This document shows, one piece after another, positions 1 to 64,000 of a DNA stretch of 64,000 bases. The translations under genes and the position numbers were made by a program. Every line of letters begins with the position of its first letter. Within the stretch, counting starts at the first letter, position 1. A model generated the notes under the pieces. The model ran no database searches. It saw only the letters and a list, made by a program, of their open reading frames with translations, and was not told the origin of the DNA. Origin of the DNA: Anaerorudis cellulosivorans (GTDB taxonomy: Bacteria; Bacteroidota; Bacteroidia; Bacteroidales; Dysgonomonadaceae); contig NZ_JAPCWE010000003.1 in assembly GCF_025943985.1 (NCBI RefSeq), forward strand, positions 62,001 to 126,000. The letters run 5' to 3'.

Positions 1-27
1 GAAAAAATAATGCCTTTTACGTAAAAA

Positions 28-1275
28 ATGAACACAGAGCTGTTTATAGCAAAACGGATTTATAAAGGCGACAAAAAAAACGAAAAACGTGTCTCTTCTC
101 CTGCTATCAAAATTGCTATTGCCGGCATAGCATTGGGATTGGCAGTGATGATTGTGGCGGTATGCATTATTATCGGGTTCAAAAAGGAGATCCGCGAAAA
201 AGTAGTCGGCTTTGAAGCTCATATTCAGATTACCGCGTTCGACAACAATGTTTCCTACGAATATAACCCCATTGCTTTCAGCGATACCCTTGCCCGAAAA
301 CTTTTAAGCCATCCCGAAATCCGGCATATTCAAGGCTTCATCAGTAAAGCCGGCATCATAAAAACAGATACCGATTTTCAGGGTATCGTTCTTAAAGGGA
401 TAGGAGACGATTACGATTGGAGTTTTTTCAAAAAGAATCTCATCGAGGGTGAAGTATTTACTGCGAATGACACTTCAACATCAAATCCTGCCATTATATC
501 GAAAACCATTGCCAATAAGCTTCGGTTGAAGTTGGGCGATAGTTTTACCACCTTCTTTGTACAAGATCCCGTTCGCGCACGTCGATTCATAATTACAGGC
601 ATTTATCAAACCAATTTCGAAGACTACGACAAATTATATGTAATTACCAAAAAAGATATTCCGGCAAAACTGAATGATTGGGATGAAGACATGGTAAGCG
701 GAATCGAGGTTTTGGTAAATGATTTCAATAAACTCGATGAAGTTGCACAAGACCTCTTTTTCGAAATGTCGCATTACAAAGACCGATTGGGAAACGCTTT
801 ATATGTTCGCTCCATAAAAGACATCAACCCTATGATATTTAACTGGCTGAGCCTATTGGATATGAACGTATGGGTTATTATTATTCTGATGATTGTCGTA
901 TCGGGATTTACCATGATTTCGGGGTTACTCATTATTATTCTGGAGCGCACCAATATGATTGGCATTCTAAAAGCGATGGGGGCACGCGATTTCAGCATTA
1001 GAAAAGTTTTTCTCTATTTATCGGCTTTTCTCATTGGACAGGGAATGGTATGGGGAAATGTTATCGGTCTGCTTCTTTGTTTTATTCAGAAGACATTTCA
1101 TATCATTAAATTAAATCCTTCCATATATTACCTTTCAGCTGTTCCTATCGATATGAATGTGCTCTATCTTATCCTGCTCAACCTGGGAACACTGATTGTA
1201 TCACTGTTTATGATGATAGGTCCCTCATATCTGGTTGCCAAAATTACTCCTGCCAAATCCATTCAATTCGAATAA
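28..1275 (+). CDS. LolC/LolE (FtsX-type) ABC transporter permease
   Basis: A 415-residue inner-membrane protein. It has a cytoplasmic N-terminus, a first membrane segment near residues 28-50, a large periplasmic domain (about 55-275), and three C-terminal membrane segments (about 283-306, 328-350, 375-400). This is the MacB-periplasmic-core plus FtsX layout of LolC/LolE. Family members work with a LolD-type ATPase to release lipoproteins from the inner membrane. No ATPase gene is visible here, so the exact transporter is inferred. It is the first gene in the window and probably belongs to an operon that starts upstream. It converges on the acyl-CoA dehydrogenase gene. Confidence 0.85.
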   Translation: MNTELFIAKRIYKGDKKNEKRVSSPAIKIAIAGIALGLAVMIVAVCIIIGFKKEIREKVVGFEAHIQITAFDNNVSYEYNPIAFSDTLARKLLSHPEIRHIQGFISKAGIIKTDTDFQGIVLKGIGDDYDWSFFKKNLIEGEVFTANDTSTSNPAIISKTIANKLRLKLGDSFTTFFVQDPVRARRFIITGIYQTNFEDYDKLYVITKKDIPAKLNDWDEDMVSGIEVLVNDFNKLDEVAQDLFFEMSHYKDRLGNALYVRSIKDINPMIFNWLSLLDMNVWVIIILMIVVSGFTMISGLLIIILERTNMIGILKAMGARDFSIRKVFLYLSAFLIGQGMVWGNVIGLLLCFIQKTFHIIKLNPSIYYLSAVPIDMNVLYLILLNLGTLIVSLFMMIGPSYLVAKITPAKSIQFE

Positions 1276-1310
1276 AAAAACAGACGATCCATTTTTAACT
1301 GAACCGTCTG
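1273..1310 (-). terminator. Rho-independent terminator of the etf/acyl-CoA dehydrogenase operon
   Basis: On the minus strand a CAGACG/CGTCTG stem (1305-1310 with 1281-1286) is followed by a run of seven T (1280 downward). It sits just past the end of the acyl-CoA dehydrogenase gene. The six-pair stem is short and the loop is long, so this is only a moderate call. Confidence 0.45.
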
Positions 1311-1336
1311 AAAGCAAAACAATATATTTTCTTCTG

Positions 1337-3058
1337 TTATTCGGCAGGAATCACCGGTTTGTAATATCCAATATCTTCAATACGCGATTTGGTTACAAAA
1401 TTGTAATTCTTGATTACTTCAACCTGTCCGTAATGAATATAAACTTCGGCCGAATGGCGAAACAATTGAGGATTTTTGTTGGTATCTTGAAGTAAAAGAT
1501 ACCCCATGATAATGTGTCCCGCACTTTCTACCAAGCGGCGAGCATGAAAATCGAGATATTCTTCGTCTTTCGGTGAAGTAACCAACTCAACCAGTTTTTC
1601 GTACATTTGTGTCATTCTCGAAAGGGAACGTTTCAAAGGTTCCAATTCGGGAATAACCGGCATGGCTTCATATTCTTTAATTCGCTGCAGATACGTGCCG
1701 GTAGTAACGTGGCGAATAGCCGCAACAACCTGCAATTGTGTGGTGCCTTCGTAAATATTGGTAATACGGGCATCGCGATATAACCGTTCGCACTTATAAT
1801 CTTTCATATAGCCTGATCCACCATGTACCTGAACAGCATCATAGGTATTCTGATTGGCAAATTCACTGGACATGGCTTTTCCGAGCGGTGTAAATGCATC
1901 AGCCAATCGGGAATAATATTTCAATTCGTCTCGCTCTTCAGGGGTCAATTTTCGTTCCCTTGAAATATCTTCCAACGTTTTATACATATCCACAAAACGG
2001 CAAGTTTCGTATAAAAATGAGCGGGAAGCATCGGTTTTGGCACGAATATTGGCAATCATTTCGTAAACGGCGGGAAACTCAATAATTACTTTCCCGAACT
2101 GACGCCTTTCAATGGCATAATTGTAAGCTTCGCGATAAGCTGCTTCTGAAATACCCACCGACTGCGCCATAATACCCAAACGAGCTCCATTCATCAAGGA
2201 CATTACATATTTGATCAATCCCAGACGACGAGACCCCACCAATTCTGCTTTAGCATTTTTAAAAACCAATTCACAAGTAGGTGCTCCCTTGATACCCATT
2301 TTATTTTCAATGCGGCGTACGGTAACTCCACCGTTATTTTTATCGTAAATAAACATCGACAAGCCACGTGCATCCTTTGTGCCTTCCTCCGAACGTGCCA
2401 GCACAAGATGAATATGGGAATCGCCATTGGTAATGAATCGTTTTACACCGTTTAGATACCACTGATTCTCCGCCTCATTATAGGTTGCTTTAAGCATAAC
2501 CGACTGCAAATCGGATCCCGCATCAGGTTCGGTAAGGTCCATCGACATTGTTTCACCCTTTACGATACGTGGCAAATACTTATTTTTTTGTTCCTCACTT
2601 GCAAATTCGTAAATGGTTTCACCGCAGTCCTGCAACATCCAGATATTCTGAAAACTAGCATCGGCACGGCTTACAATGTCGGCTGACATCATGTAGGGAA
2701 CCATCGAAAAATTAAGACCACTATATCGACGTGGAAGCGTCATCCCCATCAATTCAGCCTTAATAAGTGCATCCAGATTTTCTTGCGTTTGAGGAGCATA
2801 TTGTACGTGGCCGTTATGGAGTGTAGGCCCGGTTTTATCTACTTCTTCGGCATTCGGTTCGATAATTTCGCCACAAATCTCGCCCACCACTTCGAGTACT
2901 TTTTCATAGCTATCCAGCGCATCTTCAAAATCAAGCGGTGCGTAATCGTATCTATCCTTGTCGATATAATTTCTCTCTCTCAATTCAACAATACGCTTCA
3001 TCAGGGGATGATGAAGGTAATGTTTGAATTGCGGTGTATCGGTAAAAAAATTAGCCAT
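1337..3058 (-). CDS. acyl-CoA dehydrogenase family protein
   Basis: 573 residues; an FAD enzyme that oxidises acyl-CoA to enoyl-CoA and hands electrons to ETF. Visible signatures are the FAD/substrate region TEPDAGSD (about 176-183), the FGK region near 321-323, the VHGGSGY motif near 411, and the IYEGT motif holding the expected catalytic base Glu437. A C-terminal extension of about 110 residues makes it longer than the usual 380-residue enzymes. It lies 28 bp downstream of etfA, so ETF is the likely electron acceptor. The acyl chain length, and whether it runs in the oxidative or reductive direction, cannot be read from sequence. Confidence 0.9.
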   Translation of the reverse strand: MANFFTDTPQFKHYLHHPLMKRIVELRERNYIDKDRYDYAPLDFEDALDSYEKVLEVVGEICGEIIEPNAEEVDKTGPTLHNGHVQYAPQTQENLDALIKAELMGMTLPRRYSGLNFSMVPYMMSADIVSRADASFQNIWMLQDCGETIYEFASEEQKNKYLPRIVKGETMSMDLTEPDAGSDLQSVMLKATYNEAENQWYLNGVKRFITNGDSHIHLVLARSEEGTKDARGLSMFIYDKNNGGVTVRRIENKMGIKGAPTCELVFKNAKAELVGSRRLGLIKYVMSLMNGARLGIMAQSVGISEAAYREAYNYAIERRQFGKVIIEFPAVYEMIANIRAKTDASRSFLYETCRFVDMYKTLEDISRERKLTPEERDELKYYSRLADAFTPLGKAMSSEFANQNTYDAVQVHGGSGYMKDYKCERLYRDARITNIYEGTTQLQVVAAIRHVTTGTYLQRIKEYEAMPVIPELEPLKRSLSRMTQMYEKLVELVTSPKDEEYLDFHARRLVESAGHIIMGYLLLQDTNKNPQLFRHSAEVYIHYGQVEVIKNYNFVTKSRIEDIGYYKPVIPAE

Positions 3059-3086
3059 TGTATTCTGTTTTTTATCTTCAGAAAAG

Positions 3087-4106
3087 TTATTTTGTATTTT
3101 TCTTATAATATTTAATCATTTTGGGGATTACCCTCTCTACGTCGCCTATAATCACATAATCGGCAATGTTATTTATAGGTGCATTGGGATCATTATTGAT
3201 GGAAATAATGATTGAGCTATCCTGCATTCCTGCAATATGCTGAATCTGACCCGAAATTCCACAGGCGATATACAATTTAGGGTGTACAGTAACTCCTGTT
3301 TGTCCGATTTGGCGCTCGTGTTCGGCGAAACCGGCATCAACTGCCGCGCGTGATGCACCCACTTCCGCCCCAAGAACGTCGGCAAGTTCATAAAGCAATT
3401 GAAAATTTTCTTTGGAACCCACACCATATCCCCCCGAAACAATAATGGAAGCATTTTTAATATTCACTTTCGACTTTTCAACATGGCGGTCGATAATGGA
3501 TACAACAAAATCTTCATCGGAAACATATTCATCAACGTTGTGTTCCACAATTTCACCTGCATAAATTGGCGAATAAATTTCCTTTTTCATCACTCCTTCC
3601 CTCACGGTAGCCATTTGCGGACGATGATCGGGATTTACAATCCATGCTACGATATTTCCTCCGAATGCAGGACGAATTTGATACAACAGGTTTTTATAAA
3701 CTTTTTTTGTCTTCACATCTTCGTGATCGCCGATTTCCAATGAAGTACAATCGGCTGTCAGTCCACTTCCCAATGCAGATGATACACGCGGTCCTAAATC
3801 GCGTCCGATCACCGTGGCTCCCAAAAGACAAATCTGGGGTTTTTCCTCTTTAAAAAGTTTTACGAGAATAGAAGCATGAGGCAATGTAGTATAAGGGGAT
3901 AAACGTTTATCATCAAAAATATGCAAAACATCTGCTCCATACGGAAAGACCTGTTTTCCAACCGTTCCCAAATTATCACCGATAGCTACAGCTTCAAGTT
4001 TGCATCCAAGTTGATTGGCAAGCGAACGTCCCTTGGTAAGCAATTCAAGGCTTACATCAGCGACCACGCCGTCTTCTATTTCCAGATATACAAATAAATT
4101 ATCCAT
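3087..4106 (-). CDS. etfA: electron transfer flavoprotein, alpha subunit
   Basis: 339 residues, the usual EtfA length. The N-terminal ETF domain covers about 1-190. The C-terminal FAD-binding domain (about 205-335) carries VGASRAAVDAG, then GQTGVTVHPKLYIACGISG and a late NDPNAPI segment, which are the standard FAD-contacting stretches. It forms a heterodimer with EtfB and passes electrons between the co-transcribed acyl-CoA dehydrogenase and another carrier. It starts 15 bp after etfB. Whether this ETF bifurcates electrons is not decidable by eye. Confidence 0.95.
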   Translation of the reverse strand: MDNLFVYLEIEDGVVADVSLELLTKGRSLANQLGCKLEAVAIGDNLGTVGKQVFPYGADVLHIFDDKRLSPYTTLPHASILVKLFKEEKPQICLLGATVIGRDLGPRVSSALGSGLTADCTSLEIGDHEDVKTKKVYKNLLYQIRPAFGGNIVAWIVNPDHRPQMATVREGVMKKEIYSPIYAGEIVEHNVDEYVSDEDFVVSIIDRHVEKSKVNIKNASIIVSGGYGVGSKENFQLLYELADVLGAEVGASRAAVDAGFAEHERQIGQTGVTVHPKLYIACGISGQIQHIAGMQDSSIIISINNDPNAPINNIADYVIIGDVERVIPKMIKYYKKNTK

Positions 4107-4121
4107 TTCTGTAGTATTAAT

Positions 4122-4994
4122 TTAACCTATTGTATGATTTCTTATTAATTCCTTCATCAGTTCGTCAATCTCTTCGTCACTTTCGGTCAAGCGCTTGCTT
4201 TCCTTTGCCTGAAAAACGACATTCTCAATTTTTTTTACTTTTGTCGGTGAACCGGATAAACCGCACAATTTGGGATCGGCATCGACATCCACAACACTCC
4301 ACTCATTAAGATTAAGATAAGGTCGACTGCTATACAGATCGATGTAATCGATGCTTTCGGCCTGTCGCTCCGTAATGGTCCGGGCATGTTTGTATTTCTG
4401 CAGCAATTTTGCATTGCGTGGTCGACATGCCCGTGCAGAATTGTTTACCGTTATTAGCGCAGGAAGTGGACATTCAACTATTTCAACCCCATTTTCCAAG
4501 CGACGCTTTACCCGTACCTTTTGCAAATCGATTTTCTGAATCTCTTCGGTATAAGTAATCTGGGGTATTCCCAGTTTTTCGGCAACCTGAGGTCCAACTT
4601 GCGCTGTATCCCCATCAATGGCTTGACGCCCTGCAAGAATAATATCGAAACTGCCGATTTTTCGAATTGCCATAGAAAGCGCATACGAAGTGGCCAACGT
4701 ATCGGCTCCGGCAAATGCCCTGTCCGTAAGTAGAACCCCATCGTCAGCACCACGAAACAATCCTTCACGAAGAATTTCGGCTGCACGTACAGGTCCCATT
4801 GTCAATACCGTAATTTTTGAACCCGGATACTGATCTTTGATTCCTAATGCCTGCTCCAACGCATTCAAATCTTCGGGATTGAAAATAGCAGGTAAGGCAG
4901 CCCTATTCACTGTTCCATCGGCTTTCATCGCATCTTTCCCTACATTTCTTGTATCGGGAACCTGCTTAGCCAACACAATAATATTAAAAGTCAT
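4122..4994 (-). CDS. etfB: electron transfer flavoprotein, beta subunit
   Basis: 290 residues with the conserved N-terminus IIVLAKQVPDT, a DLNALEQAL stretch, and the central AGRQAIDGDTAQVGPQ motif that contacts nucleotide/flavin. It is the first gene of the reverse operon etfB-etfA-acyl-CoA dehydrogenase. A -7 box lies 34 bp before the start codon. It is slightly longer than the roughly 255-residue mitochondrial form, as is common in anaerobes. Confidence 0.95.
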   Translation of the reverse strand: MTFNIIVLAKQVPDTRNVGKDAMKADGTVNRAALPAIFNPEDLNALEQALGIKDQYPGSKITVLTMGPVRAAEILREGLFRGADDGVLLTDRAFAGADTLATSYALSMAIRKIGSFDIILAGRQAIDGDTAQVGPQVAEKLGIPQITYTEEIQKIDLQKVRVKRRLENGVEIVECPLPALITVNNSARACRPRNAKLLQKYKHARTITERQAESIDYIDLYSSRPYLNLNEWSVVDVDADPKLCGLSGSPTKVKKIENVVFQAKESKRLTESDEEIDELMKELIRNHTIG

Positions 4995-5027
4995 TTTTGA
5001 TGTATTTTTTTAGTATTTTGGGAGCGA

Positions 5028-5035
5028 CAAAGATA
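5028..5035 (-). promoter_or_regulatory. -7 box of the etfB-etfA-acyl-CoA dehydrogenase operon
   Basis: TATCTTTG on the minus strand matches the Bacteroidota sigma-ABfr -7 consensus TAnnTTTG. It implies a transcript start near 5020 and a leader of about 25 nt before etfB. No clean TTTG -33 box is visible. Confidence 0.6.
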
Positions 5036-5194
5036 AGGAAAGAATTCACGTTAGCCAACATTTTATATAAGAAGTTGCTGAAGAATAGCGTTTCATCGGA
5101 TTGTTTTTTGTGTTCTTTTTTAATAGACAATCCCAAAATTGTATTTATTTTTGCATTCATAAAAATATCAATTTCTTTGCTACGATATTTTTCT

Positions 5195-5202
5195 TACTTT
5201 TG
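5195..5202 (+). promoter_or_regulatory. candidate -7 box for the DUF6340-like lipoprotein gene
   Basis: TACTTTTG matches TAnnTTTG and lies 41 bp before the start codon. A second match (TATTTTTG, 5156-5163) lies 39 bp further upstream, so either or both could be used. Confidence 0.45.
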
Positions 5203-5243
5203 ATACTAAAATGTAAAGAATTACGCGCAAAACAAAACGACCA

Positions 5244-6302
5244 ATGAATAAAAGACACGTCTTTCTCTCTTTCTGTATTTTCCTGTTTCTTCTTTTTATG
5301 AATAGTTGTGCAGGAATTCAATATATGACGATAGAGACAGAAGAACCTGCCCAACTTACCTTACCGGCAAATGTGCATTCACTTCTGATTGTAGATAACG
5401 TAGTACAACAGCCCGATGAGGTGGGTCACAAAAAAAAGCCCTTGGAAAAAAAAGAATTCGAACCGACAAAAGTAAGTGCCGACAGTATATCGACTTATTA
5501 TACCGAAGCTTTTACTCAATTTCTATCGGAGGAGCAATACTTTGATACAGTAATTCTTTACAATAAACCGTTACGTACCGACACTAACTTTTGGGAAGAA
5601 AAGCCCATCATGCCCGAAAAAATGAATGAATTGCGAAAAGAGACCGAAACAGATGCCATTGTTTCTCTCGATAAATTAATATTACAAACCGAGTGGATCG
5701 ATCTATTCATGCAAGAAGGGTATAACTTTGCCACAATGAAGGGTAAAATACATTCCATACTACGGGTTTACATGCCTACAATGGAAGGTAAAATTCCTGC
5801 TGTCTACTTTACCGACAGTTTGCGCTGGGAAGGTTTTGATATACGGGATGACATGGCTTATGCCAATTTGATTATACCTACGCCGGAAGAAGCAATGAAA
5901 CAATTGGCAGTGTATGCCGCAGAAAAAATGGTTAATGTATTCGCACCTCACTGGGAAATGCAAAACAGATGGTACTACACCCTGTACAATCCCTTAATGC
6001 GCGAGGGCGAATCTTATGCCAAATCGGCTGAATGGACAAAAGCCATCTGGAAATGGCAAACATTCTACGATAACGAAAAAAACAAGGTAAAAAAAGCCAA
6101 AGCTGCGAGCAACATTGCCCTCGCTTACGAAATGTTGGGAGAGATGGACAAAGCATACGATTGGATAACACTATCAGTGCAGTTGTTTGAAGAATCTGTC
6201 TCGCCAAATTCACTCGATAAAAAAAGAGCCGAATTATACAAAAATGAAATAAAAAGGAGAAAAGATAATTCAGCTAAAATTAATATGCAGATAAATAAAT
6301 AA
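5244..6302 (+). CDS. DUF6340-like lipoprotein with TPR-like C-terminus
   Basis: 352 residues. A hydrophobic signal runs up to a lipobox, with Cys22 as the lipidated residue (MNSC). The middle (about 40-220) resembles a family of uncharacterised Bacteroidota lipoproteins, which I recall as DUF6340. The C-terminal third (about 240-330) has TPR-like helices: SYAKSAEWTKAIWKWQ, then ASNIALAYEMLGEMDKAYDW. The function is unknown. It is a single-gene unit between the divergent etf operon and rho. Confidence 0.6.
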   Translation: MNKRHVFLSFCIFLFLLFMNSCAGIQYMTIETEEPAQLTLPANVHSLLIVDNVVQQPDEVGHKKKPLEKKEFEPTKVSADSISTYYTEAFTQFLSEEQYFDTVILYNKPLRTDTNFWEEKPIMPEKMNELRKETETDAIVSLDKLILQTEWIDLFMQEGYNFATMKGKIHSILRVYMPTMEGKIPAVYFTDSLRWEGFDIRDDMAYANLIIPTPEEAMKQLAVYAAEKMVNVFAPHWEMQNRWYYTLYNPLMREGESYAKSAEWTKAIWKWQTFYDNEKNKVKKAKAASNIALAYEMLGEMDKAYDWITLSVQLFEESVSPNSLDKKRAELYKNEIKRRKDNSAKINMQINK

Positions 6303-6378
6303 AACAATGACTACCTTTTTATCGCCATTTTTATCAAAAAAAAATAATTCATTCGCTCGTGTTTAGAAAAAAATATAT

Positions 6379-6386
6379 TACCTTTG
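6379..6386 (+). promoter_or_regulatory. -7 box of rho
   Basis: TACCTTTG is a textbook Bacteroidota -7 element, 235 bp before the rho start codon. It predicts an unusually long rho leader. Confidence 0.65.
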
Positions 6387-6621
6387 CATCAGAATCTTCA
6401 AGGAAAGAATGAGAACATTCTACTGTTCTCATTGAAATCAATTAAGTTCCATTTTTCAATCTGAATTTATTTTTAATTTACATTTTACTTTTTATATCCA
6501 ATTATCTTATTGTGCATTGTTGAATTGAGTTACGCTCAAAAACCAACGCATTATCAATAAAATAAAATAATTATACACTATTCTTTTATTAATTAAACCC
6601 TAAAAAATCAATACAATTTAG
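6387..6621 (+). promoter_or_regulatory. long 5' leader of rho with a perfect hairpin
   Basis: No gene fits this stretch. Just after the predicted start site, AATGAGAAC (6408-6416) and GTTCTCATT (6425-6433) form a 9-bp stem with an 8-nt loop. The remaining leader is A/T-rich, unstructured by eye, and poor in stop-free frames. Leader control of rho is known in other bacteria. That this leader mediates autoregulation is an inference. Confidence 0.45.
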
Positions 6622-8508
6622 ATGGCTTATAATATTATTGAGCTTAACGAAAAGCTTATCACAGAATTACGTGCTCTTGCCAAAGAAATGGGCATTCGGC
6701 GCCCCGATGCATACAAAAAAGAAGAACTCATCTATAAAATTCTTGATGAACAAGCAATTGCCGAAACCCAAAAAATGAAAACAAATTTTCCGGCCAAACC
6801 ATCGAACCAAGAGCAAAATAAAGCAGATACGAAACCACAAGTTAAACCTTCAACCCGTAACAAAAGAAAAAAAACGGAAGAAACTACTCAAAAAGAAGTT
6901 GAAGGGAAAAAACCAATCCAACCTGCTGCCGGAAAAGAAGTAAAAAAACCGGAATCCCCAACATCGGCAACACATGAAAAGGTTCTTGATAAACAAAATG
7001 ATAGAGATCCTAAAAATTCAATGCAAAATACAAATCCGGCATCGATTTCACCAAATAAAACGACTGCCGAGTCAGAAAAAAATCCAAAAGAAAATATAGA
7101 GAAAACGACATCTAAACCCTCCCAATTAATTTTTAGATCAACTAAACGCCGCAGCGAAGAAAAACCCTCCATACCCGAAGTTAAGCTTCCTCCTGTAGTA
7201 GCGGAAGATATTGTAGAAAAAAAACCCACAAGCACAGATGCCGAAGCCTCTGCAATAACCGAAAAACCTTCTCTGGAAGAATTAATAACCCCTTCGCCAC
7301 TCCAACCACGTCAACAGCCACAGCCTAAAAATCAATCTGCTGCACAGCCGAAAGAACAGATTCAAAAAGAGAAAGAACCCGTTTTTGATTTCGATGGGAT
7401 TCTAGTGTCATCAGGCGTGCTGGAAATCATGCCCGAGGGTTACGGATTTCTGCGTTCATCGGACTACAATTACATGTCTTCACCTGATGATATTTATGTT
7501 TCGCAATCGCAGATACGCTTATTCGGACTAAAAACAGGTGATGTGGTAGAAGGTCCCATTCGACCACCAAAAGAAGGCGAAAAATATTTCCCGTTGGTAA
7601 AAGTGGATAAAATCAATGGGCGCAATCCCGAAGAAGTGCGTGACCGCGTTCCTTTTAATCACCTCAAGCCCTTATTCCCTACTGAAAAATTCAACCTTAC
7701 AAAAGGCCACAACGACAACCTTTCATGCCGTGTTGTCGATCTTTTTACCCCCATAGGAAAAGGGCAGCGCGGATTAATCGTAGCACAACCCAAAACGGGG
7801 AAAACCATGCTGCTGAAAGATATAGCCAATGCTATTGCCGATAATCATCCCGAAGTATATATGATTATTCTGTTAATAGACGAACGTCCCGAAGAAGTAA
7901 CCGATATGGAACGTAGCGTAAATGCAGAGGTTATTGCCTCGACATTTGATGAACCGGCCGATCGACATGTAAAAATTGCCGAAATCGTTCTCAATAAAGC
8001 TCAACGCATGGTAGAGTGCGGACACGATGTAGTTATTCTACTCGATTCGATTACACGCCTCGCCCGCGCCTACAATACGGTTCAGCCGGCATCAGGTAAA
8101 GTGTTGTCGGGTGGTGTCGACGCGAATGCCCTGCATAAACCCAAACGATTTTTCGGTGCAGCACGCAATATCGAAAACGGAGGTTCATTAACCATCATAG
8201 CTACCGCTTTGATCGAAACAGGTTCTAAAATGGATGATGTGATTTTTGAAGAATTTAAAGGTACCGGCAATATGGAGCTCCAACTCGACCGGAAACTTTC
8301 CAATAAACGCATCTTCCCTGCTGTAGATATCAATGCATCCAGCACTCGCCGCGACGATCTTCTCTTATCTGAGGATACGTTGAACAGAATGTGGATATTG
8401 CGTAATTTCTTGGCTGATATGAATTCGATTGAAGCCATGGAATTTTTACTGACGAGGTTGAAACGCACCAAAAACAACGAAGAATTTCTTCTCTCAATGA
8501 ATGATTAA
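6622..8508 (+). CDS. rho: transcription termination factor Rho with long disordered insertion
   Basis: 628 residues, against about 420 in E. coli. The N-terminal SAP-like Rho_N helices (about 1-45) are followed by a region of about 210 residues (about 46-255) rich in K, E, P, Q and S with no obvious fold. Then come the RNA-binding cold-shock-like domain ([15 protein letters not shown], about 262-276) and the RecA-type ATPase (Walker A QPKTGKTM near 390; Walker [15 protein letters not shown]). It forms a hexameric RNA helicase that terminates transcription. A homologous insertion in Bacteroides thetaiotaomicron Rho has been reported to drive phase separation. The start is supported by a conserved N-terminus and A-rich upstream DNA. 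Confidence 0.97.
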
Positions 8509-8513
8509 ATGCA

Positions 8514-9272
8514 TCACTTTTCTTCTACCCGAATATCGACAGGATAAACAATATCGTCCAAAAAAAGTGCATAAGCAGGGGCAGACGTCCCTGCTAAATT
8601 TCGATTTTTTGCTTCAATAATATGGCGGAAACCCTCTTCATCCATTCGTCCGCGACCAGTTTCAAGTAATGTTCCCACAATAGCTCTCACCATATTGCGG
8701 AGAAAACGATTGGCAGTGATGGTAAACACATAATCGTTTCCGATTTTTTCCCAAAAAGCCGTTTCTATCCGGCAATTATTGGTTTTTACATCGGAATGGC
8801 GTTTGCTGAAACTAGTGAAATCTTCGTATTCCGTCAGGATTCCACACAATTTGTTCATCAGTACAATATCAGGATCAAAGGAAACCCTGTATTTTAACTC
8901 ATAAAGAAAAGGATCTTTTTGAGTTGTAATATAATAGGTATAGGTGCGGGAAATTGCACTGAAACGTGCATGAGCATCAGGCCTTACTTCGTAAATGTCG
9001 TTAACAGCAATATCCTTAGGTAAAAAACCGTTCAGTTTCCTGATAAGATCTAAACGATTAAAGGGATCACCATCCCAGTTGAAATGGGCAACCATTTTTC
9101 TAGCATGCACTCCGGCGTCGGTACGCCCTGCACCAACAATTCCGGTGGGTTTTCGCAATAGAATACTCAACGCTTCCTGAACCTTTTGCTGTACACTTAT
9201 CCCATTCGGTTGGACCTGCCAACCGACATAATTTTTTCCGTTATATGCAAGAGTAATAAAAAAACGTTTCAT
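8514..9272 (-). CDS. truA: tRNA pseudouridine(38-40) synthase TruA
   Basis: 252 residues, normal length. The catalytic Asp52 lies in GAGRTDAGVHA, and the N-terminus GWQVQPNGISVQ is typical of the family. It converts uridines 38-40 of the tRNA anticodon arm to pseudouridine. It overlaps the upstream DUF5715-like gene by 4 bp, so the two are translationally coupled. Its stop lies 5 bp from the convergent rho stop. Confidence 0.97.
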   Translation of the reverse strand: MKRFFITLAYNGKNYVGWQVQPNGISVQQKVQEALSILLRKPTGIVGAGRTDAGVHARKMVAHFNWDGDPFNRLDLIRKLNGFLPKDIAVNDIYEVRPDAHARFSAISRTYTYYITTQKDPFLYELKYRVSFDPDIVLMNKLCGILTEYEDFTSFSKRHSDVKTNNCRIETAFWEKIGNDYVFTITANRFLRNMVRAIVGTLLETGRGRMDEEGFRHIIEAKNRNLAGTSAPAYALFLDDIVYPVDIRVEEK

Positions 9273-9958
9273 TCATCGACCCTTACCGTAATATGAAAAC
9301 AAGCTTGTTTGCGTTCGTGTTTTACATAACATCGCTTTTGATTTTTCAAATCAAATAAAACTTGTGCCAACACTAATTTCAGTCGCTCCGGCAACACCTG
9401 ATTCACCGAATCGGCATCAACAGGGTCGAAACGTTTCCATGAAACATCGAAAGTAGTACCATATCGGTGTGCCGAATTATCAATGACATTGATATTTCGT
9501 CCGGACAAATCCGATACATCATCATCGGTACGCGTAACGCTGGTAAGATAAAGTTTGTAAAGTGGCAATTCTTTGCTGTAAAGCGAGTCTCTGAAGTTTT
9601 GAGCAATATCTACAAGCAATTTCGCAGCCGAAGGGACCAAAAAAGGAACGGAATGAGAAAGAGGGTATGTTTTATAGAGTTCCAGTTCATCGGGTAAACG
9701 TACCAGTTTATCTTTCAGTAACAACGTATCGTCACGGTTCTGCATCGGTTTTATGCCGTTCTTGAGAGCCGAAGCCAAATGAATGTCGGGAAGGTCATTG
9801 AATTCTCTATTGTAATTCCCCGTAAATCGAGCTTTTTTCTCCCGCATTACAGGCACAATTTTATCCCCTTTTTCCCCGGATTCCGCTTTTCCCCTACTAC
9901 AAGCGATGAAAAGTAATGCAATACCTACGCAACCTATTATCCCTTTAACATACTTCAT
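9269..9958 (-). CDS. DUF5715-like lipoprotein, M15 peptidase-like fold
   Basis: 229 residues from the ATG at 9958. A TTG eight codons earlier would add a hydrophilic stretch in front of the signal peptide, so I reject it. The lipobox ends at FIAC. The C-terminal half holds SAHRYGTTFDV and a late HERKQACFHITV. These resemble the SxHxxGxAxD and ExxHxH zinc ligands of M15/VanY D-Ala-D-Ala peptidases, but the second motif looks degenerate. A cell-wall role is inferred. It sits between the exonuclease gene (27 bp) and truA (4-bp overlap). Confidence 0.65.
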   Translation of the reverse strand: MKYVKGIIGCVGIALLFIACSRGKAESGEKGDKIVPVMREKKARFTGNYNREFNDLPDIHLASALKNGIKPMQNRDDTLLLKDKLVRLPDELELYKTYPLSHSVPFLVPSAAKLLVDIAQNFRDSLYSKELPLYKLYLTSVTRTDDDVSDLSGRNINVIDNSAHRYGTTFDVSWKRFDPVDADSVNQVLPERLKLVLAQVLFDLKNQKRCYVKHERKQACFHITVRVDE

Positions 9959-9985
9959 GGATATACACTTATCGCACTCCAATTA

Positions 9986-10756
9986 TCATTTGTTCATTTC
10001 CCTTAACCGGATTTTTGTGATTACCTGCTTGGTGTTTAAAGGAAAATCGCCTTCCATCATCCAAGCATAATAGCTCGGTTCATTTTTAAAAACTTCTGCA
10101 ACGGATTTCCCTCTATGTTTTCCAAAATTAAAAACTTCCACCCCCTTTTCGTTAAACACAATTCTCCCCGCAAAATCCACATTATTGTTAAAACTCGAAA
10201 ATTCCTTCGATAATACATTGATATCATTCTCTAAATCCGGATATTTTTCGAGTTGCGATTTCAATACTTCATACGTTGCGACAGCATCTGCTTCGGCCGA
10301 ATGTGCATTTTCCAATTCTTTATCGCAATAAAATCGGTATGCAGCCTCCAGTGTACGTTGTTCTTTCTTGTGGAAAATAATTTGCACATCCACAAATTTT
10401 CGCTTACTCATATCGAAATCTACTCCGGCACGAAGAAATTCCTCAGCAAGCATAGGAACATCAAATCGACTCGAATTAAAACCTGCCATATCGCAACCTT
10501 CCAACTGGTCGGCGAGTGTTTTTGCAAGTTGTTTAAAAGTTGGGCAATCTTTCACATCTTCATCAGTAATCCCATGAATGGCAGTGGATTCCTCGGGGAT
10601 ATGCATTTCAGGATTGATGCGATACGATCGTATTTCCTCTTTGCCGTTAGGATAAACCTTTAATAGGGATATCTCCACAATTCTATCCTTACTGATATTG
10701 ATTCCCGTAGTTTCCAAATCGAAAAAAACCAGCGGATTTTTTAAATTTAATTTCAT
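9986..10756 (-). CDS. DnaQ-like DEDDh 3'-5' exonuclease
   Basis: 256 residues. Exo I is FFDLETTG (Asp13, Glu15), Exo II is GFNSSRFDVPML (Asp99), and Exo III-epsilon is HSAEADA (His152, Asp157), giving the complete DEDDh site. The C-terminal 70 residues (NFGKHRGKSVAEVF...) form a small domain seen in many Bacteroidota DNA polymerase III epsilon-like proteins. The gene is placed 5 bp after dnaN, which fits proofreading by the replicase. Whether it is the dedicated epsilon subunit is inferred. Confidence 0.88.
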   Translation of the reverse strand: MKLNLKNPLVFFDLETTGINISKDRIVEISLLKVYPNGKEEIRSYRINPEMHIPEESTAIHGITDEDVKDCPTFKQLAKTLADQLEGCDMAGFNSSRFDVPMLAEEFLRAGVDFDMSKRKFVDVQIIFHKKEQRTLEAAYRFYCDKELENAHSAEADAVATYEVLKSQLEKYPDLENDINVLSKEFSSFNNNVDFAGRIVFNEKGVEVFNFGKHRGKSVAEVFKNEPSYYAWMMEGDFPLNTKQVITKIRLREMNK

Positions 10757-10761
10757 AGTAT

Positions 10762-11886
10762 TTACTCGTTCAACATCATCGGCATTAACAAAACCAACAT
10801 ATCTTCATTTTCCTCTTTTTCTTCCGGAAGGATAAGACATGCACGGGAAGGGTCTGAAAGTTCAAGACGAACATCTGCAGAAGGAATATTATTAAGAATA
10901 TCGATTAAAAAAACCGCTTTAAAACCAATATTCATGGCATTTCCCTCATAATTGCAAGGAATAATTTCTTCTGCTGATGTAAGATAATCGATATTTTGTG
11001 CAGAAGCCACTATTTTATCTTGTGAAAATTGCAATTTAACCAGACTGCTTGATGGATCGGAAAAAACGGATACCCTTTTCAGTGCACTGAGAAAAGCAAG
11101 TCGGTCAAGAACAACATGATTGGGATTATTTTGCGGGATAACGGAATTATAGTTTGGATAGCGTCCTTCTACAAATCGACACACCATTGTATATTTGGGT
11201 GTAGTTATGTAGGCATTATTATCATCGAACTTGATTTGTACTTCACCCGATTCCCTTGGAAGTAACGATTTAAGCAAATTTGCCGGTTTTTTAGGCAGGA
11301 TAAACGAAGATTGAGCCTCTCCTTTTGCTTCCTTAGTAATAATACGCGCCAATTTGTGTCCGTCAGATGCAACAAAAGTAAGATCATCAGGGGTAATGTC
11401 AAAATAAATACCGCTCATTACGGGTCGAAAATCGTCATCTGCTGTAGCAAACAAGCTACGGTTAATTCCCTCGAACAACACTTGTGCATCCAGGACAAGA
11501 GCAGAAGCCGATTCGCTGAGAGGCTTTGGCTGAGGATATTCGTCACCTTTTAATCCCACAAAATTGTATTTACCGTTGTGATAATAAATATATACTTCCA
11601 ACGTTTCATCGTTAACATCAATCGTTAACGGCTGATCGGGCAATTCTCTCAACGGATCAAGCAAATTTTTGGCATTGATAGCAACCATCCCATTACCTTC
11701 CGCATCACTTACTTCCACAAAAGTTTCCAACCGCACTTCGTTATCTGCCGCGGTAAGCATCAATTTATTTCCCTCCAAAGAAAGCAAAAAACACTCCAAT
11801 ATAGGAAGATTGCTTTTGGGATTAATAACTCTGCTTATTGCCTGCAGAGGATTGAACAAAGCCGCACTTGATACTACAAATTTCAT
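10762..11886 (-). CDS. dnaN: DNA polymerase III beta sliding clamp
   Basis: 374 residues, the standard clamp length, with three repeated clamp domains of about 120 residues. Recognisable stretches are SNLPILECFLL near 25, DFRPVMSGIYFD near 155, and a C-terminal LLMPMMLNE close to the usual MPMR-type end. It heads a reverse-strand group with the exonuclease, the DUF5715-like gene and truA. A -7 box is found 45 bp upstream. Confidence 0.96.
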   Translation of the reverse strand: MKFVVSSAALFNPLQAISRVINPKSNLPILECFLLSLEGNKLMLTAADNEVRLETFVEVSDAEGNGMVAINAKNLLDPLRELPDQPLTIDVNDETLEVYIYYHNGKYNFVGLKGDEYPQPKPLSESASALVLDAQVLFEGINRSLFATADDDFRPVMSGIYFDITPDDLTFVASDGHKLARIITKEAKGEAQSSFILPKKPANLLKSLLPRESGEVQIKFDDNNAYITTPKYTMVCRFVEGRYPNYNSVIPQNNPNHVVLDRLAFLSALKRVSVFSDPSSSLVKLQFSQDKIVASAQNIDYLTSAEEIIPCNYEGNAMNIGFKAVFLIDILNNIPSADVRLELSDPSRACLILPEEKEENEDMLVLLMPMMLNE

Positions 11887-11930
11887 AGAATATGATTTTT
11901 ATAATGATTTACTTTTTAAATTTAATTGAG

Positions 11931-11938
11931 CAAATATA
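11931..11938 (-). promoter_or_regulatory. -7 box of dnaN
   Basis: TATATTTG on the minus strand fits TAnnTTTG. It lies 45 bp before dnaN, just past the xerD stop codon, and suggests dnaN has its own start. Confidence 0.5.
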
Positions 11939-11943
11939 TAAAA

Positions 11944-12867
11944 TTATCTTTGAGTAGGAGTAGGGTCATCCCATTTTTTATTTCTTGGATGATGTTCGAT
12001 AATCTCTTGTCTTAGAAAATTTCGATCGATATGGGTATAAATTTCGGTAGTAGTAATCTTCTCATGTCCAAGCATTTCCTGAATAACGCGAATATTAGCT
12101 CCTCTTTCTAAAAGATGGGTAGCAAAAGAATGCCTGAAAACATGCGGGCTGATTTTTTTCTTCAGGTTTACAGCATCGGCATATTGCTGAATATAATAAT
12201 ACACGGTTATTCGTGAAATAGCCGACCCTCTTGAACTTAAAAAAACAATATCCTCATTCCCTTTTTTTACTTTCTTCTGTTTTCGGTAAAGAAGATAATC
12301 GTTTATTTTTTGAATTGCTATATCCGAAATAGGAACCAGGCGCTGCTTGCTGCCTTTCCCTTCAATACGGATAAAACCTTCATCAAAAAAAAGATCCGAA
12401 AACTTCAAATGAGTAAGTTCCGAAATCCGCAAACCACAACTATAAAGCGTTTCAATAATGGCATAATTTCGTGTACCTTCTGCCGTTGAAACATCGATTG
12501 CACCCAGAATAGCATCGATCTCCTCAAGAGAAAGTACCACCGGCAATTTTAATCCGATTTTAGGAATTTCCAACAATTCTGCCGGATCATCCGATATATA
12601 CTCATTCAATACAAGAAACCTAAAAAAAGATTTTACCCCTGATATGATGCGTGCTACCGATCGAGGAACGATATTCAGATCATGCAATTCGGCAACAAAT
12701 TCCTCCAAATGATTATAGGTTATATTTTGATAAGTAAGTTGACGTGCCTCAACAAAAGCGTTAAACTTCTGCAGATCGGTCAAATAGGCATTTATGGTAT
12801 TTTTCGACAAATTTTTCTCCAGCAATAAATACCGTTTATACCTATCAATAAGAGAATTGTGTGTCAT
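11944..12867 (-). CDS. xerD: site-specific tyrosine recombinase XerD
   Basis: 307 residues from the ATG at 12867. A TTG 12 codons earlier adds only a Lys-rich run and would overlap the previous gene, so I reject it. The N-terminal SAM-like core-binding domain spans about 5-90. The catalytic domain shows Arg in SCGLRISEL, HxxR in HVFRHSFATHLL, and His and Tyr in GHEKITTTEIYTHI, all required for strand exchange. It resolves chromosome dimers at dif with XerC. The stable location among core genes argues against a phage integrase. Confidence 0.93.
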   Translation of the reverse strand: MTHNSLIDRYKRYLLLEKNLSKNTINAYLTDLQKFNAFVEARQLTYQNITYNHLEEFVAELHDLNIVPRSVARIISGVKSFFRFLVLNEYISDDPAELLEIPKIGLKLPVVLSLEEIDAILGAIDVSTAEGTRNYAIIETLYSCGLRISELTHLKFSDLFFDEGFIRIEGKGSKQRLVPISDIAIQKINDYLLYRKQKKVKKGNEDIVFLSSRGSAISRITVYYYIQQYADAVNLKKKISPHVFRHSFATHLLERGANIRVIQEMLGHEKITTTEIYTHIDRNFLRQEIIEHHPRNKKWDDPTPTQR

Positions 12868-12868
12868 T

Positions 12869-13222
12869 TTATTTTTGTTGCTCTTCTCTTTTTTCTTTTT
12901 CAAATTCTTTTGGCAACGTCAATGCTGAATACAGCAAAAAAACCATCGCAATGAGCATAACCAATGCCCACTCATTTCGCTGGCGAAACATCAAATAAGT
13001 CGAGAAACCCATTAATATACAAGATAACAGCTGAAAATTGTATAACCGTTTCCCTCGAATACTTTTACCCGGATAAGGAGTAATTATAGTAATCACAGTA
13101 AAGGTTACAACACCCACCGCCATTATCCAAGGAACAATCGTAGGCATTAGAAAATAACCTGCTGCAGCCAATAAAATGATAACTCCGGAAATTCGAAAAA
13201 CAGTGTCTTTTGCTTTGCTCAT
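12869..13222 (-). CDS. small conserved four-helix membrane protein
   Basis: 117 residues with four hydrophobic segments (about 10-27, 30-48, 65-82, 86-103) and a charged, Lys/Glu-rich C-terminal tail. I do not recognise a characterised family. It lies between the ftsB-like gene (23 bp) and xerD (1-bp gap), which suggests co-transcription with division and chromosome-segregation functions. No catalytic motif is visible. Confidence 0.7.
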   Translation of the reverse strand: MSKAKDTVFRISGVIILLAAAGYFLMPTIVPWIMAVGVVTFTVITIITPYPGKSIRGKRLYNFQLLSCILMGFSTYLMFRQRNEWALVMLIAMVFLLYSALTLPKEFEKEKREEQQK

Positions 13223-13245
13223 AAATTCTCCATTATATCTTTAAA

Positions 13246-13545
13246 TCACTCGATAATGAAAACTTCTTCGTTTTCCTTTTTCATCAAATAATTTTCACGT
13301 GCAAATTTTTCAAGGTCTTCTCTGCTCGATTGAAGTTCATTCAATTTCGTTTTATTGGTATCGATTTGTGCCTGATAAAATTCAATCTGTTTTTTTAAAT
13401 CCCTTATTTGCCTGTCATACTTCATTCTTTTTAAGAAACTACTGTCACTAAAGAAAAAAAGCATAGTGATTAACACCACAACAATAAAAAGTTGATAACG
13501 ATTTAATCCCGCTATTGTCTTATGCTTATTTCTTTCGTTGTCCAT
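13246..13545 (-). CDS. FtsB/DivIC-type septum formation initiator
   Basis: About 99 residues: a short basic cytoplasmic N-terminus, one membrane helix (YQLFIVVVLITMLFFF), then a coiled coil (about 38-75) and a conserved ARENYLMKKENEEVFII end, as in FtsB/DivIC. It bridges FtsL and FtsQ in the divisome. The start is chosen at 13545. An earlier ATG at 13560 is possible, and a TTG at 13593 is excluded because a -7 box at 13573-13580 lies inside that extension. Confidence 0.85.
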   Translation of the reverse strand: MDNERNKHKTIAGLNRYQLFIVVVLITMLFFFSDSSFLKRMKYDRQIRDLKKQIEFYQAQIDTNKTKLNELQSSREDLEKFARENYLMKKENEEVFIIE

Positions 13546-13572
13546 TATATATCGAGCCATTGTTTTCTCTTG

Positions 13573-13580
13573 CAAAAATA
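13573..13580 (-). promoter_or_regulatory. -7 box for the ftsB-like/xerD group
   Basis: TATTTTTG on the minus strand matches TAnnTTTG. A start near 13566 leaves about 20 nt before the chosen ATG at 13545 and helps fix the start of the FtsB-like gene. Confidence 0.5.
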
Positions 13581-13705
13581 ACAATATTTTCAAGCATTAA
13601 TACGATTTTTACTCGAATAAAAAAAGATATTCTCGAATTTTTCAGTGAAATTTCAACAAAATAGGTTATCTTTACAACCCTGTTGATAAATTTTTTTACT
13701 TCCTT

Positions 13706-15352
13706 ATGACAAAGAAAAATCTTCTGGCTACACTTGCTCTCTTTTTAACGATTAATTGCACGTTTGCGTGCACAAATTTTCTTGTCGGCAAAAAAGCATC
13801 CAAAGATGGATCTACCCTGATTTCATATGCTGCCGATTCTTTTGGTTTATATGGAGAACTCTATCACTGGCCGGCAAAAATATATAAATCCGGCGAAATG
13901 CTCGAAGTATACGAATGGGATACAGGAAAATATCTTGGAAAAATACCCCAAGCTTCTCAAACCTTCAATGTTATCGGCAACATGAACGAATATCAGGTTT
14001 CCATTGGAGAAACCACCTTTGGCGGAAGAACCGAATTAGTTGACACCACAGGAATTATCGATTATGGAAGCCTCATATATATCGCTTTACAACGGTCAAA
14101 AACTGCTCGCGAAGCCATAAAAATAATGACTGACCTGGTCTTTGAATATGGTTATTACAGCGAAGGTGAATCATTCTCAATTGCCGATCCCAATGAAATA
14201 TGGATCATGGAAATGATTGGTAAGGGAACGGGAAACAAAGGTGCCGTTTGGGTTGCCATACGAATCCCCGACGATTGTGTCAGTGCCCATGCCAATCACG
14301 CCAGAATCCATCAATTCCCTTTAAACGATCCCGAAAATTGCCTTTATGCACCCGATGTCATTTCCTTTGCACGCGAGAAAGGATACTTTGATGGGGAAGA
14401 CAATAACTTCAGTTTTTCAAAAGCATATGCTCCCCTTGATTTTGGAGCACTACGTTTTTGTGAAGCCCGTGTTTGGTCATTTTTTAATCATGTAAACAAA
14501 GACATGGCCAAATACGTTACTTATGCAAAAGGAGAGACTACAAGCCCGATGCCTCTTTACATTAAACCTGACCGAAAAATAGCGATTGAAGATGTACAGG
14601 CATACATGCGCGACCATTACGAAAACACCGAACTCGACTGGCGATTCGATGTGGGAGCAGGCCCATTCAACTGTCCTTACCGATGGTCGCCTTTAACATG
14701 GAAAGTCGATTCAGTAGAATATTTTAATGAACGCCCTGTCGCAACACAACAAACCGGATTTTCTTTTGTTGCACAAATGCGTTCTTGGTTACCCAACGAA
14801 ATTGGTGGGATACTTTGGTTTGGCGTAGATGATGCTGCACAAAATGTTTACTACCCTGTATATTGCGGAAATACCCAAGTACCCGAAGAGATGGCGGTTG
14901 GCAATGGCGATTTTGTCACATTTTCATGGACATCGGCTTTCTGGATACACAATTGGGTTTCGAACATGGTATACAGCCGCTACAAGGACATGATTAAAGA
15001 TGTAAAAAAACTTCAAACAACGCTCGAAACCGGTTTTAGGGATCATCAATCGGAAGTGGAAAAAGAAGCCGGGAATTTATACAAAAAGAAGAAAGCCATT
15101 GCTGTAAATTACTTAACGAATTACACAAATTCTGTAGTAAAAGACGGTGTCGCTCAATGGAAAAAACTCGGAGAATATTTACTCGTCAAATACATGGACG
15201 GCGTAATAAAGAAAGAAGAAAACGGCATATTTAAACGAAATCCATACGGGAAACCGGCATTTCCCGACCGACCGGGTTATTCCGACGAGCATTATCGCCG
15301 AATCATAAAAGAAACGGGAGATCGTTATAAAGTTCTCCAAATAAATAAATAG
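13706..15352 (+). CDS. secreted C69-family dipeptidase (PepD/U34-like)
   Basis: 548 residues. The signal peptide ends ...FACTNF. Cleavage before Cys22 exposes it as the N-terminal nucleophile of the Ntn-hydrolase fold. Family stretches include GKKASKDGSTLISYAADS, the SIGETTFGGR region, and DPNEIWIMEM. Members release dipeptides or act as aminopeptidases, probably feeding peptide fermentation together with Dpp7 downstream. It sits alone, 26 bp before the phosphohexomutase gene. Confidence 0.92.
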   Translation: MTKKNLLATLALFLTINCTFACTNFLVGKKASKDGSTLISYAADSFGLYGELYHWPAKIYKSGEMLEVYEWDTGKYLGKIPQASQTFNVIGNMNEYQVSIGETTFGGRTELVDTTGIIDYGSLIYIALQRSKTAREAIKIMTDLVFEYGYYSEGESFSIADPNEIWIMEMIGKGTGNKGAVWVAIRIPDDCVSAHANHARIHQFPLNDPENCLYAPDVISFAREKGYFDGEDNNFSFSKAYAPLDFGALRFCEARVWSFFNHVNKDMAKYVTYAKGETTSPMPLYIKPDRKIAIEDVQAYMRDHYENTELDWRFDVGAGPFNCPYRWSPLTWKVDSVEYFNERPVATQQTGFSFVAQMRSWLPNEIGGILWFGVDDAAQNVYYPVYCGNTQVPEEMAVGNGDFVTFSWTSAFWIHNWVSNMVYSRYKDMIKDVKKLQTTLETGFRDHQSEVEKEAGNLYKKKKAIAVNYLTNYTNSVVKDGVAQWKKLGEYLLVKYMDGVIKKEENGIFKRNPYGKPAFPDRPGYSDEHYRRIIKETGDRYKVLQINK

Positions 15353-15378
15353 GATATCAAATAGATTTTGAAATAATT

Positions 15379-17127
15379 ATGGACGACAAAACATTATTAT
15401 CACTTGTAACTGCCAAAGCCGAAGAATGGCTTAAAGGCAATTATGATGCCGAGACAAAGGCAGAAGTGCAAAAAATGCTCGAAAGTGAAGACAAAACACA
15501 ACTCATCGATGCTTTCTATAAAGACCTGGAATTTGGAACAGGTGGCCTTCGCGGCATCATGGGTGCAGGGACCAACCGCATGAACATTTATACGGTTGGA
15601 GCAGCTACACAGGGACTTTCGAATTATTTGCTGAAAGAATATGCGGGAAGAAACGGAATCAAAGTTGTAGTAGGACATGACTGCCGCAACAATAGTCGCA
15701 AATTTGCCGAAATGACGGCCAACATCCTTAGTGCCAACGGCATAAAAGTTTATCTCTTTGAAAGCCTGCGCCCAACACCTGAAGTGTCGTATGCCATCCG
15801 AAAATTGGGATGCAAAAGTGGCGTAATGATTACCGCATCACATAATCCGAAAGAGTATAACGGCTATAAAGTTTACTGGGAAGACGGTGCCCAAGTATTG
15901 GCCCCTCACGACAGAAATATTATTGCCGAAGTAAACCGGATTAAAGGAATTGAAGAAATCAAATTCGAGGGAAATAAAGATTTGATCAAAATCATAGGGA
16001 AAGAGATGGACATGGCATTCATTGAAGAGGTTAAAAAGCTCGTTCTTTCACCCGAAGCCATAGCACGCCATAAAGACCTGAAAATGGTTTATACCCCTCT
16101 CCACGGGACAGGAATTACCCTTGTTCCTCCTACGCTGGAGGCTATCGGCTTTACAAATGTCATCCATGTGCCTGAGCAAGATGTGATCAGTGGGGACTTC
16201 CCCACCGTTGCTTCTCCCAACCCCGAGGATCAGGCCGCATTGGATCTGGCCATAAAAAAAGCCATCGAAACCGACGCAGAAATCGTAATGGCAACCGATC
16301 CCGATGGCGACCGCATCGGAACGGCTATCCGTGATGCTGAAGGTGATTTCATGCTTTTAAACGGCAATCAGGCCATGCTCATCTTTCTTTATTATCTTAT
16401 TACCCGAAGAAAAGAACTGAACAAGCTCACAGGAAAAGATTACGTGGTCAAAACCATCGTTTCTACCGAACTGGTAAGCCCCATTGCAAAACGCTACGGT
16501 GTAGAAATGTTTGATTGCTATACCGGATTCAAATGGATTGCCAGCATTATCCGAAAAAACGAAGGGTTGAAACAATTCATTGGCGGCGGAGAAGAAAGTT
16601 ATGGTTTTTTGGCCGGCGATTTCGTACGCGACAAAGACTCCGTATCGGCATGTGCTTTGTTTGCCGAGATTGCAGCATGGGCAAAAGACAACGGTAAAAC
16701 CATGTATGAGCTTTTACAGGATATATACATCGAATACGGATACTCAAAAGAGGTTAACATCTCACTCGTCAAGAAGGGTAAAGAAGGAGCCGATGAAATT
16801 GAAGCAATGATGAAAGAATATCGATGTAATCCATTCAAAACATTGGCAGGATCGCCCGTAATCTTGATGAAAGATTTCGTAGCTCTTGAAGCCATTGACT
16901 TCATTAATAACGAACATATAGCACTTGAGATGCCGACCACCTCAAACGTACTTCAGTTTTTTACTGAAGACAATACAAAATTATCGATCCGCCCATCGGG
17001 AACTGAACCGAAAATAAAATACTATATTGAAGTACACGGAACGGCAAATTCAAGAGACGAAATCGCCGAAGCCGAGAAAAAGGCTATCGACAAAATTAAT
17101 GCGATCCGCAACGAGTTAAACATTTAA
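15379..17127 (+). CDS. phosphoglucomutase/phosphomannomutase (alpha-D-phosphohexomutase)
   Basis: 582 residues. The four-domain phosphohexomutase fold is shown by GTGGLRGIMGAGTNRMN (about 51-67), the phosphoserine loop TASHNPKEYNGYK with Ser154, the metal loop DPDGDRIG, the sugar loop GGEESYGF, and the phosphate loop RPSGTEPKIK. It interconverts the 1- and 6-phosphates of glucose, or possibly mannose or deoxyribose. The approximately 580-residue class is more often glucose-specific (PgcA-like), but specificity is not certain. It precedes mgsA by 10 bp, so both act on sugar phosphates from one transcript. Confidence 0.92.
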   Translation: MDDKTLLSLVTAKAEEWLKGNYDAETKAEVQKMLESEDKTQLIDAFYKDLEFGTGGLRGIMGAGTNRMNIYTVGAATQGLSNYLLKEYAGRNGIKVVVGHDCRNNSRKFAEMTANILSANGIKVYLFESLRPTPEVSYAIRKLGCKSGVMITASHNPKEYNGYKVYWEDGAQVLAPHDRNIIAEVNRIKGIEEIKFEGNKDLIKIIGKEMDMAFIEEVKKLVLSPEAIARHKDLKMVYTPLHGTGITLVPPTLEAIGFTNVIHVPEQDVISGDFPTVASPNPEDQAALDLAIKKAIETDAEIVMATDPDGDRIGTAIRDAEGDFMLLNGNQAMLIFLYYLITRRKELNKLTGKDYVVKTIVSTELVSPIAKRYGVEMFDCYTGFKWIASIIRKNEGLKQFIGGGEESYGFLAGDFVRDKDSVSACALFAEIAAWAKDNGKTMYELLQDIYIEYGYSKEVNISLVKKGKEGADEIEAMMKEYRCNPFKTLAGSPVILMKDFVALEAIDFINNEHIALEMPTTSNVLQFFTEDNTKLSIRPSGTEPKIKYYIEVHGTANSRDEIAEAEKKAIDKINAIRNELNI

Positions 17128-17137
17128 ACATAGAACA

Positions 17138-17596
17138 ATGAAAAAAAAATTAACAATTGCACTTGTAGCCCATGATCAGCGCAAAGCCGACATGGTTGAT
17201 TGGGTAATTTATAATGCAGAGTTTTTATCGCAACATCACCTGGTATGTACAGGTACCACTGGTGCATTAGTAAAACGAGCCCTTATCAACAAAGGATTTC
17301 AACCTGAAGTGGAATGTAAGAATTCGGGTCCTATGGGTGGCGATGTCGAAATTGCTGCTATGGTAGTAGAGAAAAAAATCAATTTAGCAGTTTTCCTTAT
17401 CGATGATCTTAATCCGCAACCACACGAAGCCGATATCATGATGTTGTTACGTCAATGTCGGGTTCACAACGTCCCAATTGCATGCAATCGGTACAGTGCC
17501 GATCTGATGATTACCAGCACCTTGTGGGATGACGAAACCTATGTTCCCACCCCACCCCGTTACGAAAAATTTGACAGAGATAAATTTAATCTCTGA
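17138..17596 (+). CDS. mgsA: methylglyoxal synthase
   Basis: 152 residues, matching the E. coli enzyme. It has AHDQRKADMV at the start, GTTGALV, the catalytic-Asp segment NSGPMGGDVEIAA (Asp69), and FLIDDLNPQPHEADI. It converts dihydroxyacetone phosphate to methylglyoxal and phosphate, a bypass that relieves sugar-phosphate build-up. It is co-directional with, and 10 bp after, the phosphohexomutase gene and is followed by a strong terminator. Confidence 0.97.
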   Translation: MKKKLTIALVAHDQRKADMVDWVIYNAEFLSQHHLVCTGTTGALVKRALINKGFQPEVECKNSGPMGGDVEIAAMVVEKKINLAVFLIDDLNPQPHEADIMMLLRQCRVHNVPIACNRYSADLMITSTLWDDETYVPTPPRYEKFDRDKFNL

Positions 17597-17617
17597 ATTT
17601 CTTTTTCTTCATAATGC

Positions 17618-17656
17618 AGAAAACGCCGATCAAAAAAAATCGGCGTTTTCTTTTTG
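17618..17656 (+). terminator. Rho-independent terminator after mgsA
   Basis: AGAAAACGCCGAT (17618-17630) pairs perfectly over 13 bp with 17639-17651 around a 9-nt A-rich loop, and a T-run follows on the plus strand. Confidence 0.85.
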
Positions 17657-17670
17657 AATAAAATGACAAG

Positions 17671-19797
17671 CTATTGGACCAGATTTAATTCATTTACAAT
17701 ATGAGGAGCTTTCATAATTTTATCGATTACGAAAAGTATGTAGCGAATATCCACGCTGATCGTACGCTGCATTTCCGGTTCAAAAATAACGTCACCACTT
17801 AAAGCCTCCCAATTTCCGTCGAATGCAAGACCTAACAATTCTGCATTCCCGTTAAAAACAGGACTCCCAGAATTTCCGCCGGTTATGTCGTTATCGGACA
17901 AGAAACACACGTGCATTTTCCCATCCTTGTCGGCATATCGATCGAAATCGGCCATTTTCAATATATCCAGAATAAAAGGTTGAACTTCGAATTCGGGATC
18001 ATCGGGTATTTCTTTTTCCAATACCCCTTGCGTCGTGCTGAAATAGTGATACCAAACCGCATCCCGCGGTTGATACCCTTTAATCGTGCCATAGCTCAAC
18101 CGTTGCGTAAAATTAGCATCAGGATAAAATTCTTTATCGGGATTCATTTCCATTAACGCTGACATGAATTTGCGTTCGCCTTGCATAATTTTTTCATAAG
18201 CGGGGATCATTTGCGAGGATAATTCATATCCCATATCTTTTACGGAAAGAGCCAATTCCATAGCCGGATCTTTTATCAATTTTTTGATATCGGCCGTTTT
18301 CAGAAATTCGAGCAAATCGTCGAGATTGGTAAATTTGGAATGTTTAAACAGCCAATCGGCATACTTATCATAATTCCCTTTAAACTTTTTTTGTATGGTT
18401 TTATAAATATCCGGATGATATTGTTCCGGGACACGTTCTGCATACAATTTCATCAATTCGGCCAGTACTTTTTTATCGAGGTCGGGATTGTAATTTTTAT
18501 AAGCATTAATGATACGGTCAGAAATAAATTCCTGTTTTTCTTGCTGTGAACCATTGGCATCGAATTGAAGAATAGTATTTGCAAAACGTATGATTTCTAT
18601 TCCGTTATGAAATGTTTCCAGAAAATAGGTAGTGTACTTGGCCAAATCGTTTGTCTCGGTATATGCCTCCTTCAATATACTCAACACATCACCGTATTTT
18701 TCTTTCCTTTGCTGATCACTGTTAATCCATTCCTCCATCCGACTTTCCAATGATTCCTTTTCGGAAACCACATTCATTTTTACCAAAGCCACATTCATCC
18801 CTTTGGCGTTTTTCCAGTAATTAGAACTGCCCGCATATTTCGAAGCATACTTTATACGCGTCACATCGCTTTTTGTCATCGCATCCCACCAAATTTGCTG
18901 TTTCACACCTCGAACTTCGATTCGGGGTTTATTTTCAGACTCCATCATTTGTTTGATTCCCCACGATGAAAGGTAACGCTGCGTGCGCCCGGGATAACCT
19001 ATCGTCATGGCATAATCACCTTCCGCCATTCCTTTCAACGAAACGGGAACTACATATTTGGGCTTGTAAGGCACATTATCTTTGCTGTATTCAGCCGGTT
19101 TATTGTCCTTGTCAGCATAAACCCGAAACACAGAAAAATCGCCCGTATGGCGGGGCCACATCCAGTTATCGGTTTCACCTCCAAACTTCCCGATAGACTG
19201 AGGAGGCGCTATAACCAAGCGTACATCACGAAATACATCATAAACAACCCTATAATATTTATTCCCTGCATAAAAAGGGATCACTTGTGCATCTATAAAA
19301 GGATTTCCATCGTATTCTGTTAGCAACAAATCGGAAATAGAATCAATAGCTAACTCGCGTTGAACTTCGTTCAAAACCGAAGGAATTTTCGGTAAAATTT
19401 CATCGGTAACATCCTGCATTGACTGAAGGAAAGAAACCGTTAATCCATCTGCCTGCAGTTCGTTTTCATAAGAATCGGCCATAAAACCGTTTTTCAGGTA
19501 ATCCTGTTCTATAGAACTTAATTTCTGAATGGCATCATAACCACAATGATGATTGGTAAAAATCAACCCCTGATCCGACACAGCCACGCCACTGCATCCT
19601 CCGCCAAAAATAACCACGGCATCCTTCAAAGACGGGTTGTTCTCATCGTACAATTGATCGATCGGAAAAACAAAACCAAGCTCCTGCATACGGGCAATAC
19701 TCTGTTTGTTGAGTTCCTTCAAAATCCACATACCTTCGTCGGCAAAAGCAACGAATACCACAAACAAAAGTACAATCGATAAAAATGTTTTTTTCAT
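17671..19797 (-). CDS. dpp7: dipeptidyl-peptidase 7 (S46 family)
   Basis: 708 residues with a signal peptide cut after about residue 19. It is a chymotrypsin-like serine peptidase: catalytic His in FTNHHCGYDA (residue 83/84), Asp in the MWPRHTGDFSVFR region, and Ser643 in GGNSGSP. The specificity position shows Gly661 in LAFDGNWEA. Gly at this place marks DPP7 (hydrophobic P1), while Arg marks DPP11. It releases dipeptides in the periplasm. It follows the flippase gene by 29 bp. Its activity fits a peptide-fermenting lifestyle. Confidence 0.93.
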   Translation of the reverse strand: MKKTFLSIVLLFVVFVAFADEGMWILKELNKQSIARMQELGFVFPIDQLYDENNPSLKDAVVIFGGGCSGVAVSDQGLIFTNHHCGYDAIQKLSSIEQDYLKNGFMADSYENELQADGLTVSFLQSMQDVTDEILPKIPSVLNEVQRELAIDSISDLLLTEYDGNPFIDAQVIPFYAGNKYYRVVYDVFRDVRLVIAPPQSIGKFGGETDNWMWPRHTGDFSVFRVYADKDNKPAEYSKDNVPYKPKYVVPVSLKGMAEGDYAMTIGYPGRTQRYLSSWGIKQMMESENKPRIEVRGVKQQIWWDAMTKSDVTRIKYASKYAGSSNYWKNAKGMNVALVKMNVVSEKESLESRMEEWINSDQQRKEKYGDVLSILKEAYTETNDLAKYTTYFLETFHNGIEIIRFANTILQFDANGSQQEKQEFISDRIINAYKNYNPDLDKKVLAELMKLYAERVPEQYHPDIYKTIQKKFKGNYDKYADWLFKHSKFTNLDDLLEFLKTADIKKLIKDPAMELALSVKDMGYELSSQMIPAYEKIMQGERKFMSALMEMNPDKEFYPDANFTQRLSYGTIKGYQPRDAVWYHYFSTTQGVLEKEIPDDPEFEVQPFILDILKMADFDRYADKDGKMHVCFLSDNDITGGNSGSPVFNGNAELLGLAFDGNWEALSGDVIFEPEMQRTISVDIRYILFVIDKIMKAPHIVNELNLVQ

Positions 19798-19826
19798 TAA
19801 AGCAATTTTTACTGTATCTACAATAT

Positions 19827-21329
19827 TTATTTATGTTGAAAATATTTCCCGATAACCGGTATTTCTCGCAAAGGTAATTCCTTTTTTATTACCTCCCATA
19901 GATAAATACCGATTAGCAGGGTGTTAATAATCAGTCGAAGTCCCATCGCGGGTATAACAAAACGGTTAAATATCATAACGGCAAATAGCGCCAAGGCTAA
20001 TCCAAAAAACGAACCAATGGCTTTCAAATTATAACCGATAGGATAATTCTTCTGCCCAAGATAATAGGATATCGACATCATTAACAAATTGGCAAAGAAA
20101 GAAGCCCATGCACATGCCAAATATCCAAAACGCGGGATAAATGCGACATTGATGACAATCGTCACTGCCAAACCGATTAACGAAAGATATGCGCCCCATT
20201 TTGTTTGATCGGTAAGTTTATACCACAACGACAGGTTGAAATAAATTCCGAAGAAAAGTTCCCCCATCATAACAATGGGCACTACAATCAACCCTTCGTG
20301 ATAAGTAGATTTTATCAAATACTTGATCACATCGAGATACCCCATAACCCCCAAAAAAATCAGTAACCCAAACAATATAAAATATTTGGTAGCATCGGCA
20401 TACGCAACCTTATTATTCGCAGCCTCTTTATTCTTTGCAAAAATAAACGGTTCGAATGCGTATCGAAAAGCCTGTGTAAACATAACCATGATTACTCCAA
20501 TTTTGAAACATGCCGAATAGATTCCCAATTGCGTCATCGCATTCACTTTGTCAGGATAAAGCCATGGAAAAACAATTTTATCGATTGTCTGATTCAATAT
20601 ACCGGCAATGCCCAAGATAAGCAGTGGAAGTGAATATTGGAGCATTCGTTTTAATAATGCTTTATCGAACACATACTTTACTCGAAGTTGGGGAATAAGA
20701 AACATCGATTGAATAAAGGTCGCAAGCAAATTAGAAATCAAGACATAATCCACCCCGTTTTCGAGATTGAACCAAGCGAAAGAATCGGGATATCTTTTAG
20801 CCAGCCAAGGACATAATACGAAGAAAAACAAATTGAAGGTTATATTCAGCACAACAAACAGGATCTTAATAAAGGCAAAACGTAACGGACGCTTCTGATA
20901 ACGCAGCCATGCAAAAGGGATGGAACAGAAGGCATCCATTGACAAAATAATAGCCATTATCAGTACATAATGGGACTTGATATCAGAGCTCCCGGTAATA
21001 CCTGTAATGGGTTTCAAAAAAAGAATCACCAACGAAAGAAAAACAAACGTTGTCGTACCGATACTTATCAACGCTGTTGAATAAACCGTATGAGGATTTT
21101 CCTCATTCTTATTGGCAAATCGAAACAATCCGGTTTCCATGCCATAGGTCAAAATGACAATAATCAGTGCCGTCCAGCCATACAAATTAGAAATCACCCC
21201 CATCTGTGCCTGACTCACCAATACATATGACCATAGCGGCGTAAGCAGCCAATTCAGGAATTTGCCCACGATACTGCTTATGCCATAAATTGCGGTTTCT
21301 TTTGCCAACGTTTTTAATTCCCCTGCCAT
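19827..21329 (-). CDS. polysaccharide flippase (Wzx/MATE-like)
   Basis: 500 residues, with about 12-14 hydrophobic segments across the full length and no large soluble domain. The N-terminus (LAKETAIYGISSIVGKFLNWLLTPLWSYVL) is typical of Bacteroidota PST/Wzx exporters in the MVF/MOP superfamily. Such proteins flip lipid-linked glycans across the inner membrane. No glycan gene cluster surrounds it, so the substrate is unknown. A -7 box lies about 47 bp upstream. Confidence 0.85.
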   Translation of the reverse strand: MAGELKTLAKETAIYGISSIVGKFLNWLLTPLWSYVLVSQAQMGVISNLYGWTALIIVILTYGMETGLFRFANKNEENPHTVYSTALISIGTTTFVFLSLVILFLKPITGITGSSDIKSHYVLIMAIILSMDAFCSIPFAWLRYQKRPLRFAFIKILFVVLNITFNLFFFVLCPWLAKRYPDSFAWFNLENGVDYVLISNLLATFIQSMFLIPQLRVKYVFDKALLKRMLQYSLPLLILGIAGILNQTIDKIVFPWLYPDKVNAMTQLGIYSACFKIGVIMVMFTQAFRYAFEPFIFAKNKEAANNKVAYADATKYFILFGLLIFLGVMGYLDVIKYLIKSTYHEGLIVVPIVMMGELFFGIYFNLSLWYKLTDQTKWGAYLSLIGLAVTIVINVAFIPRFGYLACAWASFFANLLMMSISYYLGQKNYPIGYNLKAIGSFFGLALALFAVMIFNRFVIPAMGLRLIINTLLIGIYLWEVIKKELPLREIPVIGKYFQHK

Positions 21330-21375
21330 ATTTTCAACTCATGTTCAACTGTTAAATCGTTTCTGCATATAGCTG

Positions 21376-21383
21376 CAAAAGTA
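21376..21383 (-). promoter_or_regulatory. -7 box of the flippase-dpp7 unit
   Basis: TACTTTTG on the minus strand fits TAnnTTTG and predicts a leader of about 40 nt ahead of the flippase start. Confidence 0.55.
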
Positions 21384-21570
21384 ACATTATTCTTCCGATT
21401 TCAACGAGTAGTCTTCTTCTAAAATCAACTTCATTTATTATCTTTAAGTTGATAGGTTATTAAAATCTCGAAAAAAACCGTTTACTTTGTACTTTCAAAT
21501 AATAACGCATAAGAATAAATTCAATAAAAGCCGGATCGTTACTCTCAGATCCCCGATATTTATAAAAAAA

Positions 21571-23115
21571 ATGGCACAAGAAGACGTTTTCAAAAAAATT
21601 GTATCACACTGCAAAGAATATGGTTTTGTATTTCCTTCAAGTGAAATTTATGATGGGTTAAGTGCAGTGTACGACTATGGACAAATGGGCGTTGAGCTGA
21701 AAAACAACATCAAAAAATACTGGTGGGACAGCATGACCTTATTACACGAAAATATTGTCGGCATCGATGCTGCCATCTTCATGCACCCTACCGTATGGAA
21801 GGCATCCGGGCATGTAGATGCCTTCAATGACCCATTAATCGATAATAAAGACAGCAAAAAACGCTATCGTGCCGACACGTTAATCGAAGATTACCTTGCA
21901 AAGCTGGATGAAAAAATAGACAAAGAAATAAAGAAAGCAGCCAAACGTTTTGGTGACAATTTCGACGAGAAAAAATTCCGCGAAACCAATCCCCGTGTAA
22001 TCGAGCACCAGAAACATCGTGACGAAGTGCATGAGCGATACAAAAAAGCAATGAACGAGAACGATTTTACCGAATTACGGCAACTCATTATCGATTGCAA
22101 TATTGTATGCCCTGTTAGCGGTACGTGCAATTGGACGGAAATCCGCCAGTTCAACCTGATGTTTGCCACTGAAATGGGATCGACTTCTGACGGAGCAATG
22201 AAAGTATATCTCCGTCCCGAAACAGCACAAGGTATTTTTGTGAATTTTCTCAACGTACAAAAAACCGGTCGGATGAAAATTCCTTTCGGGATTGCCCAAA
22301 TCGGAAAAGCTTTCCGAAACGAAATTGTAGCTCGTCAATTTATTTTCCGTATGCGGGAATTCGAACAAATGGAAATGCAGTTTTTTGTAACGCCCGGTGA
22401 TGAAATGAAATGGTTCAATTACTGGAAAAACCTGCGCATGAAATGGCACTTGGCATTAGGATTCAATAAAGAAAACTATCGTTTTCACGATCACGACAAA
22501 CTTGCCCATTATGCCAATGCGGCAACCGATATTGAATTTAACATGCCGTTTGGGTTCAAAGAAGTAGAAGGTATTCATTCGCGCACCGATTTCGATTTAA
22601 GTCAGCACGAAAAATACTCCGGCAAAAAAATGCAATATTTCGATCCCGAATTAAATCAATCATACACCCCCTATGTAATAGAAACATCCATCGGATTAGA
22701 CAGAATGTTCCTCTCCGTTATTTCTGCTGCATATTGCGAAGAGATACTTGAAGGGGGCGAAATGCGTGTAGTACTAAAAATTCCTCCTGCTCTGGCTCCG
22801 GTGAAACTGGCTGTTCTCCCTTTGGTCAGAAAAGACGGCTTACCCGAAAAGGCACAGGAAATAATGAAGATATCGAAATTTAATTTCACCTGCCAATACG
22901 ACGAAAAAGACAGCATCGGAAGACGCTACCGCAGGCAGGATGCTATCGGAACGCCTTATTGCGTAACAGTAGATCACCAAACACTGGAAGACAATACAGT
23001 AACCATTCGCGAACGCGATACGATGAAACAGGAACGCGTTCTTATTCCTGACGTAGAAAAAGAAATCATAGCAAAAACAGATATGAAAAATCTGTTAAAA
23101 ATGCTAGCCGAATAA
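21571..23115 (+). CDS. glyS: glycyl-tRNA synthetase
   Basis: 514 residues from the ATG at 21571. An ATG 28 codons earlier adds a non-conserved, Ile/Lys-rich piece and is rejected. It is a class II synthetase of the single-chain alpha2 type: motif 1 region near DYGQMGVELK, motif 2 FRNEIVARQFIFRMREFEQME, motif 3 ETSIGLDRMFL, and a C-terminal anticodon-binding domain (about 415-510). It charges tRNA-Gly. The FKBP lipoprotein gene follows 31 bp later. Confidence 0.95.
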   Translation: MAQEDVFKKIVSHCKEYGFVFPSSEIYDGLSAVYDYGQMGVELKNNIKKYWWDSMTLLHENIVGIDAAIFMHPTVWKASGHVDAFNDPLIDNKDSKKRYRADTLIEDYLAKLDEKIDKEIKKAAKRFGDNFDEKKFRETNPRVIEHQKHRDEVHERYKKAMNENDFTELRQLIIDCNIVCPVSGTCNWTEIRQFNLMFATEMGSTSDGAMKVYLRPETAQGIFVNFLNVQKTGRMKIPFGIAQIGKAFRNEIVARQFIFRMREFEQMEMQFFVTPGDEMKWFNYWKNLRMKWHLALGFNKENYRFHDHDKLAHYANAATDIEFNMPFGFKEVEGIHSRTDFDLSQHEKYSGKKMQYFDPELNQSYTPYVIETSIGLDRMFLSVISAAYCEEILEGGEMRVVLKIPPALAPVKLAVLPLVRKDGLPEKAQEIMKISKFNFTCQYDEKDSIGRRYRRQDAIGTPYCVTVDHQTLEDNTVTIRERDTMKQERVLIPDVEKEIIAKTDMKNLLKMLAE

Positions 23116-23146
23116 ATAGACAACAGAAAAAATTTTTGATAAACCT

Positions 23147-23701
23147 ATGAAAACAAAAACCGCCTTTTTCATTATCATTCTGACAGGTATGGCAGCCGTT
23201 TTTTTTGTTTCATGCGATGACTCGGAAAAAATCGACACTGTATGGAAGGAAGCCAACGAAACCATTTTTGCCGAAATATCACGCAACTCGGATTACTCGA
23301 AAATCTTTTCACAGTCAAAAAACGGCTATATCATGTATAAAGAGCTTGAGTCGGGCTATGGAGAAATGCCTATTTTTACCGATTCGGTAGAAATTTCTTA
23401 TGTAGGATGGTATAAAAAAGATTGGACAAAAGCCGATACATATACCGATAGCAAAGGAAATAGAATAACCAACAAAATTATTTTCGATTCAAGTCCGCGC
23501 AACGGAGAACGTCCCACCCGTTTGAAAGTTTCCGAGTTAATCGACGGCTTTGCAACAGCCCTGCAAAACATGCAGGAAGGCGATAAATGGGAAGTATGGA
23601 TCCCTTGGAAATTGGGTTATGGGGAAACAACTTATGGCAGCATTCCTGCTTACACCACGCTGGTTTTCGAAATTAAACTATTAGAGGTAATTAAAAATTA
23701 A
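23147..23701 (+). CDS. FKBP-type peptidyl-prolyl isomerase lipoprotein
   Basis: 184 residues with a lipobox at FVSC (Cys23). A C-terminal FKBP domain (about 75-182) is shown by DSVEISYVGWYKK, the DSSPRNG segment, and EGDKWEVWIPWKLGYGETTYGSIPAYTTLVFEIKL. It is a predicted periplasmic folding catalyst similar to GldI-type proteins. No other gliding genes are present, so a gliding role is not implied. The stop codon directly abuts the stop codon of convergent dacB with no gap. Confidence 0.88.
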   Translation: MKTKTAFFIIILTGMAAVFFVSCDDSEKIDTVWKEANETIFAEISRNSDYSKIFSQSKNGYIMYKELESGYGEMPIFTDSVEISYVGWYKKDWTKADTYTDSKGNRITNKIIFDSSPRNGERPTRLKVSELIDGFATALQNMQEGDKWEVWIPWKLGYGETTYGSIPAYTTLVFEIKLLEVIKN

Positions 23702-25141
23702 TCAAAGACTTAACAGGAATTTCTCAATGGCACGGCGAATTTGTACATTGTCGCCGGTAAATTTATTCGCCATCACCACAAAAGCAAATTTTTTATTCTC
23801 GTCCATCAAATATCCGGCATAACATTGCACACCATTTATACTACCGCTTTTAGCACTAATTTTCCCTGCATATTTCGTCTTGTTCATAAAATATTTCAAC
23901 GTCCCTTCTTCACCGGCCTTCGGCAAAGAATTGAAAAACACTTTAGAGTAGAGGCTTTTCTTATTCATATAAGAAAGCAAATCGCACAAAAAAACAGGAC
24001 TAACCGCATTCTGTGGAGCGAGGCCACAGCCATCATACATAAAAAGAGATGAGGTTGAAATACCCTTCGATTTCCAAAATGTATTCATAAAATCGATCCC
24101 TTCTTTCAATGGATCGCTGTAAATATTGGCGTTTTTCATCCTGCCAAGGGTGCGAATCAAATGTTCGGCGTAATGATTGTTGCTTTCCACATTTATTTCG
24201 CGAATGATGTCGCTTAAGGGCCGCGACCGATGAACATACACCACCTCTCCCACCCTATAGGATTGAGGCATAGGATTGCAAACGCGCAAAATATAATTGT
24301 TCCTTGCCGTTTCAACGGTCCGAATGTTTACCCCTGATTTTTGAAGATGCTCTGCCAATTTTTCGCCCAACAACAAGCCCGGATCGGGAATATCCCCTTT
24401 AATACTGAAGCCGACTCTTCCGGCAGGAATATTGCCACGAATGGTCCGCTCAAACGAAAATGGCGCGCCATAAATATAACCATTATCTTTCCCTGAGGTA
24501 TTTAAGGTAAGGTAATTGGTAAACGAAAGGCCTTTTATTGTCGGATCGGTACGAAGAATTTTTGGACAAGAATTCCGATCCGTCGTATCAAAATAGAGCC
24601 GGTACGTATTATCAAAAACGCTGATACCATAAGCTCCGGCAGCGTAATAGTTACCCAAATCTTCCCATGTCCATTGAGGCGAAACGCCCTCATAACCAAA
24701 CAGATCATCCACGATATATAATTCCCACGCCTCTTTTTTGGGAAGCGAAGTTTTTAATGCATCCGCCCATTCCGAAAGAAAAGCATAAGGATTCTCATCA
24801 AAAGCGTCACTTCCTAAAGTCGGATCACCTGAACCGAGCACCAGAATCCGGGAAGGATTATCGGCATCCAACGCAAGGGTGGTTGCATATCGGTAATCGG
24901 GACCCAACAGCTCCAACGCAGTGGCAGTGGTGATGAGTTTCAACGTCGAAGCCGGTGTAAACGATTTATCGGCATTATGCTCAATCAAGGTCTTTCCTGT
25001 TTCCAAATCTTTTACACACACTCCCACCGAAGCATGTTTCAATGCAGGCGTATTAAGAAATTGCTGCAACGGGAGTTGAGCAAAAGACGAAGTCGTCAAA
25101 AAAGCAACAAAAAAGAATAAAAGAATCTTTCGTTTCATCAT
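23702..25141 (-). CDS. dacB: PBP4-type D-alanyl-D-alanine carboxypeptidase/endopeptidase
   Basis: 479 residues with a signal peptide ending near ...SFAQ. The S13 family triads are SxxK at Ser65-Lys68 (PASTLKL), SxN in VESNNHYAEHL, and KSG in ISAKSGSINGVQ. The large insertion between the first two motifs is typical of PBP4. It trims peptidoglycan stem peptides or cuts cross-links in the periplasm. It lies 31 bp downstream of thiD with no clear terminator between, so it may be read through from the thi operon. Confidence 0.94.
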   Translation of the reverse strand: MMKRKILLFFFVAFLTTSSFAQLPLQQFLNTPALKHASVGVCVKDLETGKTLIEHNADKSFTPASTLKLITTATALELLGPDYRYATTLALDADNPSRILVLGSGDPTLGSDAFDENPYAFLSEWADALKTSLPKKEAWELYIVDDLFGYEGVSPQWTWEDLGNYYAAGAYGISVFDNTYRLYFDTTDRNSCPKILRTDPTIKGLSFTNYLTLNTSGKDNGYIYGAPFSFERTIRGNIPAGRVGFSIKGDIPDPGLLLGEKLAEHLQKSGVNIRTVETARNNYILRVCNPMPQSYRVGEVVYVHRSRPLSDIIREINVESNNHYAEHLIRTLGRMKNANIYSDPLKEGIDFMNTFWKSKGISTSSLFMYDGCGLAPQNAVSPVFLCDLLSYMNKKSLYSKVFFNSLPKAGEEGTLKYFMNKTKYAGKISAKSGSINGVQCYAGYLMDENKKFAFVVMANKFTGDNVQIRRAIEKFLLSL

Positions 25142-25172
25142 TCCGGATTGTTTTTAGTCGGACTTATATTGT

Positions 25173-25919
25173 TCATATTTCATTCTGAATGCGGTCGTAA
25201 AAATCCACAACATAGTTTGATGCTTTGAAATACGCCTCAATTAACGATAAACACTTCCCCATGTAGCATGCAAGAGCGGAAGATAGTGCACAACCCGTTC
25301 CATGTTGATAGCGAAATTGTTTGCGTTCACGTTCTAAACGGAATACTTCAGTATTGGTAACAATTGCTTCTGTGATATTTGTGCTGTTGAAATGCCCTCC
25401 CTTCACTAAAATCGAAGTGTTCCATTCGCAACACTTATCCTTCGCAATAGCGATGGCAGTATCGATATCATCAATATTTTTCCCGGTTAAAATTTCAAAT
25501 TCCGGTCGATTTGGAGTAATCAAATCGGTTAACGGGAATAATTGTTCAGTAAGCACATTCAGTGCAGAGGGATTAAGAAAATCTTTACCGCTTGTAGATG
25601 ACAGAACAGGATCGAGCACAATATTGCTAACAGGATATCTCTGAAGACTCTCAGCAATTGCCAATATATTATCGGCACTGCAAATTGCTCCAATTTTAAC
25701 AGCCTTTACAGGAAACGATGTTAAGCATTCCTCAATTTGCGATTGGAGCAAATGCGAGTCCAGGGCATCAACTCTGCTTACAGAATTAAAGTTCTGAACT
25801 GTAATGCCTGTAACAGCAGACAGTGCCCAATAACCCAACGCATGGGCCACCTTCATGTCCTGCTGCATTCCGGCACCCCCGCTATTGTCTGATGCGGCAA
25901 TGGTTAAGAAGTATTCCAT
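25173..25919 (-). CDS. thiD: hydroxymethylpyrimidine/phosphomethylpyrimidine kinase
   Basis: 248 residues from the ATG at 25919, which shares its A with the thiC stop (TGATG); a GTG one codon earlier is less likely. It is a ribokinase-like fold with N-terminal ASDNSGGAGMQQD, the VLDPVLSSTSG stretch, LITPNRPE, ILVKGGH, and the anion-hole/catalytic GTGCALSSALA. It phosphorylates HMP and HMP-P to HMP-PP for ThiE. It is the fourth gene of the riboswitch-controlled operon. Confidence 0.95.
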   Translation of the reverse strand: MEYFLTIAASDNSGGAGMQQDMKVAHALGYWALSAVTGITVQNFNSVSRVDALDSHLLQSQIEECLTSFPVKAVKIGAICSADNILAIAESLQRYPVSNIVLDPVLSSTSGKDFLNPSALNVLTEQLFPLTDLITPNRPEFEILTGKNIDDIDTAIAIAKDKCCEWNTSILVKGGHFNSTNITEAIVTNTEVFRLERERKQFRYQHGTGCALSSALACYMGKCLSLIEAYFKASNYVVDFYDRIQNEI

Positions 25920-27193
25920 CACAGATTTCTATCGTTCTTAACGGCACAGAGGTTGCCACACATGGTACAATGATCCTCATTACCACTTTCAGATTCCGAT
26001 TTTCTTCGACGTGCAATTTCAGGATCAAGTGCATAGGTGTACATTTGTTCCCAATCGAGGTTGCGACGGGCTCTGGACATGTTGTAATCGCGTTCACGCG
26101 CCGCGCCAACGTTTCTAACCACGTCGGCACTATGAGCTGCAATTTTGCTAGCCATAACACCCTCGCGTACATCGTCAAGAGTTGGTAAGCATAAATGTTC
26201 CGCAGGTGTTACATAGCAAAGAAAATCGGCTCCATTAATTGCTGCCACTGTTCCCCCTATTGCACCGACAATATGATCGTAGCCCGGTGCAGAGTCAGTT
26301 GTCAGAGGTCCAAGAACGTAAAACGGAGCATCGTGGCAAATCCGCTTCATAACCCTCATGTTCATTTCAATTTGATCTAAAGGCATATGTCCCGGCCCTT
26401 CTACCATAACTTGTACACCGTACTTGCGCGCTCTATCCACCAGTTCGCCAAGGGTAAGCAATTCGGCAATTTGACCACGATCAGTGGCATCGGCACCGGC
26501 ACCCGGACGCAGCCCATCTCCCAAACTAATAGTTACATCATACTTTTTACAAATTTTCAGCACACGATCGTACTGCTCGTAGAGCGGGTTTTCTTTGTTA
26601 TTATCGGTCATCCATCGTTTAAGCAGTGCTCCGCCCCGGCTTACTATTCCGCATACACGCGGATCATTCTCCAGAAATGACAAGGATGAACGGGTTACTC
26701 CACAATGCAGTGTCATAAAATCGACACCAATTTGAGCCTGTAATTCAATCTCATCGAAAAGTTCCTCAGGGTCGAGTTGTGAAATTTTCATACCTTTAGC
26801 CAACAACCGAGTTGCTATACTGTAAATTGGAACAGTGCCAACCATTACCGACGACTGCTTTATTATTTGTTGCAGTATTACCCGTAGATTTCCTCCGGTT
26901 GATAAATCCATGATGGAATCGGCTCCATATCGGATAGCAATTTTCATCTTCTCAAGTTCTTCAGTTAGATTGCAATGCTTTTCCGAAGTGCCAATATTAG
27001 CATTAACTTTAATGCTAAGACCATTGCCAATTGCACGAGGAGAGAATTTGTGATTTATATTTTTGGGAATTACAACCCGGCCCATGGCAATTTCATTACG
27101 TAACCATTCGGGAGTAACCCTTTCAGATTTGGCAACAAATTCCATTTCGGATGTAATTACTCCACTTTTGGCTTTTAATATTTGGGTACTCAT
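25919..27193 (-). CDS. thiC: phosphomethylpyrimidine synthase ThiC (short form)
   Basis: 424 residues, the short ThiC lacking the N-terminal domain of the approximately 630-residue E. coli form. It is a radical SAM enzyme converting aminoimidazole ribotide to HMP-P. The TIM-barrel region holds GADSIMDLSTGG, LGDGLRPGAGADATDRGQ and EGPGHMPLDQ. The cluster motif near the C-terminus reads CTMCGNLC, i.e. CX2CX3C rather than the usual CX2CX4C. It overlaps thiE by 4 bp and thiD by 1 bp. Confidence 0.95.
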   Translation of the reverse strand: MSTQILKAKSGVITSEMEFVAKSERVTPEWLRNEIAMGRVVIPKNINHKFSPRAIGNGLSIKVNANIGTSEKHCNLTEELEKMKIAIRYGADSIMDLSTGGNLRVILQQIIKQSSVMVGTVPIYSIATRLLAKGMKISQLDPEELFDEIELQAQIGVDFMTLHCGVTRSSLSFLENDPRVCGIVSRGGALLKRWMTDNNKENPLYEQYDRVLKICKKYDVTISLGDGLRPGAGADATDRGQIAELLTLGELVDRARKYGVQVMVEGPGHMPLDQIEMNMRVMKRICHDAPFYVLGPLTTDSAPGYDHIVGAIGGTVAAINGADFLCYVTPAEHLCLPTLDDVREGVMASKIAAHSADVVRNVGAARERDYNMSRARRNLDWEQMYTYALDPEIARRRKSESESGNEDHCTMCGNLCAVKNDRNL

Positions 27194-27804
27194 TTTACTC
27201 TGTTTAATAAATTGTTGATTTCTAACACACGAGAATCAAACTCGTTGGTTTGCATAAAGTGCCTTACCATAGCGATATTTCTGGCTCCGGCATCGATTAC
27301 CTCCTCAATATTATCGGGAAAAATTCCACCTATTGCTACTACAGGAATTTTTGCTATCGCTAATACCTGCTTTAATAAGGTTGTTCCCACAGGCTTATCA
27401 GGAATAGCTTTTGCATTGGTTGGATAAATAGGACCGAACCCAATATAATCAGGATTCTTCGCAAGAGCTGCCATAGCTTGTTCAATAGAGTGGGTAGATA
27501 GTCCAATACGCATATCGCCTACAACTCGTCGGGCATCCTCCATCGCAATATCGTCTTGTCCAAGATGAAGAAAATCGGCATCGCAGAGGACTGCAATGTC
27601 AGGACGATCGTTAACCACAAATTTTGTTTCGGAGCCTTTTGTAATGCTTTTAATTTCCCTCCCAATTCTCACCAACTCTTTGTCCGATAGATCTTTTTCA
27701 CGTAGTTGAAGCATCTTAATGCCATTTTTTACGCATTTCTCGGCAATTGTGGTGTAGGGAAGTTGCGGCTTGGTAATTATGATGTAGATACCAAAATCCA
27801 TCAT
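27190..27804 (-). CDS. thiE: thiamine-phosphate synthase
   Basis: 204 residues, a TIM barrel with QLREKDLSDKEL (about 35-46), VVNDRPDIA, HLGQDD, GLSTHS, GFGPIYPTNAK, and the phosphate loop VAIGGIFPDNI. It joins HMP-PP and thiazole phosphate carboxylate to give thiamin phosphate. It overlaps thi4 and thiC by 4 bp each (ATGA), so the operon is translationally coupled. Confidence 0.95.
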   Translation of the reverse strand: MMDFGIYIIITKPQLPYTTIAEKCVKNGIKMLQLREKDLSDKELVRIGREIKSITKGSETKFVVNDRPDIAVLCDADFLHLGQDDIAMEDARRVVGDMRIGLSTHSIEQAMAALAKNPDYIGFGPIYPTNAKAIPDKPVGTTLLKQVLAIAKIPVVAIGGIFPDNIEEVIDAGARNIAMVRHFMQTNEFDSRVLEINNLLNRVK

Positions 27805-28580
27805 TGCACCGACACGCTAAGCGATATGTCAATAAGCTTGGCAACTTTCTCACCCGATAGTAACATTCCGCCAAAGATTGGTCCCATTCGGTAGCTGCCG
27901 CTGACACCATTGGAAGCCATGCCCGCGACATAAAGACCGGGGAAAATCTCCTTGGTATTCTCAATCGTGGTACGTTCTGCTTCATCAACCGAAAGCGAGC
28001 GTTCACCCATCACTGAGCCGGTTTCAGTTAATAATCGGATGTTATTTTTGCGCTCCAATGTACGTGCGACTTCGCAGTCGTGACCCGTTGCGTCTATAAC
28101 GGATTTAGCCATTACTACCAATGGATCAACATGCATTTTTTGAAGTTCAACAGGGGTCCAATTAATAACAAGCCCACTAACCTTGTTGTTTAGGAATACG
28201 ACATCTTCCACCGAAGTGCAGTTGAATATTTTTGCACCGGCTTTAGTAGCCTGGTAAATTAGAGACGAAGTGGCATGCACCGAGTCAATAGTGTAGTAGT
28301 TATCCACGTAAGGTTTGTAATCAACCTTTAACTCGTCCAAGATATGGATAGCATCACGTTGCACCATTATCTCATTAAACATCATGGCGCCACCCCACAT
28401 ACCGCCGCCCGGTGCAAGTTTGCGCTCGTAGAGCGATACTTTTTTCCCCATTTTTGCCAAGTAGTAGGCTGCAACCAGACCCGATGGGCCTCCACCCACA
28501 ATAGCTACATCAACATTAAGGCTTTCTTTAAGTTTTTTGAAGTAGGAATCAATAATTCCCATCGATACAATTTGCTCCAT
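27801..28580 (-). CDS. thi4: Thi4-type thiazole synthase (sulfide-dependent)
   Basis: 259 residues. The Rossmann dinucleotide motif is GGGPSGLVAAYYLAKMG (about 29-45), followed by YERKLAPGGGMWGGAMMF. Yeast Thi4 has a suicide Cys within a CMDP motif; this protein has His150 in MHVDPL. That is the pattern of archaeal and anaerobic-bacterial Thi4 enzymes, which take sulfur from free sulfide and work catalytically. It makes the thiazole of thiamin from NAD and glycine. ThiS/F/G/H genes are absent here, which fits. It is the first gene of the operon. Confidence 0.93.
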   Translation of the reverse strand: MEQIVSMGIIDSYFKKLKESLNVDVAIVGGGPSGLVAAYYLAKMGKKVSLYERKLAPGGGMWGGAMMFNEIMVQRDAIHILDELKVDYKPYVDNYYTIDSVHATSSLIYQATKAGAKIFNCTSVEDVVFLNNKVSGLVINWTPVELQKMHVDPLVVMAKSVIDATGHDCEVARTLERKNNIRLLTETGSVMGERSLSVDEAERTTIENTKEIFPGLYVAGMASNGVSGSYRMGPIFGGMLLSGEKVAKLIDISLSVSVQ

Positions 28581-28660
28581 AGTTCTGTTTTTTAAAATTA
28601 TGATTAGTAAAATAAACAGGGGGAGCTAAACTGAAAACCGATAAAAATTCTATGTATACT

Positions 28661-28733
28661 TTACTTCCCTCCGCAGGTATTATCCTGTTCAGGTGAAAGG
28701 GTATAATCTCAGCCATAAAATTGGCACCCCTAG
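28661..28733 (-). promoter_or_regulatory. TPP (thiamin pyrophosphate) riboswitch aptamer
   Basis: The minus strand carries the THI-box landmarks in order: AGGGGTGCC, GGCTGAGATTATACCC, ACCTGAACAGGATAAT, CCTGCGGAGGGAAG. It sits 80 nt upstream of thi4 and begins just after the operon -7 box. A C-rich stretch (28618-28626 on the minus strand, GCTCCCCCT) could pair with the 5' AGGGG of the aptamer as the switching partner; that pairing is my inference. Confidence 0.95.
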
Positions 28734-28744
28734 TTTATTTGTTA

Positions 28745-28752
28745 CAAAAGTA
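28745..28752 (-). promoter_or_regulatory. -7 box of the thi operon
   Basis: TACTTTTG on the minus strand fits TAnnTTTG. A start about 7 nt downstream would place the TPP aptamer at the very 5' end of the transcript, as expected. Confidence 0.65.
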
Positions 28753-28816
28753 ATAAATTAAACGTTACTGCATAATACTTTTGATATATGAATTCCGTTT
28801 TTTAACCCAACTTTCT

Positions 28817-30637
28817 TTACTCTTTGTGGTTGCGCCAACTTTTTTCAGCTTTATTTGCTTGCGAGTTTAAGTACCCCAGATAGAAACAAAGGGAAGCCGT
28901 GCCATCCATTGTCGGTTCATTCGTAGAATAATCGGCAAAATCATCATGATAAACCACATAATCCGACTGAAAAGGCGCATATTCATCCTCATTGGCCAAA
29001 TAAATTCCGATAAGACGATTAAAAATCGAAGTGTAAATAGGACCGTCAACCAATCCGCCTGTAATCGGCATTCCATGCAAATGCGTAAAAGCAGAATGAG
29101 GGTCTTCAGGGGTATCCGCACCATCGGGATAACCGACAATCATGGAAGTCCCCCACGGATTGCAACCCAAAAGCCAGTCGCGCATGGCCGTTTCTATTTC
29201 AAGAAATGTATTGTCGCCGGTAAGTTCATGATAAAGGCGACACTGAGTAATAAATCCCACAGTAAGATTATTTGAGCACCAGATAAATGGAATGCCATTC
29301 AGAAAAGCATCGCCAAGATCCCTGGCTCGATCTTTTACTCGCTGCAAGCCGGTTCGCATATTGCGGATAAATTCTGCTTTTGCTGCCGGATGATCGTTTT
29401 GCAGTGCCAGGTGATAATTTCCAAGGTTAACGAACGGATACCATTGATAATGACGGGCAGAATCGGCACCCATCCATGGCGTTACAGGTTCCGGACGTCC
29501 GTAATGCACAGCGTGATACAGGTATTCACCATTCCGGAAAACGTTATACATTTCGGCAGCAGCCAACTGCATATCGTCAGCCCAGTTATCCTCTTCGTAA
29601 AAATAAGGTGCGCCACCGGGCGCTGTCTGACAAACTCCCGGATTTTCCGCTCCTTTGCGATAAGCATCCTGAGCCTTTTGGAGCAACATTTCAGAAAATT
29701 CGGGATAATAGGGTGCTAAAAGTTTAGCTCCCAAGGTAAACGAGGAAGCATATTTACCCAGCGTAGAAGCCTATCCTGTACTGCGGTTTTTATAGTTGAA
29801 GAGCCCTTGCGGTTTCGGACTGCAAAAATACACCGGACGCTCTTTTCCTGCGCCCCAGCCATAATCCACCTTTTGCCGGGTAGGCAAAACCATTCCCGCA
29901 TGATCCCGATCATCGGCCACCTGATTGAAGTAAGTATCTTTATCGGGATTCATTTTCACCAGCCAATCGAGTCCCCATTTTGCTTCGTCCAAAATATCGG
30001 GAATACCATTTGCCCCCTCGTCTCCGTTTGCCTGATAGTGATCGGCAAATACATCGGGATATTGACCGTAGGCGAACAATAACTGATAAACAGCATTTGC
30101 CGAAGTGGTGACATACTGCAAGTAATCCGAAGCATCGTGCCATCCGCCAACTACGTCATAATATCTTCCATCACGTTTGCCGTCAGGATCACCAATCGTA
30201 ATTCCGTCATATACATGACAGGAATCCCTCAAAAACGGATTATAACCGCAACGTTGCCGGCGCATATACTTCAATGGAATCTCCGATGCTCCGGCATAAA
30301 TATCGTTGCCAATTTTAAAAGGGACTGATTTTGTTTCACCTATTTTTATTAAATAGGTTCCGGGAGCTGAAAAATCGGAAAAATCCAAACGTGCCGATGA
30401 TTCAAAAGCCGGTTGTTTGCCCATATTCCTGATTTTATTGCCCGAATAGACCACTTTCCCGCTTTGAACATCAATGACTTCAAAACGTGAGACATTTTTT
30501 TTCTCCTTACTCACCCATACTGCCACCTTACTATCATTTTGTAGATACCCCACCTGATTCACCCGAATCCATGTAGTTTGAGCATGAGATACTCGAAATA
30601 AAAAAATCAACGAGAAAATTGATAATATCTTCCTCAT
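28817..30637 (-). pseudogene. GH9 family endoglucanase interrupted by an in-frame amber codon
   Basis: The reading frame is open from 30637 to 28817 (607 codons including the end stop) except for one TAG at 29771-29773 (codon 289). The signal peptide ends near ...SHAQ, followed by an Ig-like CelD_N domain (about 22-108) and the GH9 (alpha/alpha)6 barrel. The DASD motif (Asp168, Asp171, catalytic base region) is before the stop, and the acid Glu574 in STNEPTMDG is after it. Neither half alone could be active. If not a base-call error, it is a recent nonsense mutation. It would have hydrolysed beta-1,4-glucan. It sits 90 bp after the unknown lipoprotein gene. Confidence 0.85.
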
Positions 30638-30727
30638 CAGTGAAAATCAATCGGTTTAATATTATGAATTTGTTATGTTTATAATCAAACAATTTAAGTT
30701 TTTTAACCAAACTAATAAATTGTCAAA

Positions 30728-31588
30728 TTATTTATCATTACAATATAAATAGGAGTAAAAATCCAACCCCTCCTCAGGTTCATCGGTAAGTAAAAAACGA
30801 GTATCGGGATTTTTTAAAACGTCCAAATAATCCATTTTCTTTCCTTCGATATAAATTAAACGACTCACTAATCGAATACCATGACTATAATCTACGTACC
30901 ATGATACATGACCCGTGTATAGAGGTTGAATCGGCAGCCCATCAAGTCTATGCCAACCATATATTGCCATTCTGTGAGGTCGTTTGTCTTTATTTATCGA
31001 AGATGAAATTATCACATCTTTTTTAATACCTGAAATTAAGCCTCTTTTGCCATTTCTTTGTTTCTCAATAATTTGATTATGATAATAAAAAGTTTTTAAA
31101 GAATCCCTATCTTTTGCAACTGGAAATGGTTCTAACTTTATTTTTGCTGCTTTATATACATCATCACAAATTTTTCGCGTTGGTAAAAAACAACCAAATT
31201 TATCGGCAATTTTTTGTGCCGTTTTCGGTTGCATAGGAATACGAAAAAAATCTTGATCACTGCCTATCATCAAATAGTCAGGAGTTACATAATAAAATCC
31301 TTTAATTTTTTTTCCATTAAATGTTGTGGTAGAAACATCTATTCGAACAAACTGACGCATGAATTGTGGAAAATTTCCATCAACTATTTCTTTTTCTATA
31401 AAATATTCTCTCTTTTCAGGATCACATGAAGAAATCCTATCAAAGAATTCACTCCCGGACAAAGCAACAGTCGAACGTTTTGGCATTGAAACGTTCGACA
31501 AGCTGTTATCTGACATTCGACATGAATGAAATAAAAAAATAAACAACAGTAAAAATATAGCTCTTACCTTTATCAATATAAATCGCAA
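30728..31588 (-). CDS. unrecognised secreted lipoprotein, possible enzyme
   Basis: 286 residues. The start appears to be TTG at 31588; no ATG lies between the upstream in-frame stop and the lipobox FHSC (Cys23). I do not recognise a characterised family. The region about 95-240 looks strongly constrained: VTPDYLMIGSDQDFFRIPM, LPTRK, LISGIKKDV, IYGWHRLDGLPIQP, TGHVSWYVDYSHGIRL. His213, His227, Asp233 and His236 are possible catalytic residues. It is positioned between a susCD operon terminator and the GH9 gene. A surface or periplasmic enzyme role is only a guess. Confidence 0.65.
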   Translation of the reverse strand: MRFILIKVRAIFLLLFIFLFHSCRMSDNSLSNVSMPKRSTVALSGSEFFDRISSCDPEKREYFIEKEIVDGNFPQFMRQFVRIDVSTTTFNGKKIKGFYYVTPDYLMIGSDQDFFRIPMQPKTAQKIADKFGCFLPTRKICDDVYKAAKIKLEPFPVAKDRDSLKTFYYHNQIIEKQRNGKRGLISGIKKDVIISSSINKDKRPHRMAIYGWHRLDGLPIQPLYTGHVSWYVDYSHGIRLVSRLIYIEGKKMDYLDVLKNPDTRFLLTDEPEEGLDFYSYLYCNDK

Positions 31589-31599
31589 TGTTATTGATA

Positions 31600-31652
31600 T
31601 AAAAACCGGGAAGAAAGGATCTTAAAAAAATTCAAAAACCACTCTTCCCGGT
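31600..31652 (-). terminator. terminator after the first susC-susD-lipoprotein operon
   Basis: On the minus strand a 10-bp perfect stem ACCGGGAAGA/TCTTCCCGGT (31643-31652 with 31605-31614) is followed by TTTTT. It lies 11 bp after the lipoprotein stop and only 17 bp before the start of the next gene, so that gene depends on read-through or a promoter within this spot. Confidence 0.7.
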
Positions 31653-31662
31653 GAAAAATCCT

Positions 31663-32526
31663 TTATAATGCCGTAAACTGTCTTACAGAAGATGTTGGAG
31701 ATGCCGTTCTTAAGCCTGCCAATATATGATGGTAACGTCTTCCTATATAAGCATTCCAATAATCAGAATAATCAACATATTTATTTCCGGAAAGAATCTG
31801 CAAATTTCCAACATCTTCCCCATTTGCATCAATAACTTTTATCCTGTAATCCAATCTGGCATAACCAGATGATAGCTCAACACTTTTTATTACAATTACA
31901 GGCTGCCATCCGGTTGTTTCTCCAAAACCAACAGGTTGACCTATATTAAGCCAATCACTCTTCTTACGAGTCTCATAATTCATCGTGTATTGATACTGAT
32001 ACTGTAATTTCAAACTTGTTGGTTCCCCTTGTTTTTCGTATAAAAAATTATAGAATTTTATCCATGCCGTCGAATCTGAATATTCCGTTATATTTGTTTG
32101 ATATGGATGGCCATTATCAAAGACAATAGGAGGTTTATTAAAATCGTAAACAAAAATATTTTGTTTCCCTTGTCTTAGAACACAATTTTGATCGTAAATT
32201 AATCTTTGATTTTCATTCAATCCCATATATAATTTGATATTGTTCTCCCCAATCCGTGTTGTATAAAAACGCCCAACAGATCCACTCGGAATTGCGTTAT
32301 AGGTATTCAAGGGAGCAGTATTGTTTGCATATAACTGATCATTGATTTCAACTTTGTAAATATTGTTTGAAGCAACTGCTGACACAGGAACAACATAATG
32401 AAGTTGAAATTCAGCAACATCTGAAATCGGGTCTGCGTTATATATTATTTCATGTTTTTCACATGAAAAAGCAAACAAAACAAATGCTATTAATGAAATA
32501 TTTCTAAACAGTTTCATAATTTTCAT
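31663..32526 (-). CDS. SusCD-associated surface lipoprotein
   Basis: 287 residues with a lipobox at FAFSC. The body is rich in beta-strand-like sequence and has DUF4397-like features at the N-terminal part (about 35-125: short repeated strands, then IFVYDFNKPP). No catalytic motif is visible. It follows susD by 24 bp and is the last gene before a terminator. The position matches SusE/F-type or Ig-like surface glycan-binding lipoproteins. The binding role is inferred from position only. Confidence 0.65.
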   Translation of the reverse strand: MKIMKLFRNISLIAFVLFAFSCEKHEIIYNADPISDVAEFQLHYVVPVSAVASNNIYKVEINDQLYANNTAPLNTYNAIPSGSVGRFYTTRIGENNIKLYMGLNENQRLIYDQNCVLRQGKQNIFVYDFNKPPIVFDNGHPYQTNITEYSDSTAWIKFYNFLYEKQGEPTSLKLQYQYQYTMNYETRKKSDWLNIGQPVGFGETTGWQPVIVIKSVELSSGYARLDYRIKVIDANGEDVGNLQILSGNKYVDYSDYWNAYIGRRYHHILAGLRTASPTSSVRQFTAL

Positions 32527-32550
32527 GATTACATTTGATTGATTAATTAA

Positions 32551-34419
32551 TTAATTAATTGGCATTTCACCAGGATATGCAAACCAAGGTATGGAAGTAT
32601 GATAATTATCGGCCGTACCAGGTATGGGCTTTAATGATTCTAAAGATTTTAAATTCCACATATATTCAGAATTATATCTGGGTCTGATGCGATAAGCCGG
32701 AGAACCTTCATTTTTAATATTATAAGATCCTTTTCGACTCTGAACTTGGGCTGGAAGCAAATACAATCCTTTGAATACCTTAGTTATATTTGTATCCCAT
32801 TTCTGATCAAGAGAAGTAACATCCCAACCATTCCCTTTCGATGGATATTCTCCGGTATATTCAATATCATAATGATATTTCCTCATATCGACCCATGCCT
32901 CCGGAGCTCCCCATGGGTATAATGCAATCCATTTTTGCATCATAATATGAGATAAAGAAAAATCAGATAAAGACAAACCATTCACATACGGACCATTTAA
33001 ATATTCTTGCGCAAAAGCATTAAACAAATTTTTCGTAATTTTATCGCCACCCTGTGGTTTCCCTTTAGTTCCCGGATAAATATACTTGGAAGTAAAATCC
33101 ATGTCTGCTTTTACGCCTTCTTTAAAAGCTGCAAAAGCTTCGTCTTTTTGGTTCATTTTCCAATACGCTTCTGCCAAGCAAAATTTAATTTCGGCACAAG
33201 TCATTAATATGTAAGGGGCATCATCCCTGTAAATCCATCTTCCTATTCCATCATGAATATTACCGCTATATCTAGAAGCTTCATTTCTTCCATAAAATGA
33301 AGGAGCTGTTCCTATAGGCCCACTTGCACTGGTAAAAGAACTTCCGTAATATTTGTGGGCTTTAACACTATCCGGATTGTCTATATATTCATAATTAGGA
33401 TCGGATGTCGTGGCTAATTTTACGGCTACACGAGGATCGTAATGCCCTACGCCATCCATTAAAGTATCGCATATAATTTGTTTCGACATCAATTCATATG
33501 GATAATAATCATTCCCTATTACCTGTATTTTTTCTCCTGTATCTTCATTATATTCCGGTACCGTTCCGGTAAACACTTGTACAGCATATTCGTGCTGAAA
33601 ATAAGAATAGGAAAGATTTGAACGCGCAGTCCCCCAAAAATTATTATAGCCGGAATAAGGAGCATCTTGAGATCCCCCCGCAATTTTGACTGTGGCATCA
33701 TCGTCAGATGATTGGAGAGATCTTTCGGCACATGTTATCAATTCCTGAGCATAATCCGATACAAAATTAGTTTTATTGGAAAGAGACGATAAATTTCGAA
33801 CAATAACTCCATATGCAAATTTTATCCATTTATCTTTATTACCTTCGTAAATGTAATCGTTAGCTGTAATTTTGGTACCATAATTATGATCATCTTGCTT
33901 TTCCAATAACTCTATTGCTTTATAAGCCCACTCCCTTACTTTTGGATATATTTCATTTTGATAATCATATCTATGAGATAACAAATCCTCAACAAAAGCA
34001 TCCTTCATGGGAAGCTCACCATGAATCTTTGTCATTAAATCCCATGAATAGGCTTTAATCGCATAACCTATACCCGCAAGAGTCCAATCCTCTGCTTCTA
34101 ATGACTGATTTATCATATTTTCAAGATTCATACCTTGATTCCAATAAACCATACGCCAAACTTCTCCTCCCGCATCACTGCCTTCTGAATAGTAATGATT
34201 CGCAAAAGAAGTGTATGAAGTCGTACCCATCATTTGAGTTAAAGGTCCAAGTGCCCTTATATCCCAATAAATTCCTTGATATTGCTGAATGATCCCTGCC
34301 AAATAAAGATATCCTTCTACATAATCGGGAGCATCAATATTTTTATTTACATCCAAATAATCTTCACATCCGGCAAATAACAAAAGCAAGGCTATTATAA
34401 CTGATGATATTTTTTTCAT
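32551..34419 (-). CDS. SusD/RagB-type nutrient-binding lipoprotein
   Basis: 622 residues with a lipobox at LFAGC (Cys18) followed by EDYLDVN, the classic SusD N-terminus. TPR-like helices (for example GIGYAIKAYSWDLM and MTCAEIKFCLAEAYWKMNQKDEAFAAFKEG) form the scaffold. The C-terminal half resembles the SusD_2 or SusD-like_2 subgroup. It caps the SusC barrel and captures glycan or peptide at the cell surface. It begins 17 bp after susC ends. Confidence 0.93.
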   Translation of the reverse strand: MKKISSVIIALLLLFAGCEDYLDVNKNIDAPDYVEGYLYLAGIIQQYQGIYWDIRALGPLTQMMGTTSYTSFANHYYSEGSDAGGEVWRMVYWNQGMNLENMINQSLEAEDWTLAGIGYAIKAYSWDLMTKIHGELPMKDAFVEDLLSHRYDYQNEIYPKVREWAYKAIELLEKQDDHNYGTKITANDYIYEGNKDKWIKFAYGVIVRNLSSLSNKTNFVSDYAQELITCAERSLQSSDDDATVKIAGGSQDAPYSGYNNFWGTARSNLSYSYFQHEYAVQVFTGTVPEYNEDTGEKIQVIGNDYYPYELMSKQIICDTLMDGVGHYDPRVAVKLATTSDPNYEYIDNPDSVKAHKYYGSSFTSASGPIGTAPSFYGRNEASRYSGNIHDGIGRWIYRDDAPYILMTCAEIKFCLAEAYWKMNQKDEAFAAFKEGVKADMDFTSKYIYPGTKGKPQGGDKITKNLFNAFAQEYLNGPYVNGLSLSDFSLSHIMMQKWIALYPWGAPEAWVDMRKYHYDIEYTGEYPSKGNGWDVTSLDQKWDTNITKVFKGLYLLPAQVQSRKGSYNIKNEGSPAYRIRPRYNSEYMWNLKSLESLKPIPGTADNYHTSIPWFAYPGEMPIN

Positions 34420-34436
34420 GTCATTATATTATTAAA

Positions 34437-37400
34437 TCAATTAAAAGTAAGACTAAAACCAAAAGATATCCCACGAGGACTTGGCAAAGACCACACATCA
34501 TAACCTTCCCCTCCGGTACCACCTGCAGCAGCAGAAACAGTATTACCCACTGCATCAATTCCGGAATAATTAGTCCACGTAAACAAATCATTCCCACAAA
34601 TATAAACATCCGCAGAAGAAATTATTTTTGTCTTATTTAATACCTGTGTCGGAACTCGATAACTTAATCTCATTTCCTGTAAACGTAAATAATTAACGTC
34701 TTTTTCCAACCAATCCTCATCCCCTCCTTCATAAATTGAAGTCCCATATGTGCTGTAATCAACAGCAATAGTATTAATTGTAGGATTTGCCGTATTTTCA
34801 TTCCCATCTTTTAATACACCATTAAATATTACCGGCTTACTTTCACGTAATTTTACGGATTCCCAGCTCGTACCTCTTGTCATCATTGATCTTTTGGTTC
34901 CATTTACCACAGTAGCTTTATATCGTCCTGCAAACATTGCGGAAAGACGAAAATCCTTATAATTCAGGCTTGTGGTAATACCAAATCTAAATTTTGGCTC
35001 CCTATCACCAATGACACTCCATTTCGGACTAATAATAGGTAAACCAGTGGTGGGGTTTATTAATATTTGTCCTGCCTCATTACGTTCATAGGCTCGTCCT
35101 GTTAATGTCGTTATAGGATAACCTACCATAATACCATTTCGAATATTTCCCGAATTCCAAGTATAAGGATTATAATACTCTGTTACATTTTCAGGTAAAT
35201 AAACAACCTCCGAATTTACATGTGAAAGATTAAAACCAACATTCCATCGCAATCCATTTGCACCACGTAATATATCCCCATCAATGTGTCCTTCCCATCC
35301 CCATGTATCAAAAGTACCCACATTCATGTTATTTAATACGAAACCTGTAGCATAGCTTAATCTAAATCCTTTAACAATCTGATCAGAACAACGGGTATTA
35401 AAATAAGTAAAATCCGCAGATATTCGATCTTTCAAAAAACGACCTTCAAAACCAATCTCATGTGAGGTTGTCATTTCAGGTTTTAATTTTCTGTTAGGTC
35501 CTGTAAAACCATATTTGAATCCTCCTCCTGTTAAATAAGTAGGCTCTAATTCCGGATCAATTTCCAAAGGACCGGCATCTTTACCTACTTTAGCTACCGA
35601 CCCTCTTATTTTTAAATAATTAAGATATTCATTATTTTTTAAAAAAGGCAAATCTGTTAAAATAAATGAACCTTCAATTGCAGGGTAAAAATACGAATTA
35701 TTTGCTTTAGGCAACGTTGATGACCAATCATTTCGTCCTCTAAAGGTCAAGAAAGCCATATTGTTAAAACCAAACTCAAATTGTCCTGAAATAGCCTGAA
35801 TCCTTCTTTTTGTATTTCGTTGTGACGAAATAATAGTAGAAGGCTCGGTATTATTTATTGATTGAAAATCCGGAATTATATATTTAGATCCACTTGTTAC
35901 TAATCTTGTAACACCATTTTCAAGTTGATGATATCCGACTTGGGTAGCAAAACTTAATTTGTCACCTAGAAAATTCGTATTATATCCTGCAATAACATTT
36001 AAGGTGGGATCCGAAAAATTTGAATGTGTCAAATAATATTCGCCATTCCCAGCATTTCTGGCAGCATAATAGGGATGCATTGATGTTTCAAAAATTTGCA
36101 TACCTACATCCCAGCCAATCTGTCCCCGAACAAAGGCATTCTTAAAAGGAGTCACAGTAATTGCAATATTGGATAGAAATCTATCTGATTTATCGTAATA
36201 TTTGTTTTTATATAAACCAAACAATGGATTCAACAGATCCTGATCAATATAATAATTAGGGTAACGCATATGTGAACCATCGGCATCTAAATACTCTGAC
36301 ATATCATCAACCAATGGCCACAACATTGACCTATAGAGAGGACCATCCGTTCCCATCAAAGCTTTTGAATTACCTGTGTTTGTATATTGCATTGAGCCTT
36401 CAAATTTTAACCAATTGGTTATTTCAGCTTGTCCTGACAAAGTCAAATTGATACGAGAGTAAGATGTAGTTTTAATCACACCTGATTGGTCTAAAATTGA
36501 AGCAGCAACTCTTATAGTGGCTTTCTCTGTTCCACCGTCAACCGAAATATTGTGACGATTTGAAAAACCAGTTTGCATTACGGCTCTTAAATTATCATAT
36601 AGTTTCATCCCTTCAGGATACAAGCCGCCAAATCTACTTGTATAATAATAGTTTGTCGTCCCATAAGCTCCATTTGCATATTTTGTCTGCATCTCAGGAA
36701 ATCCGTAAGAATTATCCCACCGAAAAGAATTGCTATAAGTGACCCTACCTCTCCCTGCGCGTCCTTTTTTAGTAGTAATAATTATTGCACCATTAGAAGC
36801 ATCTGATCCATAAAGGGCAGCTGCGGCAGCACCTTTCAGAACCGTCATCGATTCTATATCTTCAGGATTGAAATCATTTCCTCTTGATGCAAAATCTAAA
36901 TTTCTTACCGAATAAGTTTCTGTTGGACCTATCCATAAGTCAATAGGATCAAATGTCGAGTTATTCATTGGAACCCCATCCACAACGTATAACGGCTGAT
37001 TGTTCCCAGATATAGATGTAACATTTCGCAACACAACAGTTGTAGACGAACCGGGAGCGCCACCCGTAGAAATCACATTCATACCAGACACACGACCCTG
37101 TAAAGCTGTAATAAAATTATCTCTGCCCGATTCAATAATATCGGATGCCTTTACATTCTGAACTGATGATCCTACAGCTCTCGAAACACGTTTCATACCA
37201 AATTCAGCAGTAATTTCGACTTCACCAAGCATAGTTGCATCTTCAAACATTATGATCTTCAATTGAGGCTTTACGGGTACTTCCTGTGTTCTCATGCCCA
37301 CATAAGATACAACCAATGTTTTTCCATCGTCAGGTACATTCAACGTGAAATTTCCGTCGACATCCGTCACGGTTCCTACAGTTGTACCTTTAACCAAAAT

Positions 37401-37523
37401 AGAAGCCCCAATGACGGGTTCTCCATTCTCGTCAACCACGCTACCCGTAATTCGGATTTGTGAAAATGCTACTCCTATACTTAAACAGAACAGGAATAAC
37501 AAAAAATTGATTTTTCTTTTCAT
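34437..37523 (-). CDS. SusC/RagA-type TonB-dependent outer-membrane transporter
   Basis: 1028 residues with a signal peptide ending ...AFSQ. The carboxypeptidase-regulatory-like domain (about 24-100: GSVVDENGEPVIGASILVKG, then GTVTDVDGNFTLNVP) is followed by a plug domain with LYVVDGVP and DIESMTVLKGAAAAALYGSDASNGAIIITTKKG, and a 22-strand-type barrel ending in FGFSLTFN. It imports oligomers with the neighbouring SusD. The first gene of the operon, it has a 114-bp gap to a promoter-like element shared with the second susC. No sigma/anti-sigma or hybrid sensor gene lies next to it. Confidence 0.95.
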   Translation of the reverse strand: MKRKINFLLFLFCLSIGVAFSQIRITGSVVDENGEPVIGASILVKGTTVGTVTDVDGNFTLNVPDDGKTLVVSYVGMRTQEVPVKPQLKIIMFEDATMLGEVEITAEFGMKRVSRAVGSSVQNVKASDIIESGRDNFITALQGRVSGMNVISTGGAPGSSTTVVLRNVTSISGNNQPLYVVDGVPMNNSTFDPIDLWIGPTETYSVRNLDFASRGNDFNPEDIESMTVLKGAAAAALYGSDASNGAIIITTKKGRAGRGRVTYSNSFRWDNSYGFPEMQTKYANGAYGTTNYYYTSRFGGLYPEGMKLYDNLRAVMQTGFSNRHNISVDGGTEKATIRVAASILDQSGVIKTTSYSRINLTLSGQAEITNWLKFEGSMQYTNTGNSKALMGTDGPLYRSMLWPLVDDMSEYLDADGSHMRYPNYYIDQDLLNPLFGLYKNKYYDKSDRFLSNIAITVTPFKNAFVRGQIGWDVGMQIFETSMHPYYAARNAGNGEYYLTHSNFSDPTLNVIAGYNTNFLGDKLSFATQVGYHQLENGVTRLVTSGSKYIIPDFQSINNTEPSTIISSQRNTKRRIQAISGQFEFGFNNMAFLTFRGRNDWSSTLPKANNSYFYPAIEGSFILTDLPFLKNNEYLNYLKIRGSVAKVGKDAGPLEIDPELEPTYLTGGGFKYGFTGPNRKLKPEMTTSHEIGFEGRFLKDRISADFTYFNTRCSDQIVKGFRLSYATGFVLNNMNVGTFDTWGWEGHIDGDILRGANGLRWNVGFNLSHVNSEVVYLPENVTEYYNPYTWNSGNIRNGIMVGYPITTLTGRAYERNEAGQILINPTTGLPIISPKWSVIGDREPKFRFGITTSLNYKDFRLSAMFAGRYKATVVNGTKRSMMTRGTSWESVKLRESKPVIFNGVLKDGNENTANPTINTIAVDYSTYGTSIYEGGDEDWLEKDVNYLRLQEMRLSYRVPTQVLNKTKIISSADVYICGNDLFTWTNYSGIDAVGNTVSAAAGGTGGEGYDVWSLPSPRGISFGFSLTFN

Positions 37524-37636
37524 ACTTGCATGTTTTTTTGTTAATCATTGAAATTCAATTACTTTGTACACTGTCATCACCAAAAAGATTAATAAACTCT
37601 GTAAGTTGTTTCATATTTTTTATAATTTGAACACCA

Positions 37637-37659
37637 CAAATATATAAATATTTTTCAAA
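37637..37659 (-). promoter_or_regulatory. promoter-like element of the first susC operon
   Basis: On the minus strand it reads TTTGAAAAAT, three variable bases, then TATATATTTG. It ends in a TAnnTTTG -7 box. It is identical at 20 of 23 positions to the element before the second susC (59244-59266). It predicts a leader of about 105 nt. Confidence 0.55.
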
Positions 37660-37932
37660 CTTTTTGCAAAACAGAATAAATTTAACATTACGTAGAATCA
37701 ACCAGCAAGTGCGAATTCACCCAAACTTCATTTTGGAAAAAAATACGTTCCGATTTAGCGCCGAGTTTTCGATTTAGCCCTGTAATATGCAACATACAGA
37801 TGGCTGTTTTTGGATATTGGGGTATTGACTTAACAACGGTTATGTCCGTTTCAACAAATACGACGGCATACGGGAACAATTTTCGGTGTTTGGTTTAACA
37901 CAGTTTTTATTCGATAGATGGGTTTTGCCGAC

Positions 37933-37976
37933 TTTTTATCGCTTCTTCTTCGCTCTTCCTTCGCTCCTTGTTCGCT
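37933..37976. repeat. 11-bp-period degenerate repeat, C/T-rich arm (four units)
   Basis: Four consecutive 11-bp units on the plus strand each end in TCGCT: TTTTTATCGCT, TCTTCTTCGCT, CTTCCTTCGCT, CCTTGTTCGCT. Three carry TTCGCT exactly 11 bp apart. The complement (AGCGAA..) resembles the units of the second array about 70 bp downstream, giving a head-to-head arrangement. Eleven is not a multiple of three, so coding constraint does not explain it. Confidence 0.65.
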
Positions 37977-38044
37977 CTAAGGCAGGGAAAACAACATCGG
38001 ATTCCGCGAAACCTGTGTAAAACGAACCTATCTCTTTGCCGCAT

Positions 38045-38165
38045 GTGGAGCGGGATACAGCGGCGAAGTCGGAGTGGACTTTATGCAAAGATGATACAAG
38101 CCTGATGCAAGCATGGAGCGAGGAAGGTGCGGACTTGGTACGGCGAAGGTGCGGAGATAGGACAA
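38045..38165. repeat. 11-bp-period degenerate repeat, purine-rich arm (about 11 units)
   Basis: Reading in steps of 11 bp from 38078, the units are ACTTTATGCAA, AGATGATACAA, GCCTGATGCAA, GCATGGAGCGA, GGAAGGTGCGG, ACTTGGTACGG, CGAAGGTGCGG, AGATAGGACAA. All eight have C at column 9 and a purine pair after it. Three weaker units precede them (38045-38077). The island is much richer in G+C than the surrounding intergenic DNA. I know of no annotated family for it. Confidence 0.65.
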
Positions 38166-38233
38166 CACAAAAATCATTAAAGAAATATTTCCTTAAATAT
38201 ATCTAAATAGGTTTTTATATCCATTTATTTTTT

Positions 38234-38241
38234 TATATTTG
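38234..38241 (+). promoter_or_regulatory. candidate -7 box of the SDR gene
   Basis: TATATTTG fits TAnnTTTG, 136 bp ahead of the SDR start codon. The predicted leader then contains both copies of the 15-bp direct repeat. Confidence 0.45.
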
Positions 38242-38301
38242 TAAAACAGAATAATTTGGAAACAACCTTAGATAGTTTAAGCATGCATATTTTCTACTTG
38301 A

Positions 38302-38366
38302 ATTTGACCCTTTAAATGTTGTGATTTTATTAATCGATGAAAATTATTTTTATTTGACCCTTTAAA
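38302..38366 (+). repeat. 15-bp direct repeat upstream of the SDR gene
   Basis: ATTTGACCCTTTAAA occurs at 38302-38316 and again at 38352-38366, exactly 50 bp apart; the second copy ends 11 bp before the start codon. The intervening sequence is not duplicated. A repressor or activator site pair, or an RNA-level element, are both possible. Confidence 0.6.
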
Positions 38367-38377
38367 ACGAAAAAATT

Positions 38378-39136
38378 ATGAACCAATACGATTTAAAAGA
38401 CAAGGTAGCTATTATAACCGGTGCTCGCAGAGGCATTGGTGAAGGAATAGCTTTGATGTTTGCTGCAAATGGTGCAAAAGTAGTTGTAACAGACATAGAT
38501 GAAAAAGATTGCCAAAGAGTGGTTGACAAAATCGCTAAAGAAGGAGGAAAAGGGCTTGCATTAGAACTCGATGTAACAAACGAAAAAAATATTCAGAAAG
38601 TCGTAAAAAGAGTAGTGAGTGAATACGGAAGAATAGATATTCTAGTTAACAATGCAGGCATCTTTATACAAGAAGAATTAGACAAAATGGAAGTGAGTAC
38701 CATCGACAAAATGCTCAATGTAAACTTGAGAGGTGTGCTCTTATGTACAAAATACGTTATTCCGGAGATGAAACAACAAAACTATGGAAAAATTATCAAT
38801 ATTGCCAGTATAGCAGGCTTTGTCAGTTTTGACTTATCCGGTGTATATTGCGCCACTAAAGGCGCCATCGTTAACCTGACGAGAGAATTAGCTATGGAGC
38901 TTAGTAAATACAGGATCAATGTAAATGCAGTTGCTCCGGGTGTTATCGAGACTCCTATGACGGAGAATTTAAGATCAGATAAGGGAATTGCCGATGTCCT
39001 CCTGAGTAAAATACCATACGGCAGATACGGCATTCCTAAAGATATAGCGAATGCAGCGGCTTTTCTGGTAAGTGACGATAGTGATTACATAACCGGACAA
39101 ACAGTTGTAGTAGATGGCGGATGGACAATATATTAG
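38378..39136 (+). CDS. SDR-family NAD(P)-dependent oxidoreductase
   Basis: 252 residues, a classical short-chain dehydrogenase/reductase. It has the cofactor motif TGARRGIG (14-21), NNAG near 91, and catalytic Ser144, Tyr157 and Lys161 (YCATK), ending ITGQTVVVDGGW. Asp39 after the second strand (VVVTDID) suggests NAD(H) preference. It resembles FabG-like or glucose/sugar dehydrogenases, but the substrate cannot be assigned. It stands alone between a repeat-rich intergenic region and a truncated porin gene, unlike the surrounding core clusters. Confidence 0.9.
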   Translation: MNQYDLKDKVAIITGARRGIGEGIALMFAANGAKVVVTDIDEKDCQRVVDKIAKEGGKGLALELDVTNEKNIQKVVKRVVSEYGRIDILVNNAGIFIQEELDKMEVSTIDKMLNVNLRGVLLCTKYVIPEMKQQNYGKIINIASIAGFVSFDLSGVYCATKGAIVNLTRELAMELSKYRINVNAVAPGVIETPMTENLRSDKGIADVLLSKIPYGRYGIPKDIANAAAFLVSDDSDYITGQTVVVDGGWTIY

Positions 39137-39191
39137 AAATAAAGGCCGAATCAAGTAGAAAATATAGCAGCAAAGAGAGAGAAAATGAAAA

Positions 39192-39231
39192 GGGGGTGTT
39201 GAACTTGTTTAATAACTTTTTGAACACCCCC
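39192..39231 (+). terminator. inverted repeat between SDR and truncated porin genes
   Basis: GGGGGTGTT (39192-39200) pairs perfectly with AACACCCCC (39223-39231) across a 22-nt loop. The genes converge here. The T-richer tail is on the minus strand, so it may serve either direction. Confidence 0.5.
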
Positions 39232-39277
39232 TATATAGATTTTCAAAATGATTTAATGATGTGGCTTACAACTTACA

Positions 39278-39616
39278 TCAATTGAACCGAAAGCCTGCAG
39301 AAAGATAAGCGTTCTGATTTTTTATACTCCCATCGTCAATATTGGAAATATCGAGCAATCCCATATCCCAACCAAGATCAAGAATGATAGGGCCGAATTC
39401 CGCACCTACCCCCAAACCTAAACCAGCATCAAACGATTTGTATTGGAGTATTCCCTCTCCAAAAACCTTATCGCTTTCCAATGTAACAGTTCCTGCAGTT
39501 ACTTTCGACTTACCTCCTACTCCATAAGCCACATAAGGACCTGCATGAAAAACAATGCGTGTTCCCGGCGTAACATCCTGTTTGTAGGCAAAATGAACAG
39601 GAATTTGAAGATACAT
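39278..39616 (-). pseudogene. truncated outer-membrane beta-barrel (PorT-like porin) fragment
   Basis: 112 residues that match only the C-terminal half of Bacteroidota outer-membrane beta-barrel proteins: YLQIPVHFAYK at the very start, HAGPYVAYGVGGK, GLGLGVGAEFGPIILDLGWDMG, and a final AYLSAGFRFN with a terminal aromatic-x-aromatic-like end. Full proteins are about 190-220 residues with a signal peptide, which is missing here. The fragment begins 15 bp after the stop of the M16 protease gene. A deletion that removed its 5' half is the simplest reading. Confidence 0.7.
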
Positions 39617-39631
39617 TAGAAAAAAGTGAGA

Positions 39632-40855
39632 TTACACATAGCACAATTGGGACAGCATAGAAAGATCAAAAACCTCTGTCGCGACCTGCTGTAGCTGAAC
39701 CGAGGTAACGGAATCGATTATTTTCAACGTTTCTTCAGGAGAACGATATTCATGATAATGCAAAAAATTTTTCGCCATATCCAACGCTACATTTTCGTGA
39801 TTTTCGGCCGAAATCATCATTTGTCCTTTCAGCTGTTTTTTAGCAGTTGCCAATTGACCGGGTGTGAGCCGGGTTTCTTTTAATCGCTGCAATTCATTTT
39901 CGACCAACTGCACACAACGCTCCATATGGCGAGGATCACAAGCAAAATACAAGGCGAAAACTCCTGTATCGGTATAAAATGAGACACTCGATTCCACATT
40001 ATATACTAAACCATTTTTTTCGCGAAGAGCCACATTAAGCCGACTGTTCATACCATTGCCTCCCAAAATATTGTTCAAAAGATATAAAGCATATCTATCG
40101 GGATGATACATATCATACGTTTTTCGCCCCATCATCACGTGTGCCTGCATGATCCCTTTGGCAACCCTCTCTTTTCGTATTGAACTATCGGTTGGGATTT
40201 CTCTCTTTTTGGACAAAATCCCGTTTGCCGGAATACCGGCCAGATGCTTCTCTACCTGTTTGACCACTTTAGAAAAAGGTGACTTGCCAAAGGAAAAAAA
40301 CACCATTAACGCCGGATTATATTGCCGCTCCACAAAATTTTTTAAGCGTTGTGTATCGAATGTTTTCAACGATTGAGGATTTCCAAGGATATAATGTCCC
40401 AAATCGTGCCCCGAAAACAAAAGATTTTCAAAATCATCATAAATCAAATCCGCAGGAGTATCGAGGTAAGAATTGATCTCATCCAAAACAACTCCCTGCT
40501 CCCGCTCAATCTGTATCTGATCAAACGTCGAATGAAAAACCATATCGCTCAACAGATCAACAGCACGAGGCAAATATTCTTCGGGAAAAATGGAATAAAC
40601 AAAGGTTTCTTCTTTGGTCGTGTAAGCATTTATCTCCCCTCCCACATTCTCCATCCGATTGGCAATATGTAAAGATTTTCTCCGTTTCGTTCCTTTAAAC
40701 AGCATATGTTCCACAAAATGCGCCATCCCCTCTTCGTCCGGCATTTCATCACGCGTTCCGGTATTCACGGCAAATCCACAATACGATATTTCCGAAAGAT
40801 ACGGATAATGTATAATGCGCAAGCCATTGTCCAACATATGGGTTTGATATTTCAT
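39632..40855 (-). CDS. M16-family zinc metalloprotease
   Basis: 407 residues. The inverted zinc motif HFVEH (His46, Glu49, His50) is followed by the downstream Glu region (EETFVYSIFPEE), and the C-terminal inactive domain has GMNSRLNVALREKNGLVYNVES, the R/Y substrate motif. The length is normal for the processing-peptidase-like bacterial M16B type. It degrades peptides or processes proteins; the target is unknown. The end looks complete despite the truncated gene next to it. Confidence 0.93.
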   Translation of the reverse strand: MKYQTHMLDNGLRIIHYPYLSEISYCGFAVNTGTRDEMPDEEGMAHFVEHMLFKGTKRRKSLHIANRMENVGGEINAYTTKEETFVYSIFPEEYLPRAVDLLSDMVFHSTFDQIQIEREQGVVLDEINSYLDTPADLIYDDFENLLFSGHDLGHYILGNPQSLKTFDTQRLKNFVERQYNPALMVFFSFGKSPFSKVVKQVEKHLAGIPANGILSKKREIPTDSSIRKERVAKGIMQAHVMMGRKTYDMYHPDRYALYLLNNILGGNGMNSRLNVALREKNGLVYNVESSVSFYTDTGVFALYFACDPRHMERCVQLVENELQRLKETRLTPGQLATAKKQLKGQMMISAENHENVALDMAKNFLHYHEYRSPEETLKIIDSVTSVQLQQVATEVFDLSMLSQLCYV

Positions 40856-40939
40856 AAATTATCCTTTTCTCTTCTTTTGCAGGTAATTATTTCTTTGTTG
40901 AAGCGAATAATCTTTTAATAGCATTATTTCTCGTTGTTA

Positions 40940-41896
40940 TCAATTGACCCGTGAAACGGGATAAGTCCCTTCATAAAATCCGATGATATTCCGCACCATT
41001 TCAACAGCCATATTATGCCGATATTCCAATGTTTTGGAAGCAGCATGAGGCGTAAGAACCACATTATCCAATTCCGACAGTTCGGGCAGCACATGCGGCT
41101 CGTTTTCGAAAACGTCAATCCCTGCTCCCCATATTTTCCCTTCTTTCAGCGCTTCAGCCAACGCTTTCTCGTCCACCATGTTTCCACGTGCCGTATTGAT
41201 AAACACCGCCGTCGGTTTCATCATGTTTAGCTCCCTCTCGCCAATCAGGTGAATCGTTTCGGGTGTAGACGGGGCGTTAAGCGAAACAAAATCAGCCTCC
41301 TTCAGCAATGTTTCGAGCGAAACGTACGCAGCATCATATAATTTTTCGATAGCTTCATCGAGACGATGGCGGTTATGGTAAATGATTTTCATACCCGAAG
41401 CCACCGCTCTTCGCGCCAAAGCCTGTCCGATACGTCCCATGCCGATAATCCCGAGGGTTTTGCCGAAGACAGGCAGCCCCGCTTCGCCATACATACCCCA
41501 GCTCACCCCTTCGGGGGTACGAATTTTACGGTCGTAATAGGCTATACGTCTTGCTGTTGCCAACAACAATCCGAAAGCAAATTCGGCAGTAGGTTCTGTC
41601 ACGCTGTGGGGAATATTGGTTACCACAATCCCTTTCTTTGTGGCATAATCCACATCGATATTGTTGTATCCCACCCCATAATTGGCTATAAGCTCCAACT
41701 TTGTTCCCTTGTCCATAATCTCTTTGTCGGTGTAAAAGTTGAAAGCAGGAATAAACACTTCAACGTCAGAAATTAGTTCCAACACTTCTTCTTTAGAAAA
41801 ATGCGACTTTTCTTTAGGGAGCACGATTTCGTATCTCCCTTCCAATTCCTTTAACCCTTCGGGTCTTAAACGATATGCAGATAAAATTCTTTTCAT
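40940..41896 (-). CDS. D-isomer-specific 2-hydroxyacid dehydrogenase
   Basis: 318 residues. The NAD-binding Rossmann segment is GIIGMGRIGQALARRA (about 148-163). The catalytic Arg is in NTARGNMVDE, Glu in DVFENEP and His in LTPHAASKT. It reduces a 2-ketoacid to the D-hydroxyacid or the reverse; glyoxylate, hydroxypyruvate or phenylpyruvate are all possible. It lies 84 bp upstream of the M16 gene and may be separately transcribed. Confidence 0.92.
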   Translation of the reverse strand: MKRILSAYRLRPEGLKELEGRYEIVLPKEKSHFSKEEVLELISDVEVFIPAFNFYTDKEIMDKGTKLELIANYGVGYNNIDVDYATKKGIVVTNIPHSVTEPTAEFAFGLLLATARRIAYYDRKIRTPEGVSWGMYGEAGLPVFGKTLGIIGMGRIGQALARRAVASGMKIIYHNRHRLDEAIEKLYDAAYVSLETLLKEADFVSLNAPSTPETIHLIGERELNMMKPTAVFINTARGNMVDEKALAEALKEGKIWGAGIDVFENEPHVLPELSELDNVVLTPHAASKTLEYRHNMAVEMVRNIIGFYEGTYPVSRVN

Positions 41897-42016
41897 TGTA
41901 GATTTTAAAATTAGGAATGCATGAAAAAATCAGCCATTACACAGCTATTAAAACGAGACAATTACAAAAAGGTTTATAAAAACAAAGAGGACGCCTTTAC
42001 GTGACATCCTCTTTCG

Positions 42017-42090
42017 CTCTTCAGGTTGGACTTGAACCAACGACCCTCTGATTAACAGTCAGATGCTCTAACCGACTGAGCTACTGAAGA
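42017..42090 (-). tRNA. tRNA-Asn (anticodon GUU), copy 2
   Basis: 74 nt on the minus strand: acceptor TCTTCAG/CTGAAGA, D-loop AGCTCAGTCGGTTAGAGC, anticodon loop CTGTTAA, T-arm GGTTCAAGTCC, discriminator G. No encoded CCA. It is identical to the copy 109 bp upstream and is the second in the transcript. Confidence 0.97.
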
Positions 42091-42125
42091 ATCTAATTAT
42101 TTAGATAGTAAAAACCATGTTCCCG

Positions 42126-42199
42126 CTCTTCAGGTTGGACTTGAACCAACGACCCTCTGATTAACAGTCAGATGCTCTAACCGACTGAGCTACTGAAGA
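42126..42199 (-). tRNA. tRNA-Asn (anticodon GUU), copy 1
   Basis: 74 nt, identical in every base to the downstream copy, with the same cloverleaf and anticodon GTT. The -7 box at 42227-42234 serves both as one transcript. The short flanks (CGC before the acceptor on the plus strand, AA after) are also shared, which marks a tandem duplication. Confidence 0.97.
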
Positions 42200-42226
42200 A
42201 TTTTTTCCCTTTCTGAAAAGGCATGG

Positions 42227-42234
42227 CAAAAGTA
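42227..42234 (-). promoter_or_regulatory. -7 box of the tandem tRNA-Asn genes
   Basis: TACTTTTG on the minus strand fits TAnnTTTG, 27 bp before the first tRNA-Asn. The adjoining stretch (41897-42016), past the second tRNA, holds no gene I can support. Confidence 0.6.
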
Positions 42235-42338
42235 ATATATTTCTAGGAATAATACAACATCTCACGATAAAAAAGTTAAGCCAATGCAAATATCATATTT
42301 TATGAAAAAAGGACGCTATTATTTCCAAACTTTTTTCT

Positions 42339-42346
42339 TACCTTTG
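42339..42346 (+). promoter_or_regulatory. -7 box of the pRiA4b ORF-3-like/miaA unit
   Basis: TACCTTTG fits TAnnTTTG and lies 33 bp before the GTG start codon. Confidence 0.6.
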
Positions 42347-42379
42347 AATGACAAACAACCATAATAAAATTTAAATATT

Positions 42380-42937
42380 GTGATATTCAGATTTTTAATT
42401 TTATCCGATGAAGTTGAGAACTTCAAAAGAGAGATCAAAATAGACGCCGATGCCACATTTTACGATCTATACAAAGCCATTATCGACAGTACAGGATACA
42501 GTGACAAAGAAATGGCTTCGTTTGTACTTTGCGATGATGATTGGCGAAAAGAAATGGAAATTACGCTGGTAAAAATGGACACATCGTCCGACGAAGATTC
42601 GTACTCGATGGAAGAATGTGTCTTGAGCGATTATCTGGAAGATGAAAAACAAAAACTGATGTTCGTCTTCGACTATTTTTCGGAGAGAGCACTGTATATG
42701 GAATTATCGGAAATCATCCCGGGGAAAAATTTAAAACAACCCCTCTGCACCCTTTCCGAAGGTGAAGCGCCACCTCAGGTACTGAATCTCGAAGAGATGA
42801 AAGCCGGTGATATATCCATCGATATGGATGAATCGTTCTATGGCGATGAAAGTTTCGACATCGATGAACTCGATCGCGAAGGGTTTGAAGGACTTGACGA
42901 TTTTCCAACCGAAACAAGCGAGGACGATTTGTATTAA
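42380..42937 (+). CDS. pRiA4b ORF-3-like protein
   Basis: 185 residues from a GTG start; no in-frame ATG is available upstream. The N-terminal 110 residues match the pRiA4b ORF-3-like fold: MIFRFLILSDEV, ATFYDLYKAIIDSTGY, FVLCDDDWRKE, FVFDYFSERALYMEL. An acidic tail (about 135-185, Asp/Glu-rich) follows. The family is also called IS1096 passenger TnpR, but no transposase or inverted repeats are near, so it is a resident gene of unknown function. Its stop codon directly abuts the miaA start codon. Confidence 0.8.
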   Translation: MIFRFLILSDEVENFKREIKIDADATFYDLYKAIIDSTGYSDKEMASFVLCDDDWRKEMEITLVKMDTSSDEDSYSMEECVLSDYLEDEKQKLMFVFDYFSERALYMELSEIIPGKNLKQPLCTLSEGEAPPQVLNLEEMKAGDISIDMDESFYGDESFDIDELDREGFEGLDDFPTETSEDDLY

Positions 42938-43846
42938 ATGAATACGTTGCTTGTCTTGCTCGGCCCGACCGGTGTCGGGAAAACGGAATGGAGCATCCGC
43001 ATTGCCGAAAAGCTGAACAGTCCTATCTTGTCGGCCGACTCACGCCAATTATACACAGGAATGCCTATCGGTACAGCTGCGCCAACGTCCGATCAATTGA
43101 GCCGGGTAAAACACTATTTTGTAGGTATCCTCTCACCTGATGAATACTACAGTGCCAGCCGATACGAAGAAGAAGTCATCCCTCTCATACAAAAACTCCA
43201 TAAAGAACACCCGGTTGTCGTAATGACGGGTGGATCGATGTTATACATCGATGCCGTATGCCGGGGCATCGACGAAATTCCCACCATAGACGAAGATTTA
43301 CGAAAAGAGATTCAGCAACTGTATCGGAAAGAAGGGCTCGACCCCATTCGCCAACAATTGAAGCTGTTCGATCCCGTTTTTTATCATCAGGTCGATCTCA
43401 AAAACCCAAAGCGGGTAATCCATGCACTGGAAATTTGCTTGATGACAGGAAAGCCTTATTCTTCTTTGCGCACAAATTGTTGCAAAAAACGACCATTCCA
43501 CATCGTAAAAATCGGCTTCACACGCGAACGCCAACAGTTATACCATCGGATCGACGCACGCGTCGACAATATGATCAGCAACGGCCTCATCGAAGAGGCA
43601 CAACGTCTTTACCCTCTCCGCCACCTCAATTCATTAAATACGGTAGGTTATAAAGAACTTTTCGATTACTTCGACGGCAATTGCGATTTAAACACAGCCA
43701 TCGATAAAATAAAGCAACACTCACGCAACTATGCACGCAAGCAACTCAGTTGGTTTAAAAGGGACAAAGAAATACACTGGATTAATCTTTCGGACGAAAA
43801 AACAGACGTAATGGCAGAGATAATGCATCAACTTTCGCAACTTTAG
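42938..43846 (+). CDS. miaA: tRNA dimethylallyltransferase
   Basis: 302 residues. The P-loop [11 protein letters not shown] lies near the N-terminus. It has [19 protein letters not shown], the [10 protein letters not shown] segment, [18 protein letters not shown], and a C-terminal [12 protein letters not shown]. It transfers a dimethylallyl group to A37 of tRNAs reading UNN codons. It begins immediately after the previous gene's stop, so it is likely translated by coupling. Confidence 0.97.
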
Positions 43847-43858
43847 TTCAAAAATCGT

Positions 43859-43866
43859 TATCTTTG
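43859..43866 (+). promoter_or_regulatory. -7 box of rpoN
   Basis: TATCTTTG fits TAnnTTTG. It lies between miaA and rpoN, 36 bp before the rpoN start, and suggests rpoN has its own start site. Confidence 0.55.
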
Positions 43867-43902
43867 TTTTCCGATTAACATTATAAATAATCTACATAAT
43901 AA

Positions 43903-45372
43903 ATGGCTCTCAAACAGGAACAACAACTTAAACAGGTCCAAAAACTTTCCCCTCTGCAAATGCAGGTAATTAAACTGGTGGAACTAAACTCTGTTGAATT
44001 GGAAGACCGAATCAAGCAGGAAGTGGAAGATAATCCGGCATTGGAAACGGTTGACCCTGCCGAGACGCACGCCGACGACGAATACGACATTCAAGATGAC
44101 AATAGAGATAAAGAAGAAGAGAGCCCGCTTTCGCAAGAAGAGATGGCATTGGGAGATTATTTTTCGGAAGACGATATACCCGATTATCAACTGAATTATT
44201 CATCATACAACGAATCGCGACAGAGAGAATCTGTCTATTCCGATGAAAAAACGCTCAACGAATCTCTCCTGGAGCAAATCAGCCTCCTTCATCTTAACGA
44301 ACGGCAAAAAACCATAGCCGAATACATCATCGGCAATCTCGATGAGAACGGATACCTGCAACGCGACCTGAAATCCATTTCCAACGATTTGCTCCTTCAA
44401 CAACATATCGATGCCTCATCGCTCGAAATGGAAGACATCTTATATGAGATACAAGATCTCGATCCGGCAGGAGTGGGCGCGCGCGATTTGCAGGAATGCT
44501 TGTTGCTGCAACTGCAACGCAAAAAACATTCGCCCGAAGTAAAAATTGCCGAGGAGATTCTGACCAACTATTTCGAAGAGTTTTCGCACAAACACTACGA
44601 AAAAATCCTGCGTCAGCTCAACATTTCCGAAGAAGAACTGCGCAAAGCCATCGACGAAATTGTATCACTGAATCCTAAGCCGGGAAACTCATGGACCAAT
44701 TCGCTGGAAATCGCCATGAGCAATATCACCCCCGACTTTATTGTGGAATCTGACAACGGCGAAGTAATCATGTATCTCAACAACCAAAATATTCCCGACC
44801 TGAAAGTAAACCGCGATTTTTACGAAATGGTACAAGGATATAATCAAAACAAAGAAAGCATGTCGAACCAAGACAAACAGGCCATGCTGTTCATGAAGCA
44901 GAAAATGGATTCGGCCAAATGGTTTATCGATGCCGTCAAACAACGTCAAAACACCTTGCAACGAACCATGGAAGCCATCGTAGGCATCCAGTACGACTTC
45001 TTTCTCACCGGCGATGAAACCAAACTCAAACCGATGATTTTGAAAGACGTGGCCGAAAAAACCGGATTCGACATCTCTACTATTTCGCGTGTGAGCAACA
45101 GCAAATACGTACAAACCAATACCGGTATTTATCCCCTCAAATTTTTCTTTTCCGAAGCTATGCAAAACGAAGCAGGAGAAGATGTGTCGTCACACGAAAT
45201 CAAATATATCCTGAAAGAAAGCATAGAAAACGAAAATCCGTCTAAACCCTTAACCGACGATCAACTCACGCAGATACTCAACCAAAAAGGATACATGATT
45301 GCCCGCCGTACCGTGGCCAAATATCGCGAACAAATGAATATTCCTGTTGCACGTTTAAGGAAAAAAATTTAG
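43903..45372 (+). CDS. rpoN: RNA polymerase sigma-54 factor
   Basis: 489 residues. Region I at the N-terminus is Gln/Leu-rich (QEQQLKQVQKLSPLQMQVIKL), then comes an acidic region II (about 45-100), the core-binding region (about 115-290) and a DNA-binding part ending in the RpoN box ARRTVAKYRE. It directs transcription from -24/-12 promoters with an AAA+ activator. No such activator and no clear -24/-12 site are visible in the window. Confidence 0.97.
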   Translation: MALKQEQQLKQVQKLSPLQMQVIKLVELNSVELEDRIKQEVEDNPALETVDPAETHADDEYDIQDDNRDKEEESPLSQEEMALGDYFSEDDIPDYQLNYSSYNESRQRESVYSDEKTLNESLLEQISLLHLNERQKTIAEYIIGNLDENGYLQRDLKSISNDLLLQQHIDASSLEMEDILYEIQDLDPAGVGARDLQECLLLQLQRKKHSPEVKIAEEILTNYFEEFSHKHYEKILRQLNISEEELRKAIDEIVSLNPKPGNSWTNSLEIAMSNITPDFIVESDNGEVIMYLNNQNIPDLKVNRDFYEMVQGYNQNKESMSNQDKQAMLFMKQKMDSAKWFIDAVKQRQNTLQRTMEAIVGIQYDFFLTGDETKLKPMILKDVAEKTGFDISTISRVSNSKYVQTNTGIYPLKFFFSEAMQNEAGEDVSSHEIKYILKESIENENPSKPLTDDQLTQILNQKGYMIARRTVAKYREQMNIPVARLRKKI

Positions 45373-45406
45373 TCTCATTTTTTAACTCATAACAAAAAAC
45401 TATCCG

Positions 45407-46018
45407 ATGAAATCATTGGCAAAACTTATATCCATAGTTTTTCAACCCCTATTAATGCCGGTCTACAACGTTTTGTTGTTATTTATTTATACTGATCAAT
45501 TTCGCATGACCTATGCCGGTCATTTCGTCGAAATTCTTCTACCCGTCTTCGTATTCGCGTTTGCCGTCCCATCTCTTATTATTTTGGTGATGTATCGCCT
45601 GCATCTCATTTCCAATTTATCGCTCGACATTCGCCACGAACGGTTTATTCCTTATATTTTTACCTTAATTTCTTATGGGTTTATGATTTATTTCTACCAT
45701 AAAATGGGCATGCCTTTTTGGTTTATCATGCTCAATGTATCATCGCTCATCGTAATGGCACTTGCCATTGTTGTTACCCTATGGTGGAAAATCAGCGCCC
45801 ACATGTTCGGCGTAGGAGGATTGATGGGTGGTGTAGTGGCTGTCAGCTATTTTGTGGAACACATCAATCCTCATTACCTCATTATGGCATTGTTGCTGAT
45901 TTCAGGGTTGGTGGGATCATCGCGATTGCTCTTAAAAAAACATACACCCGCTCAGGTATATACCGGATTTTTGCTCGGTTTTATGGTTACGTTTATCTGT
46001 GTATGGATTGGAGCATAA
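45407..46018 (+). CDS. PAP2-superfamily-like integral membrane protein
   Basis: 203 residues with about six membrane segments. The C-terminal half keeps the PAP2 layout: SAHMFGVGGLMGG in place of the PSGH motif and SRLLLKKHTPAQVYTGF in place of SRX5HX3D. The final acidic residue is Gln (HTPAQ), and the first motif (KX6RP) is not seen. It may be a non-catalytic or altered lipid-phosphate phosphatase relative. It is in line after rpoN (34 bp) and before gcvH (91 bp). Confidence 0.75.
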   Translation: MKSLAKLISIVFQPLLMPVYNVLLLFIYTDQFRMTYAGHFVEILLPVFVFAFAVPSLIILVMYRLHLISNLSLDIRHERFIPYIFTLISYGFMIYFYHKMGMPFWFIMLNVSSLIVMALAIVVTLWWKISAHMFGVGGLMGGVVAVSYFVEHINPHYLIMALLLISGLVGSSRLLLKKHTPAQVYTGFLLGFMVTFICVWIGA

Positions 46019-46109
46019 AACCCGGGAGCAGTCATTAAAAGTATTTTGTCGATAACGAAATAAGCACTATTTTTACACCACATTTTAAAAACCTTTAAAA
46101 ATAGAACAT

Positions 46110-46490
46110 ATGAATTTTCCTGAAAATGTAAAATACTCTCAAGATCACGAATGGATCAGAGTAGAAGGCCAAGAAGCTTATATAGGCATCACCGATTTTG
46201 CACAAAACGAATTGGGCGAAATTGTGTATGTCGATATACCCACCGTAGGCGATACCCTCGAAAGCGGAGAAATATTCGGCAGCATCGAAGCCGTAAAAAC
46301 CGTATCCGATCTTTTGATGCCTGTATCGGGGAAAGTACAGGAAATGAATGCCGACCTGGACGATGCACCCGAATTGGTGAACAAAGATCCTTACGGCAAG
46401 GGATGGATTATCAAAATCTCCATTCAAAAACCCGAAGAGCTCGACAACCTTTTGTCAGCCGAACAATACAAAAGCTTCATCGGCAAATAA
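46110..46490 (+). CDS. gcvH: glycine cleavage system H protein
   Basis: 126 residues, the standard length. The lipoyl-lysine Lys63 lies in [18 protein letters not shown], with the usual N-terminal [20 protein letters not shown]. It shuttles the aminomethyl group between the P, T and L proteins, none of which is encoded here. It is followed at 16 bp by purE; the link between glycine cleavage and one-carbon-dependent purine synthesis fits. Confidence 0.97.
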
Positions 46491-46506
46491 TAAACATATC
46501 AAAAAT

Positions 46507-47013
46507 ATGAAACCGGTAGTAAGTATCATCATGGGCAGTACATCCGATCTGCCTATCATGGAAAAAGCCGCCAAATTTTTCGACGAAATGGAGATTCCGT
46601 TCGAAATTAATGCCTTGTCGGCACACCGCACTCCTGAAGCTGTAGAGCAATTTGCCAAAAATGCACGAGATCGCGGCATAAAAGTGATCATTGCTGCAGC
46701 CGGAATGGCAGCCCATCTGCCCGGAGTAATCGCTTCGATGACTCCCCTTCCGGTCATCGGAGTACCCATCAATTCGTCGCTCGAAGGAATAGATGCCCTG
46801 CTTGCCATCGTACAAATGCCTCCGGGAATTCCTGTGGCAACAGTCGGCATAAATGGAGCTTTGAATGCAGCAATCCTTGCTTTGCAAATCATTTCCACAA
46901 ACGATGAACAGCTGCAGCAAAAACTCGTCAGCTACAAAGAAGGATTGAAAAACAAAATTACCAAAGCAAACGAAGAACTGGCTGCCGTTAAATATAAATT
47001 CAAAACCAACTAA
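46507..47013 (+). CDS. purE: N5-carboxyaminoimidazole ribonucleotide mutase
   Basis: 168 residues, class I PurE. It has the N-terminal SIIMGSTSDLPIM, SAHRTPE (catalytic His region), AAAGMAAHLPGVIAS and GINGALNAAILALQI. It moves the carboxyl group of N5-CAIR to make CAIR in purine synthesis. It sits between gcvH and kdsD on one transcript. Confidence 0.96.
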   Translation: MKPVVSIIMGSTSDLPIMEKAAKFFDEMEIPFEINALSAHRTPEAVEQFAKNARDRGIKVIIAAAGMAAHLPGVIASMTPLPVIGVPINSSLEGIDALLAIVQMPPGIPVATVGINGALNAAILALQIISTNDEQLQQKLVSYKEGLKNKITKANEELAAVKYKFKTN

Positions 47014-47032
47014 TCTCATAGCAACGTCAATT

Positions 47033-47638
47033 ATGGATCTCGAGGAAATACAATCAATTATCAACCGCGAAGCCAATGCTATTTTGAATATTCCCGTCAC
47101 CGAACAATACAACAAGGCCGTAGATTTAATCATTGAACAGGTACACACAAAAAAAGGCAAACTCGTTATTAGCGGCATGGGAAAAGCCGGCCAAATCGGT
47201 CAGAATATAGCCACCACCTTTTGTTCTACCGGCACGCCGGCTATTTTTTTGCATCCCAGTGAAGCCCAGCACGGCGATCTTGGCATTCTTCAGGATAACG
47301 ACCTGCTTCTTTTGATTACCAATTCGGGTAAAACCCGCGAGATTATCGAACTCATCGATCTTGCCCGTGGCATGTATGCCGATATCCCCATTATCGTAAT
47401 CACCGGCAACAAAGACAGTGTACTGGCCAAAGAAGCCAATGTTCTTCTTCTTACAGGAAGCCCGGCAGAAGTATGTCCGCTGGAACTTACTCCTACCACT
47501 TCTACAACCGTCATGACGGTAATGGGAGACATTCTGGTGGTTGAAACCATGAAACGAATCGGTTTCACGGCAAACGAATATGCCAAACGTCATCACGGCG
47601 GATATCTGGGCGATGTGTCAAGAGAAAAAAGCAAATAA
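47033..47638 (+). CDS. kdsD: SIS-domain arabinose-5-phosphate isomerase (KdsD-like)
   Basis: 201 residues made of a single SIS domain: KLVISGMGKAGQIGQNIATTFCSTGTPA, HPSEAQHGDLG, LLITNSGKTREIIELI, and a C-terminal EYAKRHHGGYLG. It converts ribulose-5-phosphate to arabinose-5-phosphate for Kdo and LPS core. The CBS pair of E. coli KdsD/GutQ is missing, as in Bacteroidota single-domain enzymes, so the shorter length is not a truncation. It is the last gene before a strong two-way terminator. Confidence 0.88.
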   Translation: MDLEEIQSIINREANAILNIPVTEQYNKAVDLIIEQVHTKKGKLVISGMGKAGQIGQNIATTFCSTGTPAIFLHPSEAQHGDLGILQDNDLLLLITNSGKTREIIELIDLARGMYADIPIIVITGNKDSVLAKEANVLLLTGSPAEVCPLELTPTTSTTVMTVMGDILVVETMKRIGFTANEYAKRHHGGYLGDVSREKSK

Positions 47639-47674
47639 GCTGCATACTTCGTTTGTTATAGCGGTTTACGCTTG

Positions 47675-47719
47675 AGAATGAAAAACCCGAAAACAGTGCG
47701 TTTTCGGGTTTTTCATTCT
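47675..47719. terminator. bidirectional terminator between kdsD and yidC
   Basis: A perfect 20-bp stem (47675-47694 with 47700-47719) around a 5-nt loop, with A- and T-runs in both arms. It lies between the convergent kdsD and yidC stop codons. Confidence 0.9.
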
Positions 47720-47740
47720 TATCGTATTATTCCCGGTTTA

Positions 47741-49684
47741 TTATCTGCGCCGGTAATTCCTTTTAGCATTTTCTTTAGCCCTTTCTCTGGCCTGTTTTTC
47801 CTGCATTTTTTGTGCTTCTTCCAATCGAGCCATAAATCCCGATTTTTTCACCGGTTTCTTTTTATTTTCCTGCAATTGAGCCAACAGTTTCTCTTCGTTC
47901 ACAAACTGTTTGAACATAAAGGTACTAACGATAGTAATCAATGTGGAAAGGAAATAATAGTAGTTCAAACCTGCGGGGTAAGAATTCAGGAAAAAGAACA
48001 TGAAAAGAGACATAAATACAGGCATATACTTCATCGCTTTCATCTGTTGCTGCCCTGTATCCGTCAGGTTCATGTTGTAAAGTCCGTAAATCACGTTCAC
48101 GGTGGTCATCAACAAACAGAACAGGCTGATGTGATTTCCCATAAACCGTGTGATAAACGGAATATTGGCACTCCACGAAATAATGGAATCGTAGGTCGAG
48201 AGATCATCAGCCCACAAAAATCCTTGCTGACGCAATTCGATAGCCGACGGAAAGAAAAAGAACAAAGCCAATAGAACAGGCATCTGCAACAACATGGGCA
48301 GACATCCGCTCATGGGATTCACCCCTGCTCTTCGGTACAAATCCATTGTTGCTTGCTGGCGCTTCATCATTTGCTCCTGATCCTTTCCTGGATATTTTTT
48401 TTCGATCTCCATGATTTCCGGTTTCAACACCCGCATCTTTGCAGACGACCTATAGGAATGGAAAGTAAGAGGCAAAATGATCAACTTAACCATCAATGTG
48501 AGAATAAAAATGATCAATCCCATATTCCAATTGAGCGAAAGAAAAAAATTGAACACAGGTATTACCAACCCCTTATTTACCCAGTTCAGCCAACGGTAAC
48601 CCAATTCTACCAATTCCTGCAGATACAATTTGTCTTCCGGATTTTCCACCCCCTTGTCATAAGCTTTCAGTGTGGTATAATGTACAGGGCCAAAATAATA
48701 CCTGAATCCTGTAGCGTACTCGTTTTTTTCGTGATCAGCCACAATAGGCACCCATGCATCGGCTTTATAATCTTTCAAATAGTTCTCCGAAACAAGAGGT
48801 GTAGATGAAAGAATTACACTTTCAAAAGGTTTATCGGGGATAATCACCGAAGTAAAAAACTGATCTTTAAAAGCAAACCATTGAATGGGTTCGGTAATTT
48901 CTTTTGTTTCCTTTCGGCTCTCACTCATTTTTTTTGTACCCTGATTATGATACCGGTAATAAATTCGCGAATAGCGTTTCTCAAAGGCGTCTCCCTTTTC
49001 CTGACGACGCAGCTTCTGCGACCAGTTAATTTTAAAATTTGTCAGACTCTCGGGATGAAGTCCGTTGTTCATTCCCACGAGTCGGATGTCGAATTTCATC
49101 ATATACTCGTTCTTGGGCAAGGTGTACACAAAATCGAGATATTGGCTGTCGGAATTCTTCAAGCGCATTGTTACCGTACGGCCATCGTCTGAAACTATCG
49201 GCACAAAGGTTTGTTCTGCACTCGACAGTTTCACGCTTTTGCGATTATACAAATCGAGATTAAACTGTCCTTCGTCTCCTTCAAAGAGATAAAGGCTGTC
49301 TTTATTGTAACGCAAATATCCTTTTAACTGCACCGAGTAAATGCCACCACCTTTGGTGTCGAGCAAAAGTTTCACCTTCTCGTTTTCGAGAGCTACCAAT
49401 TTTCTTTCAGACTGTGTGGGGGATACCAACGAGTCGCTTTCTGTTATTGCTGAAGGAGAATCGAAAAAATCGGCTACTTCATTCTTTGCCTGACTGATCG
49501 GCGCCACACTGTCGGCAACTTGCTTTTCTCCTGCCACTTTTGCTTTCTCGGTCTCCACCATCACCAACGAATCGCGAATCCTTCGCTCTTCAGCCAGTTT
49601 TTCTTGGCTTGGACGATTATAAATTGAAAACGCAATAATAATAGCACCGATCAGCAACAGGCCTATTGTTGTATTTTTATCCAT
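47741..49684 (-). CDS. yidC: membrane protein insertase YidC
   Basis: 647 residues. An N-terminal membrane anchor is followed by a large periplasmic beta domain (about 65-340). The conserved insertase core (about 370-590) has WGLIIFILTLMVKLIILPLTFHS-like first core helix sequence and GCLPMLLQMPVLLALFFFF. A Lys/Arg-rich tail ends RNYRRR. It inserts and folds inner-membrane proteins with or without SecYEG. It lies 19 bp after pyrG on the same strand. Confidence 0.97.
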   Translation of the reverse strand: MDKNTTIGLLLIGAIIIAFSIYNRPSQEKLAEERRIRDSLVMVETEKAKVAGEKQVADSVAPISQAKNEVADFFDSPSAITESDSLVSPTQSERKLVALENEKVKLLLDTKGGGIYSVQLKGYLRYNKDSLYLFEGDEGQFNLDLYNRKSVKLSSAEQTFVPIVSDDGRTVTMRLKNSDSQYLDFVYTLPKNEYMMKFDIRLVGMNNGLHPESLTNFKINWSQKLRRQEKGDAFEKRYSRIYYRYHNQGTKKMSESRKETKEITEPIQWFAFKDQFFTSVIIPDKPFESVILSSTPLVSENYLKDYKADAWVPIVADHEKNEYATGFRYYFGPVHYTTLKAYDKGVENPEDKLYLQELVELGYRWLNWVNKGLVIPVFNFFLSLNWNMGLIIFILTLMVKLIILPLTFHSYRSSAKMRVLKPEIMEIEKKYPGKDQEQMMKRQQATMDLYRRAGVNPMSGCLPMLLQMPVLLALFFFFPSAIELRQQGFLWADDLSTYDSIISWSANIPFITRFMGNHISLFCLLMTTVNVIYGLYNMNLTDTGQQQMKAMKYMPVFMSLFMFFFLNSYPAGLNYYYFLSTLITIVSTFMFKQFVNEEKLLAQLQENKKKPVKKSGFMARLEEAQKMQEKQARERAKENAKRNYRRR

Positions 49685-49703
49685 TCTTATTCTTTATACC
49701 AAA

Positions 49704-51368
<1,665 letters not shown>

Positions 51369-51386
51369 TCAGATTTTTCAAAGTTG

Positions 51387-51394
51387 CAAAGGTA
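51387..51394 (-). promoter_or_regulatory. -7 box of pyrG-yidC
   Basis: TACCTTTG on the minus strand fits TAnnTTTG, 39 bp before the pyrG GTG, which supports that start. Confidence 0.6.
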
Positions 51395-51434
51395 AGAAAA
51401 AAAAGCCAATGCATGAAAAATCGAAGAAACTTCC

Positions 51435-51914
51435 TCAGGAATCGAAATTGGTCAGGCCAAAAAGTGAAGGACGTATCAACTCAACAATTTTTTCGAGATA
51501 GTAAGCATCTGTTTCGTCAAAAGCAGCCAAACGTTCGCTGTCGATATCCAGCACTGCCCCTACCTCATTCTCGTTCATCACGGGAACGACAATTTCGGAA
51601 CGCGAAAAACGGCTGCATGCAATGTGCCCGGGGAAAGCTTCCACATCGGGCACGATAAGGGTTTTCCGTTCTTTCCAAGCCGTTCCGCAAACACCCTTTC
51701 CATAAGCGATACGGGTACAGGCCACAGGTCCCTGGAAAGGTCCCAACACCAATCGATTCCCTTTCACGATATAAAATCCAACCCAAAAAAACCCAAAGGT
51801 TTCTTTTATTGCAGCCGCCACATTGGCCATATTGGCAACAATATCGTTTTCCGACTCGGTAAGAGACCTTATGGCGGAAATCAATTGCACGTATTTTTCT
51901 TTCTTGTCCGGCAT
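51435..51914 (-). CDS. msrC: GAF-domain free methionine-(R)-sulfoxide reductase
   Basis: 159 residues from the ATG at 51914. An ATG 21 codons earlier is rejected because a -7 box (51950-51957) lies within that extension. It is a single GAF domain with the fRMsr cysteines at 66 (GPVACTRI), 76 (GKGVCGTAW) and 100 (GHIACSRF), then AVLDIDSE and FDETDAYYLEKI. It reduces free methionine-R-sulfoxide using thioredoxin. It stands alone. Confidence 0.9.
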   Translation of the reverse strand: MPDKKEKYVQLISAIRSLTESENDIVANMANVAAAIKETFGFFWVGFYIVKGNRLVLGPFQGPVACTRIAYGKGVCGTAWKERKTLIVPDVEAFPGHIACSRFSRSEIVVPVMNENEVGAVLDIDSERLAAFDETDAYYLEKIVELIRPSLFGLTNFDS

Positions 51915-51949
51915 TTTTCTTTCTCTTTCAAATATTCTTCCTTTGGAAG

Positions 51950-51957
51950 CAAATGTA
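51950..51957 (-). promoter_or_regulatory. -7 box of the fRMsr gene
   Basis: TACATTTG on the minus strand fits TAnnTTTG, 36 bp before the chosen start codon. Confidence 0.5.
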
Positions 51958-52060
51958 GCAAAAATAACAAAACGCATTGTCGTTTTTTATCCGGCAATAC
52001 GTTTTGTTTTTCAATTACAGAGGAAGCAACAACCCTCGTCAACCGATTCTCTCTCTCGAT

Positions 52061-52741
52061 CTAATTTGCCTGTTGTTGAGCCTCCTCAATCATTTTGGCG
52101 TTGGGAAGAATGTAAACTTCAACCCTGCGATTCTGAGCTCTTCCTTCAACAGTACTGTTGTCGGCAATAGGTTGCGTAGATCCAAATCCTTTTGCCTCCA
52201 TACGGGTTCCCGTTATCCCTTTTGAGAGAAGATAATTGTAAACTGCTTCGGCACGACGTTCCGATAAAGGATTGTTAATGGCGTCATTGCCGGTACTGTC
52301 GGTATGCCCATAAATTTTGATATCGGTGTCGGGATTGCTTTTCAGCGATTCGGCAAATTTATCCAGCGACTCGCGCGAAGCCTCGTTCAATGTACTGGAA
52401 TTGGTTGCAAACAAAATACCCGATTCAAAAGTAACCTTAATGGCCTGTCCTTCGTTAATTTTCTCCACTTGTGCACCCTCAATCTCGGCCAATTCTTTGG
52501 CTTGCTTATCCATTTTATTGCCGATGATGGCACCTGCTGTTCCTCCTACTACCGAACCAATTCCTGCTCCCCATGCTGCTCCTTTGCCTCCTCCGGCAAT
52601 GGCCCCGATGCCTGCACCCAATGCAGCACCGCTTGCAGCTCCAATTCCTGCACCCTGAACTGTCTTGCTTGCTCCACAACTCGATAATGTTAACGTTGCA
52701 ACCAAGAAAAGTGCAGTTAAAACCAATGATACCTGTTTCAT
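52061..52741 (-). CDS. OmpA-family lipoprotein with glycine zipper
   Basis: 226 residues with a lipobox at LSSC. A glycine-zipper segment (about 30-78: GAGIGAASGAALGAGIGAIAGG and similar) is followed by a C-terminal OmpA peptidoglycan-binding domain (about 105-215: GILFATNSSTL, GHTDSTGNDAINNPLSERRAEAV, GFGSTQPIADN, NRRVEVYI). The layout resembles YiaD-type proteins that anchor the outer membrane to the wall. It follows a small acidic protein gene by 12 bp. Confidence 0.92.
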   Translation of the reverse strand: MKQVSLVLTALFLVATLTLSSCGASKTVQGAGIGAASGAALGAGIGAIAGGGKGAAWGAGIGSVVGGTAGAIIGNKMDKQAKELAEIEGAQVEKINEGQAIKVTFESGILFATNSSTLNEASRESLDKFAESLKSNPDTDIKIYGHTDSTGNDAINNPLSERRAEAVYNYLLSKGITGTRMEAKGFGSTQPIADNSTVEGRAQNRRVEVYILPNAKMIEEAQQQAN

Positions 52742-52753
52742 AACTTTTGTTTT

Positions 52754-53077
52754 TTAATAGAAAAGATTCAATGAATCGCAATAAGCCAATTCTCCCGCTA
52801 CGATGGCTTCAATTTCATCTTCTGAGAAATCCCTTATCGCATCTTTTTGTGCGTTTTTGATGACGTATGCCAACAATTCTTCCTCATCAATTATCACTTC
52901 CGCATCTTCCTCCTCATCCAAAAAGCCTTTTTCTTCATAATACTCATAGACGAGATCCACAATATAGTTTATCTCATCGTCGGTAAACTCGCCTCTCATT
53001 TCATCGGGCAAATGCTCTTGTATAAATCTTACGGAATCCTGTTCATCATATTCCAATACCTTGTCTTCCTCGCTCAT
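52754..53077 (-). CDS. small acidic conserved protein
   Basis: 107 residues from the ATG at 53077; a TTG two codons earlier is less likely. It is strongly acidic and helical, with repeated DEE/EEE clusters and a late ISEDEIEAIV-like segment (DFSEDEIEAIVAGELAYCDSLNLFY). There is no signal peptide or membrane helix. I do not recognise a characterised family. It is 12 bp upstream of the OmpA-type lipoprotein gene and shares its -7 box. Confidence 0.75.
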   Translation of the reverse strand: MSEEDKVLEYDEQDSVRFIQEHLPDEMRGEFTDDEINYIVDLVYEYYEEKGFLDEEEDAEVIIDEEELLAYVIKNAQKDAIRDFSEDEIEAIVAGELAYCDSLNLFY

Positions 53078-53160
53078 AATCAATGAATTTTTTAGTTTAA
53101 CAAGCTGTTTGTTGTAAATATTTCGTAAGTCAATTCTTTATTTGGCTAAGAAATTCATTC

Positions 53161-53168
53161 CAAATGTA
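53161..53168 (-). promoter_or_regulatory. -7 box of the acidic protein/OmpA unit
   Basis: TACATTTG on the minus strand fits TAnnTTTG and predicts a leader of roughly 75 nt. Confidence 0.5.
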
Positions 53169-53237
53169 AGAAAAAAATCCTTTCGTTTTGCTTTAATTAT
53201 CTACTAATTAAAACAACCATTGAAAGAATATGTTCAT

Positions 53238-53267
53238 AAAAAAAGCACCCCAAGAGGATGCTTTTTT
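53238..53267 (-). terminator. terminator of the second susC-susD-lipoprotein operon
   Basis: AAAAAAGCA (53239-53247) pairs with TGCTTTTTT (53259-53267), giving a T-run on both strands. It lies 37 bp past the lipoprotein stop. Confidence 0.75.
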
Positions 53268-53303
53268 ATTAGTCCGATATCTTTTGAAGAGAAATAAATA
53301 ATT

Positions 53304-54284
53304 TTATTCCTCTTCATTATCATTTTGTTGTGCATTTAAATAAGCTTCGAGATTTAAATAAATAAAAGTAGGAGTTTCACATGAATATTTTTCACCGTTA
53401 TTATAATCCGACATACTTATAAACAACGAATTTTCCGGAAAAATAATCACATCATTTTCTTCATCATATCTTCCTAATGGATATTCATTTATATCATCAG
53501 AAATATTCATGTATGCAGACCCGGTCAAAAAATAACCATATCCCCAGTCAAATCCTATTTGTTGAGGCAAGATAGATGCATTATTTTTGCTATCAACATT
53601 AATTACTAAATAAAAATCTCCCTCCAACATATCTTCAGGAGTATTATAAGGGTAACCATCAGCTATACCATACTCATCAAAATCTTCCGACTCCATCGGT
53701 TTAAATGGGTTAACCAAACGGTAACGAGTAATTCCACCGGGTAAAGTTGCTTTTTGAATATCCACATAAAAAGGATATAATGCAGGTACTGCAAAGAAAG
53801 TTGGAATAAGCCCCTCAATCATTACACCCTTTCCAATGTTTTCCCATTTAATACGAATTACGGAAATTTTTATAGAAGTTTTATTGTTTATGTATGGATT
53901 AAAATATTCATCACCTGAAATTCCTATTTCAAAACTATATTTTATTCCTTCTTCTGCTTCAGGAAAAGTCACTACAAAACTCGTTGTTTCTTCTCCGGCA
54001 TCAAAAGTAACAGTTTCCGGAATATTAAAAACATCATCTGCGCTGAAGACCTTGATTGGAACAGTTGCAGCCGTTTTCGAATCTTCTCTTGATATCGCTA
54101 CTATTACCTGAGCTAGTTCTGTAGGCTCCAATTCGATGTCAGTTGTGTTTGAATTAGGAAAGAATACATTTTGACAATTTGGAGGAACAATTGGCGAAGG
54201 CTCCCTTTCTATGCTGTCTTCGCAAGACAAAAAAGATAGCAATCCAACACTTAGAACGCAAAGAAATATCTTGTTAATTTTCAT
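53304..54284 (-). CDS. SusCD-associated lipoprotein with Calx-beta-like N-terminal domain
   Basis: 326 residues from the ATG at 54284; an earlier TTG is rejected. Lipobox at LSFLSC. Residues about 45-150 resemble the Calx-beta/DUF4843-type strand domain (ELAQVIVAISREDSKTAATVPIKV, then TVTFDAGEETTSFVVTF). The rest (about 155-320) is beta-rich, with no catalytic motif and an acidic end. It is the third gene of the locus, 47 bp after susD. A surface binding role is inferred from position. Confidence 0.7.
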   Translation of the reverse strand: MKINKIFLCVLSVGLLSFLSCEDSIEREPSPIVPPNCQNVFFPNSNTTDIELEPTELAQVIVAISREDSKTAATVPIKVFSADDVFNIPETVTFDAGEETTSFVVTFPEAEEGIKYSFEIGISGDEYFNPYINNKTSIKISVIRIKWENIGKGVMIEGLIPTFFAVPALYPFYVDIQKATLPGGITRYRLVNPFKPMESEDFDEYGIADGYPYNTPEDMLEGDFYLVINVDSKNNASILPQQIGFDWGYGYFLTGSAYMNISDDINEYPLGRYDEENDVIIFPENSLFISMSDYNNGEKYSCETPTFIYLNLEAYLNAQQNDNEEE

Positions 54285-54331
54285 ATTATCCAATTTTATG
54301 ATTCATATATTTAAAAATGAAACGAGATCTC

Positions 54332-55933
54332 CTACTGAGCAACCGGAGGATCAACTTTCCGATTATTATCTTCTTCCGATATTCCTTCATTCGCTTCAAT
54401 TTCACTCTTTGGTACAAGCCATAACAATATCGGATCTTCTGAAGGAATATTAAATTGCCAAGCATCAGGGAATGAAGTTACCCCGTTTTCAACTCTGGTA
54501 ACAGGTTTCTTCAATCTCATAATATCAAAGTAATAAAAACCTTCTCCCCATAATTCGATTCTTCTTTGAAACCATATTTCGTCTCTAAGTGTTTCCAGTG
54601 TAGACGCATTACATTTATAATTCGAATCCCTATTCGTTTTTACGAAATTTTCAAGTAAATTTTTTGCATCGCCAACTCGTCCACTCATGGCTAATCCTTC
54701 TGCCTTGATAAATAGCATCTCTTCTGCGCGCATCAAAAACCAATCTTGTGCTGGTATCAAAGTATTTAAATCATTATTATCAGCACCAAATTTAACATTG
54801 GTATAAGGACCAAAATCTCCATCAGATGACGCTATTCCAAACCATTTGTCATAAGAAGCATCTGCAACAAGTGGAGATTCTAAATTTTCGTTTAACCACC
54901 ATCCTTTACGAACATCCGTTTTTGAAATTAAATCATATAAAGGTTTATTGATTTTTTTCCATGCACCGACACCTACATAGCCATCGGTATAGAAAGAACA
55001 TAAATGCGAAGGCATATTTATAATACCGCTTGTGACAATATCATTATTTTCCGTAATAATATTTGCCCAAATCACAGTATTATCATTTGCATTCCAAAAA
55101 GCAGGAACTGATACTTCATCACGAGAGTATGGTCCTGCTCCGGATAAATTTAAAGCCATTTCAGCATCATCCGCTGCTTTTGAATATTCTCCCATTATAA
55201 GATTTGCGCGTGCTCTTAATCCATAAGCTACGGCTTGATCTATGTAGCCCTTATCGGGCCTTTTGTAGCCTTCCAATAAAGTAATGGCTTCATCTAAATC
55301 ATCTTTGATCAATTGATAAACCGCTTTCACAGAAGCTCGAGGATTATTTACCAATTGTTCTGCAGTTGTTTTTTCGGTAACAATCGGAACACAAAGCTTT
55401 TCTTCGTGGCCAATGAAAGTAAACTGATGAGTTTGAGCTAAGTTCAAATAATCAAACGCACGCACGGCTAAAGCTTGCCCTCTAAAAGCTTTTAAAGTAG
55501 GATCGGTTGTTGCAGAATCTACTGAAGAAATGACCAAATTAGCCGAAGCAATTTGCTTGTAAAAAAGATTCCACATAAAGAGGGTTCGAGTGTTTGTATA
55601 AACCCTATCTGCGTAACTTGCATTAGGAGCGAACCAATTATAACCAACATTGGCGCAAGTCATGTCTGCACCATTAGATTCCATCATTAAGCAAGCGGCA
55701 GCATACCCGAAATCGTTATGATAATCTTCCCCTAGAATGGCCCCGAAAGCAATCATGTTAGCATACATAGCTGCAACATCGGAAGCCAATAAAGCCGGAT
55801 TGGCTTCAAAAGCATCTTTCTTCTGTTCTTGAGTTAATGTTCCTCCTTCTGGTGCTGTTTCTAGTATATCTTCACAACTGATTAAGACTACTGCACCCAA
55901 AAGGAAAATTAAAATTTTATTAATCATTTTCAT
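54332..55933 (-). CDS. SusD/RagB-type nutrient-binding lipoprotein
   Basis: 533 residues, lipobox at VLISC followed by EDILETAPEG. It has the TPR-like core and the SusD family C-terminal block: AEEMLFIKAEGLAMSGRVGDAKNLL, EIWFQRRIELWGEGFYYFDIMRLKKPV, and a final IPSEDPILLWLVPKSEIEANE. It pairs with the susC 29 bp upstream. Confidence 0.94.
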   Translation of the reverse strand: MKMINKILIFLLGAVVLISCEDILETAPEGGTLTQEQKKDAFEANPALLASDVAAMYANMIAFGAILGEDYHNDFGYAAACLMMESNGADMTCANVGYNWFAPNASYADRVYTNTRTLFMWNLFYKQIASANLVISSVDSATTDPTLKAFRGQALAVRAFDYLNLAQTHQFTFIGHEEKLCVPIVTEKTTAEQLVNNPRASVKAVYQLIKDDLDEAITLLEGYKRPDKGYIDQAVAYGLRARANLIMGEYSKAADDAEMALNLSGAGPYSRDEVSVPAFWNANDNTVIWANIITENNDIVTSGIINMPSHLCSFYTDGYVGVGAWKKINKPLYDLISKTDVRKGWWLNENLESPLVADASYDKWFGIASSDGDFGPYTNVKFGADNNDLNTLIPAQDWFLMRAEEMLFIKAEGLAMSGRVGDAKNLLENFVKTNRDSNYKCNASTLETLRDEIWFQRRIELWGEGFYYFDIMRLKKPVTRVENGVTSFPDAWQFNIPSEDPILLWLVPKSEIEANEGISEEDNNRKVDPPVAQ

Positions 55934-55962
55934 ATTGTAAATTTATTATATCAGATTATTTA

Positions 55963-58900
55963 TCAAAATGTTATATTTATTCCTCCGGATATAGATCTGA
56001 TCGGAGTATACAATTCTGCGTTCGAAGTAGTAAAACTTTGACGAGGATCCAATCCTTTGCGCGCAGATAAAAGTGCTACATTGTCAGCAACACAATAAAT
56101 TCGAAGCTTATTAATATTGAAATGGTTCAATAGCTTACTCGGAAAAGTATACCCCAAAGTAATATTTTGCAAACTTAAAAAATCCGAACTAATAATAAAT
56201 CTATCCGACATATAATTCGTATATTGATCATTGGAATTTACCCGAGGAACATCAGTATCCGGATTTTCAGGAGTCCATGCTTTCAAAATGTCTTTATGCC
56301 AATTTCTCCCTGCATCTGAACTATAACCCGAGTGCATTATGTTAGCATAGGTGTCGTCATAAATTTTTCCACCTAATTGATAAGCAAAAGCAACCGAAAA
56401 ATCAAAACCAGAATAATTTAAAGAAGTTCCAAATCCTCCATAAACATCCGGAAGAATGTCTCCTAATTCATATTGTGTAGCCGTAGACCAATTAGTTACT
56501 TTTTCCTGACCCGTAACATTACCATTTTCATCTTTGATATCTTTATACCACAAAGAAGCTCCAGTTTCAGGATCTACTCCGGCAAATTCCCTAAGATAAA
56601 AATTGTACATAGAAGATCCCTCTTTGTATATATAATTGCCATCTATCCATTGCCCTTTTAAAGATTCATCTAAAGAAATGATTCTGTTTCTTAAAAAAGT
56701 TGCATTTACATAAACATTCCAAATCAATGAATGCGATTTAATCACATCCATATGTAAATCGGTCTCGAAGCCTGAATTCTTTACAGATCCAATATTCATG
56801 GGGGATTCGGTATATCCTGAAGAACCCGGCATAGGTTTATAATACAACATATCATCTGTACGACGTGAGAAAGCTTCTAGGGTACCGTTGAAACGTTGAT
56901 TGAACATTGAAAAATCTACCCCCATATTGAAATTATAAGAAGTTTCCCATGTAATATTATTATTCCCTTTGTAACTTCTTGCCGTAGCAAATTCTCCATT
57001 AGTCTCAGTTACGTCATATTGATCGATATAAGGATAATAATTTATATCCTCAGTATCCGGATAATAGAGTTTATCATTACCCTGTGCTCCATAACTCACT
57101 TTCAATTTTAACAGATCAATAAAATCAGCAGACATAAAATCTTCTCTATTTATATCCCATGCTGCCCCTAACGACCAAAAATTACCCCACCGATTTTCTG
57201 GAGCAAAACAAGAAGATGCATCTCTTCGATATGATGCAGAACCAAAATATTTTGAATCATAATCATATTTTGCTTGAAAAAGGACACCCATAGTAGCATA
57301 AGTATCTGTGTCAGATGAAGTACTAGGTTGAAGAATTGCATTACTGATTTCAGGAATGAAGGGCTGAAAAAGTTTTTGTTTGTAACCGGATAAATGACTG
57401 TCTTTTAATTCATAAGATTCATAGCCCAAAAGCAAATCGACATTATTCAAATCAAATCGATTTTGATAAGTCAACAAATATTGCTGATTTGTACTCGTAA
57501 AGCGAGATTGAGAGACACCCGCTGCTCCTCCCATAGCAGCAAATTGCCCATAAAACGGATTTAATGTATATTGATATTTTTGATTCGAATTGGTCAATCC
57601 GTAATTAATTGTAAATTTTAAACCTTCATACAAATCGGCTATGGCATACCATTTCCCAATAAAATAATCCGTTAAATAAAATTCTTTATTCAAAGCAATT
57701 GCTGAAGCCGGATTTGATTGGCTCATAAAAGGACGTTTACTAGGTATCACCTTCCCATCTCCGTAATCATACATAATAAAGCCATTATTATCACGCATGA
57801 TATTCCCACTTGCATCTCTAATATACAACGGATATATTGGAGCAATATTTGAACTCAAAAAAAACAAATTTCCGGAAGAATTAGTTGTTGTTTGTTCACT
57901 TGGGTATTTGCTTTTAGTTTGAACAAATGATAAATTAGAACCGATTTTCAACCAATTCTTAATTTGATAATCGATGTTTGCTCTTGTAGAAAATCTGGAG
58001 AAATTGGAATTTTCAATAATTCCGGTATCATCGAGCTTTCCTATGGAAGCATAATAAGATAATTTATCAAGTGCGCCACTAACGTTAACGTTATACTCCT
58101 GACGAAGATTATTGGCTTTAAACAATTCATCATACCAATCATCAGGTAAATAAGTAAACTTTCCATCAGAATATCCTAAACTAGCATTAGGATTTAATTT
58201 AAAGTTTGTTCCGACGAGTCGTTCATTTTTCGGAACTGTGTAAACCAAATAGCCTAATCCTCCCTGTGAAACATCCAAAAGATTTTTGTTGGCATATTCA
58301 TGAGCAGCTGTTACGCCTGACGAAATTTTGCTATTATACAATGCTCGGTAAAATGTTTCATAATACATTCCGGCATCAGTCATCACATCATACGAAGGCA
58401 CTGCACGAGAATTATTTCCCCATTTTGCATCCACTGTAACAAGAGCTTCCCTTGATTTCCCGCGTTTTGTTGTAATAATAATAACCCCATTTGCACCTCT
58501 TGCTCCGTATAAGGCATTAGAAGCCGCATCTTTTAAAATCGTTATCGACTCGATATCGGCATTATTAAGAGCAGAAATATCCGAATCATAAGGAATCCCA
58601 TCAACAATATAAAGTGGGGCATTACTGGCATTAATTGAACCGATTCCTCGAATTCGAATAGAGGCTCCTGTACCGGGTTGTCCATTTGAAGACAAACCTT
58701 GTATCCCGGCAACCTGTCCAACCAAAGCATTGGTAATATTGGAAGTTTGACGTTTAATAATATCATCTTCTTTAATTACAGATGCTGATCCTGTAAAGGA
58801 TTTTTTTGTTGTGGTTCCAAAAGCAGTGATGATTACTTCATCCAACTGAGATACACTGTCAAATAATTCAACAATCATTCCATTTTTTGCTGTAACTTCT

Positions 58901-59145
58901 ACAGTTTCTTTTCCTACATACGAAATAACAAGCGTATTTGCATCAGAAGGCAAATTCAATGTAAAATTACCATCAATATCGGTAACAGTACCAATTGAGG
59001 TCCCTTTTACAATTATTGTCGCACCTATTACAGGTAGTCCATCTTCAGCGGATATAACTTTCCCGCTTATAGAACTTACCTGGGCAGAAACCCACCCTAT
59101 TCCCAATATGAACAGGGTTAAAAACATCATCAGTTTTCTTTTCAT
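55963..59145 (-). CDS. SusC/RagA-type TonB-dependent outer-membrane transporter
   Basis: 1060 residues with a signal peptide ending ...WVSAQ. Carboxypeptidase-regulatory-like domain (GKVISAEDGLPVIGATIIVKG), plug domain (LYIVDGIP, DIESITILKDAASNALYGARGANGVIIITTKRG) and barrel with the frequent WYDELFKANNLRQEYNVNVSG stretch; ends in GGINITF. No glycosidase or peptidase is adjacent, so it could be a RagAB-like peptide importer or a glycan importer. It has a promoter-like element in common with the other susC. Confidence 0.95.
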   Translation of the reverse strand: MKRKLMMFLTLFILGIGWVSAQVSSISGKVISAEDGLPVIGATIIVKGTSIGTVTDIDGNFTLNLPSDANTLVISYVGKETVEVTAKNGMIVELFDSVSQLDEVIITAFGTTTKKSFTGSASVIKEDDIIKRQTSNITNALVGQVAGIQGLSSNGQPGTGASIRIRGIGSINASNAPLYIVDGIPYDSDISALNNADIESITILKDAASNALYGARGANGVIIITTKRGKSREALVTVDAKWGNNSRAVPSYDVMTDAGMYYETFYRALYNSKISSGVTAAHEYANKNLLDVSQGGLGYLVYTVPKNERLVGTNFKLNPNASLGYSDGKFTYLPDDWYDELFKANNLRQEYNVNVSGALDKLSYYASIGKLDDTGIIENSNFSRFSTRANIDYQIKNWLKIGSNLSFVQTKSKYPSEQTTTNSSGNLFFLSSNIAPIYPLYIRDASGNIMRDNNGFIMYDYGDGKVIPSKRPFMSQSNPASAIALNKEFYLTDYFIGKWYAIADLYEGLKFTINYGLTNSNQKYQYTLNPFYGQFAAMGGAAGVSQSRFTSTNQQYLLTYQNRFDLNNVDLLLGYESYELKDSHLSGYKQKLFQPFIPEISNAILQPSTSSDTDTYATMGVLFQAKYDYDSKYFGSASYRRDASSCFAPENRWGNFWSLGAAWDINREDFMSADFIDLLKLKVSYGAQGNDKLYYPDTEDINYYPYIDQYDVTETNGEFATARSYKGNNNITWETSYNFNMGVDFSMFNQRFNGTLEAFSRRTDDMLYYKPMPGSSGYTESPMNIGSVKNSGFETDLHMDVIKSHSLIWNVYVNATFLRNRIISLDESLKGQWIDGNYIYKEGSSMYNFYLREFAGVDPETGASLWYKDIKDENGNVTGQEKVTNWSTATQYELGDILPDVYGGFGTSLNYSGFDFSVAFAYQLGGKIYDDTYANIMHSGYSSDAGRNWHKDILKAWTPENPDTDVPRVNSNDQYTNYMSDRFIISSDFLSLQNITLGYTFPSKLLNHFNINKLRIYCVADNVALLSARKGLDPRQSFTTSNAELYTPIRSISGGINITF

Positions 59146-59243
59146 AAAACGCTACTTTTAAATTATAAATATGATAAATATGACTTTTTCTTATTTTTAT
59201 TCATAATCCCGATTAACACAATTACACATTTAATTATAATAGG

Positions 59244-59266
59244 CAAATATATACGAATTTTTCAAA
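59244..59266 (-). promoter_or_regulatory. promoter-like element of the second susC operon
   Basis: On the minus strand it reads TTTGAAAAAT, three variable bases, then TATATATTTG, ending 99 bp before the susC start. It is the partner of 37637-37659. Confidence 0.55.
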
Positions 59267-59426
59267 TAAATACTATTTTGATAAGTTTTTTTCTAAATTT
59301 TCTATTATTCTATAAGTGTAAGGGACTATTTTTTTATAATTTCATTTATCGTATACCTATTCTCTTATTTTTTATTTTTATTCCTTGTCGAAAACAATCA
59401 AAGCCTTTTGATACCTAAAACAATGA

Positions 59427-59434
59427 CAAAGATA
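59427..59434 (-). promoter_or_regulatory. orphan -7 box upstream of the second susC
   Basis: TATCTTTG on the minus strand fits TAnnTTTG but is 282 bp from susC. It could start a long leader or a small RNA ending before or within the susC promoter region. Confidence 0.35.
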
Positions 59435-59614
59435 TAGCATTTATTTTTACATAATGAGAAAAAAAGCGGGATATAATAACAAAAGGCATAATAATACCGC
59501 TCGGCTATATAAAAACGACTAAAAACTAAGCAGATAACGAATGATATAGATATACCCTATATTATATTTAAAATTTATATTATTAGGAAAGATCAACAAA
59601 AAGACAAAATAAAC

Positions 59615-59648
59615 AAGAAAAGGGAACCTGCCCGCAAGCAAATTCCCT
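59615..59648 (-). terminator. terminator after the FKBP isomerase gene
   Basis: On the minus strand AGGGAA (59643-59648) and TTCCCT (59621-59626) enclose a 16-nt segment with a further TGC/GCA pair, followed by TTTCTTG. A moderate hairpin. Confidence 0.5.
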
Positions 59649-59681
59649 ATTTGTCGTCAAACTAAAAACGAACCGATTATC

Positions 59682-60704
59682 TTATTTATTCTCTATTCCA
59701 AGCAATTCTACTTCGAAAACAAGCGTAGAGAACGGTTTAATGGTTCCTCTGTCTTGCGAACCATAAGCAAGGTCATAAGGTACGTAAATTCTCCACTTCG
59801 ATCCTACAGGCATCATTTTTAATGCTTCGGTCCATCCGGGAATAACTTGGGTTACTCCAAAAATAGCGGGATCGTTGCGATTCAGACTGCTATCGAAAAC
59901 GGTTCCGTTAAGCAATGTTCCCTGATAAAGAACACGTACCCGATCGGTATCGGTGGGAATGGGACCCGATCCGCGTTTAATGATTTCGTATTGCAAACCG
60001 CTGGGAAGCGTTATCACGCCTTCTTTCTTGGCATTTTCGGCCAAAAATTTCTCTCCGGCTGCAATAGAATCCTTGTATTGTTCTTTCAATTGTTCTTCCT
60101 GTTTCGCCATTTGACGATTTTGGGCTTCTTGAATTTCTTTCTGAATATACATATTGGCATCCATCTTACCGAGTGCCAAATCTTCATTCTTGATCACTCC
60201 GGCCAAACCGGCCAACAAGGGATCCGTTTTGATTCGCTTGGTGGAATCATCACCAAATACAAACTTGTTGAACTCGGGCAACATTTGCTGCGAAATCTGA
60301 TGTCCGATGCTCAATCCCTGAATATATGCCGACTTTTCTTTTCCGGCAGTGAGAGCTTCTTTCAATCCTTTGATAAAATCGTTCAGTTTAGGAGCATTTA
60401 TCTTATTCAACGAATCGATTTTTGCTTTCATTTCTTTCTCAAGATTCTGTTTTTCAAGCGAATCTTTGGCAGCAGAAATCTTCATCTGGTATTCATACTC
60501 GATGTTGGATGTGTTTTCGATTACTCCACTTTGTTCCAAAAATTGCATAAGTCCTTGATCGGCTAAACTAACGCCATAAGCATACGAAAGCGTATCAACG
60601 GGGTCTTTCAGCGAAGCTTTCGGCGTAGAACTTCCATTACAGGAAGCAAACATCATACTGCATGCAGCGAAAGCAGCAAGCACATAAAAACTTTTTCTTT
60701 TCAT
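59682..60704 (-). CDS. FKBP-type peptidyl-prolyl isomerase lipoprotein with FkpA-like N-domain
   Basis: 340 residues, lipobox at FASC (Cys22). An N-terminal helical dimerisation domain (about 35-220, with long charged helices and SYAYGVSLADQ) is followed by an FKBP domain (about 230-338: GVITLPSGLQYEIIKRGSGP, VRVLYQGTLLNGTVFDSS, VIPGWTEALKMMPVGSKWRIYVP, LVFEVELL). A Mip/FkpA-like periplasmic folding factor. A -7 box lies about 70 bp upstream, back to back with that of the sirtuin gene. Confidence 0.93.
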   Translation of the reverse strand: MKRKSFYVLAAFAACSMMFASCNGSSTPKASLKDPVDTLSYAYGVSLADQGLMQFLEQSGVIENTSNIEYEYQMKISAAKDSLEKQNLEKEMKAKIDSLNKINAPKLNDFIKGLKEALTAGKEKSAYIQGLSIGHQISQQMLPEFNKFVFGDDSTKRIKTDPLLAGLAGVIKNEDLALGKMDANMYIQKEIQEAQNRQMAKQEEQLKEQYKDSIAAGEKFLAENAKKEGVITLPSGLQYEIIKRGSGPIPTDTDRVRVLYQGTLLNGTVFDSSLNRNDPAIFGVTQVIPGWTEALKMMPVGSKWRIYVPYDLAYGSQDRGTIKPFSTLVFEVELLGIENK

Positions 60705-60772
60705 TGTTCTCTTTTTTGGTGTTAATGAATTTATTTACACGATGTATTATGAAGATTCAAAATCTTTGATGA

Positions 60773-60780
60773 CAAAAATA
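60773..60780 (-). promoter_or_regulatory. -7 box of the FKBP isomerase gene
   Basis: TATTTTTG on the minus strand fits TAnnTTTG; it implies a leader of about 60 nt. Confidence 0.5.
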
Positions 60781-60822
60781 CGATTTTAATATAAATAATT
60801 CGCTTTTTCACGAATAAAAAAC

Positions 60823-60830
60823 TACATTTG
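60823..60830 (+). promoter_or_regulatory. -7 box of the sirtuin gene
   Basis: TACATTTG fits TAnnTTTG, 36 bp before the ATG at 60867. Confidence 0.55.
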
Positions 60831-60866
60831 CTGTATTCTAAAGTATTTTTAACAGATTAAGTGATA

Positions 60867-61565
60867 ATGAAAAAGAAACTAGTAGTCCTGACAGGTGCGG
60901 GGATGAGTGCAGAAAGCGGCATTTCCACTTTCCGCGATTCGGGTGGTTTATGGGAACAATATCCGGTTGAAGAAGTAGCCACTCCAGAAGCGTTTGCTCG
61001 AAATCCTGAACTAATGCTCAATTTCTACAATGCCCGGAGAAGGGAATTGCTGAAAGCCAAACCCAACGAGGGACACAAAGGCTTGGCAGATCTCGAAAAA
61101 TATTTCGATGTGAGCATTATTACGCAAAACATCGACAACCTGCATGAACGGGCAGGAAGCAGCCATGTAATCCATTTGCATGGCGAACTGATGAATGCCA
61201 GATCCACAGGCGATCCGTCGTTGGTTTACCGGCTTTCGGAAGATAATCCCGATATAAAAGTGGGTGATGTATGCGAAAAAGGCTATCAACTGCGTCCGGA
61301 TGTGGTGTGGTTTGGAGAGCCTGTACCCATGATTGAAGAAGCGATAAGAATAACGCGGCAGGCTGATATTTTTGTAATTATCGGCACATCGATGGTAGTA
61401 TATCCTGCCGCAGGTTTGTTGAATTATGTACCCAACGCAGTGCCGATCTACCTTATCGATCCCAAAGACGTGGCAATGCACCGACGCGATATCCATCACA
61501 TTCGTAAAGGGGCATCGGAGGGAGTAAAAGAATTGAAAAAACTGTTGTTGAAAGACGAACCGTAA
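60867..61565 (+). CDS. cobB: class III sirtuin, NAD-dependent protein deacylase
   Basis: 232 residues from the ATG at 60867; a GTG two codons earlier is possible. NAD site GAGMSAESGISTFR (10-23), TQNIDNLHERAGS, catalytic His105 in IHLHGEL, and the class III acyl-pocket pair Tyr54/Arg57 (FYNARR), which points to desuccinylase/demalonylase ability. The zinc-binding Cys quartet of E. coli CobB is not present; only one Cys remains in that region. It removes acyl groups from protein lysines. Confidence 0.92.
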   Translation: MKKKLVVLTGAGMSAESGISTFRDSGGLWEQYPVEEVATPEAFARNPELMLNFYNARRRELLKAKPNEGHKGLADLEKYFDVSIITQNIDNLHERAGSSHVIHLHGELMNARSTGDPSLVYRLSEDNPDIKVGDVCEKGYQLRPDVVWFGEPVPMIEEAIRITRQADIFVIIGTSMVVYPAAGLLNYVPNAVPIYLIDPKDVAMHRRDIHHIRKGASEGVKELKKLLLKDEP

Positions 61566-61594
61566 AAAAAGCTGCCTCTGCTGGGCAGCTTTTT
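61566..61594 (+). terminator. terminator after the sirtuin gene
   Basis: AAAAAGCTGCC (61566-61576) pairs with GGCAGCTTTTT (61584-61594) over 11 bp with a 7-nt loop. It lies between convergent cobB and rprY and may act both ways. Confidence 0.85.
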
Positions 61595-61616
61595 CATGTT
61601 CCGAAAAAAATCACCG

Positions 61617-62345
61617 TTATTGCTGTTGCAACTGTGCTTCACTGCTTTCTTCTTCGGTAGGAACAATAAGCTTGTATCCTTTACCGTGAATATTGATTAT
61701 CTCGATATTCGGATCTGCTTTCAACAATTTACGCAACTTGGTAATATACACATCCATACTTCGGGCATTGAAGTAGGTATCTTCTTCCCAAATCTGCTTC
61801 AGCGCGTGATTGCGTTCCAATATATCGTTGGCGTGAGCGCAAAGCAGGGCAAGCAATTCCGATTCCTTGGTTGTCAACTTGGTCTGCTGATCACCAATGG
61901 TAAGCAGTTGCTTCTGCGTATCGAAAACCATGTTGCCGAATTTATACACTTGCTGTTCTTTGGCCTTTTTGCCTCGCACACGACGAATGATGGCTTCGAT
62001 ACGAAGTACCAGTTCTTCCATACTGAACGGTTTGGTAATGTAATCATCTGCTCCAACTTTGAATCCCTCTACCACATCCTCTTTCATATTCTTCGCCGTT
62101 AAAAAGATAACGGGAATTTCACTATTGATAGATCGGATTTCCTTAACGAGGGTTATTCCGTCTTTCTTGGGCATCATGATATCCACAATACACAAATCGT
62201 ATTTCGTTTTCACAAATCCTTTAAAACCGGCTTCCCCATCCGGGAAAAGATCAGTTTCATATCCTTTTGCCTGGAGATATTCTCTAAGCAACATGCCAAG
62301 ATTCTCATCATCTTCGCATAAAAAAATTTTTAATTTCTCTTCCAT
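61617..62345 (-). CDS. rprY: OmpR-family response regulator RprY
   Basis: 242 residues. Receiver domain (about 5-120) with the acidic pocket Glu11-Asp12-Asp13, phosphorylated Asp55 in CIVDIMMPKKDG, Thr in FLTAKN and Lys in DDYITKPF. Winged-helix domain (about 135-228) ends in NIEIINIHGKGYKL. Gln-rich tail. It starts 1 bp after rprX ends. In Bacteroides RprY is a global regulator linked to stress and metabolism. Confidence 0.93.
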   Translation of the reverse strand: MEEKLKIFLCEDDENLGMLLREYLQAKGYETDLFPDGEAGFKGFVKTKYDLCIVDIMMPKKDGITLVKEIRSINSEIPVIFLTAKNMKEDVVEGFKVGADDYITKPFSMEELVLRIEAIIRRVRGKKAKEQQVYKFGNMVFDTQKQLLTIGDQQTKLTTKESELLALLCAHANDILERNHALKQIWEEDTYFNARSMDVYITKLRKLLKADPNIEIINIHGKGYKLIVPTEEESSEAQLQQQ

Positions 62346-62346
62346 A

Positions 62347-63906
62347 TCATTTTCTTGTTATTACGGGTAAACTAATTATAAATTTAGTGCCTTTGCCGAC
62401 TTCGCTTTCGGCACGTATTGTTCCTTTATGATCGGTAACGATTTTATACACATACGCCAAGCCAAGGCCAAAACCTTTTACATCGTGAAGATTGCCTGTG
62501 GGTATACGATAAAACCTGTCGAATATCTTTTTCAGGTATTCTTTTTTTATACCAATCCCATTATCCTCGATGGAAATTAAGAGTTTGTTCCCTTCATTCC
62601 ACGTTCGTATCATCAATTTGAGAGGGACATCTTCACGCCGATATTTCAACGCATTGTCGAGCAGATTGAAAAGCACATTGGTAAGATGCATTTCATCGGC
62701 CATCACAAGCGAATCTTCGGCTTGCAGATCAATATCGAGACTCCCTCCAAATTTCTCCACTTTCAGCACATGGGTATTCGCCACATTCACAACCAAATCG
62801 TTGACATCCACTTCTTTCATCTTCAGCGTGGTATGTTGTTTGTCGAAAAGCGACATTTGAAGCACCTTTTCCACCAGAAAGCTCAAGCGCTTGGTTTCAT
62901 CGTTTATCACACCGGTTACATGTTTAAAAACCTCAGGCGATTTGGTGATGGATGGGTCTTTCAACATTTGAGCAGCCAACGAAATGGTTGATACAGGGGT
63001 TTTCAACTCATGTGTCATGTTGTTGATAAAATCATTCTTCATTTCAGACAAACGCTTTTGTCTGAACAAGGTCACGATGGTGTATATAAAGGTAATCAGC
63101 AGAAGAAACGTAAATAGCAGAGACGGAATAAAAAACTTCATTTCTGCCGATATATAATCCTGCTTCGAAGGAAAATACACCCTCAACGTATTCAATTTTG
63201 CCGGTGGATCGTTTGGAAAAAGAGTTTGTGTATAGATAGCCTTTTCATCTTTAGGATTGAAACCCGGCGAAACATACACTACCCTGTTGTTATAATCGAT
63301 TACCTGGAAACTGTAAGGTACATTCATACCGTTTGACAACAATTCTGAACGAATATACGCATCCAATTGTCTGAAATCGATACGTTTTTCAATAGGCTCT
63401 TCGCTTGCTCGGTACATAATTTTAAGAATCACTTCATCCAGGAGCGCCTGTTCGTGTAAATAACGTTTCGATAACGATTGCTGCATATCGTATGAGGTCT
63501 TCGGAATAGAACCGGCACCATGATGGGGAGAAATAAAGACTCCCGTCGATTGATCCATCGGAGTGTTGCTGCCCGATATACCTTGCTTCAGATCCGAACC
63601 GCTTTCAGAAGGTGTGGCAATCGTTGATTCCGACGTCTTGCCCATTGTGCTCGAACCACCGTATTGAGGTTGTCTATATTGATAATATCGGTTTTCCGAC
63701 TCAATCATATCTTCCTGCAAATAACGGTAGGTCTGATCGATTTCGAGCTGTTTAACTACATTATTCAAACTCTTTCTCACTGCTTCGTCAAACTGTGCAT
63801 TTCGTGCACTGATCGTTATTTTCATATAATGAACCTGTAAGAAAAGCAGTGCAAAAAAAGCAACAAACATCACCACGGCAAGTAACCACATGGTTGATTT
63901 TTTCAT
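62347..63906 (-). CDS. rprX: sensor histidine kinase RprX
   Basis: 519 residues. Two membrane helices (about 7-27 and 252-276) flank a periplasmic sensor region (about 28-250) with a Ser/Gly/Pro-rich stretch near 80-130. The DHp helix carries the phospho-accepting His299 in NMTHELKTPVSTI. The ATPase domain shows N box NLLDNALKYR, G1 ISIEDNGIGI and G2 GFGLGLAYVYKI. It phosphorylates RprY from the adjoining gene. Confidence 0.93.
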   Translation of the reverse strand: MKKSTMWLLAVVMFVAFFALLFLQVHYMKITISARNAQFDEAVRKSLNNVVKQLEIDQTYRYLQEDMIESENRYYQYRQPQYGGSSTMGKTSESTIATPSESGSDLKQGISGSNTPMDQSTGVFISPHHGAGSIPKTSYDMQQSLSKRYLHEQALLDEVILKIMYRASEEPIEKRIDFRQLDAYIRSELLSNGMNVPYSFQVIDYNNRVVYVSPGFNPKDEKAIYTQTLFPNDPPAKLNTLRVYFPSKQDYISAEMKFFIPSLLFTFLLLITFIYTIVTLFRQKRLSEMKNDFINNMTHELKTPVSTISLAAQMLKDPSITKSPEVFKHVTGVINDETKRLSFLVEKVLQMSLFDKQHTTLKMKEVDVNDLVVNVANTHVLKVEKFGGSLDIDLQAEDSLVMADEMHLTNVLFNLLDNALKYRREDVPLKLMIRTWNEGNKLLISIEDNGIGIKKEYLKKIFDRFYRIPTGNLHDVKGFGLGLAYVYKIVTDHKGTIRAESEVGKGTKFIISLPVITRK

Positions 63907-64000
63907 ACATTCCTATTTTAAAGATCGTCTTTTTCTTTTCTATTTAACAAATAAACGACTTTTTTGTTTAACATTTCATCTTAAAATTAAAAAATTAACG

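Follow-up and report, generated by a model that had tools for sequence, protein, structure and literature searches.

A probable MITE-like repeat with IS30-type ends and two opposed 11-bp arrays in one genus of Bacteroidales

The intergenic element at about 37691-38171 of the window (by which we mean the whole 64,000-nucleotide stretch of DNA analyzed here) is most probably a 3'-truncated copy of a genus-specific, nonautonomous, MITE-like element whose two ends copy the terminal repeats of the IS30 family. Only its inner half, 37933-38165, had been described in the original prediction, which offered a remnant of an undescribed mobile repeat as one possible reading; this is the reading that survived, given the dispersed copies, the IS30-type ends, and a nested IS3-type end. 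Judging from these ends, an IS30 transposase would once have moved the copies in trans. The arrays may since have grown and shrunk by slippage, and later change would largely be homologous recombination between copies (gene conversion), with arrays and core presumably supplying the homology for exchange.

The element begins about 240 bp to the left of the stretch first described and stops about 6 bp to its right. In the window copy, a 26-bp terminal repeat is followed by a leader, a left 11-bp array, a core, a right 11-bp array, and a tail remnant (Table 1); the right terminal repeat is absent. As had been noticed, the stretch is rich in G+C (0.511) amid A/T-rich DNA, with 0.216 from the SusC-like gene to the element, 0.204 from the element to the SDR gene, and 0.395 in the whole window. 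The left terminal repeat is also present at the same site in one genome of the genus (G002) and, with more changes, in another (G003). The leader is matched in L003, L005, and L012 from query position ~115-127 onward, and the core of L096, which lies outside the 28-copy alignment, is 1 base longer.

Table 1. Parts of the window copy and period-11 repeats within it (positions in the window)
Feature	Positions	Strand	Remarks
Left terminal repeat, IS30 type	37691-37716	+	CGTAGAATCAACCAGCAAGTGCGAAT; 3/26 mismatches to the consensus TGTAGAGTCAACCGGCAAGTGCGAAT
Leader	37717-37932	+	Gapped alignment along its length to L096, a complete relative
Left 11-bp array, 4 units	37933-37976	-	AGCGAAGGAAG-like on the - strand; aligned in 28 copies
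Core	37977-38077	+	Noncoding; gap-free across 28 aligned copies
Right 11-bp array	38078-38161	+	Units like GGTGCGGACTT; strongest from 38100
Tail remnant	38156-38171	+	Read as the final bases of the IS3-type palindrome, from the orthologous copies L084 and L086 and the alignment to L096
Period 11 (Tandem Repeats Finder)	37939-37977		3.5 copies, score 50
Period 11 (Tandem Repeats Finder)	38092-38112		1.9 copies, score 35

The periodicity itself stands as first reported. All eight units from 38078 (ACTTTATGCAA, AGATGATACAA, GCCTGATGCAA, GCATGGAGCGA, GGAAGGTGCGG, ACTTGGTACGG, CGAAGGTGCGG, and AGATAGGACAA) have C at column 9 followed by AA, GA, or GG, and all four units from 37933 (TTTTTATCGCT, TCTTCTTCGCT, CTTCCTTCGCT, and CCTTGTTCGCT) end in TCGCT. 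Compared with dinucleotide shuffles (n = 2,000), the lag-11 value of 37933-38165 is 0.437 versus 0.251 (SD, 0.029) and was reached by none of them; among 500 shuffles, none reached 0.437 at any lag from 5 to 39, and lag 22 ranks second. Taken by itself, the left arm has a lag-11 value of 0.676, which 0 of 2,000 shuffles reach at lag 11 but 39 of 500 reach at some lag, and the right arm has a value of 0.482, reached by 0 of 2,000 at lag 11 and by 0 of 500 at any lag. Tandem Repeats Finder, which had been proposed as a check, recovers period 11 in both arms. The complementarity claimed for the two arms is real but modest, the best ungapped value being 11 versus 7.3 in shuffles (reached by 21 of 1,000). 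The original prediction had named, as outcomes that would speak against it, the lack of a lag-11 excess and the identity of the segment as a decayed known gene or IS end: the lag-11 excess was confirmed and no known gene turned up, but IS ends of known kinds are indeed present in the segment.

The element is a dispersed noncoding repeat located between genes in one group of uncultured Bacteroidales. In the genome to which the window belongs (G000; 2.82 Mb in 38 contigs, estimated to be 98% complete), the query 37690-38200 yielded at least 66 matches at E values of ≤10, from the scoring of 40 of 79 initial candidates. The element is present there, complete or partial, in at least 43 separate places, namely, L001-L039, L062, L064, L065, and L067, with partial copies such as L039 (one half) and L032 (arrays only); duplicates of one place, e.g., L040, L041, L045, L049, L054, L057, L068, and L102-L111, are omitted from the counts. 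Some copies have a shorter core on the same plan. Across 28 aligned copies from three genomes, the mean column identity is 76%.

Among 61 genomes, all those used for comparison being drafts, matches at E values of ≤0.001 occurred in four: the own genome and three of the same genus (G001, G002, and G003). At this threshold, with at most 12 candidates per genome scored, none of the 33 other genomes of the family and none of the 24 of the order matched. An exact 24-base core pattern retrieved 32 stretches from 84,980 species genomes, all in three MAGs, UBA4179 (G003), UBA1410 (G002), and STE_74; the last is titled Paludibacteraceae, and its flanks match G000 loci at ~84-95%. Outside its own genome, the element was found only in the three genomes of the same genus and in STE_74, with no match in viral contigs (exact pattern) or in plasmids and phages (blastn).

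Terminal repeats were evaluated in 74 of 85 distinct copies, the 11 others having flanks too short for the purpose. With up to 4 of 26 mismatches allowed, the left repeat opens 6 of the 74 copies, and the same repeat, inverted, closes 11 of them within 5 mismatches; in most of the copies neither end falls within these limits. A reversed-pattern control never gave fewer than 9 mismatches in 148 ends. Counts for a looser repeat pattern were 13 in the own genome (control, 2) and 6, 10, and 12 in G001, G002, and G003, respectively (control, 0). With up to 5 of 24 mismatches, the other IS30 end is present on the right side in 3 of the 85 copies (L014, L059, and L096). Only L096, from G002, has both ends: this complete copy of 592 bp has no transposase gene and opens with the left repeat and the leader, followed by the core between its left and right arrays, the IS3-type palindrome, and the terminal ATTCGCACTTCTAATTTGAACTTA. 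In an alignment of 491 columns, the window copy matches it at 74% and lacks the palindrome and the right end.

Both kinds of end occur beside IS30-family transposase fragments. In L132 (G002), an open frame of 169 aa matches the NCBIfam IS30 transposase NF033563 (E value, 5e-52), and the first repeat lies directly behind the stop codon of this fragment. In L085 and L115, coordinates and strand place the second repeat upstream of fragments of this transposase; L096 therefore carries one of each IS30 end. Pieces of this transposase occur in 10 fetched loci, some of which coincide, and one of the two ends is present in every such locus. Since the fetched loci contained fragments only, with no intact IS30 recovered, and no convincing target-site duplication accompanies any IS30-ended copy (none is visible in the flanks of L096), we infer the mobility of the element rather than observe it. 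ATCG is found on both sides of L038, a copy without IS30 ends. No IS30-type repeat was seen at the left of the short-core copies examined, which may thus have had another founder.

Two further sequences touch on this subject. L063 (contig C18 of G000, ~436-640) holds an array-free element of ~200 bp with the two kinds of IS30-type end, a simpler relative that shares these termini. Within the leader of the window copy, CTGTAATATGCAACATACAGATGGCTGTTTTT at 37780-37811 recurs in the genome (contigs C13, C22, and C4) and abuts a truncated IS3 in L107; it resembles the terminus of a further mobile element.

In the palindrome nested near the right end, both ends of an IS3-family element are fused. 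A full copy of this IS3 in L106 (TGTCTC...GATACA, with GCG on both sides) starts with TGTCTCGTCCTGAAATAGG, ends with TGTAAACAAAAATCAGGACGATACA, and is located between a right array and TGTAGAGTCAACCGG; its transposase matches NF033516 (E value, 2e-73). In the own genome, this IS3 is represented by a full copy, a partial copy, and seven short matches to its ends. The palindrome is retained in the orthologous copy L086 (G002), where it ends in GGACGATACA, and the orthologous L084 (G003) has only the last palindrome bases (AGACGATACA), as does the window copy.

Many positions of the element are shared between genomes. The sites of 18 of the 43 G000 copies are occupied in another genome as judged by both flanks, and those of 9 by one flank; for the remaining 16, a shared site was not found among the loci fetched. 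The window copy, which lies between divergent SusC-like and SDR genes, is old: its site is shared with G002 by both flanks and with G003 by the left flank and ~100 bp on the right side. Similarity to G003 stops ~100 bp past the element, and the SDR gene (38378-39136) therefore appears to be missing from the orthologous site in that genome. We considered the window site as a breakpoint in G003 and rejected it, since the flank on the side of the element is conserved there for ~100 bp. Five G000 sites were also looked up in G003 by long stretches, independently of its copies (this lookup leaves out L033, L035, and L039). L018 was occupied, L024 was probably occupied (one flank), and L034, L036, and L038 were empty, all three being occupied in G002. 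Only the absence of L038 is clean; L036 and L034 lack a clean edge, and their absences look as much like deletions. In both L093 (G003) and L099 (G002), the left flank of L030 of G000 is joined to the right flank of L067 of G000. This apparent gene-order breakpoint lies at an element; misassembly is possible in drafts, although two genomes agree.

At some sites, the contents of the element change faster than its positions. Array sequence and length vary between orthologues. For the core, full-core copies of G000 could be compared with those of other genomes in 13 pairs at 9 loci, leaving out copies with <90% of the core and hence 3 of the 19 listed pairs (L021/L083, L022/L089, and L022/L094), which gave no value; the pairs L007/L047, L016/L078, L016/L095, L017/L079, and L001/L084 are linked by one flank. 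For six pairs (5 loci), the difference is 0.17-0.27, and each of the copies in these pairs has a nearer paralogue within its own genome. The difference is large for L050 (0.018 to the paralogue versus 0.234), and the paralogue is only just closer for L001/L084 (0.161 versus 0.169). The remaining 7 of the 13 pairs, at 4 of the 9 loci, differ by 0.03-0.08; these are plain core orthologues, so replacement is not general. Pairs without G000, outside the 13, differ by 0.121 (L055/L099), 0.226 (L052/L059), and 0.089 (L042/L043). In four of the six strongly differing pairs, L012/L050, L008/L053, L005/L056, and L001/L086, core identity falls below that of both flanks; in L008/L053, for example, it is 0.74, versus 0.88 and 0.91 in the flanks. 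Among 48 cores, selected with the same 90% limit, the nearest one is in the same genome in 27 cases, versus 15.6 with shuffled labels (17 of 5,000 shuffles reach 27).

Core type also differs at conserved sites. With both flanks matching, G000 has a short core and G002 a long core in L028/L076, L064/L080, L065/L059, and L034/L118; G003 likewise has a long core at L065 (L052) and has a short one at L028 (L121). L037/L071 was rejected as a core swap, as the long copy in L071 is ~1 kb from the L037 site. These patterns leave an outside chance that the opposed 11-bp arrays are exchange borders, so that the sites would be fixed chromosomal docks in which an inner cassette, with a long or a short core, is swapped between loci. 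Were this true, positions would be inherited while contents spread within each genome, and the exchange could be active and protein driven rather than ordinary gene conversion.

A second alternative, which we consider improbable, is that the 11-bp units are sites on one helix face for a nucleoid or chromosome-organizing protein and that the copies have been kept for this reason. It would account for the real 11-bp period, for parts of the right array being nearly invariant in the 28 aligned copies, and for the 18 of 43 sites common to another genome by both flanks. Against it stand the IS-type ends, the orthologues that differ in array sequence and length, and the 3 empty sites among the 5 looked up in G003, and neither the orientation nor the gene context of the copies is fixed; what favors it comes down to the period and the well-kept positions. 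With a simple ORF caller, 41 of the 43 copies could be classified (2 were near contig edges or without a neighbor): 23 lie between codirectional genes, 15 between divergent genes, and 3 between convergent genes, approximately as predicted by intergenic length (6380, 5444, and 375 bases, respectively, in gaps of ≥100). Frames of ≥150 aa overlap a copy in 2 of the 41 (181 or 196 aa) and in none of the other 39.

It is very doubtful that the two arms form a transcribed structured RNA or a regulatory hairpin. The check for conserved folding suggested in the original prediction gave a divided answer: the window copy beats 199 of 200 shuffles on the + strand (z, -2.74; - strand, -1.56), and the + strand is more stable than the - strand in 55 of 55 copies, but over these copies (20 shuffles each), the mean z is only -0.82 on the + strand and -0.57 on the - strand, and two-sided changes occur in 2 of 32 predicted pairs. 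Given the low mean z, the strand difference is mostly one of composition. Rfam has no match inside the element at the gathering score, its five matches at E values of ≤10 all lying to the left, and copies between codirectional genes are found in both orientations (14 the same and 9 opposite). Elsewhere in the window, a TPP riboswitch is located at 28649-28741 on the - strand.

Scarcely more credible is a REP/REPIN or BIME-type repeat spread by a RAYT, a single-stranded Y1 transposase. The copies are dispersed, intergenic, and inverted, and the genome has two Y1_Tnp matches, one of them in a 600-aa frame with an Eco57I match. However, the copy nearest to either Y1 match, L016, is 2.8 kb from the matching fragment on contig C2, the ends are of IS30 type, and 15 of 41 copies lie between divergent genes, where REP/BIME repeats are, to our knowledge, nearly absent. 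The 600-aa frame itself (L069, 991-2790, on contig C7 of G000) matches both a Y1 transposase (PF01797) and an Eco57I methylase, and an IS30-type end with 3 mismatches precedes it by ~125 bp.

A decayed piece of a protein gene can practically be dismissed: in many copies, one + frame of the core gives a GRDNNIGFR-like reading, and this frame is open in 22 of 37 copies and one - frame in 34 of 37, but the consensus peptide of the + strand has no Pfam match at an E value of 10, and all three phases are equally variable (diversity of 0.322, 0.286, and 0.280 at the three codon positions; permutation P = 0.73). This equal variability argues against coding on both strands and, for the core, supports the earlier claim that protein repeats do not explain the element. 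The + frame reading ...GRDNNIGFRETGVKQTCVFAACRAGYRGEAGANFM..., which we take to resemble the end of an FGE/SUMF1-type domain, prompted the idea of a DGR template/variable repeat; this was rejected, as there are no reverse transcriptase (PF00078) matches in the own genome, no Pfam match, and no codon signal.

With no coding signal, no strong mean RNA fold, no Rfam match, a placement that follows intergenic length, and copies in both orientations, we interpret the element as derived from a mobile element and now largely passive. We read exchange between copies as the main visible effect of the family at present, and the window copy is probably inert now apart from spacing and recombination. TATATTTG occurs to the left (37637-37644, - strand) and to the right (38234-38241, + strand) of the element. 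TAnnTTTG is the promoter motif of Bacteroidetes; TATATTTG fits it and may serve the divergent SusC-like and SDR genes as such, in which case the element would be upstream of both promoters. A second short-period intergenic repeat, with runs of GTGTAGGAAG in a 10-bp period, is located beside several copies (flanks of L016, L024, and L035 in G000).

The features of a MITE are recognizable in this family: the element is short and free of transposase, has many dispersed copies, shows no coding signal in its core, and carries IS30-type ends, both in one full copy and one in a minority of the others, with IS30 itself present as fragments. It resembles the IS30 family in that its two ends flank IS30-family transposase fragments in the same genus, and it differs in lacking a transposase. 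No description of the element was found in searches of open-license full texts, and the family is apparently new, although of a kind already known from related bacteria.

BrickBuilt, a MITE of Porphyromonas gingivalis, is an intergenic, narrowly distributed element with a leader, a tail, 23-nt repeats in one direction and in varying number, IS5-type ends (GAGACCTTTGCA), and many truncated copies (PMC4596501). Our element is likewise intergenic and narrow in range, with a leader, internal tandem repeats in varying number, a tail, IS-type ends, and many truncated copies. In contrast, its core lies between two opposed 11-bp arrays, its ends are of IS30 type (TGTAGAGTCAACC), and an IS3-type palindrome is nested in it; because repeat length, arrangement, and ends differ, it is not a member of BrickBuilt. 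PgRS/464, another MITE of P. gingivalis with internal tandem repeats, has 41-nt repeats and, according to the same source, ends almost identical to those of BrickBuilt (PMC4596501). REP/BIME repeats are insertion targets of IS elements, as described for REP palindromes and named ISs from other genera (PMC1525189). The present element shares with them an IS, here of the IS3 family, directly at the edge of the repeat, one full IS3 having been seen.

The family is a further example, from a source other than Porphyromonas, of a Bacteroidales MITE with minisatellites; in this one, the two arrays are opposed and the ends are of IS30 type. It suggests that such elements have captured short-period arrays repeatedly. 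Where sites are shared between related genomes, exchange among dispersed bacterial repeats can be measured directly, the positions being old and some of the cores turning over. Finally, the breakpoint located at a copy (L030/L067) suggests that the family may shape gene order.
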